Source of the DNA: Petrosia ficiformis
Taxonomy: Eukaryota; Porifera; Demospongiae; Haplosclerida; Petrosiidae
DNA length: 64,000 nt
Reading direction: 5' to 3'
Assembly: GCA_947044365.1 (NCBI GenBank)
Contig: OX345640.1
Span: forward strand, 7,550,410 to 7,614,409
How positions within the stretch are numbered: the stretch's first letter is position 1; each line of letters opens with the position of its first letter. Positions 1-64,000 of this stretch are shown one piece after another. Position numbers and translations under genes: made by a program. The notes beneath the pieces are model-generated. The model was not told where the DNA came from, did not search any database, and saw nothing but the letters and a program-made list of their open reading frames with translations.

Positions 1-480
1 AAGGTCGTTTGTGTTCCTAAAGGTTAAAGGTCAAGTAGTTTCAAGATCAAGTGTAAGACTTGTACATACACGCAATCCCTAGATTTTAAAAGCAAAGCTG
101 AAACTCATTTGTATTCCCAAAGATCAAATAGTTTCAAGAACAAAGTGTAAAGGTCTGTCTATACATTTATATACATTGTATATATATATATCTGCAAGCC
201 CTAGTTTTAGATCAAAGTTCAAAGTTTTTTATTCCAAAGGTCAAGCACATTCAAGATCCAAGTTTAAAGACATGTATAACAAGCAAACCCAAGTGTATTT
301 TAAAGTCAAAGTTATTGTGTTCCCAAAGGTCAAGTAAAAGATCAAGTTTAAAGGCCTGTACATGTATATACAAGCAAGCCCTACCTAGTTTAAAGCCAAA
401 GTCGTTTAAAGATCAAAGATCACCAAGTAATTACGCATGATTTGTAATTTGTTTTTGTTGCTGAAGGTTAACTTTCAAAG
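1..480. repeat. Diverged tandem repeat, about 100-bp unit
   Basis: Four to five diverged copies of a block run through this stretch. Each contains 'aggtcaagta', then 'aagatcaagt', then a 'ctgtacat' run, then 'caagcaagccctag'. A TA microsatellite interrupts one copy near 176-192. No coding signal is seen. Because an internal SRSF10-type exon follows at 577, this is probably intron of that gene, whose 5' exons lie outside the window. Confidence 0.6.
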
Positions 481-560
481 TCTCACATAACTATATGTAT
501 TTTGTACTGTTGTACATATTTAACAGTAATTATATGTGTGTACATTTTATACTTAACTGA

Positions 561-1694
<1,134 letters not shown>

Positions 1695-3536
1695 TTAATA
1701 ACAATATCTTGACTATTAACTGAATCCAAACTCGTAAACATTTTGAGTATTATTTTAAAATACAAGTGACTCATTTAATTAGTAGGTGTGAATAGTAATG
1801 ACACTGTGGAATGTGATTAGTCACTGTGTTGCTATAGCAACTAAATGAAGAATGATAATTCTGCATGAGTAGGGTTATGTAATTATTAGTTACACATTGT
1901 GATATTTTGGTATTTAGATCAGACCCTACATGCTCTTGATCAAAATGAAGTTGTTTTTGTGAAAGACGGCAATTCCTATATATATGCATACTGTCACAAA
2001 ACCAACTTGCATCTGCGAAAGACTTGCAGAATATTTAGAGCTCTTCCACAAATAATTGGCATCAGGACAGACATCTCAGTAGCTACTGTCACATTCAAAC
2101 TATTGACCCCGAGCTGTTACAGTATGATGGTTGGAACACCAAGCAACCTGGTTAATTATTACAAATTTCAGATGTACACTGAAGGATGTTGCATATATAT
2201 CAGTGTACTGAGGATCCCGTGCATCTGCCAGCCTAAGGAAATCAATCCCCAATTAATGTGTTGGCTCGGTGTTAAATGAATTTACAAAGACTCTACTTGG
2301 AGGAGGAGTTCAATCTGTATAACAAATATCATGATTGTGTTCTGATCTTAACCTGTTATTTTCGTTTGGGAATACAAGACCACCCACTTCAACTTCCTGG
2401 CCAGCTAAAACTGATGTAATATGTTGCTATTAATGCATCAGGCCTAGGTACAGAACTTGAAGGTTGAAGGTGGCCTGCTGTTTCTACTACTTAATTTAGT
2501 AAACATACAACAACTAACCCCCAAATAAGGAAATAACTTGAACAGCTCATTAGTTGCTAGTCTATGAATACAGTTAAGCGAAACTTTAAAGAGATCGATC
2601 ACAATTTAATTGGTAAAATATTGGACAACTTTTATCAAATACATACTATTGTGCACACGATGGACATTGGCTCTTTTATGTGTTATATGCATTAACTGTA
2701 GCTATATCTATAATATCTGCATGAACTATAATTTAATCACTTGATACCTTCATGAATAGCAATAATGCATTTTGATATCATTTTTCTGTGTAGTTAGAAT
2801 GAAACACATTTAAAATTTGTCCTTGTCATCAAATGTTCGCAAAAAATGGATTTTTGATAGCTATCATTAACAGAACCTGCAAAATGTTCCCTGGATGCTT
2901 ACATTCACTATAACGGATTTGTAAGAAAATTATTTACAATTCTTTGACTTTGTTTAAAGAAACCTGTCAAAATCAAGATCTGAAACCCTCCTGTGTCATC
3001 AAACCCTGATTCTACATGTGCTCAGCCTATCTAGAGATCTCGCCCTGTCCCACATACATAATTTCTGTTAATCCCCATTTTTGAGTGGCATTATGTACAT
3101 GTATATACACCAAAGCCACTGGAAGTGTAAACAGTACAGAAAGCAAACACTGACACTAATGTTATAACTGTTACGGACAACTGGTGTGGAGTGAAAAGTT
3201 CAAATTTTATTTCAGGATTGAGATATGGCCTGAAGGTTGCTTTTGTGTACATAATGTGTTTCCCACACTCAAGATGCAAAGTATAAGACATCATATCCAT
3301 GCAGTGATCACACCAAAATCCTATTCTCAAAGATTTTTGTTTCTTGCCATTATCAATTATTATTATAGCAAAATACAAAATAATGCTAAATTAAACAAAT
3401 GATGTAACATGTAACCTAAAACATACCGAAAGTGAAGGCTTAAAAAGTAAATACTTTTTTTAAACTATAGATAGCTAGTTATCAGATCCATGCATAATTA
3501 TAATAATATTAATGTTATAATTTTTTCAAGTATATC
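1695..3536. other. Intergenic, no supported gene
   Basis: This lies between the SR gene stop and the NLR stop. Several frames stay open for up to 126 codons (1899-2279, +), but none shows a recognisable motif or flanking splice sites I trust. It contains a decayed copy of the last SR exon (listed separately). Confidence 0.5.
2935..3000 (+). pseudogene. Decayed duplicate of the last SRSF10-like exon
   Basis: The text 'acaattctttgactttgtttaaagaaacctgtcaaaatcaagatct' matches the intron end and start of the final SR exon at 1549-1597 (acaattctctttgctttgtttaaagaaacccatcaagatcaagatct). Small indels are present and the SR reading frame is lost soon after. Because intron sequence is copied too, this is a DNA-level duplication and not a retrocopy. 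Confidence 0.7.
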
Positions 3537-6500
3537 TCAGAAGAAGTATCCGTATTTTGTTTTCATTTCTACTATTAAAGGTGAACCATGTTTCTTTTCT
3601 TCACGAGCAATCAGTTGTGCTTTCTCCCTTTTAGTTGGTTGGATTTTAACGTTGTACATATCTCCTGAAATGCAAATGTAACACAAAGATGGATGGAGTA
3701 CCAAAGTTTCCCAAAATGATTGCTGTGGCATTGGTATGGCGACGGGAATGAATTCTTTTCTATCTTCTTCAGGCATTTCTACATTAAGGAATCCATAATT
3801 AGCTGGTCTACGAAATAAAACTTTCAGGATTCTCATTTCTTGATTTTTCAGTAACATATTTATAACATGAGGAATTATTTCATCGTGTCTAAAAAATGGT
3901 GGAAATGTAACTGCCAATGATTTTAGATTATGAATAGCTTCAAAAAATTCTTTTAAATTATTGCCATCTAAAGGTCTATAGTCTAAAGCCAATTCTTGTA
4001 GTGTGTTGTTCTCTCTCAGACCAGCAGTCAGGTATTTTACAGGTAAAACCATCCATTGTATTTTGATCTTCAGACATTGTAAAGTTTTGTTTGATGATAG
4101 CATTAGTTGAAGAGACTTTCCTACTTCATCACGAAATACTGGTATCTCCCAGCATGAGTAGAATGATTTAGATGTTATTTTGAGAGCAGTGATAGTTGTG
4201 TTGCTACAGATAATGTTAAATAGTTCAGTAAAGCTTTCTTCTTGGTCTAGTTCTATACTCAGATACTGTAGAAAAGGGTTAGAGTCAAAGCAGGTAGTGA
4301 ATGGTATCTGAGGTTTATATAAGACTAGACTTTTCAAATTAGTTATACTTCTTTCAACATTTTCAACTCCATATGACAAAATGTCTGATTTTTTTACTGG
4401 GTGTACATGTGTCATAAAATCACATACTGTGCTGTCTCCCAGGTCTAGTGCTGTAAGAGATTCGTTAATACTTAGCGATGTTGATGGAAGTATTCTGTCA
4501 AAAATTAAATTCAATTTAACAGCTTTTAAGGTTTGGTTGGTGATTAATAACTCTTCAACTGATTTGAATGAAATACAAGAACGGTACTTCTTTAACGATA
4601 ATGAAAAGAACAGGATTGCTTCATTTCTCTTGACTCCTGTAAGTAAACTGTTTATTAATGTATTGCATTGTGGAAAATTTAAATTAATCAACAATTCCTT
4701 AACAATGTAATTTCCAGATATTACATCCTCCATTTCCAGGAATACCTCCGGTAGTTCATCATCGATGTCATCTATTGAGAAACTAAATCTTATTTGAATA
4801 TCAACGTGCAGGATTCTCAGGCAAGGCAGTTTAAAGAGTGCTGTAAACATGATGACAGGATGTATGGTGTCTGAAGGGTACAATACTTTAATATAACTCT
4901 CTTGAAGGTACTGACACAATGATGATTGGTGTATTTTTATTACTGATGTGATATCACGATAGAGTGCTTTTTTAATGGTGCAATCGAACATGTCTGAAAC
5001 TTCATCACTCATTGACTTGAATGCATCACCATATTCAAGTTCGAGATAATTCCAAGTTTTCCTTGAATTCTTCAGGAAAAAATACAAACAGAGTAAGTCA
5101 AATTGTGATGAATTGAGTCTATGTGCACAGAGAGAAGAATTTTTTATGGATGAAGCAAATATCTCACACAAATGTTTGTTCTGCGACTCGTAAAGTAGAT
5201 GAAGCAATTGTATAGTATCTGTGTCATAACGTTCATGAAGAGGATATTTACTGAAGACACTGTTCATATCAAAAATTTGTTCACAAAGCATCTGTGGATT
5301 CTGATGATACACAGAATACTGATGAGATTCAAAACCAAATAATGGTTTCTTTATACACTGTAAGTCCACCTCTTTACTGAAATACTCTTGATAGTTTTTA
5401 TCTTTAAGTTCAGTCAGACCTGCCACAAATCTTAGTGTCATGCGAAAGTGAATATCTTGGTAAAGTTTTCCAAACAGCTTACTGTGGTCATCTTGCTGAG
5501 ATATCCACCATGCTGCCAAGAATTCCTGAATGGTTAGATGAAGAAACTGATACTTAGTAGTGTCTGCTATCTGGTAACAGTTCATTAGTCCGAAGTATTC
5601 ACACTTGGATGAATGCGGTAACTTCAGCATTTCATTTTTATTGAAAGTGGTAATATGTGTCTTAAGATTCACATAAGCACAACAACAAAGTTCATCAAAT
5701 GCTATTTTCTGAACTTCTTGCAGTTCCTCAAGTGATTCAACTGTGTCTGGATTGAGTTCCTGTTTTTTCATTGATCTCCTTATAGCGTAAAGAACAAATT
5801 TCATATAAAACTCAGTCAAAGTGTTCGGAAGAGTACAATCACACAAGTGATATACTCTCACTAACATGGAGCATACAAAGGGAATATAACACATTGATAG
5901 GACATCTTCCCTCGTCTCTAACTTCACTATCAAATCTTCAGCATTCTCTTCAGTCAACTCATTCTTGATGCACGAAAAAATCTCATGTTTCTCAAATCCT
6001 AATACTTCAATATGGCGATCAATGTGTCTCATTTCAAGGAGTGACGTTGAAGCATATGTACGTGAAGTAACTAGTATGCTACATTCATCAAGGTAATTAC
6101 CTCGAATAATATCCAATATTAGCGACCTGTCTCTGTTTCTTCCCTCAAACTCATCCCATCCATCAAACATCAGTAACACACCTTTACCATTTCGCTCTTT
6201 TATGTGTTCACTAACAGTTTCACAAATATTTTCATTACTATGAAATAGAGAAACAAGATCATAAATGTTTTCAGCTGATGTTATTCTGTCATCTCTAAGA
6301 GGAAGAAGAAGTACTAGATCAATAAAACATTCCTTCAGTTCATTCTTAGCCCACATGTTACATAGTTTTTGGCAAAGTGTAGTTTTGCCCACGCCTGGGG
6401 GTCCATCAACTACTACTTTGACTGAACTATTATATTGATAGCATTTCAGTACATCTTTTATATCTATGTTTATTGAAGTTTTCATGATAATGTCAACGTT

Positions 6501-8904
6501 TCCTCTTAACATATTCCATGCCCTCTGTACTCCCTGCTCTAATGTAAGATATCCTCCATGTCCCATAATGAGTCCTAGTTGTCCAAATCTGTTTTCACCA
6601 ACACGTCTATTTAACAAGTCATGATGCACTACAGGCGTTTGAAGATATTGATCACGTAATTTGAGAACGAATCTGTCAGTATCAGATATGATTTCAGATG
6701 GTAATGACACGCCTATATGAATATAATTAGAATTGCATCTTTTTATGAAAATTACTATAATATATAGCAACAAACATAAAATTATACTTTATTAGCTTAC
6801 CAAGGTCATTTAACATAGTGTTGCATATCATTAGTATCGCTGAGTTTCCTTGTTTGGTTAATACTTCGCATAACAAAATAAGTGCCTTTGAATTTTTGCT
6901 GGTTTTAAGAGATCGTTGAACTTCATTTAGTAATTTACTGGCCTTTTCATAACGAGAAACACCAAGAGTAGTTATGATATCATCTTTAACAACATTAGAT
7001 ATTAGATCAACAGCCCATAGATCATTAGCAAGTCTATTAGCATCATATACAACATCAAGTATTTCAGAGAAATGTCTCTTCAATATGTTGAATGGACAGG
7101 AGTCTGTATACAATAATTATATTACAATAATTTATTATGTTTCATTGCAAAAATTAAATTGTTAAAATAAACAATTTATTGCACTGTAAAATTGAATGGG
7201 TTATTTTAACCCTCATTTGATTACATGAGTTTCAATTCCTCCCGAGACTATATAAATCAATTTTACTTTCTTGTCTAGCTAGGTAATGTTTACAAGTAGT
7301 AATTTATTTATTTTGATTTTAATCTATATAGTATATAAAGTACATGCCATGATAAAGAATGGTAACAAAACCAAAACATTGTACATGTACTTTAAACATG
7401 TAAATCCATAATACATGTGCTGACTTTTCAAATATTAATTGTAGAGTACATCACATGTTATTAAGTACAAATTGATGTGCATATTTATATAACTGGAATG
7501 AGCTTGTAATATCTGGGGTTTTTTTCATAGATTTTGGAATTAGAATACTAATGTTACACCACAGAATACGTATATAGTTACATTGTTACCATATGCTTTA
7601 TTATGACATGTACTTTATATCGTACTAGTCAATATAGATCAAGATCAAATGAACTGTGCATGACTTGTAAATATTATCTAGCAGGAAAAATAAATCAGCT
7701 TAGAGGAAAATATAAATGCATTGAAGTTCCTGTAACCAATTGAAGGTTGAAATAGCCCATTACTTTTTATAGTGTCGTTACCAAGGAATAACATAAAACT
7801 TCAATCTAGTTTGTCATATAGGTTGTGGCTAAATATATAATCTTACTATGACATTATGTGCAACAAGTATAAATGCTACACTATAGAATAAATGAAATTA
7901 TGTGTTTACAGGTTCCAAACCCTTTAGTTGCATGGCCAGACACAATCACTTTAAGTGGTAAAGTTGCTACATTGTTGGCATGAAATATGAGTAGACAGCA
8001 CCCTAAAAGTATACTGCTTCAACTAATTAGTTTAACTACAAGCATCAGCTTGTGTGTATCCATAACAATCTGAACAACTCTTGCAACTGTCCTAACCAAT
8101 AAAATAGTTATTTTAACAATTTTGTTTAACAAAGAAGTAGTATGCTTGTTTCAGCTGACTAGCTATACTGAATATTTTATCTCCTAGTATAATAGGTGAA
8201 ATTGTCAATATATTACAGAAATGATTACTTTCTTCACTAAGCATTTTTCTCATTGCATGTGCAGCATCTTTCTCTTCACACTTGTCTACTGATGATATTA
8301 ACGCTTTCCATGATGCTTCTGATGTGTTCTTCATCCACCAATCCAATGCTATCTCAAATGCATAGTCATATGTTTCCCCTTCCTTTATTGTAGCTCTTAA
8401 CGTTTCCTTTTGTTCTAGTGGAACATTCAAGATACTTGCTAACAAATACCACTTGCTCTCAAAATTAAATCCCGATTTACAGAGTAGTGCTATTGCTTTG
8501 CCAGGAGTCAGCTCTGTTGTTAATGAGGAAAGTGGATTATGTAGATAATGATAATTATTTTACAAAGCCAAAGTGACTTTGCATTCCTAAACACACAAAA
8601 TAATAACTTATTATAATTATATTAATAACTAACCCACTGGTCCAGGATTTGATTCCACATCACCGGAGAGTATCAATTGTAGAAATATACACACAGTCCA
8701 CACACTAGTATAACTCAGTAATGTTTTTAGAATATTCATGCACATTTCAAGAGTTTCACTCCCCCAGTGATAATCTTTCGTCCACTGTATACCTTGAAAA
8801 CTTTGTGTCTTGTTTTGATTAACATGTCTTCTCTTTTGCTTGATAGACTTCATATTACAACACCATATTCCAATACAAACTCTCCATTGTATGAGATCAA
8901 TCAT
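3537..8904 (-). CDS. NLR-type receptor: 2A leader, death-like, CARD-like, NACHT, LRR
   Basis: Four exons: 8634-8904, 8238-8513, 6801-7103 and 3537-6712. All junctions are GT-AG and in phase, giving 1341 aa. Residues 1-90 have a hydrophobic stretch at 60-80 ending in the 2A motif GDVESNPGP. Residues 91-182 resemble a death domain (ALDWWMKNTSEASWKALI). Residues 183-283 resemble a CARD (LKRHFSEILDVVYDANRLA). NACHT follows, with Walker A GPPGVGKT at 387-394, Walker B LMFDGWDE at 464-471 and sensor ILVTSRT near 496. The rest, from about 960, is a degenerate leucine-rich region. In the family this is a cytosolic sensor that oligomerises through NACHT and signals through death-fold domains. The start ATG follows an in-frame TGA upstream. 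The ligand is unknown. Fold calls for residues 91-283 rest on pattern, not alignment. Confidence 0.92.
7104..8237 (-). other. NLR intron 2, no gene seen
   Basis: AT-rich sequence separates the death-like exon from the CARD-like exon. I see no coding exon or clear mobile element inside it. Confidence 0.5.
8634..8664 (-). other. 2A ribosome-skipping motif at the end of NLR exon 1
   Basis: The exon reads L-I-L-S-G-D-V-E-S-N-P-G-P-V and then splices. It matches the full 2A consensus D-[VI]-E-x-N-P-G-P with the usual upstream Gly and Leu residues. In known 2A peptides the ribosome fails to form the last Gly-Pro bond, releasing the upstream peptide and continuing from Pro; here that falls between residues 88 and 89. 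A hydrophobic run precedes it, as in the N-terminal 2A signal sequences described on sea urchin NLRs. Activity is inferred. Confidence 0.88.
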
Positions 8905-10141
8905 TATGACTGAATGTCTGATATATATGCAGTCTGATAGCTTTGAAAATAAAGGAAATCACAATTTCCATATGCATATCACATAATTTACATTAAGCAT
9001 TAGCTGATAACAGATCTAGAACAAGCACAAAGCAGCCCAACGCACTTCACATCAACAGTTAAGAAAATATGATATAATCCATGCAACAAGTAATTGAATT
9101 GGTTAAAACAATGGTGCATCTGTTTCTACTATGAAGATTATTAAATACATTACACATACATTCACCACAAAAATAAAATTGTTTAAATAACTAATTATTG
9201 GTTAGTACAGTTGCAAGGAATATAGTGAAATTTTAATTTAATTGGTTGTATAGGTTGTTATGACTATATGGTGATATGATGTACTTGAACAAATTATAAT
9301 CCAATAATTATAATTTCAATTTCCTTATCCTGTCTGATAGATATACAAAGCATCAGAATAATTAAATCATTGTTTGTTTCCACACCTCCTATATGTACAT
9401 CTAATATTATTATAATTGATACATGTTTGTTATGCAGTCATAGCAACTATGATTTGCATCGTTGCAACTGTATACTAACCATGTTATTTTAAACAATTCT
9501 ATTTTTGCAGTGTTATTAGAGCGATTCAGCAGTTACATGCTTTATTTCAACCAATGAAATCTCTTTCAATGATAATAGCCCTTTGTGTTCTGTGTCTGTT
9601 AAGGTTTGACTAAACTTTATAGTTAGAGTGACTCGATCATGTTTCAGAAGTTTATTTCAAAAAAAATATTCCATTGGATATTTCGACTTTATAGCCTACT
9701 TCGCCCTATAAAAATGTGGAGTGTTATTCTTTCAAATAAAAGTATTGAATACGATCTAACTATAGGTCAGTAAATCTGATTGGTTGAAATAATTGCAATG
9801 CAATATACATTTGGTACAAGATTTCAAATCCTGCCTTTTATTTTGAATTTGAAGTCTGCCAGTAGCACCACCAATGTTCATAGTTTTCACATACACACAC
9901 ACACACGCACACACAGACACAACAATATGATTACCATACCCTTCCATTCATGCATTCTGTATTATCAATATCATACTCATAAATATAATACATTTAGTTA
10001 TAATCGTAATAGGTATAGACCTATTACTGTACCTCATAACATACCAAATTGGGCTTTGCTATTTTCGGTTCAACTTGTCTGTGTTGTATATATAAAGATG
10101 ACCTGTACACGGGTCTTACTTCCTTACGAACCACACCCTTA
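8905..10141. other. Upstream region of the NLR, no supported gene
   Basis: It should contain the NLR promoter. A CA tract lies at 9892-9920. A + strand stretch at 9511-9612 has an acceptor-like 'tttttgcag' and stays open through a hydrophobic run (MIIALCVLCLL) to a TAA. It could be a lone terminal exon, but I cannot join it to anything. Confidence 0.4.
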
Positions 10142-10209
10142 ATGTATCGCCCTATGCGGTCCCGTGGTACGTCGGCGACGCTAAGAGTAGCAAGAAAAAA
10201 CAGCTATAG
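10142..10209 (+). CDS. Possible first coding exon, unknown protein
   Basis: ATG at 10142 opens 22 codons (starts MYRPMRSRGTSATLRV) that end at a consensus donor, ag|gtatgt. The stretch is clearly richer in GC and CpG than its surroundings, and a TATA-like 'tatataaag' lies about 50 bp upstream. A joinable acceptor exists at 10912 (tttcatttag) and would give a 44-residue product ending at 10979. I recognise neither part. It could also be a chance open frame. Confidence 0.25.
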
Positions 10210-10348
10210 GTATGTTATGGGGTACAGTAATATATACTTACATTTTTACAAAGCATTATAAGTTTATAAACTTGTTTATTTCTCCTATATAGCTTCAAGC
10301 TCTGAGAAAACACAGAGTATGCGTTCACAAGTACATTCAGTTAACATT

Positions 10349-10729
10349 AACTCCATTCAATGTACTGAAGAGACATTTCTCTGAAATACTTGATGTTGTA
10401 TATGATGTTAATAAACTTGCTAATCATTAGTGGTTATTTTCCACCAACATTGTTTAAAGAGGATGAAATATTTTCTGACGTCGCAAATATGTTACAGAGA
10501 AATGAAGACATGAATAGACTGAAAGTGTTTATCAATGAAACATCAATCATTTTGTGAAACTGTGTTACTCCATCTATCACTGAGTTACATTTGCATTTCA
10601 GAATGTATCCTACGCACTAATGTGGAGAAAATGCAACTGATAATTGCTCGTGAGCAAAAGAAACTCGGTCCACCTCCAATAGTAGAAATGAAAAGAAAGT
10701 CTGGATACTTCCTCAGGCTGTATATATAG
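10349..10729 (+). pseudogene. Inverted NLR relic (CARD exon start joined to LRR end)
   Basis: On the strand opposite the intact NLR, 10349-10433 is nearly identical to the start of its CARD-like exon ('tgaagagacatttctctgaa' is shared) and then hits a stop. From 10434 the sequence jumps to the C-terminal LRR and tail of the same protein family (FPPTLFKEDEI, then LLHLSLSYICIS, then IVEMKRKSGYF). The NACHT and most of the LRR are missing and there are further stops. It is a rearranged, dead copy, not a gene. Confidence 0.85.
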
Positions 10730-11826
10730 GAATCAAGTCTTGGTTGCACATGTTACATAACTTCTATTAATTGGTATTAGCTTTCCTTACAATTATATAT
10801 GCTCTGTACAGTACAATACAGCACAGTGTACTACTACACTGATCTGCAATTCAGATATATTTCCTATTTGATGTTTAATTTGTTTTGTATGATATTGCTA
10901 ACTTTCATTTAGCTACCACACTCCGAGTAGGTCTATGGAAATGTCATGTCCATTACAATGGTGCAGAGTTACAGATTGATTCTGATATCAGGGTAAAGGT
11001 TTAATGATGACCAATAAGATACTGAAGTAGTTTACATCACATACGTTACATCTGAAATTCTGGCAATACCCATAGCTACCAGTCTACCACACTTCTCTGC
11101 CACACCCATTATAAAATTTCATACCATTCTCACATTTTAAACAGAATTTGTGCATTTATCAAATCAAGTATCGGTATCATCGATAAAACTCGTAACACAA
11201 CCTCATTTGAACTGTGACCCGAAAATTATCAGTCTCAAACCATGGCTTTTAGGGTTTGCCAAACCATATAGTCAGGGTTTAAATCCGATTTTCTCTTACT
11301 GCATGATATTCATTTGATAGTACCACACCCATGAATGACATATACCATCAATTTGAAGGTCAAGCATTATTGGTATAAATTATAATGCAATTTGTACTCA
11401 ATATATACTGACTTCTTGAATTTACTGGCAGTACGTACTCGTCACTAGATGTCAAAGTTTGTGGTGGGGTTAACACATCATTATAGACTTACCGAAAATA
11501 GATTAGAGAAACTACTACTACTGTGTAGTGTATTAATTATAATTACAATAATAATTATTGACAGTAGGTACTATAACATGATTGCACACAAGATTATAAG
11601 CAAACATTTTAATAACTTGTAAGAATAGTTTTGAATTAACAATGTAATAAGAAATCTTCAACTCTCTTGACTAATAAACAGGAAAACCTATAAAAGGAAA
11701 TAGAGAAAGTATTGGTAACTATAATTGCTGTTGTTCCATAAATTAATTGAAGTTGTTTTGACTAATGCTGGTTTATTAAAACTACAAGAGTAATTAATAG
11801 AAAGGAATGTACCACTCATTATAAAC
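10730..11826. other. Intergenic, no supported gene
   Basis: AT-rich. One + frame (10913 to about 11003) stays open as TTLRVGLWKCHVHYNGAELQ and could be an exon, but no family is recognised. Confidence 0.4.
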
Positions 11827-12240
11827 TAGGGCTGGTTCAAATGTTGGAACCTCCATTCATTTGCTGCGAATTCGAAGGTAAATTTATCTCTTCTAAGCTT
11901 TGCTGCCACGCCCACTTTAATGTTTGCTCATACGCACTTGTACAATCTCAACATGTACACATGATCAATAATGTGGATGTGTTCCAGAAAAGTTGAGGTT
12001 GTGTTGGTGGCTGCTTCTGACTCATTTCTCACTCCAGCGATGCTAAATCCAAATAGAAACCATGACAGGTACAGAACTAGTACTCTTATAAGAACTTATA
12101 AACCAGTTTTGGAGTCAATCTATAGCCAATTGAGTGAGGTAAGAGCAAAATTGATCAAAACATGTGCAAACCTTCGAATATTCGCTAGTTTTTGCTGACA
12201 AAGCTTCGAATATCGTTTTACAACCTTCGTCCCAGCTCTA
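11827..12240 (+). mobile_element. MITE, copy 1 of a 411-414 bp family
   Basis: Begins TAGGGCTGG and ends CCCAGCTCTA. It aligns along its length with 35523-35933, sharing 'gccacgcccactt', 'aaaagttgagg' and 'gcgatgctaaatcca'. The ends are inverted repeats of the hAT type (TAGGGCTGGG). No target duplication is evident at this older copy. Confidence 0.8.
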
Positions 12241-12772
12241 GTAGAAATGTACAGTAATGTGAAGATGATATTTTAGGAGAGAGGAGGGTGGACTTTTATC
12301 ATCCCATTTAAGTCAATACTCAATATAGCTATGAACTCTTTTATTGGACACCAGATTTTCTGGTATGCATATCATTTCCTGTCCCAAGAAAATTAGACAC
12401 CAGATCACCTTTTGCTATAGGACGTGATAGTCTGGAACAAGACTACCTGTTTGCATGTACACAATCTTATATATGTATTAAAATGCTTGCCGTTCTGCTT
12501 TTTTGTTTACACAAAGCCAAAGAAACTTGGTATCTAAGAAGATGACTGTCCGCTCTTCCTGGATACCAAATTCAGTGGCTTCCAGTACACAAAGCTGAAA
12601 ATCAATTTGAACACAAGAATTTAATCACTATAAATGGTTGCTAAGCCTAATCTTAGATTCAACATAATTATGCATTTGTGATATGCCATGTATATGTACC
12701 AACAAGTATATGCCATAGTTTAATACTACAAAAAACTGCTATACAGTTTCACTGTCCTATAGAGATGTACAA

Positions 12773-13007
12773 TACCTGACTTGATTAAGTTTACATACTA
12801 CAAGGTGATAGTCAACTGTGCTTCTAAGTAGTACTATAGTACTACTTTGTACTGTAATCATAGTAATGTGTGAATTTCCTTTATATTTGTATGTGATAGA
12901 ATAGTACTAAGGTGTAATACTGTGTAGTACATTCAAAGTACAGTGTAATTCTCTCACAAAATCAGTGAAAGTACAGTGATGGTATTTAAACTTAATAATG
13001 TCAGGTA
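12773..13007. mobile_element. MITE with 28-bp inverted ends (TACCTGACTT family), copy 1
   Basis: The left end TACCTGACTTGATTAAGTTT is mirrored by the right end AAACTTAATAATGTCAGGTA. Inside is 'gtactaaggtgtaatactgt', shared with copies at 22277-22509 and 26737-27175. Its right end forms the last codons and stop of ATP6V0E exon 3. Confidence 0.8.
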
Positions 13008-15400
13008 CTGTAAACCGAATTGGGTATCAAAAGTATAATTAATCTCAATTCCCTTACAATCAGCATCCTCATCAAGACCCTCAGGACGTGCAGATACTGA
13101 CCAAACTCTTCTAATATGAGCTGCTAATTCATTACTCATTTGTGGTCCAACCAAAGGATTCAGTTGGGTTAAGAATGCTAGTAACCAGCTAGTCAAATTG
13201 TTAAGAAATACTCTTCAATTGCTTCAGCCCAGAGTTTTGATAAGCCATTGACCCAAAGAGCTTCTTATGTAACACTGCACAGTTCTTTTTTTGGGCCAGA
13301 TGGCATAGTTAATTATGTTTAATTGGCTCAGGGTGTATTCCCATTGGCACACACACTAAACATTATTGAGTCAATTTGGGCCATGCTTCAATAACTCTGC
13401 TTCAGTCCGTTCACAATTTGTGAAAACTACACTTCCAGCACTTAATATTTTCGAAAAAATTATTAAGTGCTTGATATCTAAGTCCGGTAACAACTTGTCT
13501 TGAAGGATTAAAAGCTTCATTTGTTTTTTCAGTGAGATGGTTGAAAAATGAGATTGTAATAGACACCATAGGGAAAGTGATATGCAAATAAGACCTTTTT
13601 TCGCATGCTTGGGCACATATTCACATAAGCAATTAGTATCCATCCAGCTATTTATAAATTCCTCACTCATTCCTCCACCCATTCATCGAAAACCTTAATA
13701 TCTCGAAACGTTTTCTATATTTACTCTGAATCTATTAAATATATCCATCCGTCAGTCCATTATGTAAATATAATTTCTATTAATATTATGAATAGGATAC
13801 AAGGTGTAGCAACACACTGCAGTTGTTACAATAGCCACTTGAACAGTCCTATAAAATGTAATAGAACAATGATATACATATGAACATAAGGTGGTAATAA
13901 TATATGTGACTAGCTATGAAAAAATCAGTTCTCAATTCTCAAGGTAGTTTCATCACTCTTTAAAAGCTTGTTGTGAGTTGTTTTGCACAGCAAGCTAATA
14001 AAATGTCATGTGGGAAGTATACGTACTAGTTTTCCTGCATGGTAAACTTTATTGGCTTGCTAAACAAAAATGGTGAATAACGAATTGAATAAAAATGTAG
14101 CAATTTCCCAGACTTCATCACGTAACTGTTACACGTATTGATTAGTTTCTCTTTTCTTTTTGCTAAAAATGACACGTATTTGAAGATGTACAACAACATC
14201 AAAGCTGTAATCAGAGCAGAAAAGATAATTTATACTCTTTCCTTTGAATGTTCAATTTTATTTTAACTTGGAAGCTAACAAGTACGCCTGAGTGAGATTT
14301 TGAAATCAATTATCACTAACTTCAAATCGATTCATAATTGATTAAAATCAGTGGAACCAATTAGACCAATTAAGTCAATTACGCAGGAAACTCCTCCTAT
14401 TTGATTATCAAAAATAAGCTTCATGTCACTTCCATATTGTACAATGTACGTCATATGCTGTCGCTAGCTTGAAAAGTATGTCTTTTGGCATAATCAATAT
14501 CACAGACTTATAATCGATAATCAGCATCAATAAATCGATTAATTATCCCAGATCTACACTAGTCTGGCGTTGCCGCCCTTTCGCATTGAGAGGAAGGGTC
14601 TGGAACATTGCGTATACCAAACTCGTTCTGCTCTGCAAAAATATTGATGGCCAATCAGAATTGAGGTGGCGAAAACGTCATCTAATATCACGTGACACTT
14701 GAATGACAAGCATTATTGTGCAAGCCAAACCTGGTATCTGTAGTAGCTCGCCTTGGCTATTCTTCACTGAAGGCCATGCAAGAGAGAGTTGTAGTCTCTA
14801 TCCTTGAAGGTAGTGACGTTTTCGCCGTTCTTGCTACCGGGTATGGCAAGAGTTTGTGTTTCGTTTGTTTACCATGGGCTTTTGATGCTGCGCTAAGTGG
14901 AGGCAGTTCTTGTAGTTTACCTTCCATTGTCGTTGTAGTTAGTCCTCTGAAGTCTCTTCTCGAAGATCAGGTATAATATTAGCTTCTACAATTTAAAAAA
15001 TAATTATAGGCATGTGACTTCCGCATTCCAGCAGAACGAGTTTGGTATACGCATTGTTCCAGACCCTTCCTCTCAATGCGAAGGGGCGGTAACGCCAGAC
15101 TAGATCTACACCTGATTCTTGTATCGTTTAATGTGATCGTAATTATTTTAAGGATCGGTACTTCATATAGGTACAGGTGAATATAACTAATTTATACATC
15201 CACGTGAATTTGTGCACAGACAGACAGACAGACCACAGGAAACATGATCAATCAAGATAACAAATACATCAAGTCACTCACAATCTGTGTTTATATCTCC
15301 AACAGAAACATGGAACAACAGCTCCCAAGATACCCACCGCTAACCAGAAAATTGTTACAATTGGCAATGCAACATAGAGCGATAGATTAAGGTCTCCCAT
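12954..15400 (-). CDS. ATP6V0E1: V-type proton ATPase subunit e
   Basis: Three exons, 15282-15400, 13801-13848 and 12954-13188, join in phase to 133 aa. The small hydrophobic subunit e sits in the membrane Vo sector of the proton pump. Helix 1 is LYVALPIVTIFWLAVGILGAVVP, split here as LYVALPIVTIF plus WLAVGILGAVVP. The short middle exon gives VTTAVCCYTF. Exon 3 gives WLLAFLTQLNPLVGPQ, matching the family signature WLxAxLxQLNPLxGPQ. Animal subunit e is about 81 aa; this one runs about 50 residues further, and its last 17 codons and TGA lie in a MITE. Intron 1 holds the RecQ-bearing element. It is divergent from AUP1. Confidence 0.9.
13214..13400 (+). mobile_element. Dispersed repeat (GTTTTTGATAAGC family), copy in ATP6V0E intron
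   Basis: Shares 'gagcttcttat', 'actgcacagttct', 'tttgggccag', 'ttaattggctca' and 'attgagtcaatttgggcca' with copies at 31561-31781 and 57318-57533. The element is about 220 bp and AT-rich, with no coding capacity. Confidence 0.75.
14560..15102 (+). mobile_element. TIR element carrying a RecQ-helicase exon, 9-bp target duplication
   Basis: About 73-bp terminal inverted repeats at 14560-14632 and 15030-15102 differ at three positions (start TAGTCTGGCGTTGCCGCCCT). The element is flanked by the exact direct repeat GATCTACAC at 14551-14559 and 15103-15111. Long TIRs with a 9-bp duplication are typical of Mutator-like elements; that class is inferred. Total length is 543 bp with no transposase. Confidence 0.85.
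14716..14974 (+). pseudogene. RecQ-family helicase N-terminal exon fragment inside a TIR element
   Basis: An open frame encodes the RecQ motif 0/I region: LKAMQERVVVSILEGSDVF, then Walker A ATGYGKSLCFV, then IVVVVSPLKSLLEDQ, ending at a donor, cag|gtataat. No in-frame ATG precedes the motif 0 region. No later helicase exon (DEAH box, motifs II-VI) follows before the right TIR at 15030. Full RecQ cores need about 350 residues, so this is a fragment carried by the element, or the first exon of a chimaeric transcript. Confidence 0.8.
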
Positions 15401-15584
15401 CTTTACTGAATAACAAATCACATGACCTAACCTTTGTGTGGGCGGGGCTATATTAAGCCGCACCCAGACAGGCGGGGCTATATTAAGCCACACCTTAAAT
15501 GGGCGTGGCCCAAAATCGTAGTATGGGCGTGGTTTAATGCATGTTAGCCACACCTCCACATTTTATGGTCAAGACTTTAGAATT
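15401..15584. promoter_or_regulatory. Shared divergent promoter of ATP6V0E and AUP1
   Basis: Only 184 bp separate the two start codons. The block GGCGGGGCTATATTAAGCC occurs twice (15441 and 15471, 30 bp apart), combining a GC box with a TATA-like run. GGGCGTGG (SP/KLF-type) occurs twice more at about 15501 and 15524, and its reverse form CCACACC recurs at 15550. Arrangement and motifs are seen; use as a bidirectional promoter is inferred. Confidence 0.65.
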
Positions 15585-15722
15585 ATGTCGAACAAGAGAT
15601 CAAAAACCTTTCTAAACTTAGATAGATGTCTGGATCACCATAGGTATGTTATAACTACTCTGTTTAATTGCATTTTCAGCATAAAATTGAGTCAATGGTT
15701 TATATATATATATTATATAATT

Positions 15723-15803
<81 letters not shown>

Positions 15804-18800
15804 TGGAGTTGCATTAACTCTACTAACTGGACTTGCCTTAGAGTACTGTCAAATGTTTACTTAACCACTGATTTAAAGCGCTTGAGGACCATGCTCTGTA
15901 AAACTGTATTGTACAGAATCTAACAAGAGTAGCTTGGGTTGAATCAGTTTTGATATAATAGTTATTGTAATCCACCAATCCAGACCTGTGCGTGATTCCA
16001 TTATAAATCTGTTAACTGGTCTTTTATCGATGAACAAATTCGTTAACTTTTTTCAGTAGATACAATACAAGTCAATAAAAAGTCGCCATACAGTACAGTA
16101 ATTACTCGGTAGTTTCATTTCCACACTACAGTAGTTCAACAGTAGTTTTGATATACTTGTCAATTCAACACCACAGTAGTGAGACAGTAATTACTACAAT
16201 CAAGAGTATATAATAGAAAGAGAGGGAGAATATTGCACTTCCGTATAAGTGTGTAGCACAACCCTGCGGAAAGCACATGACCTTTATAATAATATTCACG
16301 ACGTAATCATCACGTGTGAAGTAGGCATTGAGGCATTAGGTGACCACATTGTGAACAGAGAGGGATGATGCAGCAACCACACCATCACGGATCCCATCTG
16401 TGCAGTGTTCGCCTCATTCATCAAGCCGTGTTGCTGGTTCTACAATTAGGGAAGGTATATTCCACTGTCGAAGGTTCTTAAAACTTCAGGACTTGCGGCA
16501 TCTCTCCAGAAAGTTGCGAAGGAATCTGGTGATCGATGAATAGTTTGATTTCACTTTGTGAGGTAAGGTAGCTCAGACTGCTCCAAGTCAGCTTCATCGT
16601 CACTGTCGATCTCAAAATCACTGTCTTCGTAGTTCGTATAGAATATCTCTCTCGAGCTGAGGTATGTAAGCGTATCACTATTCGCGTGATTATAAACATG
16701 CTTGGGCTTTGTGCACCGCCTTGTGGTCTAGCACATACTTTTCACCATCTTCTCGACTCAAGTACTTTTCGCAGGGTTGTGCTATAAGTGCGATACTCTC
16801 CCTCTCCTTCTATTATATACTCTTGCTATACCATACTGACAGTAGAACTAAGGAAATTACTGTTACTGTAAGGCAACATTTTATTGACATATACTGTAAC
16901 TATATCAATTGTTGATATGACTCTGATTCCAGTCCCAGCACCAGAGCTATAGACATACCAGTAAATATAATTATGATAATGTATAATTATTATTATAATG
17001 AACATTTTTTGTTTCTTTTATTCACAGGATGTCATTATCAGCTTGGAATCTTCTCTTAATTCCATATATTCCATTTGGTCTATTATTACTTGTTTTTCGA
17101 TTATGTTTGATACCTCAAGCATTGATAATGATGGTATTAATACCTCATGGTAGAGTAAAGAGGTACATGTATATTTATAATTACAGCGATATTTACAACA
17201 ATCTTAGTATAATCAGCATTCTGCCCACACTGGTCGGCACTGGTCGGGAATAACCACCTCTCAGATACATTAATCACCACTTAGATAAATTAACCACTTC
17301 TCAGATTATACATATATAGGCTATTGAGACAGTATTAAGTATATACTGGATAAACAGCACTAAATGCAAGTTAGAATCCAACCACAACTCTAAATATCCT
17401 GGGCAGAACACTGCATTATAGTCTTGTAGGACAGATGGAAAAGAGGAAACTGCTATAGATTTTGTAGTATAGTGCATTAATTTCAGTATACAAGTACCAA
17501 TCAAATTCGTTGTATCATGTGACATTCATTTGTATCATTGAGACTACTGAACTTTGAAACACTCGCATTGCCATCTTCCTGCAACTAATGAGGAATTATT
17601 TTGATACCAGTGATTTTCATAGATAGTGTTCTCTCAGCTGAGTAAGTTAGAATATTCATTAGTTGTGCAGTAAGATAGCATTTGAAAGTTCAGTAGTCTC
17701 CATGTCATTGTAATTAAATGATGTCACATAATCCAATGAATTTAATTGGTGTGCACGAGTTTTTCATTTTTCATTCAGAGCCAATTATTTTATTTTTTGT
17801 AAACATTTTGCTTACAGTATTCCCAATTATTACCTCCTCATCTAATGTCTGTCCTGAGACTTTTATTATTTATTATTGATTAATAAATATATTCATTCGT
17901 AGAGTCTTATTATGGATCTATTTCTTAGTAATGGGATTAGTTGTAGTAAATAAAAATTTTGAAAGAAGAGCCAGAAGTTCTCGAGTAAGATACACATTAA
18001 TACTATTAATTAAATTATATAGTGTTTTGATTGTATGCAAGTGGGAATTTAGATTTGTGTTTGAGGTATTGCATGTGATGTCATAATTGCTATGAATATT
18101 TAATGAACTGCTATGCTCAAAGGTACTGTACCTCTATTGACGTAATTATTATTATAGTGCTTTTGCATTTTGACTAGAGCTGTGCGATAATGAAATTTCG
18201 AGCTATCATGATATTAGATATTTCAATGATAGTGAATGCTATCATGATAGTGACTCTAAGATTTGAGTACTGTCTATTTGTAGTAGTGAAACCAAGTACT
18301 CCCTCTTAGAGCTCTCCACAGAAAAAACTTACAGCTCTTTGTCAAAATTGTTCTCTTCCTCGCCATCTTTGCATGCATGGTTGTGAGTATATTGAGGCAA
18401 GACGATGTTAAATCCACATGCTTGTAACCAAATCTCCACTGCTATCACTATTGTGATAGTAACACTGATGAAAATGATAGTCGCACTATCACTACTATTG
18501 CCCAGCCATAATTTTGACCTAAATTAATGCAGCAATTCTGATAATGCACCATACTAAGCTGTTTGACCAATCAACAGCTATGAACCTGCTTACTGTTTGA
18601 ATTTTCTTTTTTCTAGATGCTTGTCTCAAATCATGTATCTCATTTCGATTATATTCCATTACATATATCACTGGAATGTACAACAGTTAGTGTATTTACA
18701 TTAATGCATTTGTACTGCATGTAAACAGTTCATCTTATGGACTACTGTCATATTCATCATGTTAGCCATACACACAGCTGTGATTGTGTCTGCAAACATT

Positions 18801-20083
18801 TAGAAACTAATGCTTCACTTTGTACAAGAAGTTAATGAAATTTTTTAGTATTCATGAAAATAGGGTTTGGCGATACTGAAAATTATGTTTTGCGATTATT
18901 GTTTAAAGGTGACTTGCGACTACACTTGTCTCATTGATACTGTCTATGATAGCAAAAATAGGCTCATTTTATAAAAGGTGAAACTTCTGATCCTTGTAAT
19001 AATATTGCAATGTACATGTGTGTGATATATTGAATTATTGCCCAAACCTACTTGAAGATAAAGGTTTTGTAAATATTAAACGTTTCGCAGATACAGTCGC
19101 TATGTATTCATAAGCATTTAGTAATAATTCGAGGGTCTGGAAATATTGAGCTGATCACTGGGCCTCCTTTCAACTCTCTTGTCCTACCTCCCATATAGTT
19201 TGATACAGTTCAGTTTAAAATTACTGGACATTCACTACATTTATCAAGCAATGTCCTGTATGGCTAACTGTTTCCATGCTACTTATTATAAACATTTGAA
19301 ATTCTTTCCCCCTCTATATAGACCAGTACAAGAGTTACTAAACCAATGTTATCATTCTTGTTTTATCATCATGTGTTTATGGGATCAGATTCTAAAGACA
19401 TACAAGATGAAGTTAAAAAACTTCCAGAATTTGATGGTAAGGATATCAAAAATGATGAAATGTAATCCAATATGATACAGTACAGTCCCGGCTCAGTACA
19501 ATATAGTAACAGTACCTGCTCAGTACTGAGCACTTTAGTGTATCGTACTGAGCAGTGCTCAGTACGATACACTATAGTGCTCAGTACAATATACATGTAG
19601 TATAGTACAGTACAGTACAGTACCTACTACTGTAATACCTAAAGAGTACAGTAGAGTAGTGAGGCTTTAGAAAATTGTTGTACTATCTCAAAACAATATG
19701 ACTTTTTCAATATTCACTCATGAAATCTCAGAGCTTCTTTCTGCTTTTTCTTTTATATCTCTTTCCCTCTCAATTCTCAATAGATTCAGCCTCCATACCA
19801 GATTCTGCTGTTGTACCATATATAGCCCAACCAGAGCCTTTACCTACAAATGGTAAAGGAGTATTGAAATTCACGTGAGTTATTATTAATATTGGACTAA
19901 GCTAAAGACTATACAGTGGATGATGACAAGTACATTATTAAATTGAGCTCAAATCTCTCTGCATTTGATAGCTATATGTACATGTACCTGTGATGTTACT
20001 GTATTAGAATGTGATATTTTGTATTTCTGTCCTATAGTGTGTGGCCCTTTACAGCAGAAGAGACTGTTCAGCCCGTATGTAAT

Positions 20084-20141
<58 letters not shown>

Positions 20142-22826
20142 CATTCATGCACACATACAAGAGATGCGTTGAAATCTTTTTTAAAATTAATTTTAGATTG
20201 CTATATCATGTTGGAGACCTTTGGATATTTGTCTGGTAGGATATTACAATACATGTACTATACATACATATATATATTTATTCCTACGTACATGTATATA
20301 TACATAGTTACGAATATACATACATGTATATACATAACAACATACAAATATATTATACAATGTCTTAATATAGACGACAGCTTATAGTTCTGAATGGAGT
20401 GATTTATTGTGGATGATGGTAACACCATTCACTATCTTTACTCTCAAGTATGTTTGATAACCCACATCTGTATATCAATACAATTTAGTCTTTTGTTGTA
20501 TTCTATCATAAAAGTGAAATAAATTCCATCTGTTCATCCATCAATCCATCCATCCGTTCATCCATTCATTCATCCATCCATCTATCCATCCATCTATCCA
20601 TCCATCCATTCATCCATCCATCCATCCATGATGTACATGTATGCAAATGTATTATCATTACTATGTACATAGTCTACATACATAGTTTCACATACACATG
20701 TTTTTAGAATGTTACCATTAGTTGAATCACGAGATGATTTAACACATGAACAGTTTGCCAGGAAGACACAAGATCAGATAGCTAAATCACTGGATGTTGA
20801 TAGTATTCAAGCTACATCATCAGATATTAAAAAATGGAAGGAAGGTATGGATGGAGACACTAGTGATGTTAGCAATGAATTGATAGCCACCACAAAGTAT
20901 ACAGTGCGGGATGGATACTTTTTCTCAATATATTTTATTATTCACATAATTATGAGAAGAGACCAAAAACGATTATCAGATCCTTGTATCAAGAGCCAAC
21001 AAAATGAGTCATAGATCTTTCTGCATGATTATAAAACTTAAATACATATGTTTCATCAAGAGTCGCTCGCTATTTGGCCATTTAGCACAGGAAGGGAATG
21101 AAATTTGGTGTCGTACACCAGTAATGTTCTTCCGAAACACTTATTCCTGTACAAATGCCTGAATACTGAACCAGTGTTGAAAATTAGTATCTTTTCTCAA
21201 ATTGCGTTACATTTAAATATGAAAGCTATGATATATTTTACAGTATTTTTTCGGTTCTTAGATCTTGAAAAAGTAGCACAACCAAAAACTGTTTTACGGA
21301 GTAATGACGTTTCTGGACCCATTATACTGGAATCAGATTTCTCTGGTGTCAAGTCATCTCCGGAAATAGAACAAATGGTACAGCAAGTATTGACTGTATT
21401 ACCACATGTGCCTCACCATGTGATAAGAAAAGATATATGTGAGTTTATATCGGTATTAGTGTAGTTTTTATTAACTACATGTTCATTATAACTAAAACCC
21501 TTTTAGTAAGGTATTGTGACTTTTAGTAACTAAACTATAACTAAATTACAAGTCTACTGTGATAAATGTAACTAAAATGAATGCTGGCCAATATTGGGCA
21601 CTTTTAGTTAGTTAACTAAAGCTGAAACCCTTTCAGTAAGCCTAATATCATTTCAGTTTACTTAAATTATGAGAAACTAGATATGCTTTAACTACATGTA
21701 CATGTATAACCAAAACCAATCCTAGTATTACACTAAAACAACACTACTATTAATCTATTTATGTGTGTACAAAGTAGTTTTAAACATGGATATTCACTGT
21801 CACCCATTTGGTACAAAAAACCATAACAGCTTCATTGGATACTGAAGTTCATTTACTTCCAGTTTTTATATACATATAAATGCTTGTTCAAAATCATTTG
21901 TATCGATGCTTCAGAACTTCAATGTATTTCTTATATTGATTCCAGCACGTACTCGTAGTGTTGATGTTACTGTAACAAATATTCTTGAAGGAAGGGTCAA
22001 TATTGTAACACGTAGACCACCTCATAATGAGAATTTAATAACTCAAACATACTCATCATTACCATCTTCAAAAAAGAGTAGAGCGTTCACTATTCAAGAT
22101 TGTAACCGGACATTTCATGAAAGGAAGAAAGATTTGATTGAGCAAGCAAGAAGGTGTGTGTGTGTGTGTGTGTGTGTGTCTGTCTGTCTGTCTCTTTGTC
22201 TGTCCGTCTGTCTGTCGTGCGTGCGTGCGTGCATGTACATAATAATTATGTCATTGCCATAATATTGCAATTATAGTACCTGACTTTATTAAGATTACAT
22301 ACTATGATGAGAGCTACACTTTAATAAGGTGATAGTCAACTTACTTCTAAGTAGTACTATCATTTGTATGTGATAGCATAGTACTAAAGTGTAATACTGT
22401 AGATGGTATAATACTGTGTAGTACATTCAAAGTACAGTGTACTTCAGTCACAAATTACACTATAATCAATGGAAGTACAGTGATAGTATGTAAACTTAAC
22501 GTACTATAGAGTGATTTTATAGTACAAGGACATACTCAGGAAGGGTTCGTATGTTTGGCAGCTACAAGGCTTAAAAATAGCAGCAAGGTCTACAGTTTAG
22601 CTAATTAATTATTCATAGTAGGCATGGTCAATTAAATTTGTTTAATAAAGTGCCATAAGAGTCTTTTGGTTAAAATAATACGTACAATTGAACTTAAGCT
22701 TGTATTAAACTTCTAAATAAAGGACACTTCCATTATGTACCTAAGTATCGTTTATAAACAGGCTATTTATTATCATATCTTTTCTATTTCAGACGGTACA
22801 TGACTAAACACGGACTCTCCAATTGA
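15585..22826 (+). CDS. AUP1: AUP1, lipid droplet/ER acyltransferase-like protein with CUE domain
   Basis: Thirteen in-phase exons: 15585-15643, 17028-17162, 17903-17984, 18617-18685, 19322-19436, 19784-19874, 20038-20074, 20197-20235, 20374-20447, 20708-20844, 21262-21438, 21946-22153 and 22793-22826; 418 aa (human about 410). A hydrophobic hairpin ([20 protein letters not shown]) is followed by the acyltransferase motif NHVSHFD (His98, Asp103), then FPEE-like [14 protein letters not shown]. The CUE domain spans about 314-355 ([14 protein letters not shown], then VTVTNILEG). A C-terminal basic helix [13 protein letters not shown] matches the UBE2G2-binding end. In animals AUP1 recruits a ubiquitin-conjugating enzyme to lipid droplets and ERAD. 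The exon 12 donor lies in a GT microsatellite. Confidence 0.95.
15705..15800. repeat. TA microsatellite in AUP1 intron 1
   Basis: About 90 bp of near-pure alternating TA with two short interruptions. Confidence 0.95.
16100..16880. mobile_element. Inverted-repeat element in AUP1 intron 1
   Basis: A left block at about 16200-16275 (agagtatataatagaaagag ... agcacaaccctgcgg) is mirrored at about 16765-16835 (ccgcaggg-type end through ctattatatactctt). Outer, weaker inverted similarity extends to about 16100 and 16880 (cagtaatta motifs). The interior has no recognisable coding sequence. The exact ends and target duplication were not resolved. Confidence 0.65.
17218..17345 (+). repeat. Dispersed repeat (CCACACTGGTC family), copy in AUP1 intron 2
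   Basis: Matches 47942-48072: both contain 'gggaataaccacc', repeated 'gattaaccac-ctctcag' blocks and 'tacatatataggctan-tgaga'. About 130 bp. Function unknown. Confidence 0.75.
18175..18510 (+). mobile_element. hAT-like MITE in AUP1 intron 3, 8-bp target duplication
   Basis: Starts TAGAGCTGTGCGATA and ends TATTGCCCAGCCATA, imperfect inverted repeats of the hAT TAGGGCTGGGCGATA type. It is flanked by the exact direct repeat ATTTTGAC (18167-18174 and 18511-18518). The interior is rich in self-complementary ATCATGATA. No transposase. Confidence 0.88.
20084..20142. repeat. CA microsatellite beside AUP1 exon 7
   Basis: A (CA)n tract starts about 10 bp after the exon 7 donor at 20074. Confidence 0.95.
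20520..20632. repeat. CATC tetranucleotide tract
   Basis: Imperfect (CATC)n in an AUP1 intron. Confidence 0.95.
21485..21735. repeat. ACTAAAACC dispersed repeat, AUP1 intron 11
   Basis: Carries 'actaaaacccttttagtaaggtattgtgac' type sequence (split: actaaaaccc, ttttagtaaggtattgtgac). The same family is seen near 28905-29045, 38500-38610, 54760-55250, 57540-57720 and 58255-58460. It has self-complementary AGTTAACT motifs. Ends are not defined. Confidence 0.65.
22277..22509. mobile_element. MITE (TACCTGACTT family), copy 2, AUP1 intron 12
   Basis: The left end TACCTGACTTTATTAAGATT and the right end 'gtaaacttaacgtacta' are inverted repeats. The body matches the copy at 12773-13007. Confidence 0.78.
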
Positions 22827-23615
22827 TAGGATTAATTAATTAATACATGATAATGTGCAATTATGTATTGAGTAGTATCTTTACAAAGAAAAGTATGAAA
22901 AGAGGAGACTCGTTCCTAAACATTGATGAGTGTGGGTCTGGGAACAAAATTATCAAAGTAACATGTACATGTACATGTATGTACTTGCCTTTAAACTTCT
23001 GATGAAAACATTTGTTTTATCCACTTCCAAAAGGCTATAGTTCATTGTTCGATTAGAATTAAGAATAAAATGCTCATGGTTCTAACAGATAACATTTTTG
23101 ATCAAAACCACTTTATACAATGTAACTCTGAAATAAGTTTCAGCTGAATCTGTAACTTATAGAGTACCAAGGCTACAGTTCAGAGTCTAATTAGACTTCA
23201 TGCAACCATAATGAGATTATGACATGATTATAATTATCTTAAGCCAGGCAGTACCATCGATAGAGAAGGTTGTGGTTGTATATTTATAGAAGTGAATTCA
23301 TTTCTATAGTAACAAATGGTTACATCAACTATTTTTGTCCTTTCGCCATTCCTATAATTATGTGTGTATAATTATTGTACTATAATACATTGATGTATGC
23401 ACGTTTGCAAAGTTAGGGGCTGCTTCATAAAAGAATACTATTTTGAGTGCATAAATGTAGCTATTAAGAATACTAAGCAATTACGTTAAATCAAGGGATT
23501 TCAGCCCCTCCCCTTTGGTCTATATAGTATATTGGTTATCCAAATTTCAAAATGAATAAAGCAATTGTATCGTGTGGCTATACTAATTAATTAGAAAATT
23601 CTAACCAAAAAATAG
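22827..23615. other. Convergent intergenic region
   Basis: Lies between the AUP1 stop and the stop of the charged-repeat gene. It holds AATAAA at 23064, about 240 bp after the AUP1 stop, a plausible poly(A) signal. Otherwise I see nothing in it. Confidence 0.5.
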
Positions 23616-25234
23616 TTATAATTCCTTATCAGGTATCTTAGTTTTAGAGGCCTTTTCTTCCTGATGTTTGTATTTATTTTCTTCCTGTTCTTCCTCAGAC
23701 GTTTCTTGCAGTTCTTCCTCAGACGTCTCTTTCTTTTCTTCCTGTCCTTTCTCGTGCTTTTCTTCCAGTTCTTCCTCAGACATCTCTTTCTTTGCTTCCT
23801 CTTCTTCATTAGACGTCTCTTTCTTTTCTTCTTGTTCTTCCTCAAACGTCTCTTTCTTTTCTTCTTGTTCTTCCTCAGACATGTCTTTCTTTTCTTCCTG
23901 TCCTTTCTCAAACGTCTCCTTCTTTTCTTCCTGTTCTTCCTCAAACGTCTCTTTCTTTTCTTCTTGTTCTTCCTCAGACATGTCTTTCTTTTCTTCCTGT
24001 CCTTTCTCATGCTTTTCTTCCTGTTCTTCCTCAGACGTTTTTTTCTTTTCTTCCGATTCTTCATCAGACATTTTATCCTTTTCTTCCCGTTCTTCCTTTT
24101 CTTCCTGTTCTTCCTCAGACCTCTCTTTCCTTTCTTCCCGTTCTTCCTTTTCTTCCAGTTCTTCCTCAGACCTCTCTTTCCTTTCTTCCCGTTCTTCCTT
24201 TTTTTCCAGTTCTTCCTCGGACCTCTCTTTCCTTTCTTCCAGTTCTTCCTCAGACCTCTCTTTCCTTTCTTCCCGTTCTTCCTTTTCTTCCAGTTCTTCC
24301 TCAGACCTCTCTTTCCTTTCTTCCAGTTCTTCCTCAGACCTCTCTTTCCTTTCTTCCCGTTCTTCCTTTTCTTCCTGTTCTTCCTCAGACCTCTCTTTCC
24401 TTTCTTCCCGTTCTTCCTTTTCGTCCAGTTCTTCCTCAGACCTCTCTTTCCTTTCTTCCCGTTCTTCCTTTTTTTCCTGTTCTTCCTCAAACGTTTTTTT
24501 CTTTTCTTCCAGTTCTTCCTCAGACCTCTCTTTCCTTTCTTCCCGTTCTTCCTTTTCTTTCTGTTCTTCCTCAGACCTCTCTTTCCTTTCTTCCTCAGAC
24601 GTTTTTTTCTGTTTTGCATTCTTTTTCTTCCCCTTTTTTTTCTTTTTGTCTTTCGCTTCTTTTTCTGCAATAATTTCATTAAAATCACCCAGGGGAATAG
24701 CACATGCACACTCTTCAATATCACATTCTCTCTCTAAGTGTTTGCACAGTTCTTTACACACTGGAATATACTCATTGGGACATCTAGTGCCTGACTTAGA
24801 GTTTGGATCGTTCGAGTCTTGCATCATTGTTAATCTAATGAGTTTGTCTTTTGGAACTATATTTTGTGATAAAACGTATATTGAAAGAGGACTTATGTAT
24901 TATAATTATTTTACTTAACATTGACTACTTTTAAATACCTAAAACACTTTCTGTTAAGTAATATAAAAGATGGGCATAAGTTGAGGTAGGCTAAGGTATA
25001 TATCCAGTTAATATCATGGTGATTAACCTGGTACGAAGCTTTATCAGATTATAGTTACATACATAACTAACTATAGAGAAGTTATTAATGTCATTAAAAA
25101 TCACAAAGTAATATCATTATACTACACCATTACAAACTACCTGCTCTCTTGTTTGAAGGAGATTTTGCAGCACTACCAACCAAAATAAAAACGGCTAGAA
25201 ACACTATTTTCATCTCCAGTATTTTCAAATTCAT
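23616..25234 (-). CDS. Predicted secretory-pathway protein: Cys-rich head, Lys/Glu repeat tail
   Basis: Two exons, 25141-25234 and 23616-24856, join in phase (donor g|gtagtt, acceptor aatatag) to 444 aa. Exon 1 is a signal peptide (MKIVFLAVFILVGSAAKS from the second ATG). A head with six Cys follows (RCPNEYIPVCKELCKHLE, then RECDIEECACA), close to the Kazal spacing C-x7-C-x10-C but with Leu where Kazal has Tyr and a longer last gap. About 330 residues are then imperfect 11- and 17-residue units rich in Glu and Lys (EERKERSEEEL, EEKKETFEEEQ), likely one long charged helix. The C-terminus is PDKEL, similar to but not matching the KDEL-type ER-retention pattern. Family not recognised. Other frames are open only because the repeat lacks stops. 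Confidence 0.75.
23690..24600. repeat. Coding minisatellite, 33/51-bp units
   Basis: Pyrimidine-rich on the + strand, built from 'tcttcctcagacctctcttt' and 'ccttttcttcc' blocks. Period is 33 bp with an optional 18-bp extension. It keeps three or more frames open at once. Confidence 0.9.
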
Positions 25235-26481
25235 TTTGCACTCCAAACCAACTGACCTTAACCAACAATAGGACAATAGATCGTAATAATGCTTAGTTTT
25301 TATGTACAATATGTATATACATGTAATATTTTAACTTCCTGGCTAATCAATTGCAAATCTACAGATACTCCATTTTCATTAGCTAAAAATTCTATGTACA
25401 TTCTTTGTGTGAAAAAGCATAGCATCGAAATTTTATCATAACTGCTTCCATTCATGAAATTTAAGAACTATCATCCTCCAAATATCAGAAATTTCATTCT
25501 TTGTACGTATAAGTACTTCATGAATCTTTATGGTAATCGATTTGGTACTGTTCTAGCAATCGATTTGTAGAAACTTATTACCACTGAGTTCTGTAGCAAT
25601 AGTCCTTATTACCACTGAGTTCTGTAGCAATAGTCCTTATTACAACTGAGTTCTGTGGCAATAGTCCTTATTACCACTGAGTTCTGTGGTAATAGTCCTT
25701 ATTACCACTGAGTTCTGTGGTAATAGTCCTTATTACCACCGAAGTCTGTGGCAATAGTTCTTACTTCCACTGAGTTCTGTGACAACAGACCTTATTACCA
25801 CTGAGTTCTGTGGCAATAGCTTTAGTACCACCGAAGTCTCTGGCAATAGTCCTTATTAGGTGGGATATAGTAATTACATGGATTGTTACATACATAAACT
25901 ACTACCATTTCCTTACGACTGCATAATTAGATGGATGGTGAGATGGTGGTAACTTCTTCAATTATTTAATTATCATTCTACTGACATAGTAATATTCATT
26001 AAATTATATATATGACCAATGAGATTGCAGGAACAGAATCCCCTATACACCACTTCTAGCAGCCTTAACAGTGCAATACACTCACGATCGAGTGGGGCCG
26101 ATAAAGTACTCCATTACATAATACACTGTAGATGTAACTAATACAGTGTACTGTAGCTCATGTTGTGTTAATAATTATTATTATAGTGAAAATACTATTA
26201 GCAATTATAATTACAAATGAGACAATTATCAGTGAATTTTAAAAGTAATAAAAATACAAAGAGTTTGATTACCAATATAGTGCATATTTGAGAAATAAAT
26301 AATGATAAAAATGAAATTCAACCCAAGTCTCATAACAGATGGATGTATGCACACACACACACACCGCTTCATACAGCCAGAAGATTTATTGCATGAAACT
26401 TACTTAATTCTGTAATGAATGCTGGAATAACAGCAATGGATTATTTAATTAATTATTGTTGATATCGTCTACAGAACTGTG
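25235..26481. other. Intergenic between two leftward genes
   Basis: Holds the minisatellite at 25575-25858 and a CA tract at 26351-26364. An AATAAA on the - strand (26385-26390) lies about 90 bp after the pantothenate kinase stop and is a likely poly(A) signal. Confidence 0.6.
25575..25858. repeat. 31-bp minisatellite
   Basis: About nine tandem units of TTATTACCACTGAGTTCTGT plus GGCAATAGTCC, with scattered substitutions. No protein or RNA signal is seen. Confidence 0.95.
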
Positions 26482-29400
26482 TCACTCAGAGTCGGAATAT
26501 TTATCTTCGTTTTGTTTTTCTTCTGATATTTCGTCTAGTTTTAGTAACATGCTACCAAGTGCTCCGAAATATCCTTCATGCTTTAAAAACAGTGCTTTGA
26601 TTGAGCCTTGAGACCAGTACTCCATTGCATAGGCTAACATGCGAGTCGATAACTCATTATTACATAGATAGTTTCCAACGAATACAACTCTATCAACTCC
26701 CTGTATAAAAGAGGAGGAAATTTTAAAAACTTACCATACCTAAGTTTACATACTATGATGGGAGCTACACTTTAATAAGGCGATAGTCAACTGTACTTCT
26801 AAGTAGTACTATAGCATTAAAGGTCATTCATGTTCACCATGAATTCAGAAAAATGTTCATAACTTTAGTTTGGAATGTCCAACAATCTTTTTACTTGCAC
26901 CATTTTCATATAATAGTCCTTCCTGTTCTTTTTTGTGTAGTTCAAATTTCAATCCATTGCTTCATTATTGAGTTACAGTATAATCATATATTAAACTTAT
27001 GACATTAAACTATACACTATATTACATATAAAGTCGTCACATCATAATTTTGAGGACATTGTGAATGTGAACAGACTACTGTAATGTGTGAATTCCATTA
27101 CATTTGTATGTGATAGCATAGTACTAAGGTGTAATACTGTGTAGTACATTCAAAGTACAGTGTACTTGCTATAAGTTCTGTTCACATTCACGATGACCTC
27201 AAAATTAAGCTGTGATGACTTTATATGTATATGTACTGTAATGTATAGTTTAATGTTATAAAGTTAATACATGATTATACTGTAACTCAATAATGAATTA
27301 ATGGATTGAAATTTAATATACACAAGGAAAAATAATACGTTGTTGTTCATTCCAAACTGAAGTTGAAGAATGACAATTAATAAAGTTACATGTAGTTATA
27401 ACTTACCACAATTGACGCACACATTCTTGCTATAGCTCCGATATTGTTTGATACAGTCACTAAAGTGGCATGAGCTAGGTCAGCAGGTGATGCATTATCC
27501 CGTTTCTCTTTAATCATCATGTGACCAAAACTGAATAAGATAATTAAAATATTCGATATACACACAGACACACACACGCCTACACACACAAGACACAGAC
27601 ACATACATGACACAGACACAGACACACACCTACACACACAACTACACACACAGACAGACACAGACACATACACACACACACCTACACACACACAGACACA
27701 GACCTACACACACAAGACACGGACACATACACCTACACACACAGACAGACACAGACCTACACACACAAGACACGGATACATACACCTACACACACAGACA
27801 GACACAGACCTACACATACAAGACATGGACACCTACACACACAGACAGACACAGACACATACATACATACACTCACCTTGATGCCACCACATCTCCTGAT
27901 AATCCAAATCTCGTATAGTCTCCACCATATATATCTCTAACCATCTTATCAACATTTGTATTATCACCTTTCTCTGCTAGCGTAATAGCATCTTGAAAAT
28001 TTTCAGTACCAGTTAATAATGAACATAATCCTAGGAATGTACCCCCACCAACGCTAGTTCCTGAAGAAGTATGATGGATAAATACATCTAATCTAATCCC
28101 TAGTATAAACATTATCTTGTTTTCTGATAATGTGAACATCCATTCAGCCATCTACCTAACAGTCATGTGTACATCTATCCATCTGTCCATCCATCCATTC
28201 ATTAACTGTACTGCCATCCATCAATCCATCCATCCATCTATCTAACAGTCATGCGTGTACATCTACCCATCCATCCATTTGTCCATCCATCAATTCATCC
28301 ATCCACCCATCCATCCTTTCATCCATCCATCCATCCATCAATCCACCCACCCATCTATCTAACAGTCAAGTGTACATCTATCTATCCATCCATCCATCCA
28401 TCCATCCATCCATCCATCCATTCATCCATCCTTTCATCCATCCTTTCATCCATCCATCGATCCATCCATCCATTCATCCATCCATAAATCCATTTATCTC
28501 ACCTCCTATACGTTTGAACTCACGAGGAGACAGTACATGTAATACACTGACACCAGATCCAATATTAACTATAATATAAGGATTTGAATCGGGATCAAAA
28601 GGAAATATTACTTTTGAAGCAACTTCGGGTTTCATAGGATTCGTCCAGTAATAACAATCCTCAGGACAGTTTTGACTGAAGTAACGTACTCCTTGGATTA
28701 GAGATTCCATTTCATCGTATTTATGTAACTCAATACCTAATTTCTGTGTGTGAGATATTGAGACATATAGCTGAATGTCGCTCATAAAAGATGGATAATT
28801 ATAATAATTATAATAATAAATTGTGTGCTTTAATACGCAAACTCGTAATAATTTTAACTTGGAAAATGTGGTTCAGATATCACATCCAGTCTACGTAGTG
28901 TTGTTTTAGTTAAACATGACTAAAACCTCTTTTAGTAAGGTATTGTGACTTTTAGTCAACTAAATTACAAGTCTACTGTAATAACTATAACTAACTAAAA
29001 TGAAAATTGGCCAATAATGGACACCTTTAGTTTGTTAACTAAAATATCAATATTTCAATATTTCAATACGTATCACATATCCCTAGTTTCTACATACACA
29101 GAAACAAAACATGTGCAATTATTATGGAAATTAAATGACGGCAGAGAAGTTTCTCGCTTCATGTTGCTGGTTTTCTAGGGTTGTAGATCAGAGAACGAAC
29201 AATAAAAACACAGAGGTTGCTGTCATAAACATCTATTGTATGAAACTACTTACAGCAAAATGGTGAGCTAATTTTACAAGAAGGAATTCAAACAATTTAT
29301 GATGAGCAAACAAGCGAATATTTGAATATTCCTAAACGGCAGTATTTGTTTCAGGCCTAATGTATACCCCATGTAAGTGTGTTCTATCCACTCTGAGGCA

Positions 29401-32400
29401 AAGCCATACATGGGTTGAACACATTACGATTTGTGAACATGCATAAAAGCAATATTCATTAGTTTAGGAAGTGACTATTAGAATGCCAAGAAGCATTATT
29501 CATTTTAGCCCTACTAAATTTAATTACATAGATTATTGAATTATAAATTCCAGGCCTTATATTCAGTAACAATAGCCTCATTGTTTTAGAGCAATTGTTT
29601 GACGATTAGCTTAGCAAAACTAATCTGATTATTATCACATGCTAACAATAAGTGAGGCCAATAAGCATATGGCTTCACACGTTAAGTGATTCATAACATG
29701 CCCTAAAACAATAAACTGATTTTATTACAATAACAGTTTGTTAATATCTACGAGACTATGGCTTCACGCACATGGTAAGTGCAAGGGGACTACTTCACTT
29801 AATCGCATAATTATTCTTCATCGCTGTATTAATGGAGTAGCTGTCTGATGAAATCAAGTGCTGACTACTGCTTCCCTGAAGACTGACATCTCTTCTGCTA
29901 ATATATTTTTAGTAGTATTTAAGTATAGAATTTCAATGTACGAACTAATGCGTGTTTCAACTACAATTTCTTTCATTACAGAATCCACACTAGTATTTTT
30001 TTACTTTACTTCCTGTTGTTTACATGTACATAAATATATAGACACTTCATGTATAAAAATTGTATCATATTTATAGGATCAAAAGACTTGTACATGTACT
30101 ACACACTTGTGCTTGTACGAATTTGTGTATGTACTTGAAATTGTACAATTATGTACATGTACATGTACTACACACTTGTGCTTGTATGAATTTGTGTATG
30201 TACTTGAAAGTGTACAATTATCTACATATACATGTACACACTTGTACATGTACATGTACTTGTAAATGTACAATACTGGACTGTACATGTACATATACAG
30301 ATCAAACGCTTACTTTTCACTACAATTTTGTATCTAAAAAGCTTAATAAATGTGGCGATTATTGAGCTTCTTACTTCTTTAATAACAAAATTCCATTGAC
30401 TTCCAGTGCCAAATGGTGGAATGACAATGAATTAAAGATAAGCATTTGATCAAAGTGCGAAAATGTCCCCTTTCAAACCAAGGTCACATTATTACCTGAT
30501 GAAAATCATCTTCAAATTTGAATGCCCCTCCTCCTGTAGCACAAACAACTTTTGAAAACTTTCCTAATCCATTCTCTGTTACCATATTCATAAAACCAAC
30601 CATCCTATTTGTATCAAATTTAATAAAATGTAGTGTCCCTTTTTGACCTCCAAGTTCATGTGAGTGTAATTCCAAATGTTCATCTCGAATTCCTGAAGAG
30701 CCATATTTCAGAGTTGATTTTAGAAATTCTCTCATGGCAGCTATCCCTTCAGATTCTTCTTCATTGACTCCATTAGCTCTTGGACAATCAAAATAAACAC
30801 ATTTTACTAATGAGCCACCAATATCAACTCCAAACCACTGTGTATCTAAGAGTAAGTAACCATAGCAACTATATTTTATAGAGATGAGATATCTAAACTA
30901 ATTTATGGGACACTTGATAACATGCTCTACATCAGCTGGTTAGGATGTAGATATCATCGCGTTTTGCTCAAATGTACATGTACTTGTACATGTATATGTT
31001 ATATACATGTACTTGTACATGTATATGTATATAACATACTATAATTATGCATGTATGTGTTTATCTTCTTGATATCAAATCTCATTCGCTTACCAGTACA
31101 AACAGCAAGTACTTAAATGATAAAGTTTGATTGAAATTTCACCCTCTGAATGATCTGTTTTTGCACACAAGGTATCAGTATATCACAATAAGAGATATAT
31201 TGTAACAATCATGTGATCATCATGTGATCATCATATAATAAAAATGGAATTCTCAGTTATAATTATATTTGGTTGAAATTTAGTATCACTTCTACAATGA
31301 GCTATTCAAATCTTTGTACTGCACCATAAATCTAATAGAACATGGACACATTTATAACGAACATTTAAAGGTCTACATGTACAATGAGGAGCAGAATGTT
31401 ATTACTAAAGTCTGTTTACATTCATGATGACCTCAGCATTAGGACTTCATAGTGTATAGTTTAATGTCATAAGGTTAATACATGATTATATTGCAACTCA
31501 ATAATGAAGTAATGAATTGAATATTGACATAATATTATGTGTATACAAAAAGAACAGGAGGCAGTGTTTTTGATAAGCTTATATGGTGCACCATTAGACC
31601 AATGAGCTTCTTATTTGGCACTGCACAGTTCTCTCTTTGGGCCAGTTAATTATGATTATGATTATATTGTCACTAACAGCATTAACTGTTTGTTAATTGG
31701 CTCAAGATGTATTCCCAATGGCTCACACACTAACTATTATTGAGCCAATTTGGCCCATGTTTCAAAATTTATCAAAAACTTTGACAGGAAGGATAATTAT
31801 ATGAAATCGGTACAGGTGAATATATTGCTGGTCATTCTAAAGCTATATATAAACATTTCTCTCAAAGTCATGGTGAACGTGAATGTCTTCTGTAATTAAA
31901 AGCTTTGCCTTGCAAACCCAAAAATGTCACATTGATTGTTAACCTAATATTTGTTCTGGATCTTGTCAGATATCCGACTCCATAGCGAAAAAAAGGGGGT
32001 GTGGCTACAAGTCACGAAATAATACGTGACACAGCTCTCATGATCCTGTTATGAAATCCAATATGATTGTTTACCCAATGACAGGGGTGGCCTAGGTCAT
32101 ATGTTGCAAGGGCCCCTAAAGTGGTTAAGTGTAGCAAATACAATATGTAAAATTCCCAACGTCTTGAGCTTAAAAGTTTTTTTTTATAAAAATGCAAATT
32201 CTTGTGTATGATTGTGGCCATACGTCCATTACTTGCCCCAGTGGAGTGGGTATCTGACATGATCCTCTCTTCCAACTATATATACCAATGAAACTGACAC
32301 ATACTACATGTAGAGTTACTTACCAAGTCTGATCTTAGTAATAGACTCAGTAGTGGAGAAAACAGTTGATTGTAAACTTGGTGGGTCAGAGACAGGTGAT

Positions 32401-32420
32401 TCCGCGAAAGTAGTATCCAT
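26482..32420 (-). CDS. PANK: Pantothenate kinase
   Basis: Six in-phase exons, 32324-32420, 30496-30845, 28503-28743, 27877-28060, 27407-27530 and 26482-26700, give 404 aa. Catalyses the ATP-dependent phosphorylation of pantothenate, the first and controlling step of CoA synthesis. The kinase core starts at [12 protein letters not shown] and has [11 protein letters not shown] (the Glu region used as catalytic base in human PANKs), [55 protein letters not shown] and VFVGNYL, ending [11 protein letters not shown]. The N-terminal extension is short (about 33 residues), so no organelle signal can be claimed. Introns hold CATC and CA tracts and nested MITEs. Confidence 0.96.
26737..27175. mobile_element. 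MITE (TACCTGACTT family) split by a second MITE
   Basis: The left part 26737-26818 and right part 27079-27175 match 12773-13007. The sequence between them belongs to another family, so the second element inserted into the first. It lies in the last pantothenate kinase intron. Confidence 0.75.
26819..27078 (+). mobile_element. MITE (AAAGGTCATTCATGTTCAC family), nested copy
   Basis: Starts 'aaaggtcattcatgttcac' and ends 'gacattgtgaatgtgaacag', imperfect inverted ends. Internal landmarks 'tccattgcttcattattgag' and 'ttacagtataatcat' recur at 27174-27371 (-), 31408-31900 (-), 39960-40165 (-), 45508-45720 (+), 48863-49105 (-) and 59280-59520 (+). Confidence 0.78.
27174..27371 (-). mobile_element. 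MITE (AAAGGTCATTC family), reverse copy
   Basis: Reverse-oriented copy beginning 'ttctgttcacattcacgatg', abutting the right end of the split MITE. Confidence 0.7.
28160..28495. repeat. CATC tract in a pantothenate kinase intron
   Basis: Imperfect (CATC)n with 'ctaacagtca-g-gtacatcta' spacers, ending right beside the exon 3 donor at 28502. Confidence 0.95.
31408..31900 (-). mobile_element. MITE (AAAGGTCATTC family) interrupted by another repeat
   Basis: Outer parts match the AAAGGTCATTC family in reverse. The block 31561-31781 between them belongs to the GTTTTTGATAAGC family. 'acagga' occurs on both sides of the insertion and may be a target duplication. In pantothenate kinase intron 1. Confidence 0.7.
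31561..31781 (+). mobile_element. Dispersed repeat (GTTTTTGATAAGC family), nested copy
   Basis: Near-full copy, from 'cagtgtttttgataagc' to 'tttggcccatgtttcaaaa'. Confidence 0.75.
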
Positions 32421-33322
32421 TTAGACTGAGAATGGTCTTCAGACAATTATTAGGTGCCTTATAAAAGCTAAAAAGGTTCGATAGTGGCGAGTGTAGTCGG
32501 TCCACTCCTTTTAAAATACATGCAAGACATGTGTGGTTAAATTCCCCGGATATGACCACACGCCTATAGATTACGGAAGTAGAAATCCGGGGTATACTAC
32601 ATTACTAATAACATTAGTCAAATTTTTCTTATAATTATATATATATATATATAATTATATACATATATTATATATTATATTATATATGAAATCATTGTGA
32701 ACAAAATATGTAGTTTATAGTTACAACACACCTTACTGTGATTACGTGTTTTAATGTAGCATGAGGGCAAGTCAATAAAGGTTGAGTTTACATAATGCAT
32801 GAGCTGCAGCGAAGTGCGTTATGTAAATGAGACATTTATTGACTGCCCAAGTGCTACATTAAAACATACAATCCACTGTCAAGTGTGTTATAAGTGATTT
32901 ATTGACGATCTAGTGAACTACCACTTTGGTGGAGCAGCTTCGTTAGTAAAGGTGAGCAAAGTGTGCAATAAGTGATTTAATGTTCAATCATGTGACACAT
33001 TATCTGCACTCTGATTGGCCACAGGATCAACAATTAATAATAATTATTACATTTCTTAACTAAACATATGATGTATGCATCACATGATGTCATCATGTAC
33101 CTCAGTCTGTCGACATAGTGTATACATAATTACCCTCGTTATATCGTTAATTAGTCACATTTGTTTATGAGATTATCAAATAATATTAATATTTATTATG
33201 ATGACGGCATATTTTATATTGTACAATAATGAATAGAATATTGAATTTCCTTTCATAATTATAAATAGATACTATATGTACATCATTGATTGTGCACTAA
33301 TTAATGAGATAAATTAAGCTAA
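32421..33322. other. Between HPDL and pantothenate kinase; holds a foldback
   Basis: Should contain the pantothenate kinase promoter. It has a TA tract (32638-32690) and the foldback at 32747-32866. A stretch at about 32945-33065 ('gaggtgagcaa ... ctgattggccaca') recurs at about 58840-58930, so it is a dispersed repeat. Confidence 0.55.
32747..32866. mobile_element. Foldback inverted repeat
   Basis: The left arm 'tgttttaatgtagca' then 'gggcaagtcaataaa' is mirrored by 'tttattgactgccc' then 'tgctacattaaaaca' across a loop of about 50 bp. No coding content. A MITE is likely. Confidence 0.75.
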
Positions 33323-36300
33323 TTAATATTTATTAATGACAGGATCCACACTTTGTTGTGAAGTGATATGAATGTCCAATGCCTTCCATAAAGCTGATAT
33401 ATTCCCAGCACCAAATCCTCTGGCTCCCCCACGTCTGGTGATAATTTCCAGGAAGAATGTGTCTGGATCAAACAATCCATAACTAAACACTTGTAATAAA
33501 TATCTAAAAGAGTTGAGGAACAATAATATATCTGAAAGAAGCCGTATGGCTGATATATTGTCTGGAACTCGTAAATATTTAATATCTATTTTTCATAAGA
33601 AACTTGTTTTTGATATATTTTGCGGTTCGGGGCAGATTGCGTAACCTTTCTCACATTGGCAACATAATGTGTACTGAGCACTGAGCACTGAATCTAAGAA
33701 ATACACTGTTTAATGGAATGGTCATCAGTAGATATGATGGGTTTGAAAAAACCAAGCGATACAGTAACATGCTCTCTATTGAGTGTCTCTAATTGTAGAT
33801 ATCAAAGGGCTGAGTCCTTAAGTGCAGAAATAGGTATCCTTTAGCCTACTGTAAATTGGAATAGAAAACTACATGATATTAATACATACAGTGTACATGT
33901 AACATTGTAGCTTAGTAGTCGTCTTTGCCCTCCATGTGGTGCCATAATGTGTAATGGTGGGCATGATTTTTAGCTTTAATTGTACTTCATGGATTTAGCG
34001 TGCAGTAGCATTCAGTTGCATCAACATTCATGGAAGGCCAGCCACAGTAGTTCTATTATTTAGTGAGTGACAAGTAGCAGTTACTATAGTACAAATTACA
34101 AATGAATCTTACTTTATTTTCTCATCAGATCCATCTTGTTCTATTTCAGTATCAATCAGGATAGAGTTCTCTTTTAACAAGTCCAAATCTTCACCAGTAT
34201 TTTTGATAGCTGACAACTTCTCCATCTTTAGAAATTTTAGAATATATACAGTACAATAAATTATAATAATAACTGTTATTCATAACAATGAGCTTCCCTA
34301 GCTCTGGATAATTAACAAGGTATGTAGTACCCACTATACGTACATGCAGTACTAAATACTATAAAACCTTCATAAAAATTTAACGTTAGTACATACGTAT
34401 ATAAGTTATTGAGTTACAGTATAATCATGTATAAAGCTTACTCCATTAAACTATATACACATGTACTATATAGTATATGGTATGGTACACATCACAGACT
34501 AATCATGAATATGAACAGACTTCATTGTATATCTCTCACTTCTCTCACCATTGAATAATATTCTGGTGGAGGTGTTATGAATGAAATCCCAAGATTACGA
34601 AGACCTGATACAGTGTGTGTTATATCTTCAGTATGAAAAGCTATGTGTTGTATTCCAGGACCACCATTATGATCTAGAAATGTCTGCACCTGATTACGAC
34701 CTATGTGATGTAACTTCATGACTACAGATGTACAAAACTGTTACATAATGTTGTTATTTGATGTTTTTTCATGATCAAAAATGCAATTTGCAGAAACTGT
34801 GAGCATTTCAGTGTTCTCTGGAAACTCACAGGACCATAGGCATGTACATGTACATGTACATACTGTATCATACAAGTACATGCAAAGCACATGCAAAGTA
34901 CATGTACATGTACATACAATGTATCATACAAGTACATGCAAAGCACATGTAAGTACATGTACATGTACATACTGTATCATACAAGTACATGCAAAGCACA
35001 TGCAAAGTACATGTACATGTAAGTACATGTACATGTACATACAATGTATCATACAAGTACATGTAAAGCACATGCAAAGTACATGTACATGTACATACAA
35101 TGTATCATACAAGGACATGCAAAACACATGCAAACTACATGCAAAGTACATTGTACACACACTGTGTATCATACAAGTACATTGAAAGTACATGTACATG
35201 TACATGTACATAAACTGTATCATACAAGTACATGGAAAGCACATGTACATGTATACACACTGTGTATCATACATCTAAAGTACTATCTTTCCCAATAGTC
35301 TTTCCCACAGGAAGGTAATTGGTAAATAATGGTTAATTAGATTAGAGTTATACAATTAATCACAGACAAATCAAATTAAGGGTATACATGTACATACATG
35401 TACACATGTATGCGCATGTACACATGTATGTACACATGTATGTACATGTACACATGTATGTACATTTACATGTACGTATGTACATGTACACATGTACATT
35501 GTATGTACATGTACATGTATGTTAGGGCTGGGAAAAAGGTTCGAATATTTGAACCTTCGTTCATTTACTACGCATTCGAAGCTAAATTTCTCCCTTCGAA
35601 GCTTCGCTGCCACGCCCACTTCAATGTTTGCACATGTGCACTTTTGCAATCTAAACGTGTGGTTAAAATTGTGGGTGTGTCCAAGAAAAGTTGAGGCCGA
35701 GTTGTTGGCTGTTTCTGCCTAAATTTTCATTCAAGCGATGCTAAATCCAAGTAGAAATAGTGACAGGAACAAGACTAGTACTTATTATGAAGCAATAATC
35801 CAGTTTTGGAGGCATTATATTGCCAAACAAGGTAAGAGCAACATTGATAATAACACATGCGAACCTTCGAAGGTTCGTTCATTTTTGCCGATGAAGCTTC
35901 AAAGGTTATTTTTCTACCTTCGTCCCAGCCCTAATGTATGTACATGTGTACATGTACATACATGTACACATGTATGTACATGGTAATTACCTGCGTTAGG
36001 TAATGGTTCTGCAAATATCAGTTGAACAGGTGGATCACTGATAGAGTCAAACTCCACCCCTTTCTCCGAACACATCCAATACTGCATTGCTGATAATCTC
36101 ATGCCATTACTACCTTCTAAAATAAATCCATTTCCATCTTTAGTATTGATGAATCTTGTCTCCACAAATCCAAGACAATCTTTATACCTTTAATAAAAGT
36201 AAAGCAAGTTTAATGTCTCAAACTAGAAGGAAAGTCAATGTTAGCTTAAAGCAGTTTAGTACGTACAAAGTGCATGGGTCTGAGGTCATGCCCCCCCAGA

Positions 36301-37329
36301 AAAATTATAAACTTCTAGATCGCCTGAAGCTGATTCTAGTGCAATCTGAGACCACCAGAGTATGATGCTCATAGGATGAGATTACTTTTTGTCCCTGTGC
36401 ATGTATGCATGTGTATGTGTATACATCCATAATGCAGATTAACAGCCTTCATGCAAGCCAGCTCCACCGACTAAAAGGACACAGGTACGACTTACACTTG
36501 AATTGATGAAAATTCATGAACCATAATGATGGATGTAGGTACATGTACTATTGTTACTATAATTTTACCATTTTAAAAACTTCTGAGATGTTGAAGTGTG
36601 ACAAGCAAATGTCACATGATCAACATGTGACACAGGAGGTGGAACAATTGAACAAACACCACCATATTTCTGATCACAAATTTGGCATGTTCGGCCCAGT
36701 ACACGATGACAGGTTATAAAACCAGTTAAACAGCTATTTGATAGCTGGTCTGACGAGTTTTCTTCTAATTTAGTTCGAAGTATAGGATCTGTACATTGAT
36801 CTGTTAATTGTATACAATTACATTGTCCACAGATTAGAGTATGACTGATATGTGGAAATGGTGATTCTATTGAGAACATTTGTATTGATTTAGACAGACA
36901 TCCAGTGTCCAGTCTCAATCCCATTTCATGAGATACTGATGTAGAATTGGAATCAGTCTGAGTCTCATTATGTCTCTGAATGTCATTGTCAGTCTCATTA
37001 ACTATATTCATAGATTGTTTAATATATACTCTGCTATTACAAACTCTGTGATAGGTCTTTTTAAAGTCTTCTATAGACAAGTGAATAGCTACATCACTAA
37101 TCCAGTCAGTAATTGGTAGGGGCATAGAGGATTCATCCTTATTCGAGTCTTCCACACTTTCTATAGTTACAATAATTGAATTGAGGAACAAAGCAATCGC
37201 TTCATTCTGTTTGACACCTGACGTCTTGTCTCGATGAGCAAAGATTTGAAATCCAAGTTGATTTTTGAACTGTGAGACTCTTTGGATTAGGTTTCTTGTT
37301 GAGATTCCAAAATGGTGGATCCGAGACAT
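33323..37329 (-). CDS. HPDL: 4-hydroxyphenylpyruvate dioxygenase-like protein
   Basis: Five in-phase exons, 36569-37329, 35991-36187, 34549-34721, 34113-34225 and 33323-33503, give 474 aa. Two vicinal-oxygen-chelate halves with the Fe(II) ligands visible: His238 (VDHVTFAC), His345 ([11 protein letters not shown]) and Glu434 ([18 protein letters not shown]). Features closer to HPDL than HPD are [33 protein letters not shown] and ALWKALD. In mammals HPDL is mitochondrial and works in coenzyme Q head-group synthesis, making 4-hydroxymandelate. It is about 100 residues longer than human HPDL because of a Ser/Thr/Cys-rich insert at about 120-225 in the first half. No targeting sequence is obvious. 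Confidence 0.93.
34840..35275. repeat. ACATGTACATG-rich tandem repeat in HPDL intron
   Basis: About seven units of roughly 60 bp built from 'gtatcatacaagtacatgca', 'aagcacatgcaaagt' and 'acatgtacatgtacata'. The open frames here are repeat artefacts. Confidence 0.9.
35523..35933 (+). mobile_element. hAT-like MITE, copy 2, HPDL intron 2
   Basis: Starts TAGGGCTGGGA and ends TCCCAGCCCTA, perfect 11-bp inverted ends. Flanked by ATGTATGT on both sides (35515-35522 and 35934-35941), though this lies in a simple ATGT tract. Internal AACCTTCGAAGGTTCG palindromes. Confidence 0.85.
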
Positions 37330-39018
37330 AACATGTACTGCAAATATAATATGTATACATTATTACACAATAAATACACAAAATATATAATTATTGTTAT
37401 TAAGTAATAATGTATACAGTTTAGAGTAGAGTGTCAGAAACACTTAAAACATTAAGTACAAGTTTGTATAATACTCCACTTACAACTACTCAAGTATTCG
37501 TTGTACATTACAAGTAGTTTACGAGTGAGTCAAGTACATGTATTGTACTCACTTACAACTACTCAAGTATTCGTTGTACATTAAAAGTAGTTTACGAGTG
37601 AGTCAAGTACATGTATTTTACTCACTTACAACTACTCAAGTATTCGTTGTACATTACAAGTAGTTTACGAGTGAGTCAAGTACATGTATTGTACTCACTT
37701 ACAACTACTCAAGTATTCGTTGTACATTACAAGTAGTTTATGAGTGAGTCAAGGACATGTATTGTACTCATTTACAACTACTCAAGTATTCGTTGTACAT
37801 TACAAATAGTTCATGAGTGAGTCAAGTACATGTATTGTACTCACTTACAACTACTCAAGTATTCGTTGTACATTACAAGTAGTTTATGAGTGAGTCAAGG
37901 ACATGTATTGTACTCATTTACAACTACTCAAGTATTCGTTGTACATTACAAGTAGTTTACGAGTGAGTCAAGTACATGTATTGTACTCACTTACAACTAC
38001 TCTCAAGTATTCGTTGTACATTACAAGTAGTTTATGAGTGAGTCAAGGACATGTATTGTACTCATTTACAACTACTCAAGTATTCGTTGTACATTACAAG
38101 TAGTTCATGAGTGAGTCAAGTACATGTATTGTACTCACTTACAACTACTCAAGTATTCGTTGTACATTACAAGTAGTTTATGAGTGAGTCAAGGACATGT
38201 ATTGTACTCATTTACAACTACTCAAGTATTCGTTGTACATTACAAGTAGTTTACGAGTGAGTCAAGTACATGTATTGTACTCACTTACAACTACTCAAGT
38301 ATTCATTGTACATTACAAGTAGTTTATGAGTGAGTCAAGGACATGTATTGTACTCATTTACAACTACTCAAGTATTCGTTGTACATTACAAGTAGTTTAC
38401 GAGTGAGTCAAGTACATGTATTGTACTCACTTACAACTACTCAAGTATTCATTGTACATTACAAGTAGTTTACGAGTGAGTCAAGAACATGTAAGGCTTA
38501 ACTTATAAATTACAGATCTACTCTAATAACTAAATTGGTCAATAACGGGCACTGAAACCATATAACTACAACTAAAATTGTGATTCAAACTGAAACACTC
38601 AGTTAAGTACTAGTTATTAATAATAAGTGTAATGAAACATATTTATTTACACGAATAAATCATGTCTACACAAGTACAAGTCATAGCTACAACATGTACA
38701 TAGGTAGTTAGGTACTAAAAACGTTGAGCAGAATTACATCTCAATATGTTGCTAGGAACGATAATGATATTCATATCTCGTAAGTTTTTATTAACCTCTA
38801 TTGATGAAATGGGAGATCCGACTTTTTAAATTAGCTTTCAGTTTAATAACATATTTTGTCCTGTATAAGATATACAAAAATACATTATGATTATAATATC
38901 ATTAATGTGTTCTTCTGCTTACCATCAACACTGCCTGCCAACACTTTTATACATGGTTGCATCAGCCTAAATCCGTATACTGCAACTTGAATATCGTTCA
39001 TGTCCGCATACTACAATA
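37330..39018. other. Divergent intergenic region between HPDL and PGM3
   Basis: Must contain both promoters. More than half is the 73-bp satellite. An ACTAAAACC-type repeat piece lies at about 38500-38610. Confidence 0.6.
37472..38492. repeat. 73-bp satellite with internal inverted repeat
   Basis: About 14 units. Each contains ACTCACTTACAACTAC and, after 'tcaagtattcgttgtacattacaa', the near-mirror GTAGTTTACGAGTGAGT, so each unit can fold. Two variants, 'tcaagtacatg ... actcactt' and 'tcaaggacatg ... actcattt', alternate along much of the array, suggesting a higher-order repeat. One unit has an extra TC at about 38001. Confidence 0.95.
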
Positions 39019-40957
39019 ATGGCTTTGAAAGACTTAGTGAAAAGATTTGCACTAGTTGAAAAGGAGAAGTTTCCTGATGGTCCACTTAAACATTTCTCGT
39101 ATGGAACAGCAGGTTTTAGAGACAGGTGAATACAAGCTAATTATAGGCATTGTTGATTATTGATTAATTATAATCATAATAATAATTAATTATCATCTCA
39201 TGAATAATAAATGAACTGTTATCATTCTCTGCTGAGGTTGAGAAAATTATAGGAAATTTACAAAAACAAAATCTAGAGATCTAATTTACATAAAGCATTC
39301 TTTCAAACCGAATTGCATTCTGTTTCACAAGCGAATCACAAACCCCTTCTAGCAAATTATTGCATCATTCTACCATCTTACTCTGGTACCCGCCCCCTTC
39401 GCATAGAGGAGGAAAGGTCTGGTAACATACATAGGGTAGTGTTATGTTCTGTAGCAACATTCCGGCTACATTGTTATTATGTAATTGCGTGGGCATGATT
39501 AGCATTCCTACACAAAAAGATGGTGAAACAGATACAAGACAACTCCACTGTAATGCATTCTATTTACAGGAGCATTGTTTACGTATGTTACAAGACCCCT
39601 CCACTTCTATGTGAAGGGGGCGATACCAGACTACTGCCTTCATTGTATGTGTTTCGCTTCTCTTTACATACTTGGATATTTTAGCTGCTTCAAAATTCTG
39701 TATCTAAGAGGAATACTGCATGGTAGCTCTGTTGATGTAATCTATTTCTTTACAGGGCTGATTTGCTTGACTGTGTTATTTTCAGATCAAGTCTAATATC
39801 TTCTCTTAGATCTATATGTGCAAGAGGTAGTGATGACATTATTATATCTAATATATATTTGAAGATGTAGAGTTACCAGCTGACAATGAAATACAGATTG
39901 ATTAATGAATGAAAGTATCTCATATTATAAAATATTTGTAATTCAAAATAAAATGATTGAGCTATGAGAATATTTGAGTTATGACCCTTGAGTATCATAA
40001 GGCTAATACATGATTATACTATAACTTAGTAAAAGCAATTGAATGAAATTTTAACATACACAAAAAAGAACGGGAAGGATAATTATATGAAAATGGTGCA
40101 GGGACAAAGATCGTTAGTTGTTCCAAACTAAAGTTATGAACATTTTTCTGAAGTCATGATGAAGTGCATTACTTATCACCATTTTTTATTAATTTAGCGA
40201 CTATTGGAATAGTGATAACTGCATCTCATAATCCTGAAGAGGTAAACGTTAGTACAGTACATGTCTGTTACAATTATGGTATAGTAACTATTTTAGAATC
40301 ATTTGTTATTGAATCTCTCCCTCTGGAGGGTTACTAAAGTTATACCATGCTATGGTTTAAATTGACCAATCATATTGCTTTATATATACCAGGTTAATAA
40401 ATGACTCTCCAGGAGGTTTATAAGTTATTTCAGTTTGACCAATCAAATTGCTTGTTTTAAATACATTTATACTGTATTGGTCCTCGTGGTACATATGAAG
40501 CAATCTGATTGGTCAACATGGTATAAGTCAGTTATATACTTCAGTTGCTGTTGTGATGTGTTTATCGGATATGTAGCCCTGCATGTATAGATTACATACA
40601 TGATACATATAGTAATCTCATTCTCAGTGTATACACTATACATGTACATATTTGATGAAAATGTGTGTGTGCGTGTGTTTTCACAGGATAATGGGGTAAA
40701 GTTTGTTGATACCCTTGGAGAAATGTTGATACCAGAATGGGAAGAAATAGCAACTAATTTAGGCAATATGAGGTAAGGATTTGCCACACTTACATACTTA
40801 CATCATGCAATGATTGTCTGTTCATCTTCAGAGTTCTCTTTGTATAACAGGGTGCTGCAGCCTGCTATACGTTACTAGCACCCTTCTTAACGTACTGATA
40901 ATCAATGAGTCTTTTAATAATAGAAGAACAAAACTTAAATTAAGCAACAACAACAAC

Positions 40958-40995
<38 letters not shown>

Positions 40996-43900
40996 TAATA
41001 ATAATAATAATAATGATAATAAAAATAATAACTGCACAATTATGTAGTTGAGTGCTTACACCACAAATGGGTGTGGCTATGTGGTAATTCATTATTGTAT
41101 GCTTCTATTTTAAATCCTGGTACATCCATTCATTCACTCTTACATACCTTTATTCATTCCTCTATTCATTCATTAATGTACTCATTCTTTTGTTGATTCA
41201 CCCATTTATCAATTCTGTCATTCATCCATCTGTCAATCCATCCATCCATCATCTGTCCATCCATCCATCCATCCATGTTCTCACTTCTTTCATCGATCCA
41301 TTGACCCATTCATCCATCAATTCATCCATCCATCCATCCATGTTCTCACTTCTTTCATCCATCCATTGAGCCATTTATCCATCCATCCATCCATTTATTC
41401 ACTCACGTTTCACAAATTCAAATACTTATTTATTCATTTTCTAAAGACAAGAGAAGTTAGAAGAACTGGCAGTATCAGTAATTGATCAATACGATATTGA
41501 AACAACAGGTTATAAACCCAGTATTGTGATAGCCAGAGACACCAGGTATGTAGTCACATGAATATATACAGACGGACAAACAGACAGAGATAGACAGACA
41601 GACAGAGAAATGTACTGATAAAGAATGTGTGATGTATGTATGAATGAACTGTTCACTGTATATTTCATTTTATTTAGACCCAGTGGAGAACGATTAAAAC
41701 AAACACTAATTGATGGAATGAATCTCTTAGGAACAAAATACATTGATTTTGGTTCGTAACTATATCTGGAATATACATGTACATGTACATGTACATGTAT
41801 AAACTATTAACATGTACACATGTACACATGTACACACATAATATACATGTACATATTTGTACCTACTTGTACATACATACATGTACAGTGTACATACATG
41901 TACATACATACATACATGATACATGTACATATATTATATACATGTAGGTACATATAAATAGGCACACTACATATATTAAAGTATATAATAATATATATCT
42001 TGTTTTATAGGGTATTTAACTACTCCTCAGTTACATTATATTGTAAAGTGTACTAATACTAAAGGACAATATGGTGTACCTACAGAAGAGGGGTACTATA
42101 TCAAGATTAGTAAAGCATTCTCTGCTATCATGCCAAAGGTAATAGAATACCCATTACAGTAACTTATGTAACAATCTATTTTCCAAGTTTTATTGATCCT
42201 CTGAGATTAGTTTTCAAGATATGAATTTGGATGATTTCTTCAATTTCTTAAAATCATCCGAATTTGGATGATTTTAATAATTTGAAAAAATCATCCAAAT
42301 TTGGATGATTTATCAAAATTATTAAAATCATCCGAATTTGGATGATTTATCAAAATTATTAAATTCATCCAAATTTGGATGATTTATCAAAATTATTAAA
42401 ATCATCCAAAATTGGATGGTTTATCAAAATTATTAAAATCTTCCGAATTTGGATGATTTTAATAATTTGAAAAAATCATCCAAATTTGGATGATTTATCA
42501 AAATTATTAAAATCATCCAAAATTGGATGATTTATCAAAATTATTAAAATCACCGAATTTGGATGATTTATCAAAATTATTAAATTCATCCAAATTTGGA
42601 TGATTTATCAAAATTATTAAAATCATCCAAAATTGGATGGTTTATCAAAATTATTAAAATCATCCGAATTTGGATGATTTTAATAATTTGAAAAAATCAT
42701 CCAAATTTGGATGATTTATCAAAATTATTAAAATCATCCAAAATTGGATGATTTATCAAAATTATTAAATTCATCCAAATTTGGATGATTTATCAAAATT
42801 ATTAAAATCATCCGAATTTGGATGATTTATCAAAATTATTAAATTCATCCAAAATTGGATGGTTTATCAAAATTATTAAAATCATCCAAATTTGGATGAT
42901 TTATCAAAATTATTAAAATCATCCGAATTTGGATGATTTATCAAAATTATTAAAATCATCCAAATTTGGATGATTTATCAAAATTATTAAATTCATCCAA
43001 AATTGGATGATTTGAAGTATAGTTGAGTTACTGGAATGGAAGCCAGTGAGACCTGTGTTACATGTAGATGTAGACGTCAGTTACATATTAAAAATGGTTT
43101 CATCATTAATAGATATCACATGATGAAGTGAAACCCAAACTGAAGTTAGATGGAGCTAATGGAGTGGGAGCTGATAGAGTGAAGTCTTTGATGAGTCATA
43201 TTGGAGATATTGTTGATATTCAAGTGTATAATGATGGAACAACTGGAAAACTGAACTACATGGTTTGTGTACTATCATTAACACATTCATATATACAATA
43301 TAATATGTATACAGGCTTACTGTTAAGAGTAACGTATATTAAACATATCGTTTTATTTATCACTATAACTAAGAGGATGGATGTATCAAAGGCAGTGACA
43401 GTGCTGTATTTCCACATTGTACATGTGTACTATATCAGCATTATTTTGAGATTGAATGACCCACACATTGGACTAATAATTTAATATACTCGAAGGAGGA
43501 TTTAGATATTACTAAAAGTACGAGTACTATTACTAAAATTATATATATTTTGTGAACAATCATTACTATACTACGCTTAATGCCAGCGTATTACATGTAC
43601 ATTATAACATGATTCAGACTATTCTATTTGTATTTCATTCTTCTTGTTATCCAGTGTGGAGCTGACTTTGTAAAGGCATCTCAAGTTGCACCAAATGGTA
43701 AGTTATGATATTCATTAATCAGACCCAATGTGCTACTGTATATAGATTATTACTAGCTATTATAGTTATTAGTAAGACATTATCACACAGCAGTCATTCA
43801 ACTAGATCTAATGCCGTTATCATAACATACTAATGATATTCATATTTTTCATTATAATTATTAATTTAGACTGCTAATAAGGATATTTTAATCAACAACT

Positions 43901-46900
43901 CTTATTAATTATTAGTACATGTATATGTATTGAGTCACCTGACATGATAATATTTATCTCATGAGACTCATGTACTTGTGTGTTTCAACTGGTTACTGAA
44001 ATCCAGTGATACAACATACACACAAATATTATTAGCTTTCTGTTTCATATGTTTAGGTCTTAGATTTGGTCCAGGTGATACATGTCTCTCATTTGATGGG
44101 GATGCTGATAGAATAGTATTCTTCTACTTCAATGAAGGTATATTTCAGAAAACATGATTTGAACTAACATACACTGAGGAGTTGTACCCTGGGATCCCCA
44201 CCCCCACATGACAACATGATTTGATACTGAGGGGTTGTGCCCTGAGATCCCCACCCCCACGTGACAACATGATTTGAACTAACTTACACTGAGAGGTTGT
44301 GCCCTGGGATCCCCACCCCATGTGACAACATGATTTGATACTGAGGGGTTGTGCCCTGAGATCCCCACCCCCACGTGACAACATGATTTGAACTAATTAA
44401 CTTACACTGAGAGGTTGTGCCCTGGGATCCCCACCCCCATGTGACAACATGATTTGAACTAATTAACTTACACTGAGATGTTATGCCCTGGGATCCCCAC
44501 CCCCATGTGACAACATGATTTGAACTAATTAACTTACACTGAGATGTTATGCCCTGGGATCCCCACCCCCATGTGACAACATGATTTGAACTAATTAACT
44601 TACACTGAGATGTTATGCCCTGGGATCCCCACCCCCATGTGACAACATGATTTGAACTAATTAACTTACACTAAGAGGTTGTGCCCTGGGATCCCCACCC
44701 CCATGTGACAACATGATTTGAACAAACTTACATTGAGGGGTTGTGCACTGGGATCCCTCTCCCCTAACTTGAGACTCACTCCTCCTTAAATTTAGCTCCT
44801 CAAGCGTGCATGTAGTATAATTTGATATCAATTTTAGTAATATTAAAAGAAGACGTGTTAATCTTATTAATTAATGTTCTCATACTGTGCAGATGAAAAG
44901 CAGTTTAAATTACTTGATGGTGATAAAATTGCGTGTTTGGTAAGCGAGAGTGACACACACACACACACACCCACACGCACGCACACACACACACACAGAT
45001 GAATTGAGAAACACACTTATCTTTGTCACTGTTAATTCAGATGGCACTGTTTATTAAAGGTTCTTTACAGAAGATTCAAGTTGAACTTGACATGAGTAAG
45101 ATATGTAGCATTAGATATATATGTACATGTAGTAATACTTAACTCATTTTCATATACATGTACATGTACATGTGCATGTACATGAGTAAGATGTATACCA
45201 TTACATATATATGTACATGTAGTAATACCTACATGTATATATACATGTGTAATACTTAACTCAATCATATATACATGTACATGTGCATGTACATGAGTAT
45301 GATGTATACCATTACATATATATGTACATGTAGTAATACTGATATGTACATGTACATGAGTAAGATGTGTAACGATACATATATATGTACATGTAGTAAT
45401 ACATGTACTTAACTCAATTATGTACATGTACATATACAGGTGTAATACAAACTGCATATGCTAATGGTAGTTCTACAAGATACCTGACAGATGTTTTGGT
45501 AAGTAAAGGTCATTCTTGTTCACAGAAAAATTTCCATAACTTCAGGATCAACGACATTTTTATCTTCACCATTTTCATATAATTATCCTTCCTGTTCTTT
45601 TTTTGTGTATGTCAAATTTCAATCCATTGCTTCATTATTGAGTTACAGTATAATCATGTATTAACCTTATGACATTAAACTATACACTATATTATGTATA
45701 AAGTCATCATAGTTGTACATGTATATCAATACACATGTGGTAACTGATGTTATCTTCATTCAATAGCACATTCCTGTCACGTTTGCAAAAACTGGTGTGA
45801 AATATCTTCAAAGAAAAGCTCAAGAGTTTGACATAGGTACATTTATGTGGCTATGAATGAACTTCAAATATTCACCTTCAGCCACCTATCACTAACAGTA
45901 CTAGAACAATTGTGATAGACTAGAGGCCCCCATAGGTTGCAGCCCAGGGAACTTATATGAGCTCTTCCCACCTCTCAACAGCACTACGCAATATACCTTA
46001 AAACCTCGTTTACATTGTACTCCAATCAATTACAATGCCAGTAGTATTAATACTTTAGTTATGTATGGATACATTGATTATATATAGTTATGAAGGTGGC
46101 TGTTCTGCAACACTTTATTTTACAAGTTGCAGTTAGGGGTATTATGAGACTGTTAGACTAAGTGCTTTCCAATATTCAACAGGTATATTCTTTGAAGCTA
46201 ATGGTCATGGTACAGTATTGTATAGTGATAAGACTATCAGTGTGATAAATGATGCTATCAAAAATAACAAGTGAGTCTTAAACATTAATTTATAATACAT
46301 AATTATCTTGAGCATGTCTAATTATAGTTGAATGATCTCTGTTATCATTAGCGCTGTCTTATTTCCTCAGATTAGACGCAGCTGGAAAAGAAGCTGCTAG
46401 AGTTTTACTTCATTTTATTGATTTGACTAATCAGGTATTAGATGATATTGGTACTCAAGAACTCCTTGAGTAAAAAATCAAAGTTTTTGATAGGGTTTTG
46501 AAGCATGCATCAAATTGGCTCAACATTTGGTCATGTGGTAAATACCTTGAGCCATTCAGCAAAAACCAGAGGAGGTTGTGCACACATCACTGCTCATCAT
46601 TAGAATATTATGCATATAGACTTATGGGTATAATGAACTTATAATACATGCTCACTCAGCGGATTTAAACAGTTCAGCTGCTGAATTACATAGCATGTAA
46701 TATCAGAGAGTGTGGTAGTACTCTCTATGTAGGGATGGCACCAAAAAAAATGCATGGCCGCCCATACTTTTCAATTCTGACAGGTAAGCTGAAATCTCTG
46801 CTAATATAAGTTAAAATATACATGTACACTATACATGTAGCATTGACTAAATTCCATGATGATGTACAGTGACATGCGTAATCGCCTTTTGAACAAAAAC

Positions 46901-49206
46901 TTAACTACTAGTGAGTATATATAGAATTGTGCAAACTGGCTCTAATATCAAACTACTCAGTGTCAAATAAGAAGCTCTTTGTCCAATGGTTGCACCTCAT
47001 GATGGTGAAAACTATGGCTGATGAAAACTATGGCTGGGATTCACCTGAGAAATCGATTGATAATTGATTTAAATCCGTATGCAGATTAAGTCAATTAATG
47101 CAGGAAACCCCTCCCCAAAAAGGCTTCCTGTCACTTCCATATTATACATTATTGTACTTACAATCAAGAAGAATTTTCAATATCAATTAATAAATTGATT
47201 CATCGGTTAATCATCCCAGCCCAAGTGCAAACTGATAATGCTAGTGTACTATATACTATCTTCCAGACCACAGGTGACGCTATTGCTGACATGTTATTAG
47301 TACAAGTAATACTATCAAGAAAGAAAGTGAGTTTTTTAAACTAATGACCATCACAAACTCAATTAGTGTGATTATACTGTTGATTACAATACCTTTTACT
47401 ATCATTTTCTCCTATTATTCATTTACAGTGGACATGTACAGAATGGGATGGTTTGTATAGAGATCTACCTAACAGACAAGTTAAAGTTAAAGTCAGTCGA
47501 ACACTAATTCCATTTTTATATCTCATAACAGAAATGATCTTGAAGATACATAGAATCTCTTTGTAATAAACATGTCCCGTACTCTTACAGGAACTCAAAC
47601 CCAACCATACACACTTAGTCTCATGCCCAGCTACCCATGCTAATAGCTTTATAACTATACCTGTGAGTAACTATCGTAGTCAGTGACTAGTCACATATTA
47701 TAGGTTTAGAAATAAAGAGAGAGACACATGCCTAGAAATGATCTGGACCAGCTCTCCTCTAAACTACTGGAGCCAGAGGAGTTCAAAGACAATGTTTACT
47801 AAGTTACTTCAGTTGTATGTCTCTCTACTTAAGCTATTACACTAGTTTATAACAACAATATCCTAGTTGTTCAGAATATGTCAGTAGTCATAAGTTTAAC
47901 TAAAAGTGGTTTTATTCTCGTAATAAAACAACACTCAGTGTATTACCCACACTGATCAGCACTGGTTGGGAATAACCACCACTCAGCATGAATTAACCAC
48001 CTCTCATCTCAGATGAATTAACCGTCTCTCAGATAATACATATATAGGCTACTGAGATAGTATTAACTATATGTGTGTGTGTGTACATGTAAGTGGTGAA
48101 GTTGAGCTTTGTAGAAGCCAGTGAAATTTAACTGCTCTTCTTATCTGCTGGAATAAACTTGAATACTTTAGTGAAATAATTATTCTGTGTTCAATATGTT
48201 GATATAGGTTTCAGATCGTCAGTTGATAACTACAACAGATGCTGAAAGACAGTGTGTAACACCAAATGGTTTACAAGACTCTATTAATGAGCTGGTTAGT
48301 AAAGTACCTCATGGAAGATCATTTGTAAGGTATGTTTTTCCAAACTAGTATGTCCAGTTTTAAATACAGACTTACACACACACACATGCATATGAACATT
48401 GTTATTTCCTCATGCTTGGATAGATAGTGATGACATAATTCAAACATAAAGAAAAAGCTCATAGGTCTTAATTTACATTGCCTTCATTCCCTTGTTATAG
48501 ACCTTCTGGAACAGAAGATGTTGTTAGAGTGTATGCTGAAGCTGAAATACAAGTGAGCAATTCATATATACATGTACATGTAAAGTATAGACTAGAATCT
48601 CATGTTGATTTGTATACTACATGTATATATATGTATAATTATGCTTAAAGAAGTTTCAGCTGTCATATCATTAGCAGTGGAGTGGAAACAGCCAGTCATG
48701 TAGGACATTGTCCAATAAATCTAGTGAATATCCGGTAAATTGAAACTAACCTGTATACAAAGTATATGGGCAGCAGGACAAGAGTGATGAAATAGGTCAA
48801 ATGTTGTCTCAATGTTTCCACACACCTGATCATTGCTGACTTATGACCAACAAATATGTTTCAATTAGGGTCTGTTCACATTCAAAATGACCTCAAAATC
48901 AAGATGAGATAGATTTATAAGTAGTATAGTGTATAGTTTAATATCATAGAGTTAATACATAACTCAATAATGAAGCAATGAATTGAAATTTGACGAAGAA
49001 TAATTATATGTATAATATTATAAAAATGGTACAGGTAAAAACATTAACATTTTTAGTCATTCTAAACTAAAGTATTGAACATTTTTCGGAGGACATTAAT
49101 GATCTTTATTTTTCTGTTATAGGAACTAGCTGATGATCTCGCTATCAAAGTATCTCATAAAGTTTATGAATTAGCTAATGGAGTGGGAGACCTTCCTAAG
49201 CTATGA
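39019..49206 (+). CDS. PGM3: Phosphoacetylglucosamine mutase
   Basis: Twenty-one in-phase exons: 39019-39125, 39756-39826, 40198-40241, 40687-40772, 41447-41545, 41678-41751, 42011-42138, 43113-43262, 43655-43697, 44057-44137, 44893-44939, 45041-45095, 45440-45498, 45767-45836, 46183-46270, 46371-46434, 47267-47326, 47429-47491, 48208-48329, 48501-48552 and 49123-49206; 548 aa (human 542). Interconverts GlcNAc-6-P and GlcNAc-1-P on the way to UDP-GlcNAc. The phospho-serine loop is ITASHNPEE (Ser69), the Mg loop is FDGDADR (Asp281/283/285), the sugar loop is FEANGHG (about 375-381) and the phosphate loop is RPSGTED (504-510). Introns carry several satellites and a TIR element. Confidence 0.97.
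39379..39633. mobile_element. TIR element in PGM3 intron 1, related to the RecQ-bearing element
   Basis: The ends 'tactctggtacccgccccct' and 'gggggcgataccagacta' are inverted copies for about 50 bp, and resemble the TIRs at 14560-15102 (TAGTCTGG-CGCCC-TTCGCAT-GAGGA-AGGTCTGG). It is 255 bp with no helicase sequence. The flanks ctaccatct and ctgccttca do not match, so the insertion is old or rearranged. Confidence 0.7.
40943..41033. repeat. AAT/AAC trinucleotide tract, PGM3 intron 4
   Basis: (AAC)n followed by (AAT)n. The open reading frames over it are artefacts. Confidence 0.95.
41215..41400. repeat. CATC-type tract, PGM3 intron 4
   Basis: (CATC)n with a duplicated 'tgttctcacttctttcatc' spacer. 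Confidence 0.9.
42225..43012. repeat. 37-bp palindromic satellite in PGM3 intron 7
   Basis: About 20 units of ATCATCCAAATTTGGATGAT plus TTATCAAAATTATTAAA. The first 20 bp are a perfect palindrome; variants (CCGAATTT, CCAAAATT) weaken it. Flanking blocks with 'ttttaataatttgaaaaaatc' mark a variant unit that recurs. It occupies most of the 974-bp intron. Confidence 0.95.
44150..44760. repeat. 66-bp minisatellite in PGM3 intron 10
   Basis: About ten units of 'acatgatttgaactaattaa', 'cttacactgagatgttatgc' and 'cctgggatccccacccccatgtgaca' (split here). Shorter 52-bp-type units come first. It begins 12-15 bp after the exon 10 donor. Confidence 0.93.
45090..45435. repeat. Tandem repeat that copies the PGM3 exon 12 donor
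   Basis: Units contain 'acatgagtaagatgtatacc' and 'attacatatatatgtacatg', then 'tagtaatac'. The first unit overlaps the exon 12 5' splice site (catga|gtaaga), so donor-like sites recur at about 45180, 45292 and 45355. Confidence 0.85.
46480..47000 (-). mobile_element. Dispersed repeat (GTTTTTGATAAGC family), reverse copy, PGM3 intron 16
   Basis: Reverse-orientation ends are seen: 'ttttgaagcatg-atcaaattggctcaa' near 46497 and 'gtcaaataagaagctctttg' near 46965. It is longer than other copies (about 520 bp), perhaps interrupted. Confidence 0.5.
47591..47662 (+). CDS. Possible PGM3 cassette exon (24 codons)
   Basis: Between PGM3 exons 18 and 19, a 72-nt stretch is flanked by tcttacag and a cct|gtgagt donor. 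It has no stop in the PGM3 phase (starts [16 protein letters not shown]). The gene matches the usual PGM3 length without it, so inclusion would add 24 residues between RQVKVK and VSDRQL in domain 4. Confidence 0.4.
47942..48072 (+). repeat. Dispersed repeat (CCACACTGGTC family), copy in PGM3
   Basis: Second copy of the 17218-17345 repeat. Confidence 0.75.
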
Positions 49207-49950
49207 ATCATTAGATCTAATGTTCAATACATTATTATATGCTCTTTTTATTTAGTGTTAGTAATTTTATTTCACTGATGTTGTGACACAAAATTTTAAT
49301 ATTGATTTAATTTCTCAATACAAGTTGAAAATACTTTCATTTTAATTAAACATAGCTTTATGACAATCATGATGACTTTCAAGAGGGTGTAAGTAACATC
49401 GGGGTTGTACTTTACTGGTACAACTGTAAATATGATAATTATAGCTATTGCAATATATAGGATGAATTTCCTTTAATATATAGTTTTGCTAAAAACACAA
49501 GATCTATGTCAGGGAAAGCTGTTAGCTAACATGATAGAAACTTGGTGGCTAGCTAAGGAAACAGACACAGCAGGTTTTCATGTTATCAATGATGAGAAAC
49601 ATACCATCGCTTCATGTTTCTAGAGGATTATACAAAGTTTCTGTCATGTTTCCTTAAAAGCGGATTCCCTTCATGGCTAGCAAAATAAAATCATTACAAA
49701 TGAAGGGCTCAGAACCAAAAGTTAACTAATGGCCATACTGCAGAAAACTGCATTAAAACTTGCTTGCTCAGTACCAATATGAAATACTAATTTCTTATGA
49801 TTTCTCTAATTTTTATCAGCACCATCTTGAATGCAAATAGTGATATGTATTCAAATACTTTAGTCAGGCATATAGACACATCTGTGTAATTAAGCTCAGG
49901 CACTAACACACACTGTAAGTTAGCCATACCTCTTGGTTATTAAATTAAAA
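49207..49950. other. Short intergenic between PGM3 and PSTK
   Basis: It should contain the PGM3 3' end (ATTAAA at about 49344) and the PSTK promoter. No other feature is seen. Confidence 0.5.
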
Positions 49951-52900
49951 ATGGCTACTGGAGGGTAAGTGTAATGACTCATTGACATTTTCATTCTAGT
50001 GCATGGACTATTCTTTTATAAGTAAATTATAACATATATTGTATTATTCTAATAATATTTATAATTAATAATTATTAATAATCATGTTGACATCAACTAA
50101 TCTGTAATCCTGTACATCATGTATAACACTGACTGATGCCAGCTGGTCACAATATTAAATTCTTACCTAATTCTCTTACAGTAATAAACAATATTGTGAA
50201 CAATTACTTAATGAACCATCATCTTCAAACATCTCCCTCGCTTACCACAATACCACTCCCTCTCGTTGCTGTCTTCTTTTAGTATTTGGTATCCCAGCTT
50301 CAGGAAAGACGTCATTGGTTCATGAACTAGTGGCTCGAGTCAAGTGTGATTACCAGTGTCTTCATGTTTGTGCTGACGATTTTTATCCTCGTGATTTGAG
50401 ACATGATGAAATGTATGTACGATCACAAACTGACAATAATTATATTATATATTCATTAAAACAACATGAATTGACAAATGAATCATTAATAAACACACAC
50501 ACATGAATATAAGTATACACACATGTAAATGTACATATAATTATTATGTTCTATATAATAGAACCTCTTCAGAGAGTAAAGAAAATATTGAATGTGGTAG
50601 CTCTGATATTTTTACATGGAAGAAATATAGAAAGACAATCAACTTTTGTATAGAGAAGTGTGTTGCTATTAATAATGGATTAACTAATGAGGAAACTATT
50701 AATGAAGAAATGTGGATAACATTTATTAAGAAAATCAATGAAAGAGGGAATGCATCTACAAGTCTTGACCAAAACGGAAGGTCAGTTTAAAATAGAATAG
50801 AACAGTTCAATAAATTAATGAATAGATTGATATACTTATGATAATAATTATTTGTATTCTGATATTCAATAGGTTTATAAAAGATCATAAAACTATTATT
50901 ATAATGGATGATAATCTTCCATTGAGGAGTATGAGATATGAATACTATCAGATGGCAAGAAAATGTATGAATATATTACATTATTGATATCAGACCAGTG
51001 GGTATTTAAGTATATGTACTAGTACAGGTACAGTAGTAATATGTATATACATTACTATATCATACATGGGGTAAGTACATAGTATTGGTACTTAAGTACA
51101 AGTACAGGTACAGTAGTAATATGTACATACATTACTATATCAGACATGGGTTAAGTATATCAATATTTTTGTATATACACGTGTACATACCTGCATATGT
51201 CATTACTCATATACACACATACCTACATGTACATATATATGCATACCTACATACATACATACATACATACAAAGACAATATAGGATTTTCAGAAATCTAC
51301 ATCGACTGTACAATAGACACTGCTTTGAAATGGAATGCTGACAGGAGTCTCCCAATACCCTCAAAAACAGTAGTTACCATGGCTACCACACTCGAACAAC
51401 CTGATCCATTGAAATACCATTGGGAAAGGCATAGTCTACACTTGACCAGTGACCATTGGTGGGATCATGGTGACCAATGGACTAGCTTGTGGTAAGAGAT
51501 TATAAGTATAGTTACTACTGTAATATGTATAAATCACTTTGTACGCCATCATCAATCAATAGTTTAGTTGAACTGTACTATATAACTAGTGCTCATAGAA
51601 CACTTACTCCATGGGATATATTGAATGGTTCTTCGACAAACTCAAACTGATATAATAGATTTTGCTAGAGATATACTTGTTGATATTTTCAGGTATCTTC
51701 ACTATATCTTCCAATGTTCTCTTTTGGAATTTCACACTTGCATGTTACCACAAAAGACAACTATCTTTGAAACCGAAAGTTACACTAAACAGAGACACAA
51801 AGAACAGAACAATTAAGATTTTAGCCTCCCACATCACATCTTGTCTCTTCTGGTATCTCCCATTACATCTTTATTCTTCTCTTCTTTGTAGTCTTGTCAC
51901 TGTAACTTTCATTTTCAAAGATAGATATCCTTTTTGTAACATGTTGCTGTGAAATATCTACTGAATGAGTGGGCTAAAATGTCGGATACTAGAAGCACTG
52001 CAACCCATACATGTATTCATTACTATTACAGAAATCTTACTTTGATCAATGACATTTCATTTGCTTTAGAAAACGTTTAACTACACGATGTTTGGTTTTC
52101 AAACCTTTCAGATGAGACAGACAGGCAGAAGTATTTACCAATCATTATACCTATCACTTATACCTATGCAAGCACATGGCACTAACTACAGCGACGAGGA
52201 AGTGTAAGAATAGTAGTATATGATGTTTTCACTTGTATGGCCTTTTCGAGGAGTAGAGCTTGCATGATAAGTTGCTATACAGAACTAAAAAGTGTGAAGT
52301 ATACATTACAATGTGCTATTTATTATATCTACAGTTTCTAAATTATTTATCTAAACTTTATAGTACATTAATTTACATAACAAAAAATGTTGAGTATACA
52401 TGTAAAATGATACGATAATTTTAAAGTTCAAATATTTATTGAAGTGTCCTGTGATGTGTATATTAGCTGATGTTGTGTTCATAAAGAAGGCCATAGCAAA
52501 TGAAACATCAGATAGAGCTATTCTTTATTTCTAATTATCTTTGAGAATTATTAGGCAAATTATTCTTTAAACTATTTCAGCTTATAACTATAATTAGCAA
52601 TGTAGGCATACTATAACTACAACTAATAGGGTTCATTACTGAAACAATGATTGTGAAAATTGTATTTCATGACCATTATATATATTTGTATTTCATTGAA
52701 GAGGCAATGGAAGCATGGAATACCTGGAGTATTGATTAGCATTCTACTGTATTAGCTGGCTATTATATGCACATACGTGGATATTTCTGTCTGTCTATGA
52801 AGAAATTTTTAAAATCGTAATATAGACTTCATTAAGAGCATTCTATTTAATAAACGCTGAGATTCTATTAGTGCAAAACATATCAAGTACTTTTCATTTA

Positions 52901-55392
52901 AAAAAGATTGTTATTGTTTTGGTATGTTTGTCCCACTCATATAAATTAATACTATAATACTATTATGAAAAAGTGGTATGATATGAACAGCAAGCATTTG
53001 CTAAATATATGAGAAATTCCGCTAGCCAAATGTAGAAAATCATCACAGAGTGTAAGTGTTCTATCAGTACTCCTATTATATTCATTTCCAGTTCTGGAAA
53101 GCTGACTTAAGAAATATAATCACACAATCCCATCAGAATTATAAATTTGCGAGTTTTAAAATTACTTACGTAAAAGCATAGCTATTCAGAAATGGGTGTG
53201 GTTATCTCAGTAGGTCTCAAATACCTGTACTTGTAACATATGCACTCTCAAGAAGCAGTACATGTCAGGATGACCAAGTCACAAAACAACTAACACATTC
53301 AAAATTGCACCTTTCTAATGAATTTATAAATGTCACCATTTAATATATATATATAAGCTGTTATATATACATGTACTAGTCTATACATCAAAACATTACA
53401 ACTGTATAGTTTTAGTCCACATGCATCATAATTATTATTATCATTATTTCAGCGATCAAGTGTTTCAGCTTTGCGAGACATCTATGGAAGACCCAGTACC
53501 TCCGCTAATCATGGAAGATCTTGAAATGAAGGTACAACTATTAATTTGACAGTTTATAAAATTTATTTATAAAAATATGTATTAATAATAATAAATATAT
53601 ATATATTATCGCACAGATACCGGGAAATATTACGAGTTGGATACAGCGTTGCCACGAGTCCGAAGGACGAGTGGCACGCTGTATCCAACGAGTAATATTT
53701 CCCAGGTATCTGTGCGATAATATATTTATCAAATAATGCTTGTTTTTGCCTATTACTACTTAGCAATACTTTATTATTCACACTATCCGGCATGATAAAG
53801 ATGGTAATCTTGAAGCATTTCACAAGTTAAATCCCAAAACAGTAGCTATCTCGGGCAACCTCCAACCTGAAAAAAGACTTTCAGCACTGCACATATATAA
53901 ACTTCTCTACTTTCACATTTTATCATAAACATAACTTACCTCGTTCATAATTTTATCACAACTCATGTTTACTAACTTCACCATCGCCAAAACTAAAGAA
54001 ATTAGAGAGTAATCTCACAATTTTTACTTAGCAGCATGTGACACGCAATACAATAAAACGTCCGGTCAGGTGATGTTCCGTGCAATAAAACTTCCGGTCA
54101 TATGACTCTATTATCATGTATATATAATGTATATATATTTATATGCACATGCAGGCTAAGTCAAGACAGATTACACTTGATAGTATATTACATCAGGCTG
54201 ATCAAATACTAAGGCAATGTGTATCCAAAGAGATTAAAAAGCATAAAGGTAATTACAATGCTTGTATTATTAATTATATGCTAATAATAATTATTACTGC
54301 TTTATAAATTTTTTCTGCCTGACTATAATTTTGTATTGCTAGCTACAAACTTTATTTATTTATACCTCTTTTTTGCTTCAATACCTGTCGTATTAAACAG
54401 CTCTGTTGACAGGATCACCAGTTACAGTACCATCATTGAACTAGTCACACACAACACTAATCTCTCCATTGATATACACTATAAAATTCAATTGTATTAA
54501 TTATTAGTATAAAGTACAAATTCTGCTCACTAGAGTGATGACTGTTAATAATAATGATCATGAATGCTTGTTTATACAGTCAGTCTTATACAGACAGACA
54601 AACATTAAAATACACAGACGATGATGTAATAATAATCCACCCACACCAATAGGAATTATTGCTACATACGAATCATTTAGTCCTAAACAAAATATATATA
54701 CCATGTTTACTGTCATATATAATTATATATATAATTAAATATATATATAATATACTAGTGTTGTGTCAGTATAGCTAATAATGACCACTTTTAATTAGAG
54801 ATATAGTATACCAATAGCTTCCTAAATAATGATTTGTAATTAATATTAGGCTTACTAAAATGGTTTTAGATATAGTTAAATAACAAGAAGTGACTATTTT
54901 CTCCCCTTTTCATATAGTAATAGTTATTAGTATTAGTTAGGTTAGCAAAACTCACAATGTCTTATTAAAACTGGTTTTAGTTATAGTTAACTAAAACAAC
55001 ACTGTATGTATACATTTTATAGCCTACAAAAGATTCACATACCTCTTTCCTGTACTGTCCTTCATTTAATCCTCACCACCATGTGCTTACAAACATCAAG
55101 GAAAGGTCAGAGGGTCAGTCTTGTAAATTTCAAGTGTTTGTTTCACTTCAGTTAACCACAAATAATTCTAAATCCCTAAACGGTTTTTAGCTATACCTTA
55201 GCTTAAATATTAGTTAACTACTTATTAAAAGACTTCTAGTCTTACTTTAGATACTAACAACATTGATATGTATACTGGAGATTGAAATAATAATAAATCA
55301 AAAACTAATCTATAGGAACATAATAGATTGCCTGAAACATTATTTATGTATGTATGTATGTATGCATGTATGTATGTATGTATGTATGTATG

Positions 55393-55426
<34 letters not shown>

Positions 55427-56092
55427 TGTATGTATGTATGTATGTATGTATGTATGTATGTATGTATGTATGTATGTATGCATGTATGTATGTATGAATA
55501 TATGTATGTAAGTATGTATGTATGTTGTATGTATGTCTGTATGTATTTATGTATGTATGCATGTATGTATGTATGTATGCATGTATGTATTTAATAACTA
55601 TTTATGTATGCACGTATGTATGTATGTATGTATGTATGCATGTATGCATGTATATATGTATGTATGTATGTAACTATGTATGTATGTACATATGTATGTA
55701 TGTATATTTATGTACAATTGTTTATATAAATAATATACATTGATTATTACATTTACACATAACATAACTATATATTTATAATTCTAATCATACATATACA
55801 AATATACATGTACATATACATATACATGTACATATACTCACATGTATATACATGTATATTACTTATAGGAAGTAAATCCAGTCAGTCAATATCAGAAATA
55901 GCTAGTACAGCTAATCATATCAGGAAGAGTATCTTGGAAGATGTTAGACATGAAAGAATAGATTTGAATTTAAATGAAGAGGAAAAGGAAATGGTGGAAC
56001 CGCAGATGAAGATATCAGAGCTCCCAAGAATTGTGAATATTTTGGAAAAACAGTTATCAGTTATGTTAAGTCACAATATGAAAGAGTTGTAA
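49951..56092 (+). CDS. PSTK: L-seryl-tRNA(Sec) kinase
   Basis: Eight in-phase exons: 49951-49964, 50182-50412, 50562-50780, 50873-50964, 51275-51491, 53453-53531, 54155-54248 and 55869-56092; 389 aa. Phosphorylates Ser-tRNA(Sec) so that SepSecS can convert it to selenocysteinyl-tRNA. The P-loop is GIPASGKT (41-48). Then come MWITFIKKI, the Walker-B-like strand IIIMDDNLPLRSMRYEYYQMARK (split as IIIMDDNL and PLRSMRYEYYQ), GFSEIYIDCTIDTAL, and the C-terminal helix HQADQILRQCVSKEIKK, as in animal PSTK. The first exon holds four codons and a split fifth. The exon 5 acceptor (acaaag|ac) has no pyrimidine tract because it follows an ATAC repeat. Confidence 0.94.
51500..53452 (+). other. PSTK intron 5, no gene seen
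   Basis: AT-rich, with no exon-like sequence or element that I recognise. Confidence 0.5.
53594..53731. mobile_element. Foldback hairpin in PSTK intron 6
   Basis: Arms of about 55 bp (left 'attatcgcacagatacc', 'gggaaatattacgagttgga', 'tacagcgttgccac') are mirrored by 'gtggcacgctgtatccaacg', 'agtaatatttcccaggtatc', 'tgtgcgataat', around 'gagtccgaaggacga'. A few mismatches or gaps. Likely the inner part or end of a MITE. Confidence 0.85.
55340..55720. repeat. GTAT tract, PSTK intron 7
   Basis: Long (GTAT)n with interruptions. The open frames on both strands are artefacts. Confidence 0.97.
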
Positions 56093-57058
56093 TATTAAAT
56101 ATACTGTTTTGGAAAATGTATCATTTTATTTTATAACATATATAATTATTATCAGCTCAACTATTGTACATATATATGTAGTCACTATGAGTATTAGTGC
56201 TGGAGTGAGTTGTGTATGTATGTATATATGATGTATGTATGTATGTATGTATATATGTATGTATGTATGTATGCATGTATGTATGTATGTATGCATGTAT
56301 GTATGTATGTATGTATGTATGTATGTATATATGATGTATGTATGTATGTATGTATATATGTATGTATGTATGTGTGCATGTATGTATGTTTGTATGTATG
56401 TATGTATGTATGTATGTATAGGTACCACCCTGACCTTATTTATATTTAATATAATTTCCTTACTATAAAAGAAGATATAATTATGGAGAGAATATGATTG
56501 CTTTGTGGTGTCCAACATTCAGTAATCATGGCTGACTTTATCATGTCTGAAATTATCTACTCTAGTTTCTTTCTTTTTAGAAGTTCTTGTAGAACTTTAG
56601 GAATATATTGCACCTGGAAGGGGTATTAGTTCCAGTTTGTACGTAAAACTACAAGTAGAGCCAGACTGCACATGCTATTACCCATGGAAAAGCAATCATA
56701 GGGATGACCATAAAAATAAGAACGATTCTATAATTGAGTGATTCTGACTATATAGCATGGTTAACTAAAACAAAATCAATTAAGTTAATCTAATTATAAT
56801 TATTAATACACTCTGTACGTAATTATGTCCATAATAAAGACTTGTGGTTAATTTTATTCCACCAACATTACATAATGAAGTAAGAATCAATAACACACTT
56901 GTACAAAGAACATAAAAAATATAGGCATAACAATCGTATAGTTTTTGATAATACAGGAATCTAAAATCACATTACAGATAATATATCATAATATATTTTT
57001 GTGTTGTTATTCTACAAGATATACTTCAGAATCAATAATATAATAGTTATTAACAATA
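56093..57058. other. Convergent intergenic between PSTK and the TAPP-like gene
   Basis: Holds a second (GTAT)n tract at 56212-56420. No gene seen. Confidence 0.6.
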
Positions 57059-60000
57059 TTACACTCGTGTACCGAGTGTAAAATTACAATCCTCCTCTGA
57101 GCTACTCTGCAATTGTTCGTTTCCATTGTCTCTTGATATACTTGGAGACTCTCCAGGGCTTTTCATCATTTTAGGCGATGAGTTGTACTCCATTATGTCT
57201 GGGTTATCCGAATCTGTTGGTGAGTCAAACAGCAACTCTGATGAGTTTGTTCGTGGCTTCAAATCTTTCGATGTCCCTGGTAATGTCTGGAATATAGTAT
57301 ATTATAAGGAATAGTCAGTGTTTTTGATAAGCTCATGTGGCACACCAATGGCCCATAGAGCTTCTTATTTGGCATTGCACAGTTCTCTCTTTGGGCCAGT
57401 AGCACAGTTAATTATGATTATACCATCATTAACAGCATTAATTAACTCTTAGTTAATTGGCTCAAAATGTTTTCCCCAATTGTTCACGCACTAACCATTG
57501 TTGAGCCAATTTGGCCCATGCTTCAAAACTCTAATACTAGGTTGTAGTTAACTATAACTATAACTAAACTCATATTTAATAAGGCATTGTGACATATTAG
57601 TTAACTAAATTACAAGTCTACTGCAACGACTATAACTAACTAAAACCCTTTTAGTAAACTTTAGTTAGCCAATTACAGCTGTCCTACTATAACTATAACT
57701 AAAAGTGGTGATGATAAGTCAGTCAGCCATTTTTGAGGAAAAGATTTCAATTAGTGATGGGCGATTCAATACCAAAGTGCTCAATACTTCGATACTCACA
57801 TCTGAAATTTCTGGTATCAAGTAATGTCCAGGTATTGATACCAGTCACCACACCTCTATTTTTAATCTGACACATCCATTTAACACAAACATTTCATAGT
57901 GCTTCCACATTTTAAAATGAATTTGTATAACATTTGATGTTTATGTAATCATGTGTATTATGCACATTATGAAGTATCGGGAAAGCACTCAATACCATTG
58001 ATACTGATTCCCAAACTACTTGGTATCGTATCGAAAGAGAAATTACTAGTATCGCCCACCACTAATTTCAATCAAGTGCAAACACTTATATACAGCTATT
58101 TTGTATAGAATGTAATCAAATTTTGTATCCAAGAAAAGCAATCAGTTTGTTCCATTAGCACAATATGGCTGATACAATGAGTGCACTGCTTAAACATTAA
58201 AGGTAATAGCTAATGCATAGTGAATTATGTAAACAAGAGCTCGATTGACTAGTGTTGTTTTAGTTTGACCTTGTTTAGGTTACTGTTATAGTATGCATGC
58301 CTGGTTTCTTAAACTAGTTATAACAATGATACTAGGCTTACTAAAAGATTTTTAGTTTTAGTTAAATAACTAAAAGTGCTCCAATTTATATTTTATTAGT
58401 TGTAATTTTGTATAGTTTTCTTAGTAGTGCCTTACTAAAAGGGGTTTTAGTTATCGTTAACTACTATTATAGAGTATTATACCGGAGTGCTATATTAATA
58501 CACAATGTACAGTAAAGTGTAGTGATGTACTGATAATTGGATCAGTATTTGGTATTGGTCATTATCGGACATTATTTTTAGTATCGGTATCAATTATTTC
58601 TCAACAGTAACTGATATTGTACCAATAATGTCATTTCTTGTGATTATAGCATCATTAAGTGCTTGTACGATACTCATAATTATTGAGAAAATGCTCATGC
58701 GCATAAACTAGAGGTAGACAGAATATCGGATCGGTATCGGCTATTTGTATATATCTAAAGTAATTATTGGCTTATCAGAATAGCGATAAAATCTCTTATC
58801 GGTATCTACCAGTGCTATTGGAGCAGGAACATCAGTAGAGGTGAGCAATAGCTTAATCATGTGATATATTTTCTGCATTCTAATTGGCCACAAGTCACAT
58901 GATCAGCTATTATCAAAATTATTTATCTCAACTAAGTATAGTGTGAGAAAGACATTTAATAAGTAATTATTGTTATAATACAACTTACAACTGATCCACT
59001 AATTCTTAGAGAACTGATTACAGTTTGAAATGCCTTCAGCCATTCATCCATTTCATAATCACTGTCAGCCTGAATGTAAAAAATACGTTGAGGAGTTCCA
59101 ACTTCTATAAGATGATCTTTACCAGAGTGTCTATGAAAGAAAGAAGACAATGAGATACAACAATTACAATACAATCGATCTTCCCTGGAGAGGATTACTG
59201 TAAAGTGAAATTTTACCAGGGCAGGAGGGGTGGTTCAAGCCATTTCCCAGGACTACCACAAAAGCTGGAGCAGTAATTAAAGGTCATTCATGTTCACATT
59301 GTCCTCAGAAATGTCCAACAATCTTTTTACCTGCACCATTTTCATATAATTATCCTTCCTGTCCTTTTTTGTGTATGTCAAATTTTAATCCATTGCTTCA
59401 TTACTGAGTTACAGTATAATCATGTATTAACCTTATGACATTAAACTATATATACCTTATACATATATAAAGTCATCGCATCATAATTCTAAGGACATTG
59501 TGAATGTGAACAGACTATAGCAAAAGGCTGATACCAAATCCTCTTGATGTTTTAATGATTTTGTGAAGAGAGTATAAAGCTAATTTCTTAGCTTCTTTAC
59601 TAAAACATCGTGCTCACACATACCAAATCAATTAAGAGCATAAAATAATTGGCCACACCCATTAATTGTTTGTCAAAGCCCCATTTATTGCAGGGGAGGC
59701 ACTGATTTTCACATTATTTCTATTCTGGAAATATCATATATACTTACAGTTTACTTTTCCCTACTGAAGTCAAATCACTTGCAGGTATACTTCGAATAGG
59801 ATCAACCTCCTAGAAATAATGACATGTATAAAACTAGTACATGTATAAGTGAGATTGGACGTCTGTTTAGTCCATCTATCAACCCATCCATCTATCCATC
59901 CCTCTATCCAGCCATCCATCTATCCATCCCTCTATCCAGCCATCCATCTATTTATCCATCCATCCATCTATCTGTCCATCCATCCATCCATCCATCCATC

Positions 60001-63000
60001 TATCCATCCCTCTATCTATCCATCCATTCATCCATATCCATCCATCCATCCATCCATCTATTCATCCCTCTATCCAGCCATCCATTCATCCATCTATTCA
60101 TCCATCCATCCATCTATCTGTCCATCCATCCATCCATCCATCCATCCATCCATCTATCCATCCCTCTATCCATCCATCCATTCATCCATATCCATCCATC
60201 CATCTATTCATCCATCTATTCATCCATCCATCCATCCATCCATCCATCCATCTATCCATCCATCCATCCATCCATCTACCCATCCATCCATCCATCCATC
60301 TATCCATCCATCCATCCATCCATCTACCCATCCATCCATCCATCCATCCATCCATCCTTCCATCCATCTACCCATCCATCAAGATTACCTCAATTGACTT
60401 ATAATAGCCTAAAGATGACTCTGTTAAAACAAAGAATCTTCTTCTCCAACTTTTCATCTGTGAAAAAAGGCCAACATTAACCAAGTCACTGATACATACA
60501 TACATACATGTACATACATACATACATGTACATACATACATACATACATACATACATACATACATGTATGTATACATGTATATCATTAACTTACTACGGC
60601 TCCACATTTTGTAGCATGCCCAGCTTTTATAATTCTTGGAAATTCTATTGTTTTTCTGATACCTGCGTTAGAATCTTGTTCCATTGGGGTAGCCCCTATA
60701 CTAGCAGGACCTGATAAGGTTAAATCAGATCTATCATCTTCATCATCAAATTGTTCACCCTATAAAATGAATACACAAGTACATGTATACCAGAAACACA
60801 AACAGACAAACAGACAGACAGATAGACAGTCAGGCGGAGCAATAAATGTCTTGATTTCATAACACTGATTTTGTTCATAACCTCAATCTTTACTGAGCCC
60901 CATCTTTGTAGCATATTAAGATGCTTAACAAACATATACCTGTATTGGAATCCTTCTGATAACTCCAGCTACAATCTGGGTTCTATATCCAACATCTTTT
61001 GATCTCTCCTTTTGAGCAGATACAATATTTTTATAAGATCCTTGTCTCATCTGGATAATAATAATTATATAAAATGTACTCTTTATATGTGTTACAAACA
61101 CAGACACAGACACACACACACATAGACAGACAGATATACACACAGACACACACAGACATGTACACACAGGCAGACTGATATACACACTGACACACAGACA
61201 AGCACACACAGACAGATAGATATACTCACAGATATACACACAGACACACAGACAGATTGATATACTCACAGATATACACACAGACACACAGACAGATAGA
61301 TATACTCACAGATATACACACAGACACACAGACAGATAGATATACTCACAGATATACACACAGACACACAGACAGATAGATATACTCACAGATATACACA
61401 CAGACACACAGACAGATAGATATACTCACAGATATACACACAGACATGTAGACACAGATACTCACTGATGATTGTTTAATTGTTTCAATCCATTCATCTC
61501 TTTCTTCTACAGAATCTACGCAAAAATGATGAACTACACCAGTAGTGACAATTTCTAAGTAACAGAAACAGGGAAGGAGGGAGTTAGGAAGGGAGGGATG
61601 GAGGGAGGGGGTAAGGGATGAATGGATGGAGGGAAGCAGAGAACGTGGGAAAGACGGAGGTACGCAGGGAGGGAGAGAAGGACAGAGGTAGGTAGGGAGG
61701 GAGGGAAGAAGGGAAAGAGAGTGAGTGTAACATGGGGACAAGAACAAGTAAACATTATGTAATTATAATAAAATTATTCTTACCAAAACAGTTAAGTATT
61801 CTCGGTCTTGAAGATGCAATTCCAACCTACAAACAAAAATAATGTGTAATAATAATAACTATACCAGTAATAATAAGACTTGCCACACACCACATACACA
61901 TATTATAATTCTACATTAACAATTTGGACAGTTGATATCATTTGTCTAATTAATATTCATGAGTTTCAATTAGTTACCTTGGTGATATATTGACATTTGA
62001 TTTCAGAAAAAGGGGTGAATTTTGAGAGATCAGATTTACCCTGAGTATGAATAAAAGAAACAGTTTTTTAAAAAACTATTGAATTATTAATGACTAAAGG
62101 TGATTCACATTCATCATGACCTCAGAATAACTTTAGTTTGGAATAATTTACAATCTTTTTACCATCACCAATATCTAATGCTAGACACATTCTCTTCTAC
62201 CAACTACTAAAGGTTCATGTATGAAAGATAGATGTTTAGTGCTGCATGTCATGAGACAGTGTGTCATGACATCACACAGTACCTGGCACTTCCTGTACCA
62301 CTAACTGCTTAACTAGATAAGGCTAGAAAGACAGATGTTTAGTGCTGCTTGTCATGAGACAGTGTGTCATATGACATCACACAGTACATGGCACTTCCTG
62401 TACCACTAACTGCTTAACTAGATAAGGCTAGAAAGACAGATGTTTAGTGCTGCTTGTCATGAGACAGTGTGTCATATGACATCACACAGTACATGGCACT
62501 TCCTGTACCACTAACTGCTCAACTAGATAAGGCTAGAAAGACAGATGTTTAGTGCTGCTTGTCATGAGACAGTGTGTCATATGACATCACACAGTACATG
62601 GCACTTCCTGTACCACTAACTGCTTCTGTTGGTAAGTTTATAGGTGAAAATGTTTTTGTTAGTAACAGAGAATGTCCGACAAAGAAGGTCCCTCCAGGAT
62701 AATTTAAGAATTCTGTACACGTAATGTAGTGAAAGTAGATTGGAGGTATGTACCAAGAGGAAAGTGAATTCCAGCCACTTTGCTACTATGAGGACTTCCA
62801 GCATATTTTCAAGTTTCAGTTTACATTAACGGAAGGTTGTTTACTTTTACCATAATTAAAGAGTTATTAGATTATTTCATAACAGATATAATTAGTATAC
62901 TAACAAATTAATACGGTACTAACCAACACATAACATATCATTAGTACTGTGTACTATCAATACATTACTGTACTACATAATAGTACTAATTAGTACTCAA

Positions 63001-63829
63001 TACATTACTGTACTACATAATAGTACTAATTAGTACTGTGTACTATCAATACATTACTGTACTACATAATAGTATTAATTAGTACTGTGTACTATCAATA
63101 CATTACTGTACTACATAATAGTATTAATTAGTACTGTGTACTATCAATACATTACTGTACTACATAATAGTACTAATTAGTACTGTGTACTATCAATACA
63201 TTACTGTACTACATAATAGTATTAATTAGTACTGTGTACTATCAATACATTACTGTACTACATAATAGTACTAATTAGTACTGTGTACTATCAATACACT
63301 ACTGTACTACATAATAGTAATAATTAGAACATACAGACATACATGTACACATACATACAGACATGCATGTACACATACACACAGACATACATGTACACAT
63401 ACACACTAACATGCATGTACACTACACACAGGCATGTATATACCCATACATACAGACATACATGTACACACACACACAGACATGCATGTACCCTTACACA
63501 CAGACATGCATGAACCCTTACACACAGACATGCATGTACACACACATACACACAAACATGTACTCATACACACAGACATATATACATGTACATATACATA
63601 CAAACATGTACCCATACACACAGACATGCATGTACATGTACACATACACACAGACATGCATGTGCATATACACATACATGTACACACAGACCTCAGCCTC
63701 GATGGGATACATTCCCAGTAGATGTGTTTCAAAACTAATCACAACATAGCATTGATAATAGTTTCCAGTTTCATGATCTTCTCTCAATAAAATACCCACC
63801 ACTTTACCACTGCTATCTAAACCTGGCAT
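57059..63829 (-). CDS. PLEKHA1: Tandem PH-domain protein, TAPP1/TAPP2-like
   Basis: Ten in-phase exons: 63692-63829, 61978-62040, 61784-61826, 61466-61554, 60940-61050, 60595-60759, 60389-60457, 59748-59809, 58989-59130 and 57059-57286; 369 aa. PH1 spans about 1-111, with the end [12 protein letters not shown]. The linker [20 protein letters not shown] matches the YRTDIVGGV signature of TAPP. PH2 spans about 193-290: [18 protein letters not shown], then the basic pocket and YYKS, then [22 protein letters not shown]. The C-terminus TRV fits a class I PDZ ligand, as in TAPP proteins. In mammals PH2 binds PI(3,4)P2 at the plasma membrane downstream of PI3K. The start is chosen because MPGLD aligns with the family start and an acceptor lies just upstream, so 5' UTR is spliced. 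Confidence 0.92.
57318..57533 (+). mobile_element. Dispersed repeat (GTTTTTGATAAGC family), copy in TAPP-like intron 9
   Basis: From 'cagtgtttttgataagctca' to 'tttggcccatgcttcaaaac'. About 216 bp. Confidence 0.75.
57752..58064 (+). mobile_element. hAT-like MITE in TAPP-like intron 9, 8-bp target duplication
   Basis: Starts TAGTGATGGGCGAT and ends ATCGCCCACCACTA. Flanked by exact ATTTCAAT at 57744-57751 and 58065-58072. Interior has inverted 'ggtatcaagta' and 'ttggtatcg' type motifs. No coding capacity. Confidence 0.88.
58255..58930. repeat. Repeat-rich intron 9 remainder
   Basis: Contains an ACTAAAACC-family piece (58255-58460), stretches rich in 'tatcggtatc' that look like another decayed hAT MITE (58510-58815), and a copy of the 32945-33065 dispersed sequence. 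No exons. Confidence 0.45.
59280..59520 (+). mobile_element. MITE (AAAGGTCATTC family), TAPP-like intron 8
   Basis: Full copy with both ends ('aaaggtcattcatgttcaca' and 'gacattgtgaatgtgaacag'). Confidence 0.8.
59866..60382. repeat. CATC tract, TAPP-like intron 7
   Basis: About 500 bp of imperfect (CATC)n, ending a few bases from the exon 7 donor. It produces open frames of up to 218 codons on + and short ones on -, all artefacts. Confidence 0.97.
61200..61450. repeat. About 40-bp minisatellite, TAPP-like intron 4
   Basis: Six units of 'gatagatatactcacagata' plus 'tacacacagacacacagaca', derived from a CA-type tract that reaches close to the exon 4 donor. Confidence 0.93.
61560..61735. repeat. 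GGGA-rich tract, TAPP-like intron 3
   Basis: Imperfect GGGA/GGGAGG purine-rich sequence. Confidence 0.9.
62225..62640. repeat. About 105-bp tandem repeat, four units, TAPP-like intron 1
   Basis: Units start 'gatgtttagtgctgcttgtc', continue 'atgagacagtgtgtcat' and end 'aactagataaggctagaaag'. The last three units are nearly identical, so the expansion is recent. Confidence 0.95.
62940..63330. repeat. 49-bp tandem repeat, TAPP-like intron 1
   Basis: About eight units of 'attagtactgtgtactatca', 'atacattactgtactacata' and 'atagtatta'. Confidence 0.95.
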
Positions 63830-64000
63830 TATGACTTGTGAAAATCTGTGAAAAAAATGAAAACAAAAGTAATTTAGATGATCAGACTCAAACCCATGAT
63901 ACCAGGTTTCAGTTCTGGACTACAACCTGGTTTTAGTTCCCATACTCAACCTACGACACAGGTTTTGATTCAAACTGGTCTCTAGTCCCATTCATAAAAG
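63830..64000. other. 5' UTR or upstream intron of the TAPP-like gene
   Basis: A - strand acceptor (ttttttcacag) near 63846 leaves about 17 bases of untranslated exon before the ATG, so a 5' non-coding exon lies to the right. 'ccatgataccaggtttcag' and 'aacctggttttagt' show short direct repeats. Nothing else seen. Confidence 0.5.

Follow-up and report, generated by a model that had tools for sequence, protein, structure and literature searches.

Why a sponge receptor gene should open with an exon whose product is likely to be separated from the receptor during translation, and what role such a leader might have after its release, are questions raised by a gene on the minus strand of the window (the 64,000-nucleotide stretch of Petrosia ficiformis DNA analysed here). 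We addressed them by following the leader from its own exon to its relatives in the genome, and from there to the mobile elements that carry a leader of the same design.

The leader exon and its receptor gene

Exon 1 (8634..8904, minus strand) comprises 90 codons plus one base, with the leader proper spanning Met1-Gly88. Read 8904..8634(-), it runs MIDLIQWRVCIGIWCC...TVCIFLQLILSGDVESNPGPV, then one extra base, and the plus strand of the same interval is interrupted by stops. The coordinates in the initial annotation, given there without a strand, proved exact, and its account of 90 codons ending GDVESNPGP|V and splicing in phase to three further exons stands, the joined frame being intact. Intron 1 (8514-8633, minus strand, GTTAGT...AACAG) is in phase 1, its donor reading G|GTTAGT (8633) and its acceptor AACAG|AG (8514). 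It is followed on the same strand by exon 2 (8217..8513), intron 2 (7104-8216), exon 3 (6801..7103), intron 3 (6713-6800) and exon 4 (3537..6712), which encodes the NACHT domain and a C-terminal region and terminates at a stop codon; introns 2 and 3 are both GT-AG and phase 1. Joined, the four predicted exons give 4047 nt with one terminal stop, encoding a NACHT protein of 1348 aa. Judged by its sequence, 8904..8634(-) opens a sponge NLR gene as exon 1, and its product is a leader that ends in a 2A.

The domains downstream of the leader were assigned with differing success. The NACHT domain (5952..6416, minus strand) is firm (Pfam PF05729, E=1.4e-22), with chains of NLRP3 (E=4.9e-13) and NLRC4 among the matches, as expected of an NLR. 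The labels 'death-like' for exon 2 and 'CARD-like' for exon 3 could not be confirmed, as neither exon had a match above Pfam cut-offs. Pfam Death reached only E=0.11 in exon 2, for which a single-sequence structure model gave six helices (pLDDT 73), and we therefore describe it as a helical domain with death-like as a candidate label; exon 3 is left unclassified. Pfam detected no LRR family in exon 4, nor in the C-terminal portions of that exon, where divergent repeats are possible, and Pfam found no Helitron domain in the window gene. Elsewhere in the window, remnants of a second NLR copy lie in the opposite orientation at 10350-10714 (+); they comprise an exon-3-like piece that contains a stop (79% identity) together with pieces from the C-terminal part of exon 4, at 46-55% identity. 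Low-complexity long open frames of 371-427 aa occur on both strands at 23591-24899, that on the minus strand being K/E/R-rich.

Four elements can be marked on the leader exon, all on the minus strand. The conserved head, residues 1-14 (MIDLIQWRVCIGIW, 8863..8904), was delimited by a genome-wide head pattern and by entropy, and is followed by a basic cluster, KSIKQKRR (residues 19-26, 8827..8850). A hydrophobic stretch, the proposed tail anchor, occupies residues 61-79 (8668..8724), and the 2A/StopGo core DVESNPGP residues 82-89 (8638..8661), with the skip site Gly88|Pro89 between 8641 and 8640. The layout is a head of the form MID..QWR..IG.W, then a middle that varies and, directly before the 2A, the hydrophobic stretch. 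A hydrophobic run had been placed at residues 60-80; we found the maximum at residues 61-79, with a Kyte-Doolittle mean of 1.70 over 19 residues, a borderline value for the window's class. The stretch ends 9 residues ahead of Gly88 and carries a net charge of +5 on its N-side, so that the leader (stretch at 61-79 of 88 residues, charge +5) has the sequence layout of a tail-anchored protein. Across 240 distinct relatives, the stretch has a median start at residue 57, reaches a Kyte-Doolittle value of at least 1.6 in 225 (below 1.6 in 15) and has a positive N-side in 201. A structure model of the leader gave helices at 4-31 and 42-85, with a pLDDT of 67 that is too weak to serve as a basis.

The plant MADA motif offers an amphipathic-helix comparison for the head, and a MADA-like helix was rejected on the scale used: the moment at 100 degrees was 0.07 against 0.27 in shuffles. 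A start at a downstream Met was likewise rejected, Met1 of MID being kept in 9/9 A1 sequences. In 74 of the 240 relatives Met1 is the sole Met ahead of the hydrophobic stretch, and an internal start is possible in the remaining 166.

The 2A/StopGo core has been defined as (D/G/C/N)(V/I)ExNPGP in the sections of PMC12846837 drawn on here, with which DVESNPGP agrees. The same sections associate L-rich natural StopGo contexts ending (A/S/C)G with D at p12 and S at p15, and report that the assayed representative of the L-rich motif 6 supported StopGo (PMC12846837). By eye and unscored, the upstream LQLILSG of the window matches such an L-rich context, with its SG end, D at p12 and S at p15. Genome-wide, the codon pattern D[VI]ExNPGP occurred 205 times, against 0 times in the reversed control and 0.06 expected by base composition. 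Ribosome skipping at Gly88|Pro89 is likely from the sequence context, with Pro89, as had been proposed, the first residue past the skip site. The earlier suggestion that the leader is released as its own peptide is also likely, given the complete core, the L-rich context, the phase match to a NACHT gene and the repetition of the arrangement across a family.

A leader family in the sponge genome

Searches of the whole genome (191,215,263 bases in 29 contigs) revealed a large number of related leaders. The last 38 residues of the window leader matched 57 places, the head pattern MID[LIVMF]xQWRxx[IVM]G was found at 121 sites (reversed control 0) and QWRxx[IVM]GxW alone at 125 (0 reversed). Head and 2A patterns were searched independently, and in 34 of 36 checkable head sites (those on C1, C2 and C3 to 2.01 Mb, for which the 2A listing was complete) an exact in-frame 2A followed 61-84 codons past the head; it was absent in the other 2.

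We scored 103 NACHT sites among 249 first-look candidates, excluding the window's own NACHT, against 112 leader sites (100 among the head matches listed and 12 from the search with the last 38 residues). A leader lay upstream on the same strand within 3 kb in 45, within 5 kb in 65 and within 10 kb in 70 of the 103, compared with 0, 0 and 8 for same-strand leaders downstream and 0, 0 and 1 for opposite-strand leaders on either side. Starting instead from the 57 leaders, a NACHT was present among the matches listed within 10 kb downstream in 36, while for 7 the contig had no listed NACHT on the downstream side.

Reading 20 leader loci at length, we found an exon-2 relative 59-513 nt past the leader in all 20; exon-4 relatives occurred at 18 of these loci and exon-3 relatives at 5. 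A phase-1 GT donor was retained in 27/27 leader loci, its position varying between 4, 7 and 10 nt past the Pro codon. Two loci of a divergent class, each read over 7 kb, departed from this pattern. At L038 (G000:C1:19138500-19145500), a plausible phase-1 acceptor 71 nt on leads not to a NACHT but to 658 aa of open frame with ankyrin repeats, which has a helical stretch at its N-terminus. After one stop, the same frame continues with 1389 aa of further ankyrin repeats, and at that stop the gene may either be disrupted or contain an intron. At L037 only short ORFs follow the leader. L039 (G000:C3:6850500-6853700; C3:6853115), with leader and NACHT in one open frame, was considered as a possible retrocopy, which would have confirmed the splice between exons 1 and 2, and was rejected: the locus is 93% identical to the intron-bearing L041, and its single open frame arises because the short first intron is retained, contains no stops and is open by chance.

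Relatives were also recovered in protein searches, 116 with the window leader, 553 with a nine-sequence alignment and 128 with the two most divergent classes, from which the best 120 of 553 and the best 120 of 128 were used. Both ends of the leader could be located in 242 of the 254 proteins collected (12 were dropped), giving 240 distinct leaders and 43 divergent representatives. For P0173 and P0156 the best identity over the leader in the sponge genome was 64% and 65%, and for P0210 only the last 62 residues were matched; the lack of a near copy of these three indicates that the family exists in other genomes. An origin in viruses or prokaryotes was rejected, since 25 viral-contig and 45 GTDB pattern matches included no tblastn relative, in collections from which records near the window are possibly absent. 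Nor did the leader fall into a known family: Pfam gave scattered matches, each in at most 2 of 56 members, NCBIfam one sub-threshold match for 5 proteins, one of them exon 2, and the best PDB chain had E=0.19.

Conservation within the family is concentrated at the two ends of the leader. Q6, W7, R8 and G12 were invariant in 43/43 representatives, I11 and W14 were kept in 41/43, and the core residues D, E, N, P, G and P were invariant in all 43, although M1, Q6, R8 and the greater part of the core were required by the selecting pattern, which partly builds in their invariance; G12, I11 and W14 were left free and W7 could be L. Residues 27-30, by comparison, were variable (entropy 3.59-3.75 bits in the 43 representatives). 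Between seven classes, the first 14 codons had a pS of 0.55 and a pN of 0.17, the last 9 a pS of 0.50 and a pN of 0.145. Within the window's class, pS and pN were 0 and 0.033 for the first 16 codons, 0.21 and 0.15 for the middle, and 0.056 and 0.027 for the core, whose ratio of 0.47 comes from little change; because pS of the head is 0, purifying selection on the head is not evident from that class alone.

Helitron leaders and the proposed release of the peptide

The 2A sites of the genome extend beyond receptor genes. Mobile elements were at first thought to lack the head, which holds for two 2A ORFs (L035 and L036, G000:C1:28688177 and C1:29575706) that run into PHD-finger-like cysteine patterns (by eye) without a head and that we take to be, probably, ORF1 of a non-LTR element. 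Reading four more dispersed 2A sites overturned the generalisation. At the 2A site L048 a zinc-ribbon-like stretch follows and no head lies in frame, and two loci are Helitrons with a leader. Each of these has a single open frame, 2232 aa long in L050 (G000:C1:55792400-55799700) and 2246 aa in L051 (G000:C2:14081900-14089300), with starts after a few stop-to-stop residues at MISLQQWRIPIGCF and MVSIEQWRAAIGGF, respectively. Counted from Met, L050 reaches GDVELNPGP at residue 63 and L051 GDVETNPGP at residue 61, and beyond the 2A both carry a region that by eye resembles a zinc ribbon, then DUF6570, Helitron_like_N (E 2e-25 in L050, 1.9e-33 in L051), a PIF1 helicase and OTU. Like the receptor leaders, these have a head (M[IV]S..QWR..IG.F), a hydrophobic stretch and GDVExNPGP, all within the first 61-63 residues; unlike them, they carry Phe rather than Trp at position 14 and have no exon boundary after the leader.

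The F-type head QWRxx[IVM]GxF occurred at 72 genome sites (6 reversed), and a Helitron leader with its following stretch had 86 genome matches, mostly dispersed on C1. On C1 and C2, 24 of 86 2A sites among the matches listed had a W-type head, 30 an F-type head and 32 neither, and the 50 F-type heads on these contigs were followed by an exact in-frame 2A in 26, an out-of-frame 2A in 4 and none in 20. The two kinds of leader are also connected by similarity searches: a Helitron leader query reaches some receptor leaders (E 2.6e-5 to 5e-4), and the receptor-type P0173 reaches four dispersed 2A sites (E 1e-4 to 1e-3). With the 2A removed, hhalign of five Helitron-type against six receptor leaders aligned a 16-residue head (probability 95.9), and with the 2A kept the same profile pair aligned over 19 residues at the 2A end (probability 98.7), values that describe likeness and are no proof of descent, as the profile sets were picked for a shared motif. 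We regard the leader, on these sequence comparisons, as a portable unit that NLRs have in common with Helitron proteins and with one or more ankyrin-repeat genes. Its origin is probably linked with transposons, and the distribution suggests that the module moved between Helitrons and receptor genes. The presence of this module on a transposon protein points either to a general job, in membranes or translation and not peculiar to immunity, or to a common origin without a common function.

How the leader would behave during translation can be outlined from its layout. Residues 1-88 would be translated, the 2A would block formation of the Gly88-Pro89 bond and the leader would be freed, with most ribosomes continuing to give a cytosolic NLR starting PVELTPGK. 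At release the hydrophobic stretch would still be inside the exit tunnel, and for this reason the free leader should be handled as a tail-anchored protein; by general topology rules, the head (MID..QWR..IG.W) and the basic and variable parts would face the cytosol. Where skipping failed, the stretch would emerge with the NLR attached, and a minor portion could enter the secretory or membrane route, making dual localisation of the receptor possible. The released leader is probably a tail-anchored microprotein, and we infer a role for its conserved head. Taken jointly, an NLR first exon, a released tail-anchored 2A leader, a cytosolic NLR and a portable module form the account that we favour and hold to be rather probable. 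A bolder extension is tentative and, to our minds, falls somewhat short of an even chance: that the module (M-I-x-x-x-Q-W-R-x-x-I-G-x-[WF], membrane tail and 2A) moved between Helitrons and receptors in sponges and, in the NACHT and ankyrin genes, gave rise to a large family of microproteins, each produced one-to-one with its receptor yet having a separate role at a membrane, for instance as anchor, sensor or licence for that receptor.

Other accounts fit parts of these data. Were transcription in most cells to begin further downstream, exon 1 would lie outside the receptor mRNA and its place in the gene would be an illusion of annotation; the unspliced reading in the window's class does stop two codons after Pro89-Val90, but phase-matched donors in 27/27 loci, exon-2 relatives 59-513 nt downstream in 20/20 and the constraint between classes make this very improbable. 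We also consider it unlikely that the leader works by dual targeting as in the sea urchin, where the signal sequence is the 2A itself, unskipped product is exocytic, skipped product is cytosolic and the freed leader would be without a role. Gene class and 2A are as in the urchin, dual targeting was shown for SpNLR2A6 (as described in the sections of PMC4981915 used here) and a hydrophobic stretch is present, yet the layout differs, with about 60 residues ahead of the stretch, and the head, superfluous for a bare signal sequence, is conserved like the 2A core (Q6, W7, R8 and G12 in 43/43).

Exon capture by Helitrons is a known process, and the leader could instead be a remnant of it, duplicated with the receptors and kept mainly for its start codon, promoter or frame, with skipping serving to remove it. 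The same leader design on Helitron proteins of the same genome, the match of the heads without the 2A (probability 95.9 over 16 columns) and the excess of F-type sites (72 against 6 reversed) all agree with this, and the sharing also fits conservation that reflects a transposon past. Against it, the receptor-specific D3 and W14 persist in classes that have diverged strongly, the frame is retained together with the donor phase and the 2A, and transfer may have run in reverse, with Helitrons capturing the leader from receptors. We judge the remnant doubtful, on a par with dual targeting, though likelier than it seemed before the head was seen in Helitrons, and keep to a released leader with a head that may have a role of its own.

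Comparison with known systems

Cellular use of 2A is rare. The NLRs of sea urchins are the printed case that we found, and a sponge with more than 120 leaders extends 2A-bearing receptors to an early animal branch and supplies naturally occurring variants in series. Conservation of the head raises a question that goes beyond the urchin model, namely the role of the leader after release. The sharing of the leader with Helitrons offers a concrete route by which 2A could have reached immune genes, and one open to phylogenetic test.

In Strongylocentrotus purpuratus, the SpNLR2A sequences are N-terminal, 26 aa long and functional as signal sequences, and SpNLR2A6, assayed in HeLa and plant cells, showed about 80% skipping, its skip-dead form being secreted (Roulston et al. 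2016, PMC4981915, in the sections used here). The primer sequence given there for SpNLR2A6 has a hydrophobic run beginning a few residues past Met, the 2A-bearing mobile elements named in those sections are non-LTR retrotransposons, and how 2A reached immune genes was judged fruitless speculation by the authors (PMC4981915). The sponge likewise has an N-terminal 2A on NLRs with a hydrophobic stretch beside the core, and both genomes carry 2A in NLRs and in mobile elements. The urchin leader of 26 aa, however, is itself the signal, whereas the sponge leader is 61-130 aa long and has its own exon, a conserved head and a basic, variable middle; the mobile elements differ too, Helitrons being those that carry a related leader in the sponge. 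Equating the two, as the initial annotation had done, does not hold: the stretch begins at residue 61 rather than within a short sequence that is both signal and 2A, and the roughly 60 residues that precede it (family median 56), conserved head included, make a classical N-terminal signal peptide unlikely.

Parallels may also be found in tail-anchored proteins and in long signal peptides with a functional N-region. As in tail-anchored proteins, a single hydrophobic stretch lies near the C-terminus of the released leader with positive residues before it; unlike in either system, the free C-terminus would arise by ribosome skipping, where those systems use a stop codon or signal peptidase. With viral 2A/StopGo sequences of the L-rich class the window shares the core DVESNPGP and an L-rich upstream hexapeptide ending SG, although the sponge element, known here from sequence alone, sits in a cellular first exon. 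The open-access papers searched (subscription papers being outside our scope) yielded the sea-urchin study and works citing it, with no sponge NLR 2A leader and no Helitron with 2A among the matches listed. Against that literature, 2A on NLRs is already known from the sea urchin, and what appears to be new is a long leader with a conserved head, the scale on which it occurs in a sponge, and the fact that Helitrons and an ankyrin gene share it.
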